A stretch of DNA of 64,000 nt from Halopseudomonas aestusnigri (GTDB lineage: Bacteria; Pseudomonadota; Gammaproteobacteria; Pseudomonadales; Pseudomonadaceae), in contig NZ_NBYK01000006.1 in the NCBI RefSeq assembly GCF_002197985.1, positions 113,106 to 177,105 of the forward strand, in the 5' to 3' direction. Below, piece by piece: positions 1-64,000 of the stretch. The notes under the pieces are model-generated. The model did no database searches and was not told where the DNA came from. It saw only the letters and a program-made list of their open reading frames with translations. The position numbers were made by a program, and so were the translations under genes. Within the stretch, counting starts at the first letter, position 1, and each line of letters starts with the position of its first letter.

Positions 1-71
1 ATTTATCGGGGAGTCATAAAACTCGGGGGCTCCGCCCCCTCAGACAACCTATGACTCTTTTCCCGATAAAT
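1..71. repeat. Imperfect foldback (inverted repeat) with nested GC hairpin
   Basis: The first 10 bases (ATTTATCGGG) are the exact reverse complement of 62-71. Bases 11-18 (GAGTCATA) pair with 50-57, with four unpaired Ts at 58-61. Inside the loop GGGGGC (25-30) pairs with GCCCCC (34-39). The whole forms one long cruciform or RNA hairpin. It may be the end of a mobile or REP-like element, or a strong terminator for a gene left of the window. The palindrome might continue past the window edge, so its true limits are unknown. Confidence 0.55.
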
Positions 72-145
72 CTGCGCTACTCGCCCGCGTAAACGGGACT
101 AGGGTCCGTGCGGCGGCCACCTTCGTTGATCTTGCCTTCAAACCC

Positions 146-178
146 AAAAACCCCGCAGCACCATGCGGCGCTGCGGGG
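146..178 (-). terminator. Intrinsic terminator of the acyl-CoA dehydrogenase gene
   Basis: On the minus strand the gene's stop is followed by CCCCGCAGC, a short loop, GCTGCGGGG and then five Ts. The arms are at 151-159 and 170-178 and the T tract is the A-run at 146-150. This is a classic rho-independent terminator about 20 bases after the stop codon. Confidence 0.8.
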
Positions 179-197
179 CTGCTCACCGCTCATTGCA

Positions 198-1418
198 TTA
201 CTGAAAACGCTTGAGCTCCGCCTTGGCGATCGCGTTGCGGTGCACTTCATCCGGACCATCGGCGGTGCGCAGGTGCCGGGCGTAGACATACAGCTGTGCC
301 AGCGGGAAGTCGGAGGAAAAACCACCGGCGCCGTGGGCCTGAATCGCCCAGTCGATCACCTGACAAGCCATGTTCGGCGCTGCCACCTTGATCATCGCAA
401 TCTGCTTGGCGGCGACCTTATTGCCAACGGTATCCATCAGGTACGCCGCGTTCATCACCAGGAAGCGCGCCTGGTCGATCATGATCCGCGACTCGGCTAT
501 GCGCTCACGCCACACGCCCTGCTCGGCCAGCGTCTTGCCGAACGCAACGCGCTTGCTCAGACGTTCACACATCAGCGCCAGCGCCCGTTCGGCCTGACCG
601 ATCACCCGCATGCAGTGGTGAATACGACCCGGGCCAAGGCGGCCCTGAGCAATCTCGAAGCCCCGGCCTTCGCCCAGCAGCATGTTGCTGGCCGGCACGC
701 GCACGTTCTCGAAGATGATTTCCGGGTGACCATAGGGCGGGTCCATATAGCCGTAGCAGCCCATATCACGCAGCACGGTGACGCCAGGGGTGTTCATCGG
801 CACCAGAATCATCGACTGCTGCTGGTGGCGGTTGGGGTTCTCCGGGTCGCTCTTGCCCATCACCACCATGATCTCGCAGCGCTCGTTGGCGGCGCCGGAG
901 ATATACCACTTGCGGCCGTTGATCACGTACTCGTCGCCGTCACGCTCGATGCGGGTTTCCACATTAGTGGCATCGGAGGACGCCACCAGTGGCTCGGTCA
1001 TGGCAAAGGCAGAGCGGATTTCGCCGTTCAGCAGCGGGGTCAGCCAGCGTTCCTGCTGCTCTTTGGTGCCGTAGCGGGCCAGCACTTCCATGTTGCCGGT
1101 ATCCGGCGCGCCGCAGTTGAACACCTCGGACGCCCACATGCCCGGCACCCGTCCCATCAGCTCGGCCAGCGGGGCGTACTCCATGTTGCTCAGGCCCGGG
1201 CCGTGCTCGGCTTCCGGCAGAAACAGGTTCCACAGACCTTCGGCGCGGGCCTTGGCCTTGAGCTCTTCCATCAGTTTGACGGTGGTGTAGGCATTACCGG
1301 CCTTCTCGTTGGCGCGGATTTCTTCTTCGTAACGCTGTTCGTTGGGGAAAATGTGCGCGTCCATAAAATCGGAAACGCGCTTTTGCAGATCCAGTGAGCG
1401 TTCGGTCTGGTGGTACAT
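198..1418 (-). CDS. Acyl-CoA dehydrogenase family protein
   Basis: A 406-residue flavoprotein of the acyl-CoA dehydrogenase superfamily, expected to oxidise an acyl-CoA at the alpha-beta bond and pass electrons to ETF. An N-terminal helical domain, a middle beta domain (motifs FAMTEP near residue 140 and GRKWYISGA near 170) and a C-terminal helical domain are all present. The C-terminal segment ending [11 protein letters not shown] resembles the ACAD10/11-like subgroup, where I infer that an Asp takes the place of the usual catalytic Glu. The substrate cannot be told from sequence. The ATG at 1418 is preceded by an AGG-containing ribosome site. It is transcribed away from a TetR-family gene across a shared 160-base region holding a perfect palindrome, so TetR control is likely. 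Confidence 0.9.
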
Positions 1419-1479
1419 GGCGAACTCCTGAGGTGTCGATCATGCGGTTGCGATGGCAGCCGTCCTGGACACAAAATCT

Positions 1480-1497
1480 CAATACACATGTGTATTG
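1480..1497. promoter_or_regulatory. 18-bp perfect palindrome, probable TetR operator
   Basis: CAATACACATGTGTATTG is a perfect 18-base palindrome in the divergent spacer. A second, partial copy (ATTGTGTATGG) begins at 1501. A TATAAT hexamer at 1542-1547 fits the -10 box of the TetR gene. Operators of TetR proteins that control neighbouring acyl-CoA dehydrogenase genes usually have this size and place. Binding is inferred. Confidence 0.65.
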
Positions 1498-1578
1498 TCA
1501 ATTGTGTATGGAAATAGATATGACGCAGGCTTCGTCCGACTTATAATGCTCGTCCGAGACATTCACCGGAGTCATCAC

Positions 1579-2232
1579 ATGCCGACTGCCAGCAAACCCG
1601 GGCGCCGCGGTCGCCCAACCGGCCGCGCCGTGCTGACCCCACAGGACTGGTTCAACGCCGCCACCGAGGCCATCCTTGAGGGCGGCTTCGATCAATTGCG
1701 GGTACTGCCTCTGGCCAAGCGCCTGAAGGTGACCCGTGGCAGTTTCTACTGGCACTTCGAGGACCTGCCGCAGTTCATTCAGCTGTTTCTTGATCAGTGG
1801 CAAGCCCAGCGCATGAAGGGCCTGCGCTACTGGCAACCGGGGCTGGATCCGCAGTTGAGCCCCGAGCAGGAAGTTGAACGGGTACTGCTGTTGATGTTCG
1901 AGGGGCCGGCGGTCGAGTTCAAACGTATGAAGGTCGAGTTCGCCATCCGCGACTTTGCCCAGCGCGACCTTTACGCCCGCGATATTGTTGCCGCCGTGGA
2001 CGAGGCCAGGGTCGAGCAGACCGCCCGCCTGCTTGCGCCGCTGGTGCCCGCTGGTACTGCCCGTGGCATGGCAATGATTCAGTACGCGACGATCCTCGGC
2101 AGCGTGCTGTTGTTCCGCGGCCAACTGGGCGGGGAACGCGCCCTGCAGACCATACGTCAGCAGTGGCAGGCGTTACTGCAGCCCGCTCAAGCCGCGGGCT
2201 TGCCCGCCGATAACCCGAATGCTGAGTGCTGA
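1579..2232 (+). CDS. TetR/AcrR family transcriptional regulator
   Basis: A 217-residue protein. Its N-terminal 60-70 residues match a TetR helix-turn-helix domain (TPQDWFNAATEAILEGGFDQL, then LAKRLKVTRGSFYWHF), and the rest is a variable helical ligand domain. I chose the ATG at 1579 because translation from it gives a normal basic TetR N-terminus and a GGAG-type ribosome site (CCGGAG) lies just upstream; an in-frame start at 1453 would run through the operator. It stands divergent to the acyl-CoA dehydrogenase and probably represses it until an acyl-CoA or related ligand binds. That role is inferred from position. Confidence 0.88.
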   Translation: MPTASKPGRRGRPTGRAVLTPQDWFNAATEAILEGGFDQLRVLPLAKRLKVTRGSFYWHFEDLPQFIQLFLDQWQAQRMKGLRYWQPGLDPQLSPEQEVERVLLLMFEGPAVEFKRMKVEFAIRDFAQRDLYARDIVAAVDEARVEQTARLLAPLVPAGTARGMAMIQYATILGSVLLFRGQLGGERALQTIRQQWQALLQPAQAAGLPADNPNAEC

Positions 2233-2358
2233 TCCGGTGCGGGCTGGGCAGCCAGCACCGACGACGCTATGATAACCCTGTGCTGTCACACGCCGGATGC
2301 GGGATGACCGCGCGCTTCCTTGCGCCCCTGGGCGCACCAGGCCTGTAAGGAGCGAGCC

Positions 2359-5300
2359 GTGTTGACCCATTCCTGGTTCTATCAGGCAGATCTGCACCAA
2401 GGCCAGCTGCTGCATGGCCACCACCATTACGTTCTTTTGCTGGTTTCGGTGCTTGTCGCCATCGCTGCCTCATGGCTCGGCTTGCAGGTAGCCGGCCTCG
2501 CGCGGCGAGCAACCACCACCCCCACCCGCCAGGGCGCGCTGATCAGCGGAGCCATGGTACTGGGCGGCGGCATCTGGGCCATGCACTTTATCGGCATGTT
2601 GTCGTTTACCCTGCCGTTGCCTGTCCGATACGACCAGGCGACTACGCTGCTGTCGATGCTGCCGGCAATGGCTGCGTCGCTGCTGGCCCTGCATCTGCTC
2701 GCACGACCGAATCTCAACTGGCGAATCATGCTAAGTGGTGGTGTTCTGATTGGTGCCGGAATCGGCATGATGCATTACTACGGCATGACAGCCATGCGCA
2801 TGGACGCCCTGTTACGGTTCGACCCGCTGTGGTTTTTCGCATCGCTGATCATCGCCGTGGCCATGGCGGTTCTGGCGCTCTGGGTACGCTTTGGTCTGGG
2901 TCATGAGAGCCGCACCCATCTGCTGATTGCCGCCATCGTCATGGGGCTGGCAATTTCATCCATGCATTATGCCGGTATGGCGGCAGCCCGCTTTGTCGGT
3001 ACTGCCCAGCCGGATTTCGTGCCGCAGCTCAACGACCAGGAAAACAACGGACTGCTGATCGCCTTCGCCGTTGTCGTGTTCGGCGGTCTGGTTGGCGTAA
3101 TCAACGCGATGGTGCGCTTCAGTCAGCTGTACCAGCGGGTCCAGGCCAATACCGAACGCATCCGCAGCATCGCCGATACCGCCATTGATGCCATCATTAC
3201 CTGGGATACCAGCGGCATCATCGAGGAAGCCAACCATGCCGCAGAAAGCCTGTTTTGCTGGCCGCGCGATGAACTGGTCGGACAACATATCGATATCCTG
3301 CTGCCCAAGGATTCGGCGGCACAGACACACGCCTTCCTGCAGGATTTCAGCAATGCCGGACATCCCCCCCGCACCGGGATGAATCTGGAAACCTGGTGTC
3401 GCCGGCGCAATGGCACACTGTTTCCGGTCAGGGTTGCCCTGGGCCAGGCGACGCTCAAGGGTCGGAATCATTTCGTTGGATTTATCAGCGACATAACCGA
3501 GCGTCACCTGCTGGAGAAGTCGCTGCGTGAGCGCGAGGAGCAATACCGCAGCCTCATTGCCAACATCCCCGGGGTTACCTTTCGCTGCCTGCCCAGGGAA
3601 GACTGGCGCATGCTGTTCATCAGCGACGCTGTTGAACAGATGACCGGCTGGCCGGCCGAGCGTTTCCTCAGTGGAGAGCTGAGCTTCGCAGACCTGATTC
3701 ATCCGGACGACAGCGACTTCACCGTCGAGCACGTCATGGGCGCTATCAGCCGACGCGAGAAACACACGCTCGAGTACCGTATTTTCCATCGCGACGGCCA
3801 ACTGCGCTGGGTATGCGAATATGCCAGCGCGATTTTCGACGAACAGGGAAATGCCGAGTGGATCGACGGCGTGATCATCGATATCACCGATGCCAAACTG
3901 CGCAATGCCGAGTTCAAGGGTATCGTTCGGGCCATCAGTCAGGCTCAGGGCATGGCGGATATCGACCTCGACGGCCGGATCATCTTCTCCAACCGCCGCT
4001 TTATCGATCTGTCCGGTTACCCGGCAGAGCAGCTGGAGGGTCGGCATCTGCAGCAACTGCTGGTAAGCGGACAATTTGATCCGCAGCAGTGGCAGAAGGT
4101 ACGCGAAGGCGAGTATCTGGCAGGCGAATACACCCTGAGTCATGCCAACGGCAGCAGCATCCACACCCAGATCTACTTCAACCCCATCATCGACGCCTAT
4201 GGTCGCCCGGCCAAGGTGGTCATGCTGGTGACCGATCTCAGCGAGCGTCACCGCATGGAATTGGCGCTGCTCGCCGCCAAGGAGCGCGCGGAACTGGCCG
4301 CCGAGTCCAAGGGCGCCTTCCTTGCCAATATGAGCCACGAAATTCGCACCCCGATGAACGCCATTATCGGCTTCAGCGAAGTGCTGTTGAATGAGTCGCT
4401 GAGCAGCACCCAGCGCAAGTATCTGAAAACCGTAAACCAGTCTGCACGCTCACTGCTCGGGCTGCTTAACGACATTCTTGATACTGCCAAGCTGGAGAAG
4501 GGAGCGGTCCAGCTTGAAGAAAACGCCTTCTCGCTGCGCGACCTGTGCCGACAGCTGATCAATGTATTTTCGCTGGAAGCCGGTCAGAAGGGCCTGGCGC
4601 TTGAGTTCGACTATCACGCGCAACAGGAGCATTACCGTGGTGACCCCATGCGGGTGCGGCAGGTGTTGACCAATCTGCTGGGTAACGCCATCAAGTTTAC
4701 CCGTCAGGGCAGCGTGCGCCTGCAGGTCGACGCTGACAGCGATGGAGTATGCCTGCGTATCAGCGATACCGGCATCGGCATTGAGCCCGAGCGTATTCAG
4801 CAAATCTTCGAACCGTTCGCGCAGGCAGACGCCTCAATGAGCCGGCGTTTCGGCGGCACCGGCCTGGGTACCACCATTGCGCGCCAGCTGGTTGAGCTGA
4901 TGGGCGGCGAGATCCGGGTCAGCAGCGTGCCGGAACAGGGCTCCACGTTTGCGGTCAGGCTGCCACTGGAGCCGCTGGACGACCTCACCGCGCAGCTGGC
5001 AAATAAAACTGCCGGCAATATCGAACTGCCGCCGCTGCGCATTCTGGTCGCCGATGACGTCGCCGAAAACGTGCAACTGATGGAAGTGATGCTGCGTGCC
5101 GAGGGCCACCGGGTGTACAGCGCCGATAATGGCCTGAGTGCCTTCGAGCGCGTTGTCGACGACCGCTTTGACCTGATCCTGATGGATATGCAGATGCCCG
5201 AGGTGGATGGCCTGGAAGCTACCCGGATCATCCGCCGCTACGAGGCCAACATGGGCTATCCGCCCACCCCCATCATCGCCCTGACAGCCAGCGTGCTGGA

Positions 5301-6021
5301 CCGGGACCGCGAGGCGGCCCGTGCCGCCGGCATGGAAGGGTTCGCCTCCAAGCCGGTTGATCGCGAGGCACTCAAGCGCGAGATTGCCCGGGTCTTGGGT
5401 CTGCAACTTGCTGATGAGGTGTCGTTGAAGCCCGCTACCGCCAGGGGGCCGCAGCTGGTTGACTGGTACGCTGGCGAGCAGCGCTGGGGCGATCGTCAGG
5501 CGCTGATTGAGGCGATCCAGCGCTTCCTGGCCGATCTGCCGGCGCGGCTCGCAGAGCTCGAACAGGCGCTGCAGCAACCGTCAGCCGAACAGGCCCGCAG
5601 CCTGGTTCATCGCATCAACGGGAGCGCCGGCAACCTGTCGCTGCAGCAGCTGCAGCAGGCCGCCGCCGAGCTCGAGAAACGTCTCACACAAACACCGACG
5701 CCTGCGCTGGCAGACGCCCTGCACGCCCTGCTGACCGCCGCGGAGCAGACCCGGGCCGCCATGCCAGAGCCTGGCCAACGCCGGCATCACAATAGCCACA
5801 GCAATCTGTCGAGAGAGCAGCGCCAGCACTTGGTCGATAATCTGATCACGGTTCTCAACCGCGGCGAGGTCAACGAACAGGCGCTGCAGCAACTGGCCGA
5901 CACGCTGGAGCAGGACAAGCGCCAGGCTCTGGAGCAGGCGCTGGACAACTTTGATTTTGCGACTGCGATCTCGCTGCTGGAAGCCGAGCGCAGCCTTGCC
6001 GCTACCGAGACCGAGGGCTGA
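2359..6021 (+). CDS. MHYT/PAS hybrid sensor histidine kinase with receiver and Hpt domains
   Basis: A 1220-residue membrane-bound hybrid kinase. The N-terminus is a seven-helix MHYT sensor with three signature motifs (MHFIGM, MMHYYGM, SMHYAGM). Three PAS segments follow (about residues 255-630). Then come HisKA (phospho-acceptor His660 in NMSHEIRTPMN), an ATPase domain (GGTGLG box), a receiver (Asp943 in LILMDMQMPE) and an Hpt domain (His1084 in HRINGSAGN), so a full His-Asp-His relay sits in one chain. GTG at 2359 is chosen because TAAGGAG lies 6 bases before it; an upstream in-frame ATG (2320) lacks a site. The HD-GYP response regulator starts 8 bases after the stop and is the likely partner. 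MHYT domains are proposed to sense O2, CO or NO through copper; the ligand here is unknown. Confidence 0.92.
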   Translation: MLTHSWFYQADLHQGQLLHGHHHYVLLLVSVLVAIAASWLGLQVAGLARRATTTPTRQGALISGAMVLGGGIWAMHFIGMLSFTLPLPVRYDQATTLLSMLPAMAASLLALHLLARPNLNWRIMLSGGVLIGAGIGMMHYYGMTAMRMDALLRFDPLWFFASLIIAVAMAVLALWVRFGLGHESRTHLLIAAIVMGLAISSMHYAGMAAARFVGTAQPDFVPQLNDQENNGLLIAFAVVVFGGLVGVINAMVRFSQLYQRVQANTERIRSIADTAIDAIITWDTSGIIEEANHAAESLFCWPRDELVGQHIDILLPKDSAAQTHAFLQDFSNAGHPPRTGMNLETWCRRRNGTLFPVRVALGQATLKGRNHFVGFISDITERHLLEKSLREREEQYRSLIANIPGVTFRCLPREDWRMLFISDAVEQMTGWPAERFLSGELSFADLIHPDDSDFTVEHVMGAISRREKHTLEYRIFHRDGQLRWVCEYASAIFDEQGNAEWIDGVIIDITDAKLRNAEFKGIVRAISQAQGMADIDLDGRIIFSNRRFIDLSGYPAEQLEGRHLQQLLVSGQFDPQQWQKVREGEYLAGEYTLSHANGSSIHTQIYFNPIIDAYGRPAKVVMLVTDLSERHRMELALLAAKERAELAAESKGAFLANMSHEIRTPMNAIIGFSEVLLNESLSSTQRKYLKTVNQSARSLLGLLNDILDTAKLEKGAVQLEENAFSLRDLCRQLINVFSLEAGQKGLALEFDYHAQQEHYRGDPMRVRQVLTNLLGNAIKFTRQGSVRLQVDADSDGVCLRISDTGIGIEPERIQQIFEPFAQADASMSRRFGGTGLGTTIARQLVELMGGEIRVSSVPEQGSTFAVRLPLEPLDDLTAQLANKTAGNIELPPLRILVADDVAENVQLMEVMLRAEGHRVYSADNGLSAFERVVDDRFDLILMDMQMPEVDGLEATRIIRRYEANMGYPPTPIIALTASVLDRDREAARAAGMEGFASKPVDREALKREIARVLGLQLADEVSLKPATARGPQLVDWYAGEQRWGDRQALIEAIQRFLADLPARLAELEQALQQPSAEQARSLVHRINGSAGNLSLQQLQQAAAELEKRLTQTPTPALADALHALLTAAEQTRAAMPEPGQRRHHNSHSNLSREQRQHLVDNLITVLNRGEVNEQALQQLADTLEQDKRQALEQALDNFDFATAISLLEAERSLAATETEG

Positions 6022-6029
6022 ATCCGCCA

Positions 6030-7019
6030 ATGCCATTCAAGGACAAACGCCCGGCGCTGCTGCTGGTCGACGACGAACCCGCGAACCTGCACGTGCTGAA
6101 ACACATTCTGCAGGATGACTACCGACTGCTGTTTGCCCGTGACGGCCAGCGAGCACTGGAGCTGGCCGCCGCCGAACGGCCACAGCTGATTCTGCTGGAT
6201 GTCATGATGCCAGGCATGACCGGCCATGAGGTCTGCGCGCAGCTGAAAAGTGATCCACACACCAGCGATATCCCGGTGATCTTCGTCACCGCCCTGTCCA
6301 GCGTAGAGGACGAGATACGCGGCTTTGAGCTGGGCGCGGTCGATTACATCAGCAAACCGGTCAGCGCCCCGATCGTCAAGGCACGGGTACGCACCCATCT
6401 GTCTCTGGTGCGCGCCGAAGTGCTGCGCCAGACCCGTCTGAATATCGTTCAGGCGCTGGGCATGGCGGCCGAATACAAGGATAACGAGACCGGCCTGCAC
6501 GTCATCCGAATGAGCCACTTCTCGCGCATCATCGCGCTGGAGGCCGGCTTCAGCCCGGACGAAGCCGAAGAACTGCTGCACGCTGCGCCCATGCACGATG
6601 TCGGCAAGATCGGCATCCCGGACGCCATTTTGCAAAAGCCGGGCAAGCTCGACGAAAACGAATGGCTGATCATGCAGAAGCACCCGGAAATCGGCGCACA
6701 GATCATCGGCGAGCACAACGCCAGCATGCTGCAGATGGCTCGGCGTATTGCTCTCGGGCATCACGAAAAATGGGACGGCAGCGGCTATCCGGCCGGACTC
6801 GCCGGCGATGACATCCCCATTGAGGCGCGCATTGTTGCCATCGCCGACGTATTTGACGCACTCACCAGCGTACGCCCCTACAAAAAGGCCTGGACAGTCG
6901 AGGATGCCGTTGCGCTGATTCGCGAACAGAGCGGCAGACACTTCGATCCGCAACTGGTCGAGTGCTTTATACGGCGTCTGGACGAAATAAATCAGATCCG
7001 CGAGCGCTGGGCCGAGTAG
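6030..7019 (+). CDS. Response regulator with HD-GYP phosphodiesterase domain
   Basis: A 329-residue cytoplasmic protein. A receiver domain (residues 8-125, acidic pair D14/D15, phospho-acceptor D57 in LILLDVMMPG) is joined to an HD-GYP domain (about 140-320). The HD pair is H189-D190 (PMHDVGKIGIPD), followed by HHEKWDGSGYP with GYP at 252-254, so all diagnostic residues are kept and c-di-GMP hydrolysis is expected. The gene follows the hybrid kinase by 8 bases, so the two probably form one signalling pair: phosphorelay from Hpt His to this Asp would tune c-di-GMP breakdown. Confidence 0.92.
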   Translation: MPFKDKRPALLLVDDEPANLHVLKHILQDDYRLLFARDGQRALELAAAERPQLILLDVMMPGMTGHEVCAQLKSDPHTSDIPVIFVTALSSVEDEIRGFELGAVDYISKPVSAPIVKARVRTHLSLVRAEVLRQTRLNIVQALGMAAEYKDNETGLHVIRMSHFSRIIALEAGFSPDEAEELLHAAPMHDVGKIGIPDAILQKPGKLDENEWLIMQKHPEIGAQIIGEHNASMLQMARRIALGHHEKWDGSGYPAGLAGDDIPIEARIVAIADVFDALTSVRPYKKAWTVEDAVALIREQSGRHFDPQLVECFIRRLDEINQIRERWAE

Positions 7020-7096
7020 CCGGCGACCAGCGACTGTGGAACACTGCGCACCAACGCCGGTCTGATACCGGTCCCGCTCCTGTAATGGAAATCCCA

Positions 7097-7624
7097 ATGC
7101 TGCTGCGCTACGCCCTTTTGACGCTTGCTATTGCCCTGCCAGTCCATGCCGCGCAACCGTTGACGGTCGACTGGCTCGACCTGCTGCCCGCCGAGGACTA
7201 CCAGGCGATGCTCGACATGCCCGATATCGAACACGGCTTCGGACCCGATGCCGATGGCAACTTCGACACCAGTCTGCGACAACGCGAGGGGCTCCCCGAG
7301 GTGATGTACTCGACCCGCGTTGTCGGCGAGTACGATGGCAAGGAGCTGCGCATCGGCGGCTATCCGGTCCCGCTGGAAACCGACGATCAGGGACGCTACA
7401 CCAGCCTCTTTCTGGTGCCGTATGCCGGCGCCTGCATCCATGTGCCGCCACCACCGCCCAACCAGATCATCCTGGTCGAGTATCCGGATGGCGTGGTGAT
7501 CGACGACATCTACCAACCCTACTGGGTACAGGGTACCCTGCGCGTCGAGCAGACCAGCAACGCGCTGGCGGATGCAAGCTATCAGCTGCAGGCCAGTCGG
7601 GTATGGCTCTACGACGGCGAGTAG
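7097..7624 (+). CDS. DUF3299 domain exported protein
   Basis: A 175-residue protein with a clear signal peptide (MLLRYALLTLAIALPVHAA, cleavage near residue 19), so it is periplasmic. The rest matches DUF3299: VDWLDLLP near the start, RIGGYPVPLE in the middle, and CIHVPPPPPNQIILV. I chose the ATG at 7097 because it gives the signal peptide directly and GGAAA lies just upstream; ATG 7085 is possible and adds four residues. It follows the HD-GYP gene by 77 bases on the same strand. In other proteobacteria DUF3299 proteins occur beside ABC-transporter genes of the lipoprotein or MacB type; none is here. Function unknown. Confidence 0.8.
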   Translation: MLLRYALLTLAIALPVHAAQPLTVDWLDLLPAEDYQAMLDMPDIEHGFGPDADGNFDTSLRQREGLPEVMYSTRVVGEYDGKELRIGGYPVPLETDDQGRYTSLFLVPYAGACIHVPPPPPNQIILVEYPDGVVIDDIYQPYWVQGTLRVEQTSNALADASYQLQASRVWLYDGE

Positions 7625-7716
7625 ATCAGCCCGCAATCGCCCACCCGGGTGGCATCACGCCATTATCAACTGCGCTAAGCTCGTATTTTTGAAACCCGCT
7701 TTCAGGAGAAAGCCCC

Positions 7717-8655
7717 ATGCAACTGCTGATAGGTCTGATCGGCCTGTTCGTTCTGATCGCGTTCAGCCTGCGTCGCTGGCTGCTGCGCCGCGAGTCACCG
7801 CAGGTGCAGGCAGTCGATTTCGACGGTGAACTGTATCGAATCGGACAGGCCTGCGTGGCCCGCCGCGGCCCGCAGGATGCCGAACAGACCGTTCTGGTGA
7901 TGCCCGGGTTTGTGGAGAATTTTCTCTACTTCACCGAGCACTATGAGAATCCATCCCTGCAATTGATCCTGCTCACCAGTGCCGACTACCATGTGCCGGT
8001 CAACCGGCCCCGCTTCAGCGAGGCCGACTGGATCAGCCAGCCGAAGGCCCGCGCCGGCACCATTGCCTACGACGCAGAGGTACTCAACCAGGCCCTGCAG
8101 CACCTGGCGACCGGCAAACAGATACGCGTGCATGGCCACTCACGCGGCGGCGCTGTAGTACTGGAGTCGGCGCGCCAGCGCCCCGACCTGTTCACGCGGG
8201 TTGAGGTCATACTGGAGGCGCCGGTACTGCCCCAGGGCAAGCCCTATCGCGATGTACCGCGATTCTTCCGCTGGTTTCTGCCCTTCTATCTGTTTGCCTG
8301 GCAACAGCAGCCCATCTCGGCCGCCAACCGCAGCCTGTTCGGCCCACTCGACGATCCGCGCAAGCGCGAGCTGATCATGGCGCTGCCATTCAACCCGAAA
8401 CGCGGCAGCACCTTCGTCCACAACATTCTGGATCTGGCCAGCTGGATGCCGACCAATACCCCGGACATCTATCAGCACGTCTGCCGCGGGGCGATTCTGG
8501 TTCCCAGCGCGGATCGTATTCTGGAGCCCCGTGCGATGCTGCACAGCGCCCGCCAGGCAGAACGCCTGCAAATCATCGAAATCGAGGGCTGCAGCCACCT
8601 GATCACCGCCGATCGCCCGGACTGCATTCCCCCGCTGACGACCTTGACCCCATGA
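7717..8655 (+). CDS. Alpha/beta hydrolase, N-terminally membrane anchored
   Basis: A 312-residue protein. Residues 1-20 form a hydrophobic helix that is probably an anchor. The nucleophile elbow is GHSRGG with Ser142. A later acid (PSADRI) and the His in GCSHLITADRPD complete a plausible Ser-Asp-His triad, typical of alpha/beta-fold esterases or lipases. The ribosome site CAGGAG lies 8 bases before the ATG. The last four bases overlap the start of trmO (ATGA), so the two are translationally coupled. The substrate is not recognisable. Confidence 0.82.
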   Translation: MQLLIGLIGLFVLIAFSLRRWLLRRESPQVQAVDFDGELYRIGQACVARRGPQDAEQTVLVMPGFVENFLYFTEHYENPSLQLILLTSADYHVPVNRPRFSEADWISQPKARAGTIAYDAEVLNQALQHLATGKQIRVHGHSRGGAVVLESARQRPDLFTRVEVILEAPVLPQGKPYRDVPRFFRWFLPFYLFAWQQQPISAANRSLFGPLDDPRKRELIMALPFNPKRGSTFVHNILDLASWMPTNTPDIYQHVCRGAILVPSADRILEPRAMLHSARQAERLQIIEIEGCSHLITADRPDCIPPLTTLTP

Positions 8656-9353
8656 GCTGGCAGTTTGACCCGGTAGGTATCATCCACTCCTGCTTTGCAG
8701 AAAAGTTCGCCATTCCGCGCCAGCCCCTGCTGGCGCCCGCCGCAACCGCAAGCCTGGAGTTGTTGCCGCCCTACAACCAGCCGGAAGCACTCGAAGGGCT
8801 GGAGGGCGTCAGCCATCTGTGGCTGATCTTTGTCTTTCATGCGGCCGCCAGCGGCCCGCAGCACCTGCGCGTGCGGCCGCCCAGGCTGGGCGGCAATCAG
8901 CGTATCGGCGTATTTGCCAGCCGCGCTACCCATCGTCCCAACCCGATTGGCCAATCGGTGGTAAGGCTGGAAGGCATCGAGCAAAACCGCCTGCTGCTGT
9001 CCGGCGTGGATCTGCTGGACGGCACCCCGGTGCTGGATATAAAGCCCTACGTGCCCTACGCTGACTGCATTGAAGATGCCGTCAACCCGCTTGCACCAAT
9101 ACCGCCGCATGCCCTGCCCGTGAGCTGGAGCGATGCAGCACTGGCACAGGCACAGGCACATCAGACACGGCTGGGGCAGCCGCTGGTCGCGCTGATCGAG
9201 CAATGCCTGAGTCAGGACCCGAAGCCGGCCTACCAGCAACCCGGGCCGGAGCGCGAGTATGGCGTGACTCTCTGGGATGTGAATGTTCGCTGGCATTATC
9301 CGCAGCCCGACAGGATTCGGGTGCTTGAGGTCAGTCAGCCGCAGCGCCCCTAG
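8652..9353 (+). CDS. trmO: tRNA (N6-threonylcarbamoyl-A37) N6-methyltransferase TrmO
   Basis: A 233-residue member of the TsaA/TrmO (YaeB) family, which uses S-adenosylmethionine to methylate t6A37 in tRNA-Thr. Family marks are the opening PVGIIHSCFAEKF.IPRQP, the central GVSHLWLIFVFH, RPPRLGGN, FASRATHRPNPIGQSVV and LDIKPYVPYAD. Length fits the family. It overlaps the hydrolase by four bases. Another enzyme of the same modification pathway, TsaC, lies at the right end of this window. Confidence 0.92.
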   Translation: MSWQFDPVGIIHSCFAEKFAIPRQPLLAPAATASLELLPPYNQPEALEGLEGVSHLWLIFVFHAAASGPQHLRVRPPRLGGNQRIGVFASRATHRPNPIGQSVVRLEGIEQNRLLLSGVDLLDGTPVLDIKPYVPYADCIEDAVNPLAPIPPHALPVSWSDAALAQAQAHQTRLGQPLVALIEQCLSQDPKPAYQQPGPEREYGVTLWDVNVRWHYPQPDRIRVLEVSQPQRP

Positions 9354-9460
9354 GCCGAAGACCCTCGCTCATCAGTCGTCCGACGCGGCGATCCGCCTGG
9401 CATCCTGGCGACATGACGATATACTCAGCCAACGCATAAACAGGGGACGTTCGTTTCGCC

Positions 9461-10666
9461 ATGACCCAGCTGTACTTTTCTCCAATCCTGCTGGGTATCC
9501 TCCTGTTGGTCGCCATCGCGCTCTGCGCAACCGCGCTGTACCGCATGGCGCCCGGGGAGCCTGGCCCGGGCTTCTGGATGGCCGGTAGCTGGACCCTGAT
9601 CGGTGGTGTAGCGCTGTTCATCGGCTTTATCGTGACCCGCAGCCCGCTGCTTAATGTCCTTGGCAACGCTGCCCAGCTAGCCGGCGAAGCCCTGTTCCTG
9701 ATTGGCATCTTCAGGTTCATGGGCCGACCTCTGCCCTGGTGGACACTACCGGTCAGCGTGGGCGCCATGGTTATTGCCAATACCCATTACTGGCTGGTGC
9801 ACGGCAACTCCGACCTGCTGATGGGCATCTACTCCAGCATCGCCGGATTGCTGCCAGTGCAGGCCATCTGGCTGCTGTTCAGAGAGCGCAGCGACCCCGA
9901 TACCCGACCTGCACGGCTACTGGTAGGGGCAAGCCTGTTGGTTTATTCGATCACTACGCTGCTGCGCGGCACACTCTCCTATCTCGATTGGTGGCACGAC
10001 GCGCCCTATGTTCAACCCTATGCGTCCTTTACTTACCTGCTGTCGTACAACTTCGCCATTCCGGCGCTGGTGCTGGGCTTCGTCGGCTGCAGCCTGATGA
10101 CCACGCAACGGGTACTCGCACGCAGCCGGCAGATGGCAGCCCAATTGAAGGAGCAGGCTACCCGTGATCCGCTGACCGGCACCCTGAACCGGCGAGCTTT
10201 CCATCAGGAACTCGTTGACGAGGTCGGTCGCAGCCAGCGGTATGGCCGCCCGCTCTGCCTGGCCATGTTTGATCTGGACCATTTCAAGCAACTGAACGAC
10301 CAACTGGGCCACCTGGCTGGTGACCAGGCGTTGCAGAATTTCTGCCGCCTGTGCGAACAACAGGCACGCCGCACGGATATCTTCGCGCGTTTCGGTGGCG
10401 AGGAGTTTGTGCTGCTGATGCCCGAAACCGACGCAAAACAGGCACAGCTGCTGCTGGAACGCATTCGCCAGACCCTCGCCGAGCAGCAGTTCCATTATCT
10501 GGACCAACGCTACCAGCTGCAGGTCAGTATCGGTGTGGCCGATCTGGACACCAGCGGCAGCCCGGACCAGTTGCTGCGTCAGGCAGACCTGGCGCTATAT
10601 CAGGCCAAGGCATCGGGTCGCAACCGGGTGCAGCTGTGGTCGCCACCCGCTTCCATGGCATACTGA
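9461..10666 (+). CDS. Membrane-bound GGDEF diguanylate cyclase
   Basis: A 401-residue protein. About residues 1-215 hold six or seven hydrophobic helices; after them comes a short linker (QLKEQATRDPLTGTLNRRAF) and a GGDEF domain. The active-site loop is GGEEF at 312-316, and an RxxD inhibitory site (RRTD, residues 303-306) lies five residues before it, so the enzyme should make c-di-GMP from two GTP and be product-inhibited. No PAS or other soluble sensor is seen; the membrane part is presumably the sensor. It stands alone between trmO and the DUF3301 gene. Confidence 0.9.
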   Translation: MTQLYFSPILLGILLLVAIALCATALYRMAPGEPGPGFWMAGSWTLIGGVALFIGFIVTRSPLLNVLGNAAQLAGEALFLIGIFRFMGRPLPWWTLPVSVGAMVIANTHYWLVHGNSDLLMGIYSSIAGLLPVQAIWLLFRERSDPDTRPARLLVGASLLVYSITTLLRGTLSYLDWWHDAPYVQPYASFTYLLSYNFAIPALVLGFVGCSLMTTQRVLARSRQMAAQLKEQATRDPLTGTLNRRAFHQELVDEVGRSQRYGRPLCLAMFDLDHFKQLNDQLGHLAGDQALQNFCRLCEQQARRTDIFARFGGEEFVLLMPETDAKQAQLLLERIRQTLAEQQFHYLDQRYQLQVSIGVADLDTSGSPDQLLRQADLALYQAKASGRNRVQLWSPPASMAY

Positions 10667-10696
10667 CCGGCACCACTGCCACTCGAGCCTGTCCAC

Positions 10697-11080
10697 GTGT
10701 TTACCCTTGCTCACGCTACCCTGCTGATTGCCGGCACCTTTCTCGCCTGGTGGCTTTGGCAGGTGCTGGGCCAGCGCGATCACGCCCTTGCCCTGGTTCG
10801 CCGCCACTGCGAGCGCAACGCACTGCAACTACTCGATGACAGCGTCGCGCTCAGCGGCGTGCGGCTGTCCCGCCTGCATCGAGGCCGGTACGGGCTGGTC
10901 CGGCGTTACGCTTTCGAATTTACCGTTACCGGCGAGCACCGCTACAGTGGCTATATCGATCTGCATGGGACCCGTCAGTTGCACATCGAGCTGGCACCTC
11001 ACCCGTTCCCGCATGGCAAGGACGATGAGCCAGTAACAGAAACCGCGCGCGAAAGCGCTAAAATACACAAAATCTATTAA
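10697..11080 (+). CDS. DUF3301 domain protein
   Basis: A 127-residue protein with one N-terminal membrane helix (about residues 4-24) followed by a basic region and a beta-rich domain ending in YSGYIDLHG and HIELAPHPFP, the usual DUF3301 pattern. The start is GTG at 10697; no better in-frame ATG exists. Function unknown. It precedes the CobW-type GTPase on the same strand, with a parS site and an AT-rich stretch between. Confidence 0.75.
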   Translation: MFTLAHATLLIAGTFLAWWLWQVLGQRDHALALVRRHCERNALQLLDDSVALSGVRLSRLHRGRYGLVRRYAFEFTVTGEHRYSGYIDLHGTRQLHIELAPHPFPHGKDDEPVTETARESAKIHKIY

Positions 11081-11109
11081 ATATAAGACGTTAAATAGTT
11101 TTTATATTT

Positions 11110-11125
11110 TGTTCCACGTGGAACC
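11110..11125. promoter_or_regulatory. parS centromere site (14-bp core perfect)
   Basis: TGTTCCACGTGGAACC contains the complete palindrome GTTCCACGTGGAAC (11111-11124), the ParB-binding core known from Pseudomonas. It lies between the DUF3301 and CobW genes next to an AT-rich stretch (about 11060-11110), 27 kb from dnaA on the parAB side. The parB gene is at 24154-25014. Confidence 0.93.
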
Positions 11126-11134
11126 GGCCTTACC

Positions 11135-12103
11135 ATGCTAAGCCAGATACCCACTCATCTGATCGCAGGTCCGCTGGGGGCTGGCAAGACCAGTCTTCTG
11201 CGGGCATTGCTGGCGCAACGTCCCGCTCAAGAGCGCTGGGCGATCCTGATCAATGAGTTTGGCCAGATCGGACTGGACCAGGCGCTGTTGAGCGCCAATG
11301 CTGATGACGGTGTCAGCCTGAGCGAAATACCCGGAGGCTGCCTGTGCTGCGTTAACGGCGTGCCGTTCCAGGTCGGACTGACGCGCCTGCTGCGCAAGGC
11401 CAGGCCTGACCGGTTATGGATTGAGTGTTCGGGCCTGGGACATCCCGTCAGCTTGCTGCAACAGCTCGCTGATGCACCCTGGCGGGGAGTGCTCGACCTG
11501 CAACCGCTGATCATGGTGTGTGAAGCATCCCAGCTGCTGGACCTGGATAGCCTGCCGCCAGTGCAGCGACAGGCACTGCCACTGACCGGGCTACTGATCG
11601 CCAACAAGATCGATGAGCTGGGTGCACAACAACAGCAGATACTCCGGACCCAATGGCCCGATGCCATGCCCTGCAGCCACGGCAAAATCGAACGCCAGCT
11701 GTTGCTCGGTGCCACAACGCCGGGGCAGCAGCCGGTACTGGCAGCGCTGCCGGCTGCTGCCGACGCGGGTATCAGCGGTCGACTCTGGCACGCGGATGAT
11801 CCCTGGCAGTGCGAGAGCCAGCTCAACCAGGCACCGTACAGCGTTGGCTGGCGCATCGCGCCGCAGCAGCAATTCGAACAAGCCGCACTCAGGCGCTGGC
11901 TGGCCGAACAGAGGGTATTGCGCGCCAAGGGAGTTATCCATACCGACGCAGGGTGGTGCTCGTTCAATCAGCTTGGGCAACCTGATACAAACTGGCAGCC
12001 AAGCCCATGGCGTCGTGACAATCGGCTGGAACTGCTGTTTGCCCACAAACCTGACAACAGAGCACTGGAGCAGGGCTTGCGGGCCTGCCAGCGTAGCCAG
12101 TAA
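11135..12103 (+). CDS. CobW/G3E-family GTPase, putative metal chaperone
   Basis: A 322-residue G3E GTPase. The P-loop is GPLGAGKT (residues 12-19). The conserved metal motif GGCLCC has Cys69, Cys71 and Cys72. IANKIDEL is the NKxD guanine-binding motif, and a C-terminal CobW domain is present (VGWRIAP...RAKGVIHT). Length and features resemble the YeiR/ZigA branch of zinc-binding GTPases, thought to deliver zinc to client enzymes when zinc is short. The start is nine bases after the parS site. I see no convincing Zur box upstream. Metal and client are not proven. Confidence 0.85.
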   Translation: MLSQIPTHLIAGPLGAGKTSLLRALLAQRPAQERWAILINEFGQIGLDQALLSANADDGVSLSEIPGGCLCCVNGVPFQVGLTRLLRKARPDRLWIECSGLGHPVSLLQQLADAPWRGVLDLQPLIMVCEASQLLDLDSLPPVQRQALPLTGLLIANKIDELGAQQQQILRTQWPDAMPCSHGKIERQLLLGATTPGQQPVLAALPAAADAGISGRLWHADDPWQCESQLNQAPYSVGWRIAPQQQFEQAALRRWLAEQRVLRAKGVIHTDAGWCSFNQLGQPDTNWQPSPWRRDNRLELLFAHKPDNRALEQGLRACQRSQ

Positions 12104-12128
12104 GGTGTTGGTTTTACCCGGAACCGTC

Positions 12129-12482
12129 ATGCGCCGCGTCATCACACTGCTGCTTTGCCTGGTCAGCCCACCCTTGCTGGCCAGTGCCTGCCTGATCGAG
12201 TCGACAGACGACCAGTTGCCGGTGCGCATGTGCCAACAAAACGGGACCATTCCGCCGGCCCTGTTCGAGCAACAGTTCTGCCAACCCCGGATTCCCGGTC
12301 GCGAGTTCCGTATTCAGATGCAGGACAGTTGCCCCGGGGACGCCTACGGCGTCTGCCGTGGCGCACACACCGAGGGCGTGGCTTATCAACAGGATATCCA
12401 CTATTACACTGCCCCCGATGACGCGCCGGTTTTAAAGGCCTACTGCGAGCAAATCAGCGGGGGACGCTGGGACCAGCCGTGA
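12129..12482 (+). CDS. Small Cys-rich exported protein of unknown function
   Basis: A 117-residue protein. MRRVITLLLCLVSPPLLASA is a signal peptide. The mature part has six cysteines (ACLIE, RMCQQN, QFCQPR, DSCPGD, GVCRGA, AYCEQ) and the motif YQQDIHYYTA near the end. The Cys spacing suggests three disulphides in the periplasm. ATG 12129 is chosen because it gives the signal peptide; the open frame extends far upstream but only inside the CobW gene. It starts 25 bases after the GTPase gene, so the two may be co-transcribed. I recall similar short pseudomonad proteins carrying doubtful database names; no function can be assigned. Confidence 0.7.
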   Translation: MRRVITLLLCLVSPPLLASACLIESTDDQLPVRMCQQNGTIPPALFEQQFCQPRIPGREFRIQMQDSCPGDAYGVCRGAHTEGVAYQQDIHYYTAPDDAPVLKAYCEQISGGRWDQP

Positions 12483-12483
12483 T

Positions 12484-12939
12484 TCAGTTGAGCGGCGGTT
12501 CAGCAGGCAGCATCGACAGATCAAGGTTATCCCCAACCTTCAAGCCCAGGGTATCCACACTGCCGGCCGGCAGCTCGAGTACCCAGCGCAGCGGAGCCTC
12601 TGCCTGATAGATCGCACAGGGCAGATCGGCACAGGGCGGCACCCTCTCGAACAAATGCGCTATCCGGCCATCGGCAGCCACAAACACCAGATCCAGGCTG
12701 ATCTGCATATTACGCATCCAGATCGCCGGACGCGTCCCGTCGGGAAAGTCGAACAGCATGCCGGTACCGGAGGGCAGGTTTTCTCGGCCCATCAGTCCCT
12801 GACGCCGGCTGTCCGGGTCGGCCACAACCTCCATCACGAAATCGGTCTCGGCCAGCCGCACCGTCAGGGCGGAACCGAGGGCTGCAAGGGGAGCCATCAG
12901 CAGGGTGCTGAAGGCCAGAGCGCAGGCAATGGGTTTCAT
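12484..12939 (-). CDS. DUF192 family exported protein
   Basis: A 151-residue protein with a signal peptide (hydrophobic residues 5-22) followed by a DUF192 domain: DSRRQGLMGRENLP, GMLFDF, AIWMRNMQISLDLVFVAADGRI and WVLELPAGSVDTLGLKVGD. Function of the family is unknown; archaeal and bacterial members are small beta-rich proteins. Its start overlaps the stop of the PilZ gene by four bases, so the two are coupled. It converges with the Cys-rich gene, with one base between the two stop codons. Confidence 0.85.
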   Translation of the reverse strand: MKPIACALAFSTLLMAPLAALGSALTVRLAETDFVMEVVADPDSRRQGLMGRENLPSGTGMLFDFPDGTRPAIWMRNMQISLDLVFVAADGRIAHLFERVPPCADLPCAIYQAEAPLRWVLELPAGSVDTLGLKVGDNLDLSMLPAEPPLN

Positions 12940-13790
12940 AGGGTATCTTTCAACAGATTCTGGTAGACCATGTTGGTCAGATAGAGACGGTCCTGTTCAC
13001 TGATATCGGTGAACTCGATACCGGTTGCAATCAGGCCGTCGAGCGACTCGTCAGTGCTGACCGCCCTTACCCGCGCATTCAGGGTCATATACACATCCAG
13101 CCCCGCAGGATTGATACGGAAGGACACCTTGACCGTCTCATCCTTGTTGGCCACTGCACGGGGCGAGACCAGGCGCGCACCGCCCACACTGATATCGGTC
13201 ATGCGTGCCGAACCCTGGGCACCCTGCTCACGGTTGATGGCAGTCACCAGATCGACCGACACCCGGGCGGAACTGCGAATACGCATCGACTGCACGCTGT
13301 CAGGATAGGCCAGATGCAGATACGGGAAAGGAGACAGGTTCGACTTCAGCACCCGGGTCTTGTAAGCCACGGCATCCTTGCCGACAAAGCCGCGCACCAG
13401 AAGCTGCTGGCCTTCCTTGACGAACACCAGCTTGCCCTGACTGGTGGGCGCAGTAACCAGCAAGCTGACCGGTGCATGGAAGCCGATCATGCGAACCTGA
13501 TAGCGCTCTGCGTTGGTAGCACTCATCGTCTGCAGCTGGACCAGATCACCCGGGGCGAGCTGAATCTGCTCCAGCCTGGATACCACCTTCTCCGGCGCAG
13601 GCCCGGCACTGTTGTCACTGTTCTGCTGTGCGTTACGGAACAGCCCGAGCTTGAGCAGTTGCTGAAGCAGCGGTTTGTTATCGACTACCTTCGAGTGCGG
13701 AAACAGCACCTTGCCATAGGAGTCGACAATGTTCCACGGCAGGGGCTTGCCAAGGGGTATTTCTTCTTCCGTCAATGGAATCAGCGACAC
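12936..13790 (-). CDS. YcgR-like PilZ domain c-di-GMP receptor
   Basis: About 284 residues. The N-terminal half resembles the YcgR/flagellar-brake domain. The C-terminal half is a PilZ domain with both c-di-GMP contacts kept: RSSAR (RxxxR type) and DISVGG (DxSxxG). Proteins of this build bind c-di-GMP and slow flagellar rotation or act on surface behaviour. GTG 13790 is chosen because GGAG stands seven bases before it; an ATG two codons upstream (13796) would leave only one base of spacing, and a TTG at 13829 lacks a site. The role in this organism is inferred. Confidence 0.85.
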   Translation of the reverse strand: MSLIPLTEEEIPLGKPLPWNIVDSYGKVLFPHSKVVDNKPLLQQLLKLGLFRNAQQNSDNSAGPAPEKVVSRLEQIQLAPGDLVQLQTMSATNAERYQVRMIGFHAPVSLLVTAPTSQGKLVFVKEGQQLLVRGFVGKDAVAYKTRVLKSNLSPFPYLHLAYPDSVQSMRIRSSARVSVDLVTAINREQGAQGSARMTDISVGGARLVSPRAVANKDETVKVSFRINPAGLDVYMTLNARVRAVSTDESLDGLIATGIEFTDISEQDRLYLTNMVYQNLLKDTL

Positions 13791-13853
13791 GCACATACTC
13801 CGTAAACGCAAATCAAACGTGCCGAACAATGTAGCAGCCCCGACGTGTGGCCG

Positions 13854-15068
13854 CTATCTCTGACTGTCTCCAGCACCCCGACCCTGCAAATAAATGTCGT
13901 CACGCGTCAGCGGCAGGTGATGACCGCCACCAGGCAGCGGCTTGACCGCCAGAATCTGGTGAATGTTCATCCAGTTGCGTGAAAATCCGTAGGCACAGCC
14001 AGCCAGGTAAACACGCCAGATGCGCAACGCGCGCTCATCCACCAGCGCCGCTGCCGCGTCCCTGTTTGCCTCGAGATTCCGGCTCCAGTGCTCCAAGGTA
14101 AGCGCATAATGCATGCGCAGGCTCTCAACATCGACCACCTCAAGCCCCTGATCACTCATCGCTTTAACAGCGGTGGCAAGGTGCGGCAGTTCACCATGGG
14201 GAAACACATAGCGGGCTATAAAGGCACCCGCACCATGGCCAACCGGCCGGCCATCGGTATGCCGCGCGGTGATGCCGTGGTTCATGACCAGGCCACCCGG
14301 TTTGACCTGTTGGTGCAGTATCTGAAAGTACGCCGGCAGATTGGCATGCCCCACATGCTCGAACATGCCGACACTGACGACCTTGTCGTAGTTCTCCTTG
14401 CCCGTCAGATCGCGATAGTCGCGCAGCTCCAATTGAATACGGTCGCCCAGCCCCTGGGCTGCTACCCGCTCGCGGGCGAGTTTCAGTTGCTGCCTGCTGA
14501 GGGTAATGCCGTGTACCTGAACCCCGTATTCTTTCGCCGCGTGACGGGCCAGCCCTCCCCAACCGCAGCCAACATCCAGCAGCCGTTGGCCGCTGCGCAG
14601 GCGGAGCTTGCGACAGAGATGGTCCAGCTTCTGCACCTGAGCCTTGGCCAGGGTATCGTCCGGATGGCGAAAGTAGCCGCAGGAATAGACCATCTCGGGG
14701 TCCAGCCAGAGCGCGTAAAAGTCATTCGACAGGTCGTAGTGATAGGCGATAGCCTCGGCATCGGTCTGCCGGTCGTGGGGATCGTGCGGCGGTGGGCCCT
14801 CATCCTCATCCCGCACCAGCGCCTGGCTCAGCCTGTCAGCAACACCGATGGCATCCAGAACGCTGCCACGAATATCCATGCGCTGCTGAATGAAGGCTTC
14901 ACCGAGTCGGTCCAGACTCGGTGTCTGCAACTCTTCCAGCAAGGCGGGATCGTGAATCTGCAGTTCGACCCGGGGCGAGGGCCCCAGATCCACACTGCCG
15001 CCGCCGGGCAGGGTGAGGCGCAGCGGAAGCTTGAGTGCACCCAACGATGCGGCCAGTTGCGCGAGCAT
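13854..15068 (-). CDS. cfa: Cyclopropane-fatty-acyl-phospholipid synthase
   Basis: A 404-residue SAM-dependent enzyme that adds a methylene bridge across cis double bonds of membrane phospholipid acyl chains. An N-terminal lipid-binding domain (about 1-110) precedes the class I methyltransferase fold. Seen motifs are YHYDLSNDFYALWLD, YSCGYF, LLDVGCGWGGLARHAA (SAM site), GMFEHVGH and FIARYVFPHGELPH. Length is in the family range. It stands between glmU and the PilZ gene, same strand, with a 105-base upstream spacer. Such genes are often stationary-phase (RpoS) controlled; no promoter can be assigned with confidence. Confidence 0.93.
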   Translation of the reverse strand: MLAQLAASLGALKLPLRLTLPGGGSVDLGPSPRVELQIHDPALLEELQTPSLDRLGEAFIQQRMDIRGSVLDAIGVADRLSQALVRDEDEGPPPHDPHDRQTDAEAIAYHYDLSNDFYALWLDPEMVYSCGYFRHPDDTLAKAQVQKLDHLCRKLRLRSGQRLLDVGCGWGGLARHAAKEYGVQVHGITLSRQQLKLARERVAAQGLGDRIQLELRDYRDLTGKENYDKVVSVGMFEHVGHANLPAYFQILHQQVKPGGLVMNHGITARHTDGRPVGHGAGAFIARYVFPHGELPHLATAVKAMSDQGLEVVDVESLRMHYALTLEHWSRNLEANRDAAAALVDERALRIWRVYLAGCAYGFSRNWMNIHQILAVKPLPGGGHHLPLTRDDIYLQGRGAGDSQR

Positions 15069-15173
15069 ACGGACATCTCCCGAGGTAAAGCAAAACTCCC
15101 TTCACTATAGAACACCGGAGGAAGCATGCTTCGCGCTGCGGATAACCGCCCGAAAGCAATTGCCAACCGCGTC

Positions 15174-16535
15174 TCACTGTTTTGACGGTCGCTTCCAGCC
15201 TTCGATGTTGCGCTGACGTGCACGACTGACGCCCAGACTGTCGGCCGGAACATCCGCAGTAATGGTTGACCCTGCAGCGGTGGTTGCCCGAGCGCCGACG
15301 GTGACCGGGGCAACCAGCGCCGTATTGGTACCGATAAAGGCGCCCTCTTCAATCGTGGTCAGATGCTTGTTGACGCCATCGTAATTGCAGGTGATGGTGC
15401 CAGCGCCGATGTTCACTCCAGGGCCGACCTCCGCATCGCCGATATACGACAGGTGATTGACCTTGGAGCCTGCACCGATGTTGGCTTTCTTGGTTTCCAC
15501 AAAGTTGCCGATCCTGGCGCCGCGCTGCAGGTTGGTGCCGGGACGCAGCCGAGCGTACGGGCCCACATCACAGTCTGCCGCCAGCACAGCGTCTTCGATA
15601 TGGCTGAACGCCTTGATATGGCTTCCTGCGCCAATCCGGCAGTTGCGCAGCACGCAGTTGGCGTCAATGATGACGTCGTCCTCAATGACAACGGTCCCTT
15701 CCAATACCACATTGACGTCGATGCTGATGTCTCGGCCAACGGTTACCTCACCCCGCACATCGATGCGCAACGGATCGGCCAGCGTTACGCCTTCTGTCAT
15801 CAGTCGCTCAGCCTGGCGGCGGCGGTACTCGGCTTCCAGCACCGCCAACTGCACGCGGTTGTTGGCGCCCAGCACTTCCGGTTCATCTTCCGGTTGGGCC
15901 ACTTCAACCTGCACCTGCTCTGCCACCGCCATGGCGACAACGTCAGTCAGGTAGTACTCGCCCTGTGCATTCTGGTTGGACAGGCTGTTTAGCCAGCGGG
16001 CCGCCTGGCTGCCGGGTAGCGCCATGATGCCGGTGTTGCCTTCGGTGATCAGCAACTGCTCGGCCGAGGCGTCCTTCTGCTCGACGATGGCCTGCACCTG
16101 ACCCGATGCATCACGGACGATACGACCATACCCCGTTGGATCGACCATATTGACCGTCAGCATGCCCAGCGCCTGTGTACCCGCCTGTTTGCTCAGCTTC
16201 TGCAGCGTCTCGGCGCGCAGCAACGGCACATCTCCATACAGCACCAGAATCTGGTCTGCATCTACAATGGCCGGCAGCGCCTGGGCAACGGCGTGGCCGG
16301 TACCCAACTGCTCGGACTGCAGCACCCAGTTCAGGTCATCAGCATCCAGGCGTTCACGCACCAGTTCGGCACCGTGCCCGATAACAACATGAATCTTCGT
16401 CGGCTTCAGGGTTCTCGCGCAGTCAATCACATGCCCCAGCATGGGTTTTCCGGCGACCGGATGCAGCACCTTCGGCAGTTTGGAACGCATGCGGGTGCCC
16501 TGACCGGCGGCGAGAATAACGACGTGAAGATTCAT
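15174..16535 (-). CDS. glmU: Bifunctional GlcNAc-1-P uridyltransferase / GlcN-1-P acetyltransferase GlmU
   Basis: A 453-residue cytoplasmic enzyme making UDP-GlcNAc for peptidoglycan and LPS. The N-terminal pyrophosphorylase domain opens with [25 protein letters not shown] and holds LYGDVPLL. The C-terminal left-handed beta helix of hexapeptide repeats (about 250-440) includes GNFVETKKA and [11 protein letters not shown] 16535 is chosen because [11 protein letters not shown] is the normal N-terminus; the open frame extends 20 codons upstream without similarity. It follows the atp operon, as in Pseudomonas, but the operon terminator lies between. Confidence 0.97.
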
Positions 16536-16668
16536 CTGGGAAACATCCTGTGAAAAATGGCAGTGCGCGCATTCTAGCAAAGCCGAGCGGCGCAAGCCGC
16601 ACGCTGCAAAGGGTCATCGCGCCAGCCTGCAACTAATCCCCTGATAGCCGTTGCAGCTGTCGAGACGC

Positions 16669-16701
16669 AAAAAAAAACCGCCCGGCTTGGCGCCGTGCGG
16701 T
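16669..16701 (-). terminator. Intrinsic terminator of the atp operon
   Basis: Reading the minus strand, ACCGC-A-CGGC, a short loop and GCCG-G-GCGGT form a stem, followed by nine Ts (A-run 16669-16677). It is about 40 bases after the atpC stop and before glmU. Confidence 0.82.
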
Positions 16702-16705
16702 CTTT

Positions 16706-16738
16706 TCTGCAGCTTGCGGCTTGAAGCTTGCCGCCAGC
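16706..16738. repeat. REP-like palindromic sequence between atpC and glmU
   Basis: CTGCAGCTTGCGGCTTGAAG and the following bases are built of GCTTG/CAAGC units, like the longer copy at 46981-47053. A related stretch (AGCGGCGCAAGCCGC) lies near 16589. Pseudomonad intergenic regions often carry such repeats. Confidence 0.5.
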
Positions 16739-16739
16739 C

Positions 16740-17183
16740 TTACCGGTTGTTGAGCGCCGGTCCGCCGTACTTCTTGCGAAGTTCCTGCACTGTCCGCAAT
16801 TGGGCCGCGGCCTCGGCAAGACGGGCAGAAGCCGAACCGTAGTCGAATTCTGCGCCTTTCTCGCTGAGGGCGAGTTCTGCGGCTTTCTTTGCTTCCAGAG
16901 CGGCTGCCTCGTCGATGTCACCAGCACGGATTGCCGTGTCAGCGAGCACCTTGACCACTTTCGGCTGAACTTCCAGGAAACCACCGGAGATGTAAAACAC
17001 CTCTTCTGTGCCATCCTGCTTGATCACCCGAATGGGGCCCGGCTTGAGGTCGGTCAGCAGCGGTGCGTGGCCGGGCATGATGCCCAGGTCACCCAGGTTA
17101 CCGTGTGCAATGACACTCTCTACCAGGCCCGAGAACAGCTCTTCTTCCGCGCTTACGATATCGCAGTGCACTGTCATAGCCAT
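16740..17183 (-). CDS. atpC: ATP synthase F1 epsilon subunit
   Basis: A 147-residue subunit of the central stalk that couples the c-ring to F1 and can inhibit ATP hydrolysis. The N-terminal beta sandwich ([20 protein letters not shown]) and C-terminal helical hairpin (from [15 protein letters not shown] to the end) are both present. ATG 17183 ([13 protein letters not shown]) is the usual pseudomonad start; the frame extends 13 codons further without similarity. Last gene of the atp operon, 42 bases after atpD, with a GCCCCC-TTTC-GGGGGC hairpin (17203-17218) in the gap. Confidence 0.96.
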
Positions 17184-17225
17184 TGTATCGCCTCGGTCTT
17201 GCGCCCCCTTTCGGGGGCACACCCA

Positions 17226-18614
<1,389 letters not shown>

Positions 18615-18637
18615 CTAAATGGTTGAAACCGTTACCG

Positions 18638-19501
18638 TTAAACCGCGGCGGCGCCGCCGACGATTTCCGAAATTTCCTGAGTGATCGCTGCCTGACGAGC
18701 CTTGTTGTAGATAAGCTGCAGGTTGCTGATAAGGTCACCAGCGTTGTCAGTCGCGTTCTTCATCGCGATCATCCGTGCAGCCTGCTCACAGGCATTGTTC
18801 TCGACCACCGCCTGATAGACCTGGGACTCGATGTAACGAACCAGCAGTCCATCCAGCAGCTGCCGTGCGTCGGGCTCGTACAGGTAGTCCCAGCTGCCTT
18901 TCTGCGCGCCTTCCTCTTCGGAAGCGACCAGCGGGATCATCTGATCCACCTTGGGCTGCTGAACCATCGTGTTGACGAAGCCGTTGCTGACCAGGTACAG
19001 ACGGTCGATGCGACCTTCGTTGTAGCCATCCAGCATCACCTTGACGCTACCGATCAGATCGTTCAACGCAGGCTGTTCGCCCAGGTTGCTGATCGCTGCG
19101 ACAACGTTTCCGCCGTAGCTGCGAAAGAAGGAAGCGCCCTTGCTACCGATCACACAGAGCTCGGTTTCAACGTTGCGGTCACGCCACTCTTTCATGCTGT
19201 TGACCAGGGCCTTGAACAGGTTAGTGTTCAGACCACCGCAGAGACCACGATCCGAGCTGACCACGATGTAACCCACCCGCTTGACTTCACGCTCTTGCAT
19301 GAACGGATGGCGATACTCGGGGTTGGCGTTGGCCAGATGACCAATCACCTGCTGGATACGCTCAGCGTAGGGACGGCTTGCAGCCATGCGCTGTTGTGCT
19401 CTGCGCATCTTGCTGACCGCCACCTTTTCCATGGCGCTGGTGATCTTCTGCGTACTTTTAATACTCGCGATCTTACCGCGAATCTCTTTTGCGCCTGCCA
19501 T
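18638..19501 (-). CDS. atpG: ATP synthase F1 gamma subunit
   Basis: A 287-residue rotor subunit forming the central coiled coil. The N-terminal helix ([27 protein letters not shown]) and the C-terminal helix ([22 protein letters not shown] followed by [12 protein letters not shown]) are typical, as is [10 protein letters not shown] in the middle. The gap to atpA is 76 bases and contains a GC-rich inverted repeat (GCGGGGC...GCCCCGC), which may tune relative expression. Confidence 0.97.
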
Positions 19502-19577
19502 GTCACACCCTTTCAGGTTTGCCCTTGGCCGGGTCGCACGATGCGGGGCTCAGCTCATGCTGCGCCCCGCTGTCGGC

Positions 19578-21122
<1,545 letters not shown>

Positions 21123-21151
21123 GCCTTTATCCTCAAAACCTTATGCTGAAA

Positions 21152-21688
21152 TCAGGAGCCCAACGACTCGGCCAGTTTGGTCAGTTTTCCGCGCACGGAG
21201 GCGTCGATGACCAAGTCGCCGGTGCGAACAACCAGTCCACCAATCAGTGACTTGTCCACAGCCGCTTCGATCTGCACATTGCGATCGAGCTTGCGGGACA
21301 GCGCCTCGGACAGCTTCTGCTGCTGCTCTGCAGTCAGCTCGAAAGCCGAGCAGACATTGATGTCGATGGTACGCTCAAGATCAGCTCGGAAGCTGTTAAA
21401 TAGCGTCGCGATCTCGGGAAGCAGGGCAAGCCTGCGATTATCGGCGAGGATCGTCAGAAAGTTGCGTTGCTCTTCGCTCACCGATTTCCCGGTGCAGTCG
21501 AGGATGACGTCGGCTTTCTTCTGTTCCGCCAGACCCGGATCGGTCAGCAGCTGGCGAGTTGCCTCGTCTGCGGCCACCTGGCCAGCAGCGTTCAGCATCT
21601 CGGCCCATTCGGCCAGGGCCTGTTGGGCTTTTGCCCGCTCAAATGCCGCTTTGGCGTAGGGGCGGGCCAGCGTAATCAGTTCTGCCAT
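21152..21688 (-). CDS. atpH: ATP synthase F1 delta subunit
   Basis: A 178-residue OSCP/delta subunit that ties F1 to the peripheral stalk. The N-terminal helical bundle (ARPYAKAAFERAKAQQALAEW) and the C-terminal signature (LIGGLVVRTGDLVIDASVRGKLTKLAESL) are clear. It starts 11 bases after the atpF stop. Confidence 0.97.
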   Translation of the reverse strand: MAELITLARPYAKAAFERAKAQQALAEWAEMLNAAGQVAADEATRQLLTDPGLAEQKKADVILDCTGKSVSEEQRNFLTILADNRRLALLPEIATLFNSFRADLERTIDINVCSAFELTAEQQQKLSEALSRKLDRNVQIEAAVDKSLIGGLVVRTGDLVIDASVRGKLTKLAESLGS

Positions 21689-21699
21689 GATGACCTCGC

Positions 21700-22170
21700 T
21701 TAGAGTTCGGCTACCAGCTTGTTCAGCATGTCACCGTGCTTGTCAGCGTCGACAGAAGTTTCCAGAATCTTCTCGGCGCCGGCGACTGCGATGGCAGCAA
21801 TCTCGGCACGCAGAGCGTCTCTGGCCTTGATGCGCTGCTGTTCGATTTCCGCCTGGGCCTGAGCCAGGATCTTCTCACCTTCCTTGCGAGCATCCTCTTT
21901 GGAGGCTTCAACAATCTGGTTGGCGCGCTTGTTAGCTTGCTCAATCAGAGCTGCTGCCTGCTCTTTGGCCTGACGCAGTTCCTGGGCCGACTTTTCTTGA
22001 GTCAGTTCCAGGTCCTTGGCGGCGCGATCAGAGGCTGCAAGGCCGTCTGCGATCTTCTTCTGGCGCTCCTGCAGAGCAGCAATGACCGGAGGCCATACAT
22101 ACTTCATGCAGAACACCACGAAGATGAAGAACGCGATCGCTTGACCGGCTATCGTCAAATTGATGTTCAC
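21700..22170 (-). CDS. atpF: ATP synthase F0 b subunit
   Basis: A 156-residue peripheral-stalk subunit. One N-terminal membrane helix (about residues 5-25, [25 protein letters not shown]) is followed by a long charged, heptad-like helix that dimerises and reaches F1. Standard length for Pseudomonas. It is 65 bases after atpE. Confidence 0.97.
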
Positions 22171-22235
22171 GTCTTCACCTCTTGCCTGTCGTATTCATTA
22201 CCTTCAAGTTGAAGTCGCCGTTGCCGGCGACTGCA

Positions 22236-22490
<255 letters not shown>

Positions 22491-22561
22491 TTAAAGCTCC
22501 CAGTTTTCAGTTAATTGCAAGTTATGGGTTTTCGGGTAGAACTAAATCGTTATCGCCTGAA

Positions 22562-23446
<885 letters not shown>

Positions 23447-23455
23447 TCAGGTCCT

Positions 23456-23854
23456 TTAGCTATGCTGCGTTTTTCCACCCATTACTGCAGGTGTTAGCCA
23501 GTTCGTGACCAGCATGATCGCAAATGTAAGAAACAGTGCCGATTCGTCTATCGGCTTAATACTTTTGAACGCTATCGCAAAGAGGACAGCGCAAAGGATG
23601 AGCTTGCCGGCCTCACCCTTGTAAAAAGAACCCATGATCTGCTTCGCAGCCCGCGCACCGGTGTAACGGAACGCCTTGATCGCGAAATACACATTGGGCA
23701 GGAGGAAGATGAAGCCTCCTGCCAGGGCGGAATACGCCGCCACAGGGCTTTTAATCCAGAAAAGCGCCCCCATCAAAAACACGACGACAGCCTGGAACGC
23801 GAACCACTTGATCAGCGGGGGACGACGAATGGCATTGGTCTTCACAGTCGTCAT
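23456..23854 (-). CDS. atpI: ATP synthase assembly/accessory protein AtpI
   Basis: A 132-residue protein with four predicted membrane helices and the family segment GGFIFLLPNVYFAIKAFRYTGARAAKQIM-SFYKGEAGKL. It heads the operon. AtpI/UncI proteins help c-ring assembly and are not essential. ATG 23854 (MTTVKTNAI) is chosen because it gives the expected N-terminus; an in-frame ATG at 23884 would add ten residues. The promoter at 23923-23951 is compatible with both. Confidence 0.88.
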   Translation of the reverse strand: MTTVKTNAIRRPPLIKWFAFQAVVVFLMGALFWIKSPVAAYSALAGGFIFLLPNVYFAIKAFRYTGARAAKQIMGSFYKGEAGKLILCAVLFAIAFKSIKPIDESALFLTFAIMLVTNWLTPAVMGGKTQHS

Positions 23855-23922
23855 CAGTACTCGGTACCCCTGCGGGTGGTGCATGCGTGAATAAATTGCC
23901 GGGCTGCCCTCAAAGCGCCGTG

Positions 23923-23951
23923 ATTATATGTGTTCGACCCCGCAGAGGCAA
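23923..23951 (-). promoter_or_regulatory. Probable sigma70 promoter of the atp operon
   Basis: On the minus strand TTGCCT (23946-23951) and TATAAT (23923-23928) are separated by exactly 17 bases. Transcription would start near 23915, leaving a leader of about 60 bases before atpI. Confidence 0.65.
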
Positions 23952-24153
23952 CCAAACCGGTCCCGTACTACACGCCGCTAAGGCGCATGCTGCCTGATCT
24001 GCGCGGCACTGCCGGCGCGTTTGGTTATGCGCCGGAGCCAGGCACTACATGTTGTGGTTTGAATCGATTCAGCGACGCGCTGCAGTCATCTTTTGTAATA
24101 ATTGACGACCGCCGCAACGCCAGCAATGACGCTGGCTTTGCGCTCAAAAGAGC
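23952..24153. other. Spacer between atpI promoter and parB
   Basis: No gene is seen. A small hairpin (GCCAGC 24119-24124, GCTGGC 24131-24136) lies just after the parB stop and might slow transcription, but it has no T tract on the parB side. The rest shows no clear site. Confidence 0.4.
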
Positions 24154-25014
24154 TTAGCGGATGTGTTCGAGAATGCCATCGAGCTCGTCAAGCGAGCTGT
24201 AGCTGATCACCAGACGTCCCTTGCCACGGGCACCATGCTGCAGCTTCACATCTGCCCCCAAGCGCTCGCCGAGGTCCTGCTGCAGACGCTCGATATCCGG
24301 GTTGGTGCGCTGTTGTGTCGCATCCCGGCGCGGGCTGAGCCACTGGCGAACCAGCGCTTCGGTCTGACGAACGGTCAACCCCTTGGCCACCACCTGACGG
24401 GCAGCCACCGTTTGCTGCTCGGCCGGCAGACCAAGCAAGGCACGGGCATGGCCCATTTCCAGGTCGCCGCGCTCAAGCATCAGCTTGACGTCTTCGGGCA
24501 GGCTCATCAGGCGCAACAGGTTGGTAATACTCACCCGCGATTTGCCAACCGCGTCAGCGACCTGCTGCTGGGTCAGTTCGAATTCCTGCTGCAGGCGCTG
24601 CAGGGCGATGGCTTCCTCGATCGGGTTGAGGTCTTCGCGCTGGATGTTCTCGATCAGCGCCATGGCGATGGCGGCTTCATCCGGTACTTCGCGGATCACC
24701 GCCGGGATGCTGTCCAGGCCGGCCAGTTGACTCGCGCGCCAGCGACGTTCGCCGGCGATGATCTCGTACCGCCCCTCGCCGATAGGCCGAACGACAATCG
24801 GCTGCATCACGCCCTGGGCGCGAATGGATCCGGCAAGCTCTTCGAGTGCCTGCGGGTCCATGTCACGGCGTGGCTGATACTTGCCACGCTGCACCAGGTC
24901 GACCGGCAGCTCCTTGAGAATCTGATCCTGGCTTTCGCCGTCCGCTGTCGGCGCAACACTGGCACCCAGCAATGCGTCCAGTCCCCGTCCCAAGCCGCGT
25001 TTCTTGCCCGCCAT
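24154..25014 (-). CDS. parB: Chromosome-partitioning protein ParB
   Basis: A 286-residue CTPase that loads at parS, slides along DNA and organises the origin region. Seen are the N-terminal ParA-contact segment (KKRGLGRGLDALLG), the nuclease-like N domain (QYQPRRDMDP pattern, ENIQREDLNPIEEA, GERRWRAS with the CTP-binding Arg patch), the HTH (TQQQVADAVGKSRVSITNLLRL) and a C-terminal dimerisation domain. ATG 25014 is chosen because AAGGAC precedes it and the N-terminus is canonical. It follows parA by 17 bases in one operon. Three intact parS sites are in this window. Confidence 0.96.
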   Translation of the reverse strand: MAGKKRGLGRGLDALLGASVAPTADGESQDQILKELPVDLVQRGKYQPRRDMDPQALEELAGSIRAQGVMQPIVVRPIGEGRYEIIAGERRWRASQLAGLDSIPAVIREVPDEAAIAMALIENIQREDLNPIEEAIALQRLQQEFELTQQQVADAVGKSRVSITNLLRLMSLPEDVKLMLERGDLEMGHARALLGLPAEQQTVAARQVVAKGLTVRQTEALVRQWLSPRRDATQQRTNPDIERLQQDLGERLGADVKLQHGARGKGRLVISYSSLDELDGILEHIR

Positions 25015-25031
25015 GCCTGATGTCCTTGTAG

Positions 25032-25835
25032 TCAATCGTTCAAATCGGTAACGGCAGCCGCCTTGGCTGCCTGCTTGCTGCGGCGTACCACCTCGCCGGC
25101 CAGTGCCAGATAGGCGACGGCGCCACGGGACTGCTTGTCGTAGGCCAGTGCCGGCATGCCGAAACTGGGCGCTTCGGCCAGTCGCACGTTACGCGGAATC
25201 ACAGTCTGATACAGCTTGTCGCCAAAATGCGCACTGAGCTGGGCCGACACATCCAGCGTCAGGCTGTTGCGCGGATCGTACATGGTCCGCAACAGGCCCT
25301 CGATCTGCAGGTTCGGGTTAAGCACCGAGCTGATCCGGCTGATGGTATTGACCAGCGCCGACAATCCTTCCAGCGCGTAGTATTCGCACTGCATCGGAAT
25401 GACCACGCCATCGGCGGCAACCAGTCCGTTGACGGTCAGCATGTTCAGCGATGGCGGGCAGTCGATCAGGATGAAGTCGTAGTGATCGCGGGCGTTGACC
25501 AGCGCATAACGCAGCCGGCTTTCCTTCATCTTGGTGTTGATCAGCTCGACTTCGGCAGCAGTCAGGTCGCCGTTGGCCGGCAGCAGGTCATAGCCACCGT
25601 GCTCCGAACGACAAACCGCATCGGCAAACTCGCATTGACCGGTCAGCAATTCGTAGACCGAGTTATCCAGATTGGCCTTGTCGACACCGCTGCCCATGGT
25701 CGCATTGCCCTGAGGATCAAGATCGATCAGCAGCACCTTGCGTTTGGTCGCAGCCAGCGAGGCGGCGAGATTGATCGTGGTGGTGGTCTTTCCCACACCG
25801 CCCTTCTGGTTGGCAATTGCCAGCACCTTGCCCAC
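25032..25835 (-). CDS. parA: Chromosome-partitioning ATPase ParA (Soj)
   Basis: A 267-residue P-loop ATPase of the deviant Walker type: ANQKGGVGKTTTTINLA with the signature Lys, then LIDLDPQGNATMGSGV and FILIDCPPSL. It drives separation of ParB-bound origins over the nucleoid. GTG 25835 is taken as start because AAGGGGG is six bases upstream and the N-terminus (GKVLAIANQKGG) is the usual one; the frame extends 23 codons into the rsmG end without similarity. It follows rsmG by 17 bases. Confidence 0.96.
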   Translation of the reverse strand: MGKVLAIANQKGGVGKTTTTINLAASLAATKRKVLLIDLDPQGNATMGSGVDKANLDNSVYELLTGQCEFADAVCRSEHGGYDLLPANGDLTAAEVELINTKMKESRLRYALVNARDHYDFILIDCPPSLNMLTVNGLVAADGVVIPMQCEYYALEGLSALVNTISRISSVLNPNLQIEGLLRTMYDPRNSLTLDVSAQLSAHFGDKLYQTVIPRNVRLAEAPSFGMPALAYDKQSRGAVAYLALAGEVVRRSKQAAKAAAVTDLND

Positions 25836-25852
25836 GTTCAGCCCCCTTGATA

Positions 25853-26488
25853 TCAGCCCTGATCCATCCGTCGCAGTATCAACAGATGGCGGCTGCCAAC
25901 GCAACCGGGAACCTGTAATTGTGCACTGCTCTCAAGCTTAAAGTCGACCGGCAACGCAGCCAGCTCTTCGTCGGGGTAAACGCCCTTCATCGCCAGCCAG
26001 CGGGTTTGTTCAGTACCCAGGTGACGGGTCAGCTGGGTAAAGTCGGCCAGCGAGGCAAACGCGCGCGAGGTAATACCATCAAACGGCTGGCCTGGCTCGA
26101 ACGCCTCGACCCGGCTGTTGACCACCTGCAGGTTGCCTAGCCCCAGCTCGTTTTTTACCTGAGTGAGAAACCGGGTCTTCTTGCCATTGCTGTCGAGCAG
26201 GGTGAACTCACGCTCGGGAAACATGATGGCCAGCATCACCCCGGGCATACCGCCACCACTGCCAACATCCAGCCAGCGCTGACCCTCGATGAACGGCACG
26301 ATGCTCAGGCTGTCGAGCAAATGGCGGCTGACCATTTCGTTCGGATCACGCACGGCGGTCAGGTTGTACGCCTTGTTCCACTTGTTCAGCAGGGCCATGT
26401 AGCCCAGCAGGCTTTGCTGTTGCTGCTCGCTCAGGGCGACACCCAACTGCCTGGCGCCCTGCGCCAGTTCTACTGCATGTTGACTCAT
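25853..26488 (-). CDS. rsmG: 16S rRNA (guanine527-N7)-methyltransferase RsmG
   Basis: A 211-residue SAM-dependent enzyme (formerly GidB). Motifs are [33 protein letters not shown] (SAM site), [12 protein letters not shown] and TSRAFASL. It begins five bases after mnmG, so the two are one transcription unit, as in most proteobacteria. Confidence 0.96.
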
Positions 26489-26493
26489 TGCGC

Positions 26494-28392
26494 TTACGCC
26501 TCCCGGGCCAGCGAGCTATCGCCGAGGGCGTTGCGTTTTTTCAGATGGATCAGCAGCAGACTGACCGCGGCCGGCGTTACGCCGGGGATACGTGAGGCCT
26601 GCCCCAGGGTCTGCGGGCGCACATCGGCCAGCTTGGCGCGAATTTCATTCGACAGCCCGTTCAGGCTGGCGTAATCCAGGTCTTGCGGCAGGCGAGTCTG
26701 CTCATGCTGACGCAGGCGCTCGATTTCTTCCTGCTGACGCTCGATATACCCGGCGTACTTGGCCTGAATCTCGACCTGCTCGGCGGCATCGACCGGAATA
26801 TCAGTGGCACCGGTCAGTTCGACCAGTGCGGTGTAATCCACTTCCGGGCGGCGCAGCAGATCCAGCAGGCTGTATTCGTGGGTCAGCGGCGTACCGTACT
26901 GCGCACTATAGGCCTTGCCCTGCTCGCTGTTCGGCTGCATCCAGGTGCTGCGCAGACGCTGGGTTTCCTGTTCGATGGCTTCACGCTTGGCGTTGAAGAC
27001 CGCCCAGCGCTCATCATCGACCAGACCCAGCTCGCGGCCCTTTTCGGTCAGGCGCAGGTCGGCGTTATCTTCACGCAGTACCAGACGGTACTCGGCACGG
27101 GAAGTAAACATGCGGTACGGCTCGCGGGTGCCCATGGTGATCAGGTCATCGACCAGCACGCCGATGTAAGCCTCGTCACGGCGCGGGCACCAGGCGTCGC
27201 GCTCCTGTGCACGCAGTGCGGCGTTGAGACCTGCCAGCAAACCCTGAGCACCGGCTTCTTCGTAACCGGTGGTGCCGTTGATCTGACCGGCGAAGAACAG
27301 ACCGTCGATGACCTTGGTTTCCAGCGAGTACTTCAGGTCCTGCGGATTGAAGTAATCGTACTCGATGGCGTAACCGGGGCGCAGGATGTGCGCGTTCTCC
27401 ATACCCTTGATCGAACGGACAATCTGCAGCTGCACATCAAACGGCAACGAGGTCGAGATGCCGTTCGGATACAGCTCGTGGGTAGTCAGGCCTTCCGGCT
27501 CGATGAATACCTGGTGCTGATCCTTGTCGGCAAAGCGATGGATCTTGTCTTCGATCGACGGGCAGTAACGCGGGCCAATGCCTTCGATGACCCCGGTGTA
27601 CATCGGCGAGCGATCCAGGTTCTCGCGGATGATGTCGTGGGTGCGCTCGTTGGTATGGGTAATCCAGCAGTTGACCTGCTCCGGATGCATTGCTGCATTG
27701 CCCATGAACGACATGACCGGAATCGGCGTATCACCTGGCTGTGGCGTCATCTGGCTGAAATCGACACTGCGACCGTCGATGCGCGGCGGGGTGCCGGTTT
27801 TCAGCCGATCCACCCGCAGCGGCAGTTCACGCAGGCGCTGCGCGAGTGCGATGGCGGGCGGATCGCCCGCGCGACCGCCGGAGTAGTTGTCCAGACCGAT
27901 GTGAATCAGGCCACCGAGGAAGGTGCCGGTGGTCAGCACCACGTTGTCAGCCAGAAAACGCAGACCCATCTGGGTAACCACGCCACGAACCTGCTGGTTT
28001 TCGACAATAAGGTCATCGCAGGCCTGCTGGAAGATCCACAGGTTTTCCTGATTCTCCAGGGTATGACGGATGGCTGCCTTGTACAGCACTCGGTCAGCCT
28101 GGGCACGGGTGGCACGCACGGCTGGGCCTTTGCGGCTGTTCAGAACACGAAACTGGATACCGGCCTTGTCGGTAGCCAGTGCCATCGCACCACCCAGCGC
28201 ATCGATCTCCTTGACCAGATGGCTCTTGCCGATCCCGCCAATCGCCGGGTTGCAGCTCATCTGACCGAGGGTTTCGACGTTATGGCTGAGCAGCAGGGTT
28301 TTCACCCCCATACGGGCAGCAGCGAGTGCAGCTTCGGTACCGGCATGGCCACCGCCTACCACTATGACGTCAAAACGGCTGGGGAAATCCAC
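26494..28392 (-). CDS. mnmG: tRNA uridine-5-carboxymethylaminomethyl modification enzyme MnmG
   Basis: A 632-residue FAD protein that, with MnmE, modifies U34 of several tRNAs. FAD-binding motif [17 protein letters not shown] lies near the N-terminus, with the GidA signatures [25 protein letters not shown] and [16 protein letters not shown], and the C-terminal helical MnmE-contact domain. Full length. Its partner mnmE lies 5.3 kb away on the same strand, beyond the cytosine cluster. Its own promoter and an origin-like region lie upstream. Confidence 0.97.
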
Positions 28393-28441
28393 CTGTCACC
28401 TCGATTGTCAGGCCTGTGCCTGACGCGGAAAAAAGGGGCTG

Positions 28442-28470
28442 ATTATAGGCCCAAGGGGAAAAAATTGCAG
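28442..28470 (-). promoter_or_regulatory. Probable sigma70 promoter of mnmG-rsmG-parAB
   Basis: On the minus strand CTGCAA (28465-28470) and TATAAT (28442-28447) are 17 bases apart. The -10 box is perfect and the -35 box is weak. Transcription would begin near 28435, about 40 bases before the mnmG ATG. Confidence 0.55.
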
Positions 28471-28504
28471 CTTTGGCTGAACACTTTTTGTACAACGGGC
28501 CGAG

Positions 28505-28782
28505 TGTGGAAAAACGTCCAGATAGATATAGATAAGAAAAGAAAGATTTATATAAACCTTGAATTAGTTAATGTATATACGTAGCCACTTTTCTGTGAAT
28601 AACTCATATAAATCCTTATAGATCAGAATCTTGCACAACTCAAAAGGTTGTGTGAAAGCGGTCGTTGGATGGGGGTGCAAGCGGTGCGTTGCCTGTGGGT
28701 AACTGAGGTGTTTATCCACAGGGGGATTTCACCTCAGGCTGTCCCCAGGGTTATCGACCGGGTTGGGGCCGGGTTTTCCACA
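28505..28782 (+). other. Second origin-like module with DnaA-box-type sites (mnmG side)
   Basis: This gene-free spacer holds an AT-rich stretch (28521-28620) followed by DnaA-box-like 9-mers: TGTGAATAA (28594-28602), TGTGGGTAA (28694-28702), TTATCCACA (28712-28720, perfect) and TTTTCCACA (28774-28782). TGTGGAAAA at 28505-28513 is a further candidate. Boxes two and three form an inverted repeat (28692-28702 with 28712-28722). The four main boxes have the same spacing as four boxes in oriC upstream of dnaA. It is probably a paralogous origin, comparable to the second autonomously replicating region reported for pseudomonads. Whether it fires is unknown. Confidence 0.7.
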
Positions 28783-28922
28783 GACCTTATACGCCGTTTT
28801 TTCACTTTTACCGCGCTGTTCGGGTGCATGCTTATCGCTATGCTGTGCAGATTGCACATGCATTTGCGCATCGATGCTCGCTCTTCACCGGGAAATCCAT
28901 GGACTGGCACAGCGGTTGCTAA

Positions 28923-28934
28923 ATCACCGGTGAT
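28923..28934. promoter_or_regulatory. 12-bp perfect palindrome upstream of codB
   Basis: ATCACCGGTGAT is a perfect palindrome 52 bases before the codB start. It could be an operator for the PucR-type regulator encoded in the same cluster. No binding evidence exists in the sequence beyond symmetry and place. Confidence 0.4.
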
Positions 28935-28936
28935 GT

Positions 28937-28965
28937 ACGTCTGCATGCACGCAGACGTCCTTTTT
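28937..28965 (+). terminator. Terminator-like hairpin in the codB leader
   Basis: ACGTCTGC (28937-28944) pairs with GCAGACGT (28951-28958) around a six-base loop, followed by CC and five Ts (28961-28965). It ends 21 bases before the codB ATG, on the coding strand, so it could act as an attenuator for the cod cluster or simply end an upstream transcript. Confidence 0.55.
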
Positions 28966-28986
28966 CAGCAAAGCGGAGATACCAGG

Positions 28987-30270
28987 ATGAACCAGTCAGA
29001 GCGCACCACGGACCCCGATTACCCGTTGAGTCCGGTACCGGAAACCGCCCGCAAGAGCATGTGGTCGATGAGTTTTGTGCTGCTGGGCTTTACCTTCTTC
29101 AGTGCCACCATGTGGGCAGGTGGCAGTGTTGGCGCTGCCTTTGATTTTTCTACGACTCTGTGGGTTCTGTTAATTGGCAACCTGCTGCTCGGCGCCTATG
29201 CAGCCATTCTGGGCTATATTGCCGCGCGCTCGGGGCTGAATACGGCGTTGATGAGCCGCTACGCCTTCGGTGAGATCGGCAGCAAGCTGTCCGACTTCAT
29301 TCTCGGCTTTACCCAGATCGGCTGGTACGCCTGGGGTACGGCAACCATGGCGCTGTTGTTGGTGAAAATGACCGGCCTGCCCGATAGCCTGACGCTGCCG
29401 CTGATGGTGGTGTTCGGGTTCGGTTTTTGTATCAGTGCCTTCGTTGGCTACCGAGGTCTGGATCTGCTGTCACGCTTTGCCGTACCTGCGATGCTGATTC
29501 TGATCGCGGTGAGCCTCGGGATCGCCACCAAAGACGCCGGTGGCCTGTCCGGTCTGAGCGCCATCGCACCCAGTGCGGAGCTCAGTGTGGCTGCAGCCAT
29601 CACCATGGTGTTCGGGACCTTTGTCAGTGGCGGTACCCAGGCCACCAACTGGACCCGTTTTGCCAAGTCCGGCAAGGCAGCCGTCATCGCGACCCTGGCG
29701 GCGTTCTTTATCGGTAACGGGCTGATGACGCTGGTGGGCGCCTTCGGCGCGCTGGTCTATCAACAGGCCGACATCGTCGACATTCTGGTGGCACAAGGGC
29801 TGGCGACGCTGGGCGTGCTGATGCTGTTCCTCAATCTCTGGACCACCCAGGACAACACCGTCTACAACTTTGCCGTGGCCGGCTGCAACCTGCTGCGCAC
29901 CGAGCGTCGCCGGACCATCACCGTGATCGGCGCGGCAATTGGCACGCTGCTGGCGGTACTGGGTATGTATGAGTGGCTGATCCCGTTCCTGATTCTGCTC
30001 GGCACCTTTATCCCGCCGGTCGGTGGCGTGATCATGGCCAACTATTTTGTGACCTGGCGCGGCCGCTACGCTGATCTGGGTTCCACTGCCCTGCCCGCGT
30101 TCAATGTGATCGGTCTGATAGCCTACGCACTGGGTTCGCTGGTGGCCTATACCTCCAACTGGATTGCGCCGGTGGTTGGCGTACTGGTCGCTGCCGCGTC
30201 CTACGCCTTGTTGGCCCTGCTGGTCAGTGCGGTCAAGGAGCGCCGCGCGGCGCTGATGAGCAACCTGTGA
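28987..30270 (+). CDS. codB: Cytosine permease CodB (NCS1 family)
   Basis: A 427-residue inner-membrane transporter with about 12 hydrophobic helices. NCS1 features include the opening PDYPLSPVPETARKSMWSM, TFVSGGTQATNWTRFAKSG and LNLWTTQDNTVYNFAVA, close to the CodB pattern. It brings cytosine into the cell for the deaminase encoded two genes later. ATG 28987 is used because GGAG lies about eight bases upstream and the protein begins normally; the frame runs far upstream through the origin-like spacer. It overlaps the regulator gene by four bases. Confidence 0.9.
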   Translation: MNQSERTTDPDYPLSPVPETARKSMWSMSFVLLGFTFFSATMWAGGSVGAAFDFSTTLWVLLIGNLLLGAYAAILGYIAARSGLNTALMSRYAFGEIGSKLSDFILGFTQIGWYAWGTATMALLLVKMTGLPDSLTLPLMVVFGFGFCISAFVGYRGLDLLSRFAVPAMLILIAVSLGIATKDAGGLSGLSAIAPSAELSVAAAITMVFGTFVSGGTQATNWTRFAKSGKAAVIATLAAFFIGNGLMTLVGAFGALVYQQADIVDILVAQGLATLGVLMLFLNLWTTQDNTVYNFAVAGCNLLRTERRRTITVIGAAIGTLLAVLGMYEWLIPFLILLGTFIPPVGGVIMANYFVTWRGRYADLGSTALPAFNVIGLIAYALGSLVAYTSNWIAPVVGVLVAAASYALLALLVSAVKERRAALMSNL

Positions 30271-31022
30271 GTCCATTGCTGCGCACCGAGGATGTCCCGT
30301 TGTTACCCGGGCTTGGGGCTATTCGTCTGCGTGCCGGTCACGCCGGTGCGCAGCGTGTTGTCCGCTGGCCGTATGTCGCGGAAAACCGTTCCTTTACGCC
30401 GTGGATCAAGGGTGGAGAGCTGGTGTTCATCACCGGCATTGGTCGCCACCACAGCGTCGATAACCTGTTTGAGCTGCTTTACGAGGGGGTGGCGGCCAAG
30501 GTTGCCGGCCTGGTGATTCTGACCGGTGATGCCTACATCGGTCGCTTGCCTGCGGCCCTTCTGAAGTTGGCAGATCAGCAGCAGTTGCCATTGCTTGAGC
30601 AGCCGTATTCGCTGCCGATGGTGACGGTGACCGAGGTCATCGGACGGGCCATTGTGCAACGTGAACAGCTGGCCTGGCGGGATGCTGAAAGCCGAGCGGG
30701 CAGTTTGCTGGAGAAGCTGCAGCTACGCATTGGCGATGCGGGCGCGCGCGCCGACTTCGTCGCCCCCTGGTTTGCCGAACATCAGACCTTGCTACAGCAC
30801 CTGGCGCCGACTATCGATGCCTGGCTGCGACATGGCGGCAATATCAGCGCGGCGGCCGCTGCACTGGGCAGCCATCGCAACTCGGTGCGCAACCGCCTCG
30901 ATCGTCTGTTCCGTGAGACCGGGCTGGACCCGGCCAAGCCGACAGACATCTACAACCTGATTCTGGCTCATCTGCTGATGCACGAGCCCACTATGACACC
31001 CGAATGTGGAGATACCCCATGA
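30267..31022 (+). CDS. PucR-type transcriptional regulator of the cytosine cluster
   Basis: A 251-residue protein. Residues 1-120 match a PucR N-terminal ligand domain (RTEDVPLLPGLGAIRLRAG, ENRSFTPWIKGGELVFITG). The C-terminal 60 residues are a PucR-type helix-turn-helix (HGGNISAAAAALGSHRNSVRNRLDRL). The long middle domain of larger family members is missing. GTG 30267 overlaps the codB stop (GTGA), and the stop overlaps codA (ATGA), so all three are translationally coupled. PucR proteins often sense purine or pyrimidine breakdown compounds, so control of codBA by cytosine or a product is a fair inference. Confidence 0.85.
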   Translation: MSPLLRTEDVPLLPGLGAIRLRAGHAGAQRVVRWPYVAENRSFTPWIKGGELVFITGIGRHHSVDNLFELLYEGVAAKVAGLVILTGDAYIGRLPAALLKLADQQQLPLLEQPYSLPMVTVTEVIGRAIVQREQLAWRDAESRAGSLLEKLQLRIGDAGARADFVAPWFAEHQTLLQHLAPTIDAWLRHGGNISAAAAALGSHRNSVRNRLDRLFRETGLDPAKPTDIYNLILAHLLMHEPTMTPECGDTP

Positions 31023-32275
31023 CCCAGACCCTGTCTGCCATCGTTAATGCTCGCCTGCCTGGTGAAACCGGCCTGTATCGGGTCGAGATCAGCGCAGGGC
31101 GGTTCAGCCGGATCGAGCCCCAGAGCGCGGATGTGGTCGCTGCCGCCGATGAACTCGATGCCGGCGGCAACCTGCTGCTGCCGCCCTTTGTCGAGCCGCA
31201 CATTCACCTGGATGCTGCGCTCACCGCCGGCCAGCCGCGCTGGAACCAGAGCGGTACCCTGTTCGAAGGTATCGAGTGCTGGGGCGAGCGCAAGGCGATG
31301 CTCAGCCGCGACGACGTCATCAGCCGTGCCGAGCAGACGCTGAAGCTGTTTGCCGCCCACGGCATTCAGTACGTGCGTACCCACGTTGATGTCACCGATC
31401 CGCAGCTGACCGCGCTGCGGGCGATGGTTGAAGTACGTGACCGAGTGCGGGAACTTGTTGATCTGCAGATTGTTGCCTTCCCGCAGGAGGGCATTCTGTC
31501 CTTCCCGGGCGGTAAGGAGCTAATGAGTGACGCGGTGACGGTGGGTGCCGATGTGATTGGCGGTATCCCGCATTTTGAGTTCACTCGCGATTACGGCGTG
31601 GAGTCGGTCAAGCTGCTGATGGATCTGGCCGAAGCCAATGATTGCCTGGTGGACGTGCACTGCGACGAGATTGACGATCCGCAGTCGCGCTTCCTCGAAG
31701 TGCTCGCCGCCGAGGCCCTGAGTCGCGATTACGGCAGCCGGGTTACCGCCAGCCACACCTGTGCCATGCACTCCTACGAAGACGCCTACTGCAGCCGGCT
31801 GTTCCGCCTGCTCGGCAAGTCGGGCCTGCGCTTTGTCGCGCTGCCGACCGAGAACCTGCACCTGCAGGGCCGATTTGATGGGTATCCAAAACGCCGTGGC
31901 ATCACCCGGGTGCCCGAATTGCTGGATGCCGGTCTCAAGGTCTGTTTTGGTCAGGATTCGATCCGTGACCCCTGGTATCCGATGGGCAACGGTAATCTGC
32001 TGCGCACGCTGGATGTCGGCCTGCATGCCTGCCACATGCTGGGTATGGAGCGGATAGAAACCGCGCTGGAAATCGTTACCGATAACGGCGCTGCGGCGCT
32101 CAATCTTGCCGAGTACGGCATCGCGGTCGGCAACCCCGCACGCTGCATGGTGCTCAACGGCACAACGCCGTATGAGGTACTGCTGAATCAGAGCCCGGTT
32201 CTTGCATCGGTGCGCGATGGTCGCTGCCTGGTGCAGCGTGCCGCTCCGGTCCACGAGGTGGCTGGCTGGAGCTGA
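31019..32275 (+). CDS. codA: Cytosine deaminase CodA
   Basis: A 418-residue amidohydrolase converting cytosine to uracil and ammonia. The metal and catalytic residues fall at the numbering I recall for the E. coli enzyme: His61 and His63 (PHIHLD), His214 and Glu217 (HCDEIDD), Asp313 (GQDSIRDPWYPMGNGN). HTCAMHSY holds the further conserved His. Start ATG 31019 overlaps the regulator's stop by four bases. With CodB it forms a cytosine uptake and deamination route feeding pyrimidine salvage. Confidence 0.94.
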   Translation: MTQTLSAIVNARLPGETGLYRVEISAGRFSRIEPQSADVVAAADELDAGGNLLLPPFVEPHIHLDAALTAGQPRWNQSGTLFEGIECWGERKAMLSRDDVISRAEQTLKLFAAHGIQYVRTHVDVTDPQLTALRAMVEVRDRVRELVDLQIVAFPQEGILSFPGGKELMSDAVTVGADVIGGIPHFEFTRDYGVESVKLLMDLAEANDCLVDVHCDEIDDPQSRFLEVLAAEALSRDYGSRVTASHTCAMHSYEDAYCSRLFRLLGKSGLRFVALPTENLHLQGRFDGYPKRRGITRVPELLDAGLKVCFGQDSIRDPWYPMGNGNLLRTLDVGLHACHMLGMERIETALEIVTDNGAAALNLAEYGIAVGNPARCMVLNGTTPYEVLLNQSPVLASVRDGRCLVQRAAPVHEVAGWS

Positions 32276-32331
32276 TAACGCACGCCTCTATGCTAAGGTG
32301 ACCGGCTGGTTCTGCTCTATCGAGGCGAGTT

Positions 32332-33699
32332 GTGTCACCTGCCAGCAACGACGGATTACCCATGCCCGCACGACTCGGCGCGATCATTGCGATTGCGCTG
32401 GGCGTGACCATGGCCGTGCTGGACGGCATGATTGCCAATGTCGCATTGCCCACCATCGCCAATGATCTGGGCACCAGTGCGGCCAACTCGATCTGGGTGG
32501 TCAACGCCTACCAGCTGGTGATAGCGGTCAGCTTGCTGCCTCTGGCTTCGCTTGGCGACCTGTGGAGCTACCGGCGTATCTATCTGATCGGGCTGGCGGT
32601 GTTTTCTGCCATGTCGATAGTCTGCGCCCTGAGTGATTCATTGTTGCAGCTGACCCTTGCGCGCATGCTGCAGGGGCTGGGCGCTGCAGCGGTGATGAGC
32701 GTCAACGGCGCCCTGACCCGACTGATTTATCCCCGCGCACGCCTGGCCCGCGGTGTGGCGCTCAATACCCTGATCGTCTCGGTGGCCGCCGCTGCCGGCC
32801 CCAGCGTGGCAGCAGTCATTTTGTCGCTCGCCAGTTGGCCCTGGCTGTTTGCGGTCAGCGCCCCCGTCGGCCTGCTGGCCCTGCTGATGGGCTGGAAGTT
32901 TCTGCCCGCCAATGAAGGTGTACCTAGCCTGCGCTTTGATCTGCCAAGCGCAGTGCTTAATGTACTTACGCTGGGTTGCTTCTTTATGGCTGTCACCGGT
33001 GTAGCCCAGGGCCACGCCGGCTGGTGGCTGCTCGGGCCATTGTTGATTGGCGGCCCGCTGGGTTGGCTGTTCGTGCGCCGACAGCTGAGCCGTAGCATGC
33101 CGTTGCTGCCGGTGGATCTGCTGCGCATTCCCATTTTTGCCCTGTCGATCGGCAGTTCGATCACCGCGTTCGCCGGGCAGATGCTGGCGATGGTCTCCAT
33201 CCCCTTCTACTTCCAGCAGCAGCTTGGACTCAATGCCATGCAAACCGGTTTGCTGATGACGCCCTGGCCGCTGGCGACCATGGTTAGCGCGCCCCTGGCC
33301 GGGCGGCTGCTGGAGCGCTTTCACGCGGGCTTGCTGGGTGGTATTGGCATGCTGCTGTTCGCCGGAGGTCTTTGGGGCTTGGCAGCATTGCCGGACAAGC
33401 CGGGAACTGGCGCAATACTCGGCTGGATGGTGCTGTGCGGCGCCGGGTTCGGGCTGTTCCAGTCGCCCAACAATCACACCATCATTACCGCTGCCCCCTT
33501 GCACCGCAGTGGCGGCGCCAGTGGCATGCTGAGCACCGCCAGGCTGGTTGGCCAGACCAGCGGTGCGGCGCTGGTGGCGTTGATGTTCAACCTGTTCGTC
33601 GACAATGGCACCCATGCCGCGTTGATCGCCGCCGGTTGCTTTGCCTGCCTTGCAGCGGCTGTCAGTACCTTGCGGCTAAGCCAGCCGCGCTCGGGATAA
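32332..33699 (+). CDS. MFS transporter, DHA2 (EmrB/QacA)-like
   Basis: A 455-residue membrane protein with many hydrophobic helices. It carries MFS motifs: LDGMIANVALPTIANDLG (motif D-like for the 14-helix drug family), GDLWSYRRIYLIG (motif A) and LARMLQGLGAAAVMS (motif B). The substrate is unknown; multidrug or metabolite export is usual for the family. GTG 32332 has a GAGGCGAG site five bases upstream; ATG 32362 is a possible alternative. It follows codA by 56 bases and converges on mnmE, three bases between the stops. Confidence 0.82.
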   Translation: MSPASNDGLPMPARLGAIIAIALGVTMAVLDGMIANVALPTIANDLGTSAANSIWVVNAYQLVIAVSLLPLASLGDLWSYRRIYLIGLAVFSAMSIVCALSDSLLQLTLARMLQGLGAAAVMSVNGALTRLIYPRARLARGVALNTLIVSVAAAAGPSVAAVILSLASWPWLFAVSAPVGLLALLMGWKFLPANEGVPSLRFDLPSAVLNVLTLGCFFMAVTGVAQGHAGWWLLGPLLIGGPLGWLFVRRQLSRSMPLLPVDLLRIPIFALSIGSSITAFAGQMLAMVSIPFYFQQQLGLNAMQTGLLMTPWPLATMVSAPLAGRLLERFHAGLLGGIGMLLFAGGLWGLAALPDKPGTGAILGWMVLCGAGFGLFQSPNNHTIITAAPLHRSGGASGMLSTARLVGQTSGAALVALMFNLFVDNGTHAALIAAGCFACLAAAVSTLRLSQPRSG

Positions 33700-33702
33700 A
33701 GG

Positions 33703-35073
33703 TTACTTGCCGATGCAGAAGCTGGAGAAAATCCGCCCCAGCAGATCATCGGCGGAGAACTCGCCGGTGATCTTGCCGAGCGCCTGCTGCGCCATGCGCA
33801 GGTCTTCGGCCAGCAATTCGCCGGCCCCCATCAGGGTCAGTTGATCAAAGCCGTGCTGAAGATACGTGGCGGCTTCTTCCAGCGCCTCCAGGTGACGGCG
33901 GCGGGCACTGAACAGGCTCTCGCCGGTCTGCTCAAAGCCCATGCAGGCCTTCAGGTGCTCGCGTAGCAGGTCGATACCATCACCCTGACGGGCCGACAGG
34001 TGCAAGACCACCGAGCCATCATCCGCCGTTTCGACTGCTACCGCATCGCCGGTGACGTCTACCTTGTTGTAAATCAGCGTGACCTTGGCCGGATCAGGGT
34101 GTTGTTCGAGAAACTCGGGCCACAGCAACTCCGGGTTCTTCGCTTCCGGCTGACTGGCATCGACCATCAGCAGAATCCGGTCAGCGTCGCTGATTGCTGC
34201 CATCGCTCTTTGCACGCCGATGCGCTCAACCTGATCCTCTGTGTCGCGCAGGCCGGCGGTGTCGATGATGTGCAACGGCATGCCATCGATGTGGATATGT
34301 TCGCGCAGGATATCCCGCGTGGTGCCGGCAATATCGGTGACGATGGCGCTCTCGCGCCCGGCCAGAGCATTGAGCAGACTGGACTTGCCGGCGTTGGGTC
34401 GACCGGCGATCACCACCGTCATGCCGTCGCGCAGCAGTGCGCCCTGCCCGGCCTGACGCTGGACCTGCTGCAGGTCTGCCTGCACCTGCTGCAGCTGATT
34501 GAGCACGTGACCGTCGGCGAGAAAGTCGATCTCTTCCTCGGGAAAATCGATGGCCGCTTCGACATAGATACGCAACGCAATCAGCGACTCGGTCAGGCTG
34601 TGCACGCGCTGGGAGAATGCGCCCTGCAGCGAATTCAGCGCGTTGCGCGCGGCCTGCTCGGAGCTGGCCTCAATCAGGTCGGCAATGGCCTCGGCCTGGG
34701 CCAGATCCAGTTTGTCGTTGAGGAAGGCGCGTTCGCTGAATTCACCGGGACGCGCCTGACGAGCACCAGCGGCCAGACAGGCCTTGAGCAGCAGATCCAT
34801 CACCACCGGGCCGCCGTGGCCCTGCAGCTCCAGCACGTCTTCACCGGTAAAGGAATGCGGGCCGGGGAAGAACAGCGCGATACCTTCGTCCAGTGTCTGC
34901 TCACCTGACCAGAACGGGCCATAGTGGGCATAGCGCGGTTGCAGCTCGCGGCGGGCGATGCGCTGGGCAATGTCTCGGGCTCCGGGACCGGAGACCCGGA
35001 TGATACCGACGCCGCCTTGGCCGGGGGCAGTCGCCAGCGCGGCAATGGTATCGGCGTGATAAGGCTTGCTCAT
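33703..35073 (-). CDS. mnmE: tRNA modification GTPase MnmE
   Basis: A 456-residue GTPase partner of MnmG. An N-terminal folate-binding domain ([23 protein letters not shown]), a helical domain, an inserted G domain with [14 protein letters not shown] and [16 protein letters not shown], and the terminal CIGK, whose Cys is part of the family signature, are all seen. ATG 35073 (MSKPYHADT) is chosen because CGGAG precedes it by six bases; ten upstream codons lack similarity. A terminator separates it from yidC. Confidence 0.97.
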
Positions 35074-35102
35074 GGCGGCTCCGGTGTTTTCAGTGGATAG
35101 CA

Positions 35103-35126
35103 AAACGCCCCGAAAACGGGGCGTTT
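35103..35126 (-). terminator. Intrinsic terminator between yidC and mnmE
   Basis: AAACGCCCCG, AAAA, CGGGGCGTTT form a perfect stem-loop; on the minus strand it ends in four Ts. It sits about 20 bases after the yidC stop, so the rpmH-rnpA-yidD-yidC transcript should largely end before mnmE. Confidence 0.85.
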
Positions 35127-35146
35127 GACTGGCGGTGTGCCGAACC

Positions 35147-36841
35147 TTAGTCCTTGCTCGCAGCGCCCTTTTCGATCTGGCGGGTAATGTACCACTGTTG
35201 TGCGATCGACAGACAGTTGTTGACTACCCAGTACAGCACCAGACCTGCCGGGAACCACAGGAAGAAGAAGGTGAAGACAATCGGCAGCATCTTCATTACC
35301 TTGGCCTGCATCGGATCCGGCGGCGTCGGGTTCAGCTGCTGTTGCAGGAACATGGTCGCGCCCATGATGATCGGCAGGATGAAGTATGGGTCTTTCAGCG
35401 ACAGGTCGGTGATCCAGCCCAGCCATTCGGCCTGACGGATCTCGACGCTTTCCATCAGTACCCAGTACAGGGCGATGAAGACCGGCATCTGCACCAGAAT
35501 CGGCAGACAGCCACCCAGCGGGTTGATCTTCTCCTTCTTGTACAGCTCCATCATACCCTGGGACATTTTCTGACGGTCATCGCCATACTGCTCACGCAGC
35601 GCCTGCAGCTTGGGTGCAACGCGGCGCATGTTGGCCATGGAGCGATAGCTGGTTGCAGACAGCGGGAAGAAGATCAGCTTGATCAGGCAGGTCAGCAGGA
35701 TGATGCTCCAGCCCCAGTTGCCGACGAAGCCGTGGATCAGGCTCAGAACCCAGAACAGCGGCTGGGCGATCCACCAGAGGAAGCCGTAGTCGACCGTCAA
35801 TTCCAGACCGGGAGAAATGGCTTTCAGGTCGTCCTGAATTTTCGGGCCGGCGTAGAAGCTGGCAGAAATGGTCTGCTGTTCACCAGCTGCAACCTGAACC
35901 GACGGGCTGGTGAAGCCGACGATGTAGTTGCCACCGCGGTCCTTCAGGGTGCGGTAGGTGTGCTTGGTTTCGGCATTCGGAACCCAGGCGCTGACAAAGT
36001 AGTGTTGCAGCCAGGCAACCCAGCCACCGGACACGCTCTCGCTCAGCTGCTTGTCGTCCAGGTCGGACAGACTCAACTTGGTGTAGGAGTTATCGGCACT
36101 CCAGTAGGCGGCACCGAGGAAGGTGGCCATACCGGTTGCGGTAGAGCTGGACGGATCACCACTGCCATCGCGCTTGATCTGACCAAACAGGCTGCCGCTC
36201 CAGGGCTGCGCGCTCTGGTTGTCGATCAGGTAGCTGACGTCGACCAGATAGCTGCCACGGGTGAAGGTGAAGCGCTTGGTGAAATCCACGCCGTCGCTGC
36301 TGGATTTCAGGTCAACAACCAGCTGCTCCTGGCCGTCTGCCAGGGTGTAGCTGTTCTGCTCGACACTGTAGCGTGCACGGCCGGTGGACTTGTCCGGGCC
36401 CTGTTGCCCTGTCAGACCACTTTGAGCAATGTAGGTACGGTTACCCGATTGTTCCAGCAGCTGGAACGGCAGATCCGGACGATCCTTGCGGGTCGGATAC
36501 TGAGGCAGGGTGAGTGAAACGATGTCACCACCAACCGGGTTGATGCTCAGTTCCAGGGTGTCGGTTTTCACCTGAACCAGCTGACCGTCAGCGGAAGGAG
36601 TCGTCACCTGGGCCGGCGTCAGTGCCTCACCGTCGGCACTGATCGCCGCGGGAACGTCGCTGTTCAGCGGATCGGCAACGGCGCCAGGATCGCCGGGCAG
36701 GTCACTGCTGTCCTGGGGGGTTACTTGCGTCTGGGCTGCGGGCGCAAGATCCTGCTGGACAAAATCCTTGTTCCACTGCACCACCATCAGATAGGTGATA
36801 ACCAGCAGTGCACCAATGAGGATATTTCGTTGGAGGTTCAT
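35147..36841 (-). CDS. yidC: Membrane protein insertase YidC
   Basis: A 564-residue inner-membrane insertase that acts with SecYEG or alone. An N-terminal membrane helix ([19 protein letters not shown]), a large periplasmic beta domain (about 60-340) and the conserved five-helix core ([72 protein letters not shown]) are present. Its start overlaps the yidD stop by four bases (ATGA). Confidence 0.97.
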
Positions 36842-37089
36842 GGTTTGTTGGCCATTCGGTTCGGTCGGTTGGCAGAAGCTGGGGGTACCGGATCATACCC
36901 ACCGGGATTCCATGGGTGGCAACGTCCGAGGCGGCGCGCACTGAGCAAGCCTCCCTTGAGAAGACCATGCTGTTCGATGGCTTCCTGGGCGTAGCAGGAA
37001 CAGGAGGGATAGAAACGGCAGTGACTGGCCATCAGGGGACTGATAGCGTAGCGGTAAACCTTGATCAGCCCTAACGCGATGCTACGCAT
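36838..37089 (-). CDS. yidD: Membrane protein insertion efficiency factor YidD
   Basis: An 83-residue protein with the YidD pattern [26 protein letters not shown] followed by HGLLKGG and [15 protein letters not shown], including the conserved Cys residues. It lies at the membrane and helps YidC-dependent insertion. ATG 37089 (MRSIALGLI) is the family start; it overlaps rnpA by eight bases. Confidence 0.93.
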
Positions 37090-37477
37090 TGGATGACGAG
37101 GGTCCAGGGTCACGTGAGCGGTTTTTGGCAGCAGATTTGATCAGCCTGCGCCACATGCCCTGATACAGAGCATGTAACGCAGCATTGTCCAGGTCGCCTA
37201 CTCCCTTGCGGGCGAGTACGACAATGTCCAGATTGCCCAGTTCAGCGCGATGCTGTCTGAACGATTCACGAGCAATGCGTTTGACCTTGTTGCGGTCTAC
37301 CGCATGCCGGACATTTTTCTTGGCAATGACCAGACCCAGTCGCGCGTGGCTCAGAGAGTTTTCTCTGGCCAGCAGCAGCAGACTGGGTCCTGAGGCCTTG
37401 CAGGTGGCTCCATCGAATACGGTTTTGAACTGGCCAGGTTTTAGTAACCTGTATTCAGGGCCGAATCCGAGATCCAC
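37082..37477 (-). CDS. rnpA: Ribonuclease P protein component RnpA
   Basis: A 131-residue basic protein that binds the RNase P RNA and pre-tRNA leaders. The signature region is [28 protein letters not shown], including the RNR-type motif. The start is GTG 37477, 14 bases after the rpmH stop. It gives the usual N-terminus ([16 protein letters not shown]) but lacks a strong ribosome site, so coupling to rpmH translation is likely. Confidence 0.94.
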
Positions 37478-37491
37478 CTGGAAACCGGGTC

Positions 37492-37650
<159 letters not shown>

Positions 37651-37682
37651 TCAGAGCAAAGTGCCCCTCCGAGGGACCGGTG

Positions 37683-37711
37683 ATTCTAGAGAAAAAGTGT
37701 GCCGTGGTCAA
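37683..37711 (-). promoter_or_regulatory. Sigma70 promoter of rpmH
   Basis: On the minus strand TTGACC (37706-37711) and TAGAAT (37683-37688) are exactly 17 bases apart. Transcription would start near 37676, about 50 bases before rpmH. It lies at the edge of the AT-rich part of oriC. Confidence 0.75.
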
Positions 37712-37730
37712 TTTCCTTTCAACGTCCCGT

Positions 37731-38110
37731 GAATAGATAAAAATATAAGAAATGAGATTGTTTAAGAGATTAAAGATATAGCTATGTATAGGCGACCACA
37801 TTTCTGTGGGTAACCTGAATTTTCCCATATAGCTCAATGGGTTGCCGTAAGCATAAGGCTGTTGACATCCGGTTGCCCGGACTATCTGACTCCTGTGCTC
37901 CACCTGTGGATAACCGGGCGGGATATCCACAGGTGGAGTTATCCCCATTGATCGTGCTCTGTTGCCAACAATGTTGAGGCTGCCTTGTCCACAGCTTCTA
38001 CGGCGCCCTGATTTCGCGGGTGTTACCGTTTTTTCATCGTTTCTGCTGCACGTCGAGGGTCGGCGTTGGCGATACTTTTTTAGCCCGGCTTCGGTCACGC
38101 GTGTGGATAA
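37731..38110 (+). other. oriC: Chromosomal replication origin oriC (rpmH-dnaA spacer)
   Basis: The 601-base spacer before dnaA has an AT-rich unwinding-type stretch (37731-37790) and DnaA boxes: TGTGGGTAA (37805-37813), TGTGGATAA (37905-37913, perfect), ATATCCACA (37923-37931), TTATCCCCA (37939-37947), TTGTCCACA (37985-37993) and TGTGGATAA (38102-38110, perfect). The second and third lie in a 14-base perfect inverted repeat (37899-37912 and 37924-37937). The place between rpmH and dnaA is that of known Pseudomonas origins. From 38111 to 38227 lies the dnaA leader, with a small hairpin at 38149-38166. Confidence 0.92.
37899..37937. repeat. 14-bp perfect inverted repeat of DnaA boxes in oriC
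   Basis: TCCACCTGTGGATA (37899-37912) and TATCCACAGGTGGA (37924-37937) are exact reverse complements, 11 bases apart. Each arm contains a DnaA box core. The mnmG-side module has a similar but shorter pair at 28692-28722. Confidence 0.9.
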
Positions 38111-38227
38111 GTAGGGGGGGAGCAGATAGAATAGAGCGCTCTGTCAGTACCGCTTTTCAGTGCGGTCTGAAGTCTCTTTTTTGTACTCAATAACAGCCGC
38201 TGGCATCAGTGGTCCCGGGGGAATTCA

Positions 38228-39709
38228 GTGTCTGTTGCACTTTGGCAGCAATGCATCGATTTTTTGCGTGATGAGCTACCATCCCAACAGTTCAATACCT
38301 GGATTCGCCCGTTGCAGGTCGATGGCGACCAGGCGGAGATCCGTCTGTATGCACCCAACCGGTTCGTGCTGGACTGGGTCAATGACAAGTACCTCAATCG
38401 CATCCAGGAGTTGATGGACGATTTGTCTCAGGGGCAGGCGCCGATGGTGTCGCTGCTGATTGGCAGTCGTCGTACTGCTGCCGCGCCGGTCTCCGCGCCT
38501 GCGCCGCGACCGCTGCAGTCAGCGACAGCTGCCCCTGCACCGATTCCGGTAGCTGCTCCGGTTACGCCGGTGGTGGTCGAGTCTCAGCCGCAACCGCTGG
38601 TTGATCACAGCGGTACTGCCGAGGCAGCCGCTGAACTGGCCGGTAATTCTGCAGATCAGCCGCAGGCGCCGCCGACCTTGATCAAGCACACCAGTCTGCT
38701 TAACCGCAGTTTTACCTTCGAGAACTTCGTCGAGGGCAAGTCTAACCAGCTTGCCCGCGCTGCAGCCTGGCAGGTTGCGGACAATCCCAAGCATGGCTAT
38801 AACCCGCTGTTCCTTTATGGGGGCGTTGGCCTGGGCAAGACCCACTTGATGCACGCGGTTGGTAACCATCTGCTGAAGAAGAATCCGGCTGCCCGGATCG
38901 TGTATCTGCATTCCGAGCGTTTCGTCGCCGATATGGTCAAGGCGCTGCAAATGAACGCCATCAACGACTTCAAGCGTTATTACCGTTCGGTCGATGCGCT
39001 GTTGATTGACGATATTCAGTTCTTTGCCAAGAAAGAGCGCTCGCAGGAAGAGTTCTTCCACACCTTCAACGCGCTGCTTGAAGGCGGGCAGCAGGTCATT
39101 CTCACCAGTGACCGGTACCCCAAGGAAATTGACGGCTTGGAAGAGCGGCTCAAGTCTCGTTTTGGTTGGGGCCTGACCGTCGCTGTCGAGCCGCCCGAGC
39201 TGGAAACCCGCGTTGCCATTCTGATGAAGAAGGCCGAGCAGTCCCGGGTTGATCTGCCTCACGATGCGGCTTTCTTTATTGCCCAGCGTATTCGCTCCAA
39301 CGTCCGCGAACTGGAAGGTGCACTCAAGCGGGTCATCGCCAGTGCGCATTTTATGGGACGCGACATCACCATTGAGCTGATTCGTGAGTCGCTCAAGGAC
39401 CTGCTCGCCTTGCAGGACAAGTTGGTGAGTATCGATAATATTCAGCGCACCGTCGCCGAGTACTACAAGATCAAGGTAGCCGACGTCCTGTCCAAACGTC
39501 GCTCCCGCTCCGTTGCACGGCCCCGTCAGGTTGCCATGGCCCTGGCCAAGGAGTTGACCAACCACAGCCTTCCCGAGATTGGCGATGCGTTTGGTGGACG
39601 GGATCACACAACGGTATTGCATGCCACGCGCAAGATTGCCGAGTTGCGCGAGACTGATGCGGATATCCGCGAGGACTACAAGAATCTGTTGAGGACGCTG
39701 ACGACCTGA
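38228..39709 (+). CDS. dnaA: Chromosomal replication initiator DnaA
   Basis: A 493-residue AAA+ initiator. Domain I (about 1-85) is followed by a long Pro/Ala-rich linker (about 80-155), then the AAA+ core with GGVGLGKT at 198-205 and [13 protein letters not shown], and domain IV with [19 protein letters not shown] and [12 protein letters not shown], which reads DnaA boxes. The start is GTG 38228, giving the usual [17 protein letters not shown]. DnaA boxes in front of it suggest autoregulation. Confidence 0.98.
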
Positions 39710-39758
39710 GCCCGTCAGCCCACATCACTGCCAACCAGCACGAGGTCGAAGGAAGACA

Positions 39759-40862
39759 ATGCAATTCACCATTCAGCGAGAAGCTCTGTTGAAGCCCCTG
39801 CAACTGGTTGCCGGCGTTGTGGAACGTCGCCAGACCCTGCCGGTTCTGTCCAACGTCCTGCTCGTGGTCGACGGCAACACCCTGTCACTGACCGGTACCG
39901 ACCTGGAAGTCGAGCTGGTTGGCCGTATCGCGTTGGATGAAGCCTGCGAGGACGGCGAGATAACCGTTCCTGCCCGCAAGCTGATGGATATCTGTAAATC
40001 GTTGCCGGACGATGCCACGCTGAACTTCAAGGTCGAAGACGGCAAGGCACTGATCAAGGCCGGGCGCAGTCGGTTTACCCTGGCGACCCTGCCGGCAAAC
40101 GATTTCCCCAATGTTGAAGACGGCCCGGGTGCGATGAGTTTCGCCGTCAGTCAGGGTAAGCTGCGTCGCCTGATTGAGCGCACCAGCTTTGCCATGGCGC
40201 AGCAGGACGTACGCTATTATCTGAACGGTCTGCTGCTGGAGATCAATCAGGGTCAGCTGCGGGCGGTCGCGACCGACGGCCACCGCATGGCGATGTGCAC
40301 CGTTGATGCGAACATCGATTACCAGGAACGCTACCAGTTGATTGTGCCGCGCAAGGGCGTTCTTGAATTGGCGCGTCTGCTTGGCGAGGCCGATGACCTG
40401 GTTAACGTCGTACTGGGTACGCACCACATTCGCGCTACCACCGGTGACTTTACCTTTACCTCCAAACTGGTGGATGGCAAGTTCCCGGACTACGAGCGCG
40501 TGTTGCCGCGCGGCGGCGACAAGATTGTTGTGGCTGATCGCCATAGCCTGCGTGACGCGTTTAGCCGGACGGCGATTCTGTCCAATGAAAAGTATCGCGG
40601 TATCCGTCTGACACTGGAATCGGGTCAACTGAAGATTCAGGCCAACAACCCCGAGCAGGAAGAAGCCGAAGAAGAAGTCGTGGTGGATTACAGCGGTGCA
40701 CCGCTTGAGATCGGCTTCAACGTCAGCTACCTGCTGGATGTGATGAACGTACTGGGTCACGAGCAGGCCAAGCTGGTGTTGTCTGATGCCAACAGCAGTG
40801 CACTGATCCAGGAAGCCGAATCTGACGAAAGCCTTTACGTCGTCATGCCGATGCGTCTCTGA
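39759..40862 (+). CDS. dnaN: DNA polymerase III beta sliding clamp
   Basis: A 367-residue clamp subunit of three repeated domains, standard length. Seen are the N-terminal MQFTIQREALLKPLQ, RFTLATLPANDFP, TDGHRMAMC and the terminal SLYVVMPMRL. It follows dnaA by 49 bases and is followed by recF after six bases. Confidence 0.98.
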   Translation: MQFTIQREALLKPLQLVAGVVERRQTLPVLSNVLLVVDGNTLSLTGTDLEVELVGRIALDEACEDGEITVPARKLMDICKSLPDDATLNFKVEDGKALIKAGRSRFTLATLPANDFPNVEDGPGAMSFAVSQGKLRRLIERTSFAMAQQDVRYYLNGLLLEINQGQLRAVATDGHRMAMCTVDANIDYQERYQLIVPRKGVLELARLLGEADDLVNVVLGTHHIRATTGDFTFTSKLVDGKFPDYERVLPRGGDKIVVADRHSLRDAFSRTAILSNEKYRGIRLTLESGQLKIQANNPEQEEAEEEVVVDYSGAPLEIGFNVSYLLDVMNVLGHEQAKLVLSDANSSALIQEAESDESLYVVMPMRL

Positions 40863-40868
40863 CGCGCA

Positions 40869-41963
40869 ATGCCGCTATCTCGTTTGACGGTCACCGCGGT
40901 GCGTAATCTGAACCCGGTGACCCTTCTCCCCTCTCCTCGTATCAACCTCGTTTCCGGTCCGAACGGCAGTGGCAAGACCAGCTTGCTTGAGGCCATTCAT
41001 ATTCTTGGCCTCGCCCGATCCTTCCGCAGTACCCGATTGCAGCCCGTTATTCAGTACCAGCAGGATAGCTGTACTGTCTTTGGCGAGGTTTTTTTGTCGG
41101 GTGGCAACTCCAGCAAGATTGGTATTACTCGCAGTCGGCAGGCCGACTACGACATTCGTATCAATGGCCAGAACGCACGTAGTACCGCCGAGCTCGCCGA
41201 AGTCCTGCCATTGCAGTTGATCAACCCGGACAGTTTTCGCTTGCTTGAGGGCGCTCCCAAACAACGTCGGCAGTATCTGGATTGGGGTGTGTTCCACGTG
41301 GAACATCGTTTTCTCCCGGCGTGGCAACGACTGCAAAAGAGCCTCAAACAACGGAATTCGCTGCTGCGACGTGGTAGAATCGAACGTTCGCTGCTAGCCC
41401 CCTGGGAGGCCGAGCTGGTCGCTTCTGGCGAGCAGATTGACGGCTTCCGACAGGCGTATCTGCAACAGCTGAAGCCGGTGTTCGAAGGCGTACTCGCGGA
41501 GCTGCTGCAGATAGATGGGCTAACGCTAAGCTATTTTCGCGGTTGGGATCGCGAGCGCGGTCTGGCTGAGGTGCTGGAGTCGCAGTTCGATCGTGATATA
41601 GCACTCGGGCATACCCAGGCTGGCCCACAGCGCGCTGACCTGCGACTGCGGGTCAACGGGATGAACGCCGCCGAAGTGTTGTCCAGAGGTCAGCAAAAGC
41701 TGGTCGTCTGTGCGATGAAGATCGCGCAAGGGCGGCTGCTAGGTCTGATGGAAAGGCAGCGAGATTGTGTATTCCTGGTCGACGACCTCCCCTCTGAGCT
41801 GGATCGTCACCATCGGCAAGCGCTGTGCCGCTTGCTCGAGTCGCTCGATTGTCAGGTGTTTATCAGCTGCGTCGATGCGGATTCGTTGAGTGAATGCTGG
41901 CAAGCAGACACACCCTTATCCATGTTCCACGTGGAACATGGGCACATTGTGCAGACCGAATGA
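40869..41963 (+). CDS. recF: DNA replication and repair protein RecF
   Basis: A 364-residue SMC-like ATPase that helps load RecA at gapped DNA. Walker A is [24 protein letters not shown]; the signature region is [17 protein letters not shown] and the Walker B segment [12 protein letters not shown]. Two perfect parS palindromes are inside the coding sequence (41290-41305 and 41933-41948). Both are read in the same frame and encode FHVEH, so the site is tolerated in the protein. Confidence 0.97.
41290..41305. promoter_or_regulatory. parS site 1 in recF (perfect)
   Basis: TGTTCCACGTGGAACA is a perfect 16-base palindrome and the full Pseudomonas parS consensus. It lies about 3.1 kb right of the dnaA start. 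Confidence 0.96.
41931..41950. promoter_or_regulatory. parS site 2 at the 3' end of recF (perfect, extended)
   Basis: CATGTTCCACGTGGAACATG is a 20-base perfect palindrome containing the 16-base parS consensus (41933-41948), 643 bases from site 1. Confidence 0.96.
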
Positions 41964-41975
41964 AGTCTGGAGTGA

Positions 41976-44396
<2,421 letters not shown>

Positions 44397-44406
44397 TCAG
44401 GCGATA

Positions 44407-44442
44407 AAAAACCCCTTTGATCGTAGGGTCAAAGGGGTTTTT
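44407..44442. terminator. Bidirectional terminator between gyrB and the PilU-like gene
   Basis: AAAAACCCCTTTGA (44407-44420) and TCAAAGGGGTTTTT (44429-44442) are exact reverse complements around an eight-base loop. T runs on both strands serve the two converging genes. Confidence 0.92.
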
Positions 44443-44454
44443 AGTGTCTGGCGA

Positions 44455-45633
44455 TCAACGAAAGTCGTCGGTCAGATCGGAATCGGAAAACTCGTTACCC
44501 GGCGTTGCCGGCTTGAATGAAAGTTCCGGTTCTGGTTCAGGTTGCTGTGGCATGCCCAATGGCGATTCGCTGCGGGTATCGCTGAACTTGGACTTCAGCT
44601 TCAGATCCGTTGGCGAGTCAGCGTAGCGCAGCGCCATCTCCATGGTGATCTTGCCGTCGGTCAGCAGGTCGTACAGGTGCTGATCAAAGCTTTGCAGGCC
44701 GGGCTCCTGGCCGCGGTTCATCGAGTCCTTGATCTCGGACAGTTCGTCGCGGGCAATCAGGTTACGGATGTAGGGCGTGCGCAGCAGTACCTCGACGGCG
44801 GCCACGCGCTTCTGATGCACCGCAGGTACCAGCCGCTGGGCAATAATGCCTGCCAGATTCATCGAGATATCACTGAGCGTCTGTTTGCGCTCGCCTTCCG
44901 GGAACAGGTTGACCATGCGCTCGATGGCCTGGACGCTGTTGGTGGCGTGCAGGGTGGCAACCACCAGGTGACCGGTCTCGCTGTAGTGCAGCGCGTGCTG
45001 CATGGTCGCCTTGTCGCGTATCTCGCCGATCATGATGACGTCAGGCGATTCGCGCAGAACATTGCGCAGCGCATGTTCGAAGCTCTGGGTATCCAGGCCG
45101 ACTTCCCGCTGATCGATGATCGATTTCTTGTGCCTGTGCAGAAACTCGATCGGGTCTTCAATGCAGACAATGTGTCCCGCCCGATTGGTATTGCGGTAAT
45201 CCAGCATGGAGGCGAGGGTTGTCGACTTGCCTGAACCGGTGGCGCCGACCACCAGCACCAGGCCGCGATCCTTGAGTGCCAGTCGTTCCAGCTGCTGCGG
45301 CAGGCCAAGGTCAGCGAAGGGAGGAATCTTGTTGCTGATATGGCGCACGACCATACCTACTTCACTGCGCTGGTAGAACACGTTGATGCGGAAGCGGCCC
45401 AGGTTGGGTAGGCCAACCGCCAGGTTCATCTCCTGCTCGCGTTCGAACTCCTCAATCTGCTTTTCGTTCATCACCTGCCAGGCCAGTTCCCTGACGGCAC
45501 CGGCTGCCAGCGGCTGATTGCCGAAGGCGAAGAAGTCACCCTCACGCTTGAGGGTCACGGGCGCACCGACACTGAAAAACAGGTCGGAGCCGCCCTTTTC
45601 GGCCAGGGCGCGGAGGTAGCGGTTAATATCCAT
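44455..45633 (-). CDS. PilT/PilU-family type IV pilus retraction ATPase (PilU-like)
   Basis: A 392-residue secretion-type ATPase. An N-terminal PAS-like domain (KGGSDLFFSVGAPV) is followed by the RecA-like core: Walker A GATGSGKST, Asp box IVCIEDPIEFLH, Walker B MIGEIRDKATMQHAL and the His box SETGHLVVATLHATNS. The C-terminal acidic tail and overall pattern resemble PilU more than PilT. It stands alone, not beside pilT, between gyrB and plsC. It should power pilus retraction together with PilT, or be a paralogue with another duty. A pilus-secretin helper (TsaP) is at 60652. Confidence 0.85.
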   Translation of the reverse strand: MDINRYLRALAEKGGSDLFFSVGAPVTLKREGDFFAFGNQPLAAGAVRELAWQVMNEKQIEEFEREQEMNLAVGLPNLGRFRINVFYQRSEVGMVVRHISNKIPPFADLGLPQQLERLALKDRGLVLVVGATGSGKSTTLASMLDYRNTNRAGHIVCIEDPIEFLHRHKKSIIDQREVGLDTQSFEHALRNVLRESPDVIMIGEIRDKATMQHALHYSETGHLVVATLHATNSVQAIERMVNLFPEGERKQTLSDISMNLAGIIAQRLVPAVHQKRVAAVEVLLRTPYIRNLIARDELSEIKDSMNRGQEPGLQSFDQHLYDLLTDGKITMEMALRYADSPTDLKLKSKFSDTRSESPLGMPQQPEPEPELSFKPATPGNEFSDSDLTDDFR

Positions 45634-45707
45634 ATCAAGACACCGGTCGAGCAGTTGATGAAATCGCGGTACGCCGCGTCAGAACACCCATTATGGACCA
45701 GTCGGGC

Positions 45708-46442
45708 TTAGGCGTCTTTCAGGCCCTGCAACTGCTGGTTGATCCAGCTTTCAGCCTGTTTGTTGGCGGCGACGATCGAGCGCGGATCGGCACCGGCCGG
45801 ATAGATCGCGGGGCCGATCATCACCTTGACGGTGCCGGGCTTCTTGGCCCAGCCCTGACGCGGCCAGAACTCCCCGGCATTGTGCGCAACGGGAATAATG
45901 GGGGCGTTATTGGCACAGGCTAGCGCAGCGCCACCACGGGAGAATTTGACCGTCTCTCCGGGGGCGATGCGGGTACCTTCCGGGAAGACCAGGATCCACA
46001 TGCCGTCCTTCAGGCGTTCACCGCCAGTGCGTGTCAGCTGCTGCAGCGAGTCGCGCGCCTTGCTGCGGTCAATCGCAATCGGTTTGGCCAGCGCAAAGGC
46101 CCAGCCAAAGAAGGGGACATACAGCAGCTCGCGCTTGATCAACTGGGTTTGCGGACGGAATACACGTGGCAGAAAGAAGGTTTCCCAGGTGCTCTGGTGG
46201 TTGGCGAGGATCACCCCTGGCTGATCCGGAATGTTCTCCAGACCGGATATCTCGTAGCGGATGCCGACGATGTTCTTCGCCAGCCACACAGCGATAGCGG
46301 ACCACCACTCGATGATGACCTTGATCCGCCAGCGAACGCTCAGAAACAGCGCGAGCGGGGTGACCAGAATGCACCAGACGGCAGCGCTGGCCGACAGCAA
46401 CAGGTAGAACAAAACGACGCGAAGGCGCATCAGCAGAGACAT
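45708..46442 (-). CDS. 1-acyl-sn-glycerol-3-phosphate acyltransferase (PlsC family)
   Basis: A 244-residue membrane-associated acyltransferase with an N-terminal helix pair. The catalytic motif reads NHQSTWE, that is HxxxxE in place of the usual HxxxxD; the phosphate motif FPEGTR is present. It makes phosphatidic acid from lysophosphatidic acid, or acts on a related acceptor. The position after gyrB matches a Pseudomonas gene (lptA/plsC-type). It starts three bases from the gmhB stop, so the two are co-transcribed. Confidence 0.88.
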   Translation of the reverse strand: MSLLMRLRVVLFYLLLSASAAVWCILVTPLALFLSVRWRIKVIIEWWSAIAVWLAKNIVGIRYEISGLENIPDQPGVILANHQSTWETFFLPRVFRPQTQLIKRELLYVPFFGWAFALAKPIAIDRSKARDSLQQLTRTGGERLKDGMWILVFPEGTRIAPGETVKFSRGGAALACANNAPIIPVAHNAGEFWPRQGWAKKPGTVKVMIGPAIYPAGADPRSIVAANKQAESWINQQLQGLKDA

Positions 46443-46445
46443 GGT

Positions 46446-46979
46446 TCAAGCTTCCAGGAGGTGGTCGACAACAGCTGCCAGATCATCGAATACCCGCGTA
46501 CCGGCGGGCAGTGTCTTGTGCTCGGCATTCGCACCCTTGCCGGTACGTACCAGATAGGGCGTACAACCGACGGCGCAGCCGGCCTCGAGGTCACGCAGGC
46601 TATCGCCCACGGTGGGAACGCCATCGAGCGGCTGGCCAAGGTCATCGGCAATCTGCCTGAACAGCCCTGGCAGCGGCTTGCGGCAATCGCAACCGGCATC
46701 AGGAGCGTGCGGACAGTAACGTATCAGATCCACCTTGCCGCCCTGCTCTGCTACCAGCTGGCGCAGCCGGTCATGCATGGCCTGCAGCGTGGCCTCGTCA
46801 TAGTAGCCCCGGCCAATACCAGATTGGTTGGTGGCCACTGCGACAGTCCAGCCGGCCTTGCTCAGGCGCGCAATGGCGTCGATGGAGCCGGGTAAGGGAA
46901 TCCACTCGTCGAGGGATTTGATATAGGCGTCGGAGTCCTGATTGATGACCCCGTCGCGGTCGAGAATGATTAACTTCAT
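46446..46979 (-). CDS. gmhB: D-glycero-beta-D-manno-heptose-1,7-bisphosphate 7-phosphatase
   Basis: A 177-residue HAD phosphatase in the ADP-heptose pathway for LPS core. The nucleophile motif is LDRDGVIN; the zinc-binding loop is CPHAPDAGCDCRKP; later GDSLRDLEAG completes the HAD active site. ATG 46979 (MKLIILDRDG) is the family start; five upstream codons are unsupported. Confidence 0.94.
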   Translation of the reverse strand: MKLIILDRDGVINQDSDAYIKSLDEWIPLPGSIDAIARLSKAGWTVAVATNQSGIGRGYYDEATLQAMHDRLRQLVAEQGGKVDLIRYCPHAPDAGCDCRKPLPGLFRQIADDLGQPLDGVPTVGDSLRDLEAGCAVGCTPYLVRTGKGANAEHKTLPAGTRVFDDLAAVVDHLLEA

Positions 46980-46980
46980 A

Positions 46981-47053
46981 GCGACAAGCTCCAAGCGGCA
47001 AGCTACAAGTCAGCACGGGCGGCTTGCCGCTTGCAGCTTGTAGCTTGCAGCGG
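46981..47053. repeat. REP-like palindromic repeat between gmhB and glyS
   Basis: AAGCGGCAAG (46993-47002) is the exact reverse complement of CTTGCCGCTT (47023-47032); flanking CAAGCTACAAG and CTTGTAGCTTG extend the symmetry. It is made of CAAGC/GCTTG units, as at 16706-16738. It fills the whole spacer and could fold in RNA. Confidence 0.65.
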
Positions 47054-47055
47054 CG

Positions 47056-49137
47056 TCAGCCGAGCAGCGAAATATCCGCAACGCCGAGGAACAGGCCGCG
47101 CAGACGTGCCAGCAACGCGTAGCGGTTGGTCTTGACGGCGTCATCCTCGGCGTTGACCAGTACCTGTTCGAAGAAGGCGTCCACCGGCGCGCGCAGGGCG
47201 GCCAGTTGCTCCAGCGTCGCGTTGTACTGCCGTTGGGATGCCAGCGGCGCTACCGCCTGCTCTGCAGCGGCGATGGCGTTCGCCAGTGCCTGCTCGGCGG
47301 CTTCCTGCAGCAGCGCAGTATTGATCTGCTCGCTGACGCTGCCGTCAGCCTTGGACAGGATGTTGGACACCCGCTTGTTGGCAGCAGCCAGGGCCTCGGC
47401 CTCGGGCAGTCGGCGGAAGGCCTGGACGGCCTGTACACGCTGATCGAAGTCCAGCGGCGAGGTGGGGCTGACGGCGCGTACCGACTGGTACACCGCAACG
47501 TCGATACCTTCATCCTCGTAGCGGGCGCGCAGGCGATCGAAGATGAAGTCCTGCACCTGGGCAACCAGCGCCTCACCTTTCAGTCCGGCGGTAGTCGCCT
47601 GGGCAAAGCCCAGTTCCTGGTTGGTCTCCACGGCGTGTTCCAGCGCAGTGGCCAGATCCAGGTCCAGCTGCTTCTCGATCAGGATACGCAGGACGCCGAG
47701 GGCGGCACGGCGCAGGGCATACGGGTCCTTGGAGCCGGTCGGCAGCATGCCGATACCGAAGATGCAGACCAGGGTGTCGATCTTGTCTGCCAGCGCCACT
47801 GCAGCGCCGGTGAGGGTGCTTGGCAGTTCGGCCCCGGCACCGCGCGGCATGTACTGCTCGTTCAGTGCCAGCGCCACGTCGTCGGCTTCGCCGTCGTGCT
47901 TGGCGTAGTAGTAGCCGGCAATACCCTGCAGTTCCGGAAACTCGCCGACCATCTCGGTTGCAAGGTCGCACTTGGACAGCAGGCCCGCACGGGCAGCACG
48001 GCCGGCGTCGCCGCCGATGTGCTCGGCAATAAAGCCGGCCAGCTCGGACACGCGTTTGGCCTTGTCGAATACGCTGCCCAGCTCGGCCTGGAATACCACG
48101 TTCGCCAGACGCTGGTTGCGGGTTTCCAGCGGCTGTTTCTGGTCCTGCTTGAAGAAGAACTCGGCGTCGGTCAGGCGCGGGCGCACTACCTTCTCGTTAC
48201 CGGCGATGATCTGTGCCGGGTCCTTGCTCTCCAGGTTGGAGATGGTGATAAAGCGCGGCAGCAGCTTGCCGTTGGCATCCAGCAGGCAGAAGTACTTCTG
48301 GTTATCCTGCATGGTGGAAATCAGCGCTTCCTGCGGCACCTCAAGGAAGCGCTCCTCGAAGCTGCAGACCAGCGGTACCGGCCATTCGACCAGCGCGGTG
48401 ACTTCGTCGAGCAGATCGGCCGGCACGATGGCCGTGCCCTGCTGCTCGGCGGCCAGGGTGTCGACGCGGCTCTTGATGATCTCGCGGCGTTCGGCGAAAT
48501 CGGCGATCACGTGGGCGCTGCGCAGGGTCTCGGCGTAGGCAGCCGGACTGGCGATGGTGACCTGATCCGGGTGGTGGAAGCGGTGGCCGCGGGACAGGTT
48601 ACCGGCACGCTGTGAGAGAATCTCGCAGGGCACGACCTGATCACCCAGCAGCATGACCAGCCACTGGGTCGGGCGAACGAATTCGGTCTTGCGGGCACCC
48701 CAGCGCATGCGCTTGGGAATCGGCAGCGCTGCCAGTGCGGCGTCAACGATGCCGGGCAGCAGATCGGTGGCCGGCTGGCCCGGGATGTTCTGCACGAAGC
48801 GCAGCTTCGGGCCCCTCTGGTCGATCTCAGCCAGATTGACGCCACACTTGCGGGCAAAGCCCTCGGCGGCCTTGGTCGGGTTGCCGTCGGCGTCGAATGC
48901 AGCCTGCAACGGCGGGCCATCAAGCTGGGTGGTGCGGTCTGGCTGCTGGGTTGCCAGCGCCTCGACCAGCACGGCCAGGCGGCGCGGCGCGGCGTAGTAG
49001 CGGGCCTTGGCGTAGCCCAGACCGGTGTCCTTCAGGCCGCCTTCAACCCCGGCCAGAAAGGCTTCGGCCAGCTTCTTCAGGGCCTTGGGAGGCAGCTCTT
49101 CGGTGCCCAGTTCAACGAGAAAATCCTGCGCCTGCAT
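47056..49137 (-). CDS. glyS: Glycine-tRNA ligase beta subunit
   Basis: A 693-residue subunit of the alpha2-beta2 enzyme. [18 protein letters not shown] is the characteristic opening, [24 protein letters not shown] and the HD-like and anticodon-binding C-terminal regions follow. Its ATG overlaps the glyQ stop by one base (TAATG), so the subunits are translated in step. Confidence 0.97.
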
Positions 49138-50093
49138 TATTCGGCCTCCTTCAGCTTGGCCAGTACTTCGTCACGCAATTCGGGGGTGGCCATCGGGAAG
49201 CCGAGGCGGGCGCGGGCCAGCAGGTAGCTCTGGGCAATCGCGCGGGACAGGGTGCGAACACGGAGAATGTAGCGCTGACGCTCGGTTACCGAGATGGCGC
49301 GACGGGCGTCCAGCAGGTTGAAGGTGTGCGATGCCTTGATGACCATCTCGTAGGCCGGCAGCGGCAGCTCCAGTTCCATCAAGCGGTTGGCTTCACTTTC
49401 ATAGAAATCGAACAGCCCGAACAGCTTGTCGACGTTGGCGTGCTCGAAGTTGTAGGTCGACTGCTCCACTTCGTTCTGGTGGAACACGTCGCCGTAGCTG
49501 ACCTTGCCGAACGGGCCGTCGGAGTAGACCAGGTCGTAGACCGAGTCGACGCCCTGCAGGTACATCGCCAGACGCTCCAGACCGTAGGTGATCTCACCGG
49601 TGACCGGATAGCACTCGACGCCGCCGACCTGCTGGAAGTAGGTGAACTGGGTCACTTCCATGCCGTTCAGCCAGACTTCCCAGCCCAGACCCCAGGCGCC
49701 GAGGGTCGGCGATTCCCAGTTGTCTTCAACGAAGCGGATGTCGTGTACCAGCGGGTCGACGCCGATATGACGCAGCGAATCCAGGTACAGCTCCTGGATG
49801 TTGTCCGGGTTCGGCTTGAGCACCACCTGGAACTGGTAGTAATGCTGCAGGCGGTTCGGGTTTTCACCGTAGCGGCCGTCAGCCGGGCGGCGGCTGGGCT
49901 GCACGTAGGCGGCGTTCCAGGTTTCCGGGCCGATGGCGCGCAGGAAGGTGGCTGTATGGAAGGTGCCGGCACCCATTTCCATGTCGTAGGGCTGCAGTAC
50001 CACACAACCCCGCTCTGCCCAGTAGCTTTGCAGGGCAAGGATCAGTCCTTGAAAGGTGTGGACGGCTGGATTGGTCTGAGTCACGTGTTTCAC
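49137..50093 (-). CDS. glyQ: Glycine-tRNA ligase alpha subunit
   Basis: A 318-residue catalytic subunit. [48 protein letters not shown] and [19 protein letters not shown] are the class II core motifs. Length and sequence are standard. A 127-base spacer separates it from the threonine dehydratase gene. Confidence 0.98.
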
Positions 50094-50220
50094 CAGGTCG
50101 GGCTGTGAAATTGAGAAAGGCCGAAGTATACATTCAGAACGCCTCCGACATACAGGAAAGCGGCGTATTTACTGGTCTGCGCGATCTTAGTCTGCGTGCT
50201 CTGCCAATCCCTTTGGGCGC

Positions 50221-51270
50221 TCACGGTGTTGCTGCCGCCGAGCGCTCGATCACCTGCCCCAGGCGGTCGAAATCGATGTTGGCACCGGAGTTGATGGCGA
50301 TCAGGGTCTGCTCGCGGATACCTTCGCGTCGCACGTATTCGCGCAAGCCAGCCACTGCCAGCGCGCCAGAGGGCTCGGTGATCGAGCGGGTGTCGTCATA
50401 GATCCTGCGCACGGCGCTGCAGATGGCGTCGTTACTGACGGTGATGACCTCATCCACGTAGCGTCGGCAGAAGGCGAAATTGAGTTTGCCGATCTGCGCG
50501 ACCGCGACGCCATCGGCAAAGCGCCCGACCGCTGGCAAGACCACACGGGCATCGGCCGCCAGTGCTGCCTGCAGGCAGGCGGATTCCTCCGACTCGACGC
50601 CGATCACCCGCACCTCGGGGCGCAGATACTTGATATACGCCGCTACCCCGGCGATCAGCCCGCCGCCACCGACCGGTACAAATACCGCGTGGAGTGCACC
50701 CTGGTGCTGACGCAGCAGCTCCACCGCGACGGTTCCCTGGCCGGCGATCACATCCGGGTCGTCAAACGGCGGGATGAAGATGTAGCCGTACTTGTCTGCC
50801 AGCTGCAGTGCGTGTGCCAGTGCTTCCGGGAAGCCGTCGCCGTGCAGCAGCGCAGTGGCGCCCCGGGCACAGACCCCCTCGACCTTCAGTCGCGGTGTGG
50901 TAGTGGGCATGACGATCAGCGCGCGCACGCCGAGTCGCTGGGCAGCAAGTGCCAGTCCCTGGGCATGGTTACCGGCTGACGCGGTGATGACGCCGCGTGC
51001 CCGCTCGCTTGGGCTCAGTCGAGCGACGCGGGTGTAGGCACCGCGGATCTTGAACGAGAACACCGGTTGCAGGTCCTCGCGCTTGAGCAGAACCTGATTG
51101 CCCAGGTCCGAGGACAGGCGCGGGGCGAATTGCAGCGGGGTCTCGGTCGCGACGTCATAGACCGGTGCCGACAGGATGCTGCCGACCAGAGTGCGTAATT
51201 GTGCCGGGGCGTCGTCGTCGCCGGGGTCGGTTTCGGTGTCGGTTGAAGAAAGGGATAGAGCAGTTGTCAT
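50221..51270 (-). CDS. Threonine dehydratase, short form without regulatory domain
   Basis: A 349-residue PLP enzyme turning threonine into 2-oxobutanoate, the first step to isoleucine. Lys74 in FSFKIRGAY binds PLP; SAGNHAQG and PVGGGGLIAG are the phosphate loop and glycine loop. The protein stops after the catalytic domain; the ACT-like C-terminal regulatory domain of the ~500-residue biosynthetic IlvA is missing, so feedback by isoleucine should be weak or absent. The 5' leader holds a Thr/Ile attenuator, which argues for a biosynthetic role under transcriptional instead of allosteric control. A catabolic enzyme remains possible. Confidence 0.88.
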   Translation of the reverse strand: MTTALSLSSTDTETDPGDDDAPAQLRTLVGSILSAPVYDVATETPLQFAPRLSSDLGNQVLLKREDLQPVFSFKIRGAYTRVARLSPSERARGVITASAGNHAQGLALAAQRLGVRALIVMPTTTPRLKVEGVCARGATALLHGDGFPEALAHALQLADKYGYIFIPPFDDPDVIAGQGTVAVELLRQHQGALHAVFVPVGGGGLIAGVAAYIKYLRPEVRVIGVESEESACLQAALAADARVVLPAVGRFADGVAVAQIGKLNFAFCRRYVDEVITVSNDAICSAVRRIYDDTRSITEPSGALAVAGLREYVRREGIREQTLIAINSGANIDFDRLGQVIERSAAATP

Positions 51271-51311
51271 ACGGTCTCCTGATGCTTGTTTGCCCCGGAG
51301 ACAGAATGAAA

Positions 51312-51375
51312 AAACCCGCCTCAGAGGCGGGTTTGGGTGCGCACGATGCTAGCCCGCCGTTATGGGAATGGCGGT
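51312..51375 (-). promoter_or_regulatory. Transcription attenuator before the threonine dehydratase gene
   Basis: On the minus strand AAACCCGCC, TCTGA, GGCGGGTTT (arms 51326-51334 and 51312-51320) is an intrinsic terminator followed by Ts (51309-51314). Upstream, CGGCGGGC (51352-51359) can pair with the CCCGCC of the terminator's first arm as an antiterminator, or with ACCGCC (51370-51375) as a protector hairpin. The last two elements lie inside a Thr/Ile-rich leader peptide. Ribosome stalling at Thr or Ile codons would free the antiterminator. Confidence 0.78.
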
Positions 51376-51414
51376 AATAATCATTCGGCTGGTCAGTGCG
51401 CGTGTGCAGGTCAT
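51349..51414 (-). CDS. Thr/Ile-rich leader peptide of the attenuator
   Basis: A 21-codon frame gives MTCTRALTSRMIITAIPITA plus G, then TAG. It has five Thr and four Ile, resembling the E. coli thrL and ilvL leaders in length and make-up; one Ile codon is the rare ATA. The predicted promoter would start transcription at or beside the first ATG, so that ATG would be leaderless. Translation may instead begin at the internal ATG (51384), giving 11 residues MIITAIPITAG. No good ribosome site is seen for either. Confidence 0.65.
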   Translation of the reverse strand: MTCTRALTSRMIITAIPITAG

Positions 51415-51420
51415 GGCTCG

Positions 51421-51449
51421 AATCTAGCGGCTGTGCCGGTTATGGTCAA
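51421..51449 (-). promoter_or_regulatory. Sigma70 promoter of the leader/threonine dehydratase unit
   Basis: On the minus strand TTGACC (51444-51449) and TAGATT (51421-51426) are exactly 17 bases apart, immediately after the mscS-type gene's stop. Transcription would begin near 51414. Confidence 0.65.
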
Positions 51450-51453
51450 CCGC

Positions 51454-52467
51454 TTATTCCTTTGGCGCCCCGGGGTCGAGCAGATCTTCACTGCCGCGGC
51501 TACGCTGGTCGGCAGCGATCTGCTCCTCGAGATCGGCCTGCACGCGGGTATCCACCGCAGCGAGTGTCCGGGTTTGCGCCGATGTTGCCGATGGCGTGGC
51601 GCCCGGGCTGGAGGCTGCCCCGCGCTCGCTCAGCTGTACCCGGTAGATCGGCTCTGGCATATCCATCCCGGCGGCTTCCAGTGCCAGCTTGACCAGGCGA
51701 ATACCCTCGCTCTTTACGCTGGCAAAATCATGGCTGCGCTGGTCTACCCAGGCCTGATAGCGGATCTGGACGTTGGAGTCGCCCAGCGCGGTGATATAGG
51801 TGCGAGGCGGGGGCGCGTCCATCACACCCTCCAGCGTGCTCAGCACGTCAATGCCAATCTGCTGGGCGCGCACCAGATCCTCGTTGACACCAATGCCGAC
51901 ATCAAAGCCAAAGCGACGACTGGGGTTGCGGGTGTAGTTGAGCATCACACTGCTGAATACCAGGGCGTTGGGCAGGCGCAGGTGATTGCCGTCCAGCGTC
52001 ATGAGGATGGTCGCCCGTGAGGTCAGGGCAACCACAATGCCTTCGTTGCCATCAATGACGACATGATCCTTCGGTGAAAACGGCTGCCGCAGACTCATGA
52101 GGATGCCGGCAAGGTAGTTTTCCATGGTGCTCTTGAAGGCGAAGCCGAGCGCCACCCCCATGACCCCGGCGGTACCCAGCACGGCGCCGACCAGGGCGGT
52201 GGCGTCCATGATCTCCAGTGCAATCAGCACGCCGATCAGGCTGATGACCCAGCGCACGGTGGTGCGGGTCAGTTCGCGCAGGAACGGGTTGCGCCGGGCA
52301 ACCCGGTCCAGCATCTGTCGGCGTGCCAGCCAGCTTCCCAGCAGCCAGAATACGGCGACCACAATCAGCGCAAGCAGGAACAGCGGCAGTGCTGCCAGCA
52401 GGCTGTAGCACTCCTCCAGCAGGCGTTGCAGGACGGCGTCCATGTTGAATGTCAGGGTCTCTGCCAT
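51454..52467 (-). CDS. MscS-family mechanosensitive ion channel
   Basis: A 337-residue inner-membrane channel. Three membrane helices (about 25-120) end in the glycine/alanine-rich pore helix (VGAVLGTAGVMGVALGFAFKST), followed by the beta domain (VIDGNEGIVVALTSRATILMTLDG, LPNALVFSS) and a C-terminal domain with a charged tail. It opens on membrane stretch to release solutes after osmotic down-shock. ATG 52467 (MAETLTFNMD) has AGGAAG upstream; the longer frame reads through the FKBP gene. The gap to FKBP is 50 bases. Confidence 0.9.
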   Translation of the reverse strand: MAETLTFNMDAVLQRLLEECYSLLAALPLFLLALIVVAVFWLLGSWLARRQMLDRVARRNPFLRELTRTTVRWVISLIGVLIALEIMDATALVGAVLGTAGVMGVALGFAFKSTMENYLAGILMSLRQPFSPKDHVVIDGNEGIVVALTSRATILMTLDGNHLRLPNALVFSSVMLNYTRNPSRRFGFDVGIGVNEDLVRAQQIGIDVLSTLEGVMDAPPPRTYITALGDSNVQIRYQAWVDQRSHDFASVKSEGIRLVKLALEAAGMDMPEPIYRVQLSERGAASSPGATPSATSAQTRTLAAVDTRVQADLEEQIAADQRSRGSEDLLDPGAPKE

Positions 52468-52517
52468 ACTCGCTTCCTGTGTCGTGCCATGCCGCGGGTG
52501 GTTCGGCGAGGCGGTGG

Positions 52518-52859
52518 TCAGTCGTCGCGGGTGAGCACTTCCAGCAGCTCGATCTCGAACCGCAGGTTGCTGCCTGGTTTGATATGCTCGCCAACGCTGC
52601 GCTCGCCGTAGGCCAGTTCGGCAGGTACGAACAGCTGACGGCGACCACCGACCCGCATGCCCATCAGGCCCTGGTCCCAGCCCTTGATGACCCGACCGGT
52701 GCCAATGACGCACTGGAAGGGCCGACCGCGCTGGTGGGACGAATCGAATACGGTGCCGTCCTCGAGGGTGCCGGTGTAGTGGGTGGTGATCAGCGCGCCC
52801 TTGACGCACTCCTTGCCCTCGCCCAGGGTCAGGTCGATGATTTGCAACTGGTCGCTCAT
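52518..52859 (-). CDS. FKBP-type peptidyl-prolyl cis-trans isomerase
   Basis: A 113-residue single-domain FKBP with no signal peptide, hence cytoplasmic. Active-site features are THYTGTLEDGTVFDSS, RGRPFQCVIGTGRVIKGWDQGLMGMRVGG, and LAYGERSVGEHIKPGSNLRFEIELLEV. ATG 52859 is preceded by GGAG; eight upstream codons are unsupported. It is divergent from tag, with 65 bases between the starts. Confidence 0.93.
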   Translation of the reverse strand: MSDQLQIIDLTLGEGKECVKGALITTHYTGTLEDGTVFDSSHQRGRPFQCVIGTGRVIKGWDQGLMGMRVGGRRQLFVPAELAYGERSVGEHIKPGSNLRFEIELLEVLTRDD

Positions 52860-52924
52860 GTGGTTCTCCGTGGGCGAATACAAGATGGGTTTTGGCGAGT
52901 ATAACCCCCGAATTGGAGCAAGGC

Positions 52925-53503
52925 ATGAACCCGACGGACCCGGTACGCTGTGGATGGTGCAGCGATGACCCTGTGTATCAGCGTTATCACGACGAAGAAT
53001 GGGGCGTGCCCTGCCGGGATGCCGGCAGCCTGTTTGAGATGCTCATGCTGGAGGGGTTTCAGGCCGGGTTGTCGTGGATCACGGTGCTGCGCAAGCGTGA
53101 GCACTATCGGCAGGTCTATCGCGACTTCGATATCGCCTTTATGGCCAACCAGAGCGATGACGAGCTGCATGCATTGCTGCAGGATCCTGGGATCATTCGC
53201 AACCGGCTCAAGGTGTACGGTGCCCGGCGCAACGCCCGTGCCTGGCAGCGGTTGTGCGCCGACCATGATCCGGTCGACTGGCTCTGGCAGTTCGTCGGCG
53301 GCCAGCCGCTGATCCGTCATGCGGCTACCCTGAGCGAGATTCCAGCACAGACCGCCGAGGCGAAGGCGATGAGCAAGGCGTTGCAGAAGGCCGACTTTAC
53401 CTTCGTCGGGCCGACCATCTGCTATGCCTTTATGCAGGCGACCGGGATGGTCATGGATCACACTGCCGATTGCCACTGCTACCCGGCCCTGGCTGCAGGC
53501 TGA
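52925..53503 (+). CDS. tag: DNA-3-methyladenine glycosylase I
   Basis: A 192-residue base-excision repair enzyme removing 3-methyladenine. Family features are RCGWCSDDPVYQRYHDEEWGVP, LFEMLMLEGFQAGLSWITVLRKRE, VGPTICYAFMQATGMVMDHTADCHC with the zinc-binding Cys/His set. ATG 52925 follows GGAGCAAGG. In Pseudomonas tag also lies between glyQ and an LpxL-like gene. Confidence 0.96.
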   Translation: MNPTDPVRCGWCSDDPVYQRYHDEEWGVPCRDAGSLFEMLMLEGFQAGLSWITVLRKREHYRQVYRDFDIAFMANQSDDELHALLQDPGIIRNRLKVYGARRNARAWQRLCADHDPVDWLWQFVGGQPLIRHAATLSEIPAQTAEAKAMSKALQKADFTFVGPTICYAFMQATGMVMDHTADCHCYPALAAG

Positions 53504-53571
53504 CCCGGGTTCTCGCCCTGCCCGCCCGTGCGGCTTACAATGGCCGCTGATTCATTGTTCGGAGCATTGCC

Positions 53572-54459
53572 GTGGAGCGGTTGAAAGGCGCCCTCATCGT
53601 TGGATTTCTCAGGCTGTTTGCCCGGTTGCCCTTTGGCGTCGCGCAGCGTCTTGGCGCGTTCGCGGGCTGGCTGATGTGGAAGCTGCCGAACCGCTCGCGT
53701 GACGTCACCCGGATCAACCTCAGTCACTGCATGCCGGAATTGGGCGAGGCCGAGCTGAATGATCTGGTCCGCCGAACGCTGCTTGATACCGGCCGCAGTT
53801 TTGCCGAGAGTGCTTGCGCCTGGATGTGGTCACCGCACAAGACGGTCGGGCTGATCAGGGAAGTCGAAGGGGAGCATTTGCTCACCGAAGCACTGGCAGC
53901 CGGCAAGGGCGTGGTCGCGATTACCAGCCACCTGGGTAACTGGGAAGTGCTCAACCACTGGTACTGCCTGCGCGCCAAGCCCATCATCTTCTACCGCCCG
54001 CCCAAGCAGAAGGCGGTTGATGACCTGCTCAAGCGCCAGCGCACCCAGCTGGGCAACAAGGTCGCTGCCTCGACCCGTGAGGGCATCATCAGTGTCATGC
54101 GCGAAGTGCGTCGCGGTGGCGCGGTGGGTATTCCGGCCGATCCGGAGCCGGCGCTCAAGAGCGGTGTGTTTGTTCCGTTCTTTGCAACCCAGGCACTGAC
54201 CAGCAAGTTTGTCCCCAACCTGCTCAAGGGAAGCGAAGCGCAGGCGCTGTTTTTCCATTGTGTACGGCTGCCCGACAACAGCGGTTTCAAGGTGATTCTG
54301 GAGGCGGCGCCAGAGGCGCTTTACAGTCAGGACGAGTACGAGGCCGTGGCCTGCATGAGCGCCGTGATTGAGCGCTATGTGCGCAGTTGGCCCAGCCAGT
54401 ACATGTGGAGTATGAAGCGGTTCAAAAAACGGCCTGCCGGGGAAAAACGCTGGTATTAA
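53572..54459 (+). CDS. Lipid A late acyltransferase, LpxL/HtrB family
   Basis: A 295-residue membrane-bound enzyme adding a secondary acyl chain to lipid A. The N-terminal hydrophobic region is followed by the catalytic motif SHLGNWE (HxxxxE). IIFYRPPKQK, GGAVGIPADPEPA and FVPFFATQALTS fit the family, as does the terminal YMWSMKRFKKRP. GTG 53572 has GGAG seven bases upstream. Chain specificity (laurate or other) is not told by sequence. Confidence 0.9.
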   Translation: MERLKGALIVGFLRLFARLPFGVAQRLGAFAGWLMWKLPNRSRDVTRINLSHCMPELGEAELNDLVRRTLLDTGRSFAESACAWMWSPHKTVGLIREVEGEHLLTEALAAGKGVVAITSHLGNWEVLNHWYCLRAKPIIFYRPPKQKAVDDLLKRQRTQLGNKVAASTREGIISVMREVRRGGAVGIPADPEPALKSGVFVPFFATQALTSKFVPNLLKGSEAQALFFHCVRLPDNSGFKVILEAAPEALYSQDEYEAVACMSAVIERYVRSWPSQYMWSMKRFKKRPAGEKRWY

Positions 54460-54532
54460 AGTGATCACCAGCCTGTGCTAGGGTGCACAGGTTGCTGCGT
54501 TACAGGCCTGGCCTGGTGCAGATGGGTGCAAT

Positions 54533-54871
54533 ATGACTGATGTGGGGGAAGGGATGGCCAACCAACGACAACACCCGCGAACACAGATGAAGGCGCAGAT
54601 CCGTATCTGGCACCAGTCCTTTGGCGATATTCTGGCGTACACCCGTGACCTGTCCGACGGCGGTGTCTTCGTCGAACACCCGCTGATGGGAGAGCTGAGC
54701 AACGGCGACGAGGTCACCGGGCAGGTTCAGGGTATGCCCTTTGAGGCACCTGTTCTGCGCATGCAGGTGCAGCGAGCGGTGCCCGGTGAAGGTGCCGGCA
54801 TGGCCTTTCTCGGCGAGGCTGACGAGGTCAGCGACGCCAGAACATCGGCGACAGCAGCACCAGCAGAGTGA
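54533..54871 (+). CDS. Small PilZ domain protein
   Basis: A 112-residue single-domain PilZ protein. The c-di-GMP contacts RQHPR (RxxxR) and DLSDGG (DxSxGG) are both present, so binding is expected. In Pseudomonas a PilZ gene stands at the same place relative to tag and trkA. Its last 44 bases overlap the 3' end of trkH on the other strand. ATG 54533 is taken; ATG 54554 is a possible later start. Confidence 0.85.
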   Translation: MTDVGEGMANQRQHPRTQMKAQIRIWHQSFGDILAYTRDLSDGGVFVEHPLMGELSNGDEVTGQVQGMPFEAPVLRMQVQRAVPGEGAGMAFLGEADEVSDARTSATAAPAE

Positions 54872-56276
54872 AGACCTCCAGGCGGCCCAGCAGCATGGCG
54901 AAACTCAGTACCCATTTCACCCCGCTTTCCAGGTTGCCGTAGTGCACCGCCACCTCGCCCAGCCCCGGGCCGAGGTTGTTGATGCACGCCGTCAGCGCCG
55001 AGAACGCGGTGACAAAGTCCAGACCGGTCCCGAGCAGGATCAGGAACAGCATCGCGAAGGCAAAGACGTACACCGCACAGAACCCCCACACTGCTTCCAC
55101 TACCCGGTCAGGTACCGGGCTGTCGCCCAGCTTGACTGGGAATACTCCGTGCGGGTGCAGCAGTCGCTTGATTTCCCGCGATCCCTGCTTGTACAGCAGC
55201 AGCACACGAATCACCTTCATACCGCCACCGGTCGAGCCGGCACAGGCGCCGATAAAGCTGGCGTACAGCAGCAGGTAGGGCAACAGGGTCGGCCAGCTTG
55301 AGAAGTCGGTTACACCGAAGCCGGTGGTGGTAGCAATCGAAACGGTTTCGAATGCGGCAAAGCGTACCGAGGTCCAGACATCATGGTGCTGGTAATGCAC
55401 CAGCACGGCGAAACAGATGATGAACAGTGCCAGCAGGATCAGCACGTAGGCGCGGCACTCCGGGTCCTGCCAGTAGTTCTTCAGCGAGCGGTAGCGCCAG
55501 GCGAGAAAGTGCAGGGCGAAGTTGATGCCGGAAATCAGCATGAACAGGATGCAGATCGACTCGATCAGTGGGCTGTTGTAGTAGCCGATGCTGGCGTCGT
55601 GGGTCGAGAACCCGCCGATGGCGACGGTGGAGAAGCTGTGACCGATGGCGTTGAACAGGTCCATGCCGGCGGCCCAGTAGGCCAGTGCACAGGCGACGGT
55701 CAGGCCGGCATAGATAAACCAGAGCACCTTGGCCGTCTCGGCGATGCGTGGGGTCAGCTTGTTTTCCTTCAGCGGCCCCGGCATCTCGGCGCGGTACAGC
55801 TGCATTCCACCAACACCCAGCATCGGCAGGATCGCCACCGCCAGCACGATGATCCCCATACCGCCAAACCATTGCAGCTGCTGGCGGTAATACAGCAGCG
55901 CCCGTGGCAGGGTATCGAGCCCGGTGATCACGGTGGCGCCGGTGGTAGTCAGGCCGGAGAAGGACTCGAACACCGCATCGGCCACGGTCAGGTCAGGTGT
56001 TTCCAGCAACCACAGTGGCACCGCACCGAACAGGCCGAGAACCAGCCAGAACAGAACGGTAATCAGGTAGCCATCGCGGGTGCGCAGCTCGTTGCGTCGG
56101 CCACGCACTGGCAACCAGATCAGGGTGCCGGCAATCAGGGTAATGACGAAGCCGCTGAGGAAGGCGTTCATCGCCTCCTCGTGGTAGTACCAGCCAACCC
56201 CTGCCGCCGGCAGCATGCTGGTGGAAAAGAGCATCAGCAAAATGCCGATGATGCGCTGTATCTGTGGATACTGCAT
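54828..56276 (-). CDS. trkH: Trk potassium uptake transporter TrkH
   Basis: A 482-residue membrane channel of four helix-loop-helix repeats. Selectivity-filter-like segments include SGLTTTGATVITGLDTLPRALLYYRQQLQWFGGMGIIVLAV, GHSFSTVAIGGFSTHDASIGYYNS, TVSIATTTGFGVTDFSSWP and SALTACINNLGPGLG. It takes up K+ under control of TrkA, whose gene lies 13 bases upstream in the same operon. Confidence 0.95.
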   Translation of the reverse strand: MQYPQIQRIIGILLMLFSTSMLPAAGVGWYYHEEAMNAFLSGFVITLIAGTLIWLPVRGRRNELRTRDGYLITVLFWLVLGLFGAVPLWLLETPDLTVADAVFESFSGLTTTGATVITGLDTLPRALLYYRQQLQWFGGMGIIVLAVAILPMLGVGGMQLYRAEMPGPLKENKLTPRIAETAKVLWFIYAGLTVACALAYWAAGMDLFNAIGHSFSTVAIGGFSTHDASIGYYNSPLIESICILFMLISGINFALHFLAWRYRSLKNYWQDPECRAYVLILLALFIICFAVLVHYQHHDVWTSVRFAAFETVSIATTTGFGVTDFSSWPTLLPYLLLYASFIGACAGSTGGGMKVIRVLLLYKQGSREIKRLLHPHGVFPVKLGDSPVPDRVVEAVWGFCAVYVFAFAMLFLILLGTGLDFVTAFSALTACINNLGPGLGEVAVHYGNLESGVKWVLSFAMLLGRLEVFTLLVLLSPMFWRR

Positions 56277-56289
56277 GCTGCGAGGCGCC

Positions 56290-57663
56290 TCAGAAGAAGG
56301 TCAGGCCGACCTGGAACAGACGCTCCACATCGCGGATATATTTCTTGTCGATCACGAACAGGATGACATGGTCATCGGATTCGATCACGGTCGAGTCGTG
56401 GGCAATCAGCACCTCGTCGTCGCGGACGATGGCGCCGATAGTGGTACCCGGCGGCAGATCAATCTGACCGATCGACTTGCCGACCACCTTGGAAGAGCGT
56501 GCGTCGCCGTGGGCAACTGCCTCGATGGCTTCTGCCGCGCCGCGGCGCAGCGAGTAGACGTTGACGATGTCACCCCGGCGCACGTGCGTCAGCAGGGTGC
56601 CGATGGTTGCCTGCGAGGGTGAGATGGCAATATCGATCTCGCCGCCCTGCACCAGGTCGACGTAGGCCGGGTTGTTGATCAGCGTCATGACCTTGCGTGC
56701 GCCGAGACGCTTGGCCAGCATCGACGACATGATGTTGGCTTCGTCGTCGTTGGTAATGGCGCAGAAGATGTCGACGTCTTCGATATTCTCTTCGATCAGC
56801 AGCTCGCGGTCCGACGCGCTGCCGTGCAGTACCACGGTGCGGTCCAGGGTCTGTGACAGATAGTCTGCTCGGGTCTTGCTGGCTTCGATGATCTTCACCT
56901 GATAGCGGCTCTCGATGGCCTCGGCCAGCCGCTCGCCGATATTGCCGCCACCGGCAATGACCACGCGTTTGTGGGTCTTCTCGACCCGTCGCAGCTCGCT
57001 CATCACCGCCCGGATATCGCGGGTGGCAGCGATGAAGAACACCTCGTCGTCGGCCTCGATGATGGTATCGCCCTTGGGAATGATCGGGCGGTCCTTGCGG
57101 AAAATCGCCGCTACCCGCGTATCGACACCGGGCATGTGCTGGCGCAGAAAGCGCAGTTCCTGACCCACCAGCGGGCCGCCGTAGTAGGCGCGCACGGCGA
57201 CCAGCTGAGCCTTGCCCTCGGCAAAATCGAGCACCTGCAGCGCACCGGGGGTCTCGATCAGCCGTTTGACGTAATTGGTAACCACCTGCTCCGGGCTGAT
57301 CAACACGTCGATCGGCACCGCCTCGTTATGGAACAGACCGCCGCGGGTCAGGTAGGCGGATTCCCGTACGCGGGCGATCTTGGTCGGAGTCCGGAACAGG
57401 GTGTAGGCCACCTGGCAGGCGATCATGTTGGTCTCGTCACTGCTGGTAACCGCAATCAGCATGTCGGCATCATCGGCGCCGGCCTGACGCAGCACGGTCG
57501 GGAAGGAGCCCTTGCCCTGTACCGTGCGGATATCCAGCCGGTCACCCAGCTCGCGCAGGCGCGCGGTGTCGGTGTCGATCACGGTGATGTCGTTGGCTTC
57601 GCTGGCCAGCTGCGCTGCCAGGCTGCCGCCGACCTGGCCGGCACCGAGAATGATGATCTTCAT
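56290..57663 (-). CDS. trkA: Trk system regulatory subunit TrkA
   Basis: A 457-residue cytoplasmic protein with two tandem RCK units. The first nucleotide site is [14 protein letters not shown], the second [13 protein letters not shown], each followed by a TrkA-C domain. It gates TrkH according to NAD(H)/ATP. ATG 57663 ([13 protein letters not shown]) is the family start; its ATGA overlaps the rsmB stop. Confidence 0.96.
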
Positions 57664-58994
57664 GCCGCAGACTCCCTGTTCTTCTGTTGCGGGCTGGCGC
57701 TGAGTTTGATCAGGCGGGCCAGATAAAATCCGTCGTGGCCATCGGCCTGCGGCAGCAGCTGGCGGCCGCACGGCTGGGCAACCCCGTAGTCACCGCCGAT
57801 ATCCAGCAGCCGTGCCCCGGGCTCGCGGGCGAGGAAGGCCTCGATCACGCGGGTATTCTCGTCCGGCAGTACCGAGCAGGTGGCATAGACTAGAATGCCG
57901 CCCACCTCCAGCGTAGGCCAGAGCGCGTCCAGCAGCTCACCCTGCAGCGCAGCCAGCGGGGCAATATCGGCCGAGGTGCGGGTCAGCTTGATATCCGGGT
58001 GGCGCCGGATCACCCCGGTGGCCGAACACGGGGCGTCCAGCAGGATACGCTGGAAGGGCGTGCCATCCCACCATTGTTCGACAGCGCGGCCGTCGGCGGC
58101 GATCAGTGTGGCGTTCAGGCGCAAGCGGTCGAGGTTCTCCTCTACCCGCTTCAGTCGCGCCGGCTCCAGGTCCAGCGCGACTACTTCGCTCAGGTCTGGC
58201 TGTTGTTCGAGAATCTGGCAGGTCTTGCCGCCAGGGGCGCAGCAGGCATCCAGCACCCGCAGCCCCGGCTTGAGGTCCAGCAATGGTGCCGCCAGCTGAG
58301 CGGCCTCGTCCTGCACGCTGACCAGCCCGTCGGCAAAGCCCGGCAGCAGGTTGACGTCGCAGGGTGTTGCGAGCTGAATGCCGACGGCGCTGAACGGGCA
58401 GGCGCTGGCGCCAATACCGGCGTCAGCCAATTGCTGCAGATAGGCGTCGCGGCTCAGGCGGCGTTGATTGACCCGCAGGGTCATCGGCGGATGCAGGTTG
58501 TTGGCGCTGGTGATGGCATCGAGCTGATCCGGCCAGGCGCGTTGCAGGCGCTTGTACAGCCAGCCCGGATGCGCACAACGCTGGGAGGGTGACGTGTCGA
58601 CCGCCGCCAGAAGCGCTTCGCCCTCACGCTGAACCCGGCGCAGCACTGCGTTGAGCAGGCCCTTGGCCCAGGGCTTGTCGAGGCTGACCGCTGCGTTGAC
58701 GGTTTCGGCGATGGCCGCATGGGCCGGAATGCGCAGATACAGCAGTTGATACAGGCCAACCAGCAGCAGCGCGTGCAGGTCCTGATCGGTCGGCTTCATC
58801 GGCTTGTTCAGCAGTTCGCGGGCCAGCCCTTCCAGGCGGTTGTACCAGCGCGCCGTGCCGAAGGCCAGCTCCTGAACCAGACCCTGATCGCGCGGCGCGA
58901 CGGCCTTGAGTTGCGCCGGCAGACTGCCGCCGAGCGAAGCCTTTCCGGCCAGCACGGCGGCCAAGGCGCGGGCGGCTGCCGCGCGGGCATTCAC
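57660..58994 (-). CDS. rsmB: 16S rRNA (cytosine967-C5)-methyltransferase RsmB
   Basis: A 444-residue enzyme. An N-terminal NusB-like domain (about 1-140) is joined to the methyltransferase: [16 protein letters not shown] (SAM site), [19 protein letters not shown] with the catalytic PC motif, and [13 protein letters not shown] with the second Cys. Overlaps with fmt (ATGA upstream) and trkA (ATGA downstream) couple the three genes. Confidence 0.96.
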
Positions 58995-59944
58995 TGACCG
59001 TTACCCAGCAAAAGCCCGGGCGCAAACTGATCGCGGCGGGCGTTATACAGATCGGCAAAGGCCAGCGGCTTGCCGCCGGGCAGCTGCAGCCGGGTCAGGC
59101 GCAGCGCGCCCTCGCCGCAGGCTACCAGCAGCCCTCGCTTCTCGCAGGCCAGCACCTGACCGGGCGTGCCCTGCCCGTCGGCCAGCTCGGCGGTCCAGAC
59201 CTTGAGCGGCTTGCCGTCAAACTGGGCGTGGGCCAGCGGCCAAGGATTGAAGGCGCGGATCAGGCAGTCCAGTTCGCTGGCCGGGCGTTGCCAGTCAATC
59301 GCCGAGACCTGTTTGTTCAGCTTGTGGGCGTAGGTAGCCAGGGCGTCGTCCTGCACCTCGCCGTGCAAGGTGCCCGCCGCCAGCCCTTCGATGGCCTTAA
59401 GCACTGCGGGCGGACCCAGTTCGGCCAGTCGGTCATGCAGGCTGCCACCGGTGTCCGTGGCGCTGATCGGCGTGGTGACCTTGAGCAGCATCGGTCCGGT
59501 ATCCAGCCCGGCTTCCATCTGCATCACGGTTACGCCGGTTTCGCTGTCACCCGCTTCGATCGCGCGCTGTATCGGCGCCGCGCCGCGCCAGCGCGGCAGC
59601 AGCGAGGCATGGCTGTTGATGCAGCCCAGGCGCGGAATATCGAGCACCGCCTGCGGCAGGATCAGACCGTAGGCCACCACCACCAGCAGATCGGGCCTGA
59701 GGTCGGCCAGCGCCTGCTGGTCTGCCGGGTCACGCAGCCGTTCAGGTTGCATTACCGGCAGGCCATGCTCGAGCGCGAGCGTCTTGACCGCACTCATCGC
59801 CAGTTTCTGGCCGCGGCCGGCGGGCCGGTCGGGCTGCGTGTAGACGGCCACGATATTCAGCCCGGCATCAATCAGCGCCTGCAGATGGGCGGCGGCAAAG
59901 TCCGGTGTTCCGGCAAAAACGATACGTAGGTCGGTCGGCTTCAT
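58991..59944 (-). CDS. fmt: Methionyl-tRNA formyltransferase
   Basis: A 317-residue enzyme formylating initiator Met-tRNA. The catalytic region reads [35 protein letters not shown] with the Asn-His-Asp set; [14 protein letters not shown] opens it. ATG 59944 (MKPTDLRIV) is the usual start; the longer frame is unsupported. It lies downstream of def, with a terminator-like hairpin between. Confidence 0.96.
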
Positions 59945-59960
59945 GGGAGTCCGTAAAGAA

Positions 59961-59982
59961 AAGGCTTGCCGAAGCAAGCCTT
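59961..59982 (-). terminator. Hairpin between def and fmt
   Basis: AAGGCTTGC (59961-59969) and GCAAGCCTT (59974-59982) pair around CGAA; on the minus strand it is followed by TTTTCTTT. It would partly terminate the def transcript or act as an RNA processing site. Confidence 0.6.
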
Positions 59983-59999
59983 GTTAATTCGCTGGCAAA

Positions 60000-60512
60000 T
60001 CAGGCCTGAGCCTGGCTGCGATGGATTTTCTCCAGTTTCTTGCGAATGCGGTCACGCTTGAGGTTGGACAGGTAATCCACAAACAGCTTACCGTTCAGGT
60101 GGTCGCACTCGTGCTGGATACAGACGGCAAGCAGACCCTCATAGACCTCGTCGAACGGGTTGCCGTCACGATCAAGTGCCTTGACCCTGACCCGCTCCGG
60201 GCGTTCTACGTTTTCGTAGAAACCTGGCACCGACAGACAGCCTTCCTGCATCTGCTCGAGGTCGTCGGTCAGTGGCTCCAGCTCGGGATTGATGAATACG
60301 CGTGGCTCGGACCTGTCCTCGGACAGATCAATGACGACGACCCGCTCGTGTACATTGACCTGCGTTGCAGCAAGGCCGATACCGGGCGCGTCGTACATGG
60401 TCTCGAACATATCGTCGACGAGCTGCTGGATTCTGGCGTCCACGGCGGTGACCGGCTTGGCTATGGTGCGTAGCCGCGGGTCGGGAAACTCCAGTATGTT
60501 GAGAATAGCCAT
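60000..60512 (-). CDS. def: Peptide deformylase
   Basis: A 170-residue iron enzyme removing the formyl group from new proteins. All three motifs are seen: [38 protein letters not shown] and [18 protein letters not shown] (the HExxH motif reads HECDH). It is divergent from tsaP. Confidence 0.97.
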
Positions 60513-60651
60513 AGGGGTTTGTACCGCTTTGTCTGGAACAAATCTAAATTGTGCTGCTAAGATTATGAGCAGCTTGGAATTTAAGCGGGTCTGGCGTGTG
60601 GGAGCACGATTCGACCTGGATGCTGGCCTCTATAATAAAGGGATTCGTGTC

Positions 60652-61677
60652 ATGAGGAAAACACTACTCGGCCTCGTGTTGCTCGCGGCGAGCGTATGGG
60701 TGCAGGCGCAAGAGTCTGTTCTCAGGGAGGATCACCCGGACAGCTACACCGTGGTCAAGGGCGACACGCTATGGGATATCTCCGGGCGCTTTCTCAGCCT
60801 GCCCTGGAAATGGCCGGAAATCTGGCATGCAAACCCGCAGATTGCCAACCCCCACCTGATCTATCCGGGCGATATCATTTCGCTGGTGTACATTGATGGC
60901 CAGCCGCGGCTGATGCTCAACCGTGGTAACGGCGGCACCATCAAGCTGTCGCCGCAGGCGCGGGTCAAACCGATCGCCGAGGCGATCCCGTCCATCCCGC
61001 TGGATGCCATCAACGCGTTCCTGCGTGCAGGCCGGGTAGTCGAAGATGAAGCCGCCATCGAGATGGCGCCCTACATCATCGGCGGTGAGGCGGAAAGCGT
61101 GGTGCTGGGTGCGGGCAGCAAGGTCTACGCCCGTGGCGACTTTTCCGACAATGTGCCGGCATACGAGATCTATCGCCGTGGCAAGACTTATGTCAATCCC
61201 GAAACTGGCGAGCTGCTGGGCATTCACCTGCAGGAAATCGGCAATGGAACCGTATCGGCCGTCGAAGATGATATTGCGACTGTCAACGTGACCCGTAGCC
61301 GTCAGGAAGTGCTGGTCAATGACCGTCTGCTGGAGTCCGAAGAGCGCGCGGTAGCGTCGACCTTCTTCCCCAGCGAGCCGAGCCAGGAAATCAACGGCCT
61401 GATCATGGATGTGCCCAACGGCGTGACCCAGATCGGTCAGTATGACGTGGTGCTGCTCGACAAGGGCGAGCGTGACGGTCTGGAGATTGGCAACGTGCTG
61501 GCCATCTACAAGCGCGGCGAGATTGTGCGCGACCGCGTGCGCAACGAGCGAGTGCAGCTGCCCGCCGAGCGTGCCGGCCTGCTGATGGTGTTCCGTGTCT
61601 ACAACAAGATGAGCTACGGCATCGTGTTGCAGGCCAGCCGCCAGATGGCGATTCTCGACGAGATTCGTAACCCCTGA
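60652..61677 (+). CDS. tsaP: LysM domain peptidoglycan-binding protein, TsaP-like
   Basis: A 341-residue periplasmic protein. MRKTLLGLVLLAASVWVQA is a signal peptide; a LysM domain follows (YTVVKGDTLWDISGRFL to NPHLIYPGDIISLVY, about residues 32-82), then a FlgT-like C-terminal region. Place between def and dprA and the LysM layout match TsaP, which anchors the type IV pilus secretin ring to peptidoglycan. ATG 60652 gives the signal peptide. A TATAAT (60631-60636) just upstream is a likely -10 box. A terminator follows. Confidence 0.87.
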   Translation: MRKTLLGLVLLAASVWVQAQESVLREDHPDSYTVVKGDTLWDISGRFLSLPWKWPEIWHANPQIANPHLIYPGDIISLVYIDGQPRLMLNRGNGGTIKLSPQARVKPIAEAIPSIPLDAINAFLRAGRVVEDEAAIEMAPYIIGGEAESVVLGAGSKVYARGDFSDNVPAYEIYRRGKTYVNPETGELLGIHLQEIGNGTVSAVEDDIATVNVTRSRQEVLVNDRLLESEERAVASTFFPSEPSQEINGLIMDVPNGVTQIGQYDVVLLDKGERDGLEIGNVLAIYKRGEIVRDRVRNERVQLPAERAGLLMVFRVYNKMSYGIVLQASRQMAILDEIRNP

Positions 61678-61693
61678 CGGGGAATGCACTGCC

Positions 61694-61715
61694 AAGGCCG
61701 CCTTCGGGCGGCCTT
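61694..61715 (+). terminator. Intrinsic terminator after tsaP
   Basis: AAGGCCGCC (61694-61702), TTCG, GGCGGCCTT (61707-61715) form a perfect stem with a stable tetraloop, followed by GTTGTTT. Confidence 0.82.
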
Positions 61716-61755
61716 GTTGTTTCAACTGTTGACCCTTTCTGATCAAGGATGATCC

Positions 61756-62868
61756 ATGCTTACCGACCTGTCCGCCGAGCGGCAGGCCTGGTTGGAGCTG
61801 ATGCTGCTCGACGGCGTTGGCCCCCGCTTTTTCCAGCGCTTGCGCTCGCATGCCGTCTCCCCGTCCGATTTCATGGCCGCCGATCTGTCCGCATTGGCCG
61901 ATCTTGGTGTCCCACCGGCTGTGCTGGCCAGCCTGCGATGCTGGCGCGCGGGTGATTCTGTGCTGCGCGAGCGGCTCGCCCTGGCGCTTGACTGGCAGCA
62001 GCAGGATGGCTGCCATCTGCTGTTTCTGGATGATGCGGACTACCCGCCGCTGCTGGCGTCGATCAGCGACCCGCCGCCGCTGCTGTTTGTACGCGGCCGG
62101 ATCGAGGTGCTGCATGACCCGCAGATTGCCATGGTCGGCACCCGCCATCCGAGCCCGCTGGGTGCGGAAACCGCCCGGCAGTTTGCCCGCGAGTTTTGCC
62201 GCGCCGGGCTGACGGTCACCAGCGGCATGGCGCTGGGTGTGGATGGCGCCTGCCATCAGGGCGTACTGGATGCCGGCGGTCAGACGGTTGCGGTCTGGGG
62301 TACGGGTCTTGAGCGCTGCTATCCGCGCCGGCACCGCAAGTTAGCCGAGGCCATTGTCGACGCTGGCGGAGCGCTGGTCTCCGAGCTGTGGCCTGACAGC
62401 GAACCGCATCCAGCCCAGTTTCCGCGGCGTAATCGCATCATCAGCGGTTTGAGTCTGGGTACGCTGGTGGTCGAGGCCAGCCTCAACAGTGGCTCATTGA
62501 TCACCGCGCGCATGGCGCTGGAGCAGAACCGCGAAGTATTTGCCATGCCCGGCTCGATTCACAATGTGCAGGCCCGTGGTTGCCACCGCTTGCTGCGTGA
62601 AGGGGCCTGCCTGGTTGAGCAGGTTCAGGATGTGCTGGATGCCCTGAAAATACCGCTTGCCACAGCGCTTGAGGCGGCTGAAAAGCCGGTTACAGACGCG
62701 CCCGACTCACCGCTATGGCGCTGGCTGGGGTTTGATCCGGTCAGCCCCGACTGGCTGGCCCAGCACTCCGGGCTGGGTATGTCCGAGGTGCTGCAGCAAC
62801 TGCTGGAGCTGGAACTGGCTGGGCAGGTGCTGGTGGCCGCCGGTGGCTATTGTCGCCGCCAGCCTTGA
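61756..62868 (+). CDS. dprA: DNA-processing protein DprA
   Basis: A 370-residue protein that binds incoming single-stranded DNA and loads RecA in natural transformation. An N-terminal helical domain, the Rossmann core ([81 protein letters not shown]) and a C-terminal winged helix are present. AAGGATG precedes ATG 61756. Confidence 0.95.
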
Positions 62869-62921
62869 GTGCCGGGCCGGGCTCGGCTACTGTCGCAGCA
62901 ATCAACTTAGGTGGAGTTCAC

Positions 62922-64000
<1,079 letters not shown>

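Follow-up and report, generated by a model that had tools for sequence, protein, structure and literature searches.

The usual description of a bacterial chromosome gives it a single replication origin. The stretch of Halopseudomonas aestusnigri DNA analysed here (64,000 nt of NZ_NBYK01000006.1, hereafter the window; coordinates count from its start) contains two clusters of DnaA boxes with the same spacing, one upstream of mnmG (the mnmG-side module, M) and one in the spacer between rpmH and dnaA (the dnaA-side module, D). This raises the question of what M is, how it is related to D, and which of the two is used. We consider it very likely that positions 28519-28782 are a complete DnaA-dependent origin module of the oriC2 type, the counterpart of E. 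coli oriC, and that positions 37733-37993 are its homologue, probably by duplication.

Anatomy of the two modules

The mnmG-side module starts with an AT-rich stretch (28519-28589), a candidate DNA unwinding element that lies beside box 1 on the mnmG-facing side of the module, as in oriC of the E. coli type. The box scan then gave box 1, the equivalent of R1 (TTATTCACA, 28594-28602, minus strand), box 2 (TTACCCACA, 28694-28702, minus strand) and box 3 (a perfect TTATCCACA, 28712-28720, plus strand), which are the left and right arms of an inverted pair, and box 4, the equivalent of R4 (TTTTCCACA, 28774-28782, plus strand), 180 bp from box 1. An IHF-like site (GATCAGAATCTTG, 28621-28633, plus strand) lies at +27 from box 1 and matches WATCARNNNNTTR at 12 of 13 positions. 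An extra box at 28505 (minus strand) is outside this four-box geometry.

The dnaA-side module repeats this order. Its AT-rich stretch (37733-37796) is followed by box 1 (TTACCCACA, 37805-37813, minus strand), an IHF-like site at +27 (37832-37844, plus strand, 11 of 13 positions), box 2 (TTATCCACA, 37905-37913, minus strand), box 3 (ATATCCACA, 37923-37931, plus strand) and box 4 (TTGTCCACA, 37985-37993, plus strand). Two further boxes on this side are outside the geometry: a weak fifth one at +134 (TTATCCCCA, 37939-37947, plus strand), which in the genus is kept only at D, and an isolated perfect box (38102-38110, minus strand) by the start of dnaA (38228-39709, plus strand), whose role is probably dnaA autoregulation. 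Between M and mnmE, positions 28987-33699 carry plus-strand genes for a cytosine/purine permease, a PucR-type regulator, an amidohydrolase and an MFS transporter. In other members of the genus this insert is absent or different, and mnmG and dnaA lie between about 4.9 and 12.7 kb apart.

The first-pass annotation had reported four boxes at each locus with equal offsets, and this is what we found: their positions and orientations are as claimed, the offsets are 100, 18 and 62 at both loci, and boxes 2 and 3 form an inverted pair, minus then plus, in each module. The offset of the IHF-like site is equal as well. A scan that allowed up to one mismatch counted 27 boxes in the window, where shuffles gave 6.25 (sd 2.6). 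A search of the whole 3.83-Mb genome for the first three boxes at fixed spacing gave two hits, M and D, and none for the control pattern, in which the three boxes are read backwards. It had also been asked whether an alignment would rise above random level beyond the boxes. It does: once the boxes are removed, the ungapped identity between the modules is 47% in register, against a mean of 26.9% (sd 4.0) over 121 registers out of register, of which the next best reaches 35%. One proposed shared feature, the motif AACGTCC, did not hold up. It occurs eight times in the window (6.1 expected), and at the loci themselves it is found in one of 24 genus members on the mnmG side, in one of 23 on the dnaA side, and in none of 47 other Pseudomonadaceae on either side. 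We regard its presence at both loci as a coincidence, since its count is near expectation and it is present there in the window genome only.

Conservation and ancestry

We scored the M and D regions of relatives for R1, the IHF-like site, the inverted pair and R4. Requiring an IHF score of 9 or more before a module was called present gave too few Pseudomonadaceae (42 of 71), as this site is weak in Pseudomonas, and the calls were therefore based on a score for the complete geometry. With this score, modules of Pseudomonadaceae mostly reach 10-18, while the maximum among shuffled controls (n = 352) is -1. Both modules are present in 70 of the 71 Pseudomonadaceae genomes, with spacings of 98-101/16-18/178-182 (boxes 1-2/2-3/1-4). 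The presence of a phase-locked pair in nearly all of these genomes allows direct tests of the reason for keeping two modules and of the way in which initiation is confined to one of them. The exact spacing match that had stood out in the window is thus real, but it is not special to this genome, being kept family-wide with a small wobble. Within the window's genus, 18 of 24 genomes have the spacing 100/18/180 at M and D alike; in other genera, 28 of 46 have 99/18/179 at both. The commonest change is of one base between boxes 1 and 2, and the length from box 2 to box 4 is nearly constant.

The single elements of the modules are also kept. On the mnmG side, a box with at most two mismatches stands at the position of box 1 in all 71 Pseudomonadaceae sequences scored, and boxes 2 and 3 each have at most one mismatch in 24 of 24 genus members. 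The 30-bp bin from -60 to -30 relative to box 1 has a genus mean of 83% AT at M and 82% at D. The mean IHF score at +27 in the genus is 11.5 of 13 at M, compared with 7.6 averaged over offsets, and 9.7 at D. In other genera of the family, M and D alike have only a weak match at +27 even though the box spacing is kept, and the best mean IHF score is at +44. Two genomes depart from the common pattern. In one member of the window's genus (G018, L134, about 13910-14110), boxes 2-4 of the dnaA-side module are kept, box 1 is degenerate (TGTGCATGG) and the mnmG-side module is intact, which makes this genome a natural single-origin candidate. In a genus of Pseudomonadaceae with small genomes (G053 C1 404880, L003), dnaA and the box pattern are separated by about 24 kb, and the score of the region upstream of dnaA is negative.

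Origins generally attract DnaA-box clusters, yet it is scarcely credible that unrelated clusters reached this spacing by chance or convergence: the pattern has just these two occurrences in the window genome, the modules are similar in register, their scores are far above those of shuffles, and the family-wide conservation at both loci rules such an origin of the spacing out. It is also improbable that recent gene conversion, and not selection on phasing, keeps M and D alike. In the other genera, similarity between M and D is slightly higher within genomes than across genomes (0.410 vs 0.388, 0 of 2000 permutations), as conversion would predict, but shared base composition could yield the same excess, which in the window's genus is negligible (0.426 vs 0.420, permutation 0.094). 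The total similarity of M and D, only about 42%, is too low for a recent event. By this comparison of similarities within and across genomes, we rejected gene conversion between the modules as anything more than a weak effect. Both modules are kept by selection, and the proposal that box phasing is under selection in two homologous modules of the origin type agrees with the spacings kept throughout the family.

The geometry is shared with E. coli. In K-12, R1 (minus strand) and R4 (plus strand) of oriC are 180 bp apart, exactly as in M, and the IHF-like site (11 of 13 positions there, 12 of 13 in M) is at +27 from R1 in both. The order of the elements, i.e. AT-rich element, R1, IHF-like site and R4, is common to the two, both lie between mnmG and the gene that follows, and mnmG (gidA; 26494-28392, minus strand) flanks M on the same side and in the same orientation as it flanks E. 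coli oriC. The dnaA-side module has the same R1-R4 and IHF geometry, but its neighbouring gene differs. The middle of the module is also different: E. coli has R5M (+55), R2 (+106) and R3 (+141), whereas M has the inverted pair at +100/+118. Moreover, GATC sites are dense in E. coli oriC (Dam/SeqA control), while by eye M has only one or two of them in 28500-28790. E. coli oriC and both pseudomonad origins have thus retained a common outer R1-IHF-R4 geometry while the middle boxes have changed, which allows the rigid part of the initiation machine to be told from the flexible part.

The outgroups bear on which module is older. Vibrio, Photobacterium, Shewanella and Enterobacterales have the R1-IHF-R4 arrangement on the mnmG side, with R1 and R4 177-180 bp apart, and no dnaA-side module was found in them where dnaA was in view. 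In a tree of MnmE and YidC from 86 genomes, the Pseudomonadaceae form one fully supported clade in which nearly all members have both modules. The outgroups have M only, and D-side modules are also found in several other lineages of Pseudomonadales. The mnmG-side module agrees with E. coli oriC in where it lies, in the distance from R1 to R4 and in the offset of the IHF-like site, and the outgroups have only M; it is therefore probably ancestral and the dnaA-side one derived. The first-pass annotation was right insofar as the modules are homologous, but the direction of duplication that it implied is probably reversed. The dnaA-side module probably arose when the unit was duplicated into the rpmH-dnaA spacer, on the stem of the Pseudomonadaceae or earlier. 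The gain may predate this stem, since both modules score in L195, which belongs to the sister group. Other families of Pseudomonadales are patchy, with neither module called by the geometry score in 25 of 54 genomes, and D-only calls at two loci (L043 and L102) are weak and may be due to chance. With such patchy calls and D modules in several separate lineages, D may have been gained once or several times. In the MAG DTU037 (L041, about 3600), another complete module, whose IHF-like site matches at 13 of 13 positions, lies beside the place expected for rpmH; dnaA was not found in this locus.

Relation to the second origin of Pseudomonas aeruginosa

Yee and Smith are said to have described autonomously replicating elements of P. 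aeruginosa in 1990, and oriC1 and oriC2 of this species were reportedly treated by Jiang et al. in 2006. We take the second of these elements to be the one upstream of gidA/mnmG, and the essential one is presumably that on the dnaA side. According to the work summarised in PMC4403523 and also cited in PMC4285127, P. aeruginosa has two autonomously replicating origin elements, which form pre-priming complexes in vitro and only one of which is essential. This bears out the remark in the first-pass annotation that two such regions have been reported in pseudomonads. The window likewise has two DnaA-box origin elements on one pseudomonad chromosome, but they are about 9.2 kb apart, unlike those of P. 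aeruginosa, because of the inserted gene block. The rpmH-dnaA oriC of Pseudomonas shares the four-box geometry and the AT-rich element with M, and differs from it in its locus, in the weak extra box at +134 and, in the window's genus, in the weaker IHF-like site.

The mnmG-side module is very likely a second origin of the oriC2 type, which has already been described, and no new class. It consists of a DnaA-box cluster with an AT-rich flank upstream of mnmG, it exists besides the one in the rpmH-dnaA spacer, and it is found family-wide. Almost all of the Pseudomonadaceae scored carry it, so that it is no peculiarity of a single genome but belongs to a type of second origin that is already known. 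Several observations nevertheless count against this reading. At +27, Pseudomonas outside the window's genus has a weak IHF-like site, the inverted pair at +100/+118 is unlike the R5M/R2/R3 arrangement of E. coli, and calls in other families of Pseudomonadales are patchy, with D present in several lineages. The gammaBOriS resource lists R1, R4, IHF and DnaA-trio motifs for gammaproteobacterial origins (PMC7174414), and we found no statement on paired modules in it. In the literature within our partial reach, we found neither the exact geometry common to both pseudomonad modules and E. coli oriC, nor a statement that phasing and IHF offset are exactly alike in the two modules and stay so across 70 genomes. 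Beyond the known kind, three points are of interest: the pair is phase-locked throughout the family, M is probably the ancestral copy, and there is a hint that M is the one in use here.

Function and use of the modules

We infer the binding of DnaA and IHF, the unwinding and the firing of the modules by analogy with E. coli. DnaA would occupy boxes 1-4, and a bend made by IHF would separate box 1 from the inverted boxes 2 and 3. The fixed distances may put the DnaA complexes at box 1 and at boxes 2/3/4 in register, with the bend and the complexes on one face of the helix; that the rare one-base changes occur on the side of the bend fits this proposal. A DnaA filament would grow from box 1 leftward into the AT-rich stretch and open it, after which DnaB would be loaded. 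In each cycle, one module probably dominates and the other is a reserve or a DnaA-binding regulator.

We used GC skew to ask which module is used, comparing a single switch at M with one at D over 64-140 kb in 12 genomes of the window's genus. The switch at M gives the better fit in all 12 genomes, and a freely placed change-point is nearer M than D in 11 of them. In the window, the change-point is at 26.5-27.1 kb, near the mnmG-side module and away from the dnaA-side origin. The genes inserted between the modules show a skew that depends on their strand: plus-strand genes look like leading-strand genes (10 gene clusters, mean coding-strand skew +0.015), while minus-strand genes are nearer to lagging-strand ones (5 clusters, -0.077). 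For comparison, the mean coding-strand skews of the arms are roughly -0.04 to +0.04 for leading genes and -0.06 to -0.15 for lagging genes.

These patterns bear on the reading that M no longer initiates and is kept as a site that titrates DnaA or regulates, either like datA/DARS or by controlling transcription of mnmG. Its place directly upstream of mnmG is consistent with this, as is the finding, summarised in PMC4403523, that P. aeruginosa requires just one of its two origins; the latter also weighs against M as an oriC2-type origin, since one of the two may be idle in the laboratory. We find such a loss of function rather unlikely. Titration needs boxes, and not the AT-rich flank, the IHF-like site and the fixed phasing, all of which are kept in the genus. 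A datA/DARS-type site has DnaA boxes and an IHF site without an unwinding element, whereas M has a conserved AT-rich flank at box 1. Furthermore, the GC skew switches near M and not near D.

The skew hints instead that initiation in the window's genus may take place mainly at the mnmG copy. That M is the main working origin there and D the reserve seems to us a serious possibility, if somewhat short of an even chance. It is favoured by the fit of the switch and the place of the change-point, by the strand-dependent skew of the inserted genes, and by the one genus member in which box 1 is degenerate on the dnaA side only. However, the gene-level likelihood ratios for use of M versus D are small (0.2-5.3), and the skew signal is partly gene-specific, because mnmE and yidC have an intrinsic negative coding-strand skew whatever the module state of the genome, and because the middle segment has a positive skew also in two genomes of Pseudomonas whose arms show no clear skew at the locus. 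The skew of mnmE and yidC was also tried as a test of origin use, and was discarded when the control failed, M-only and D-only genomes giving similar skews. With a little more reserve still, we suggest that the genus may use M mainly and keep D as a derived reserve, in a family with two phase-locked and potentially competing origins between which genera may have chosen differently.
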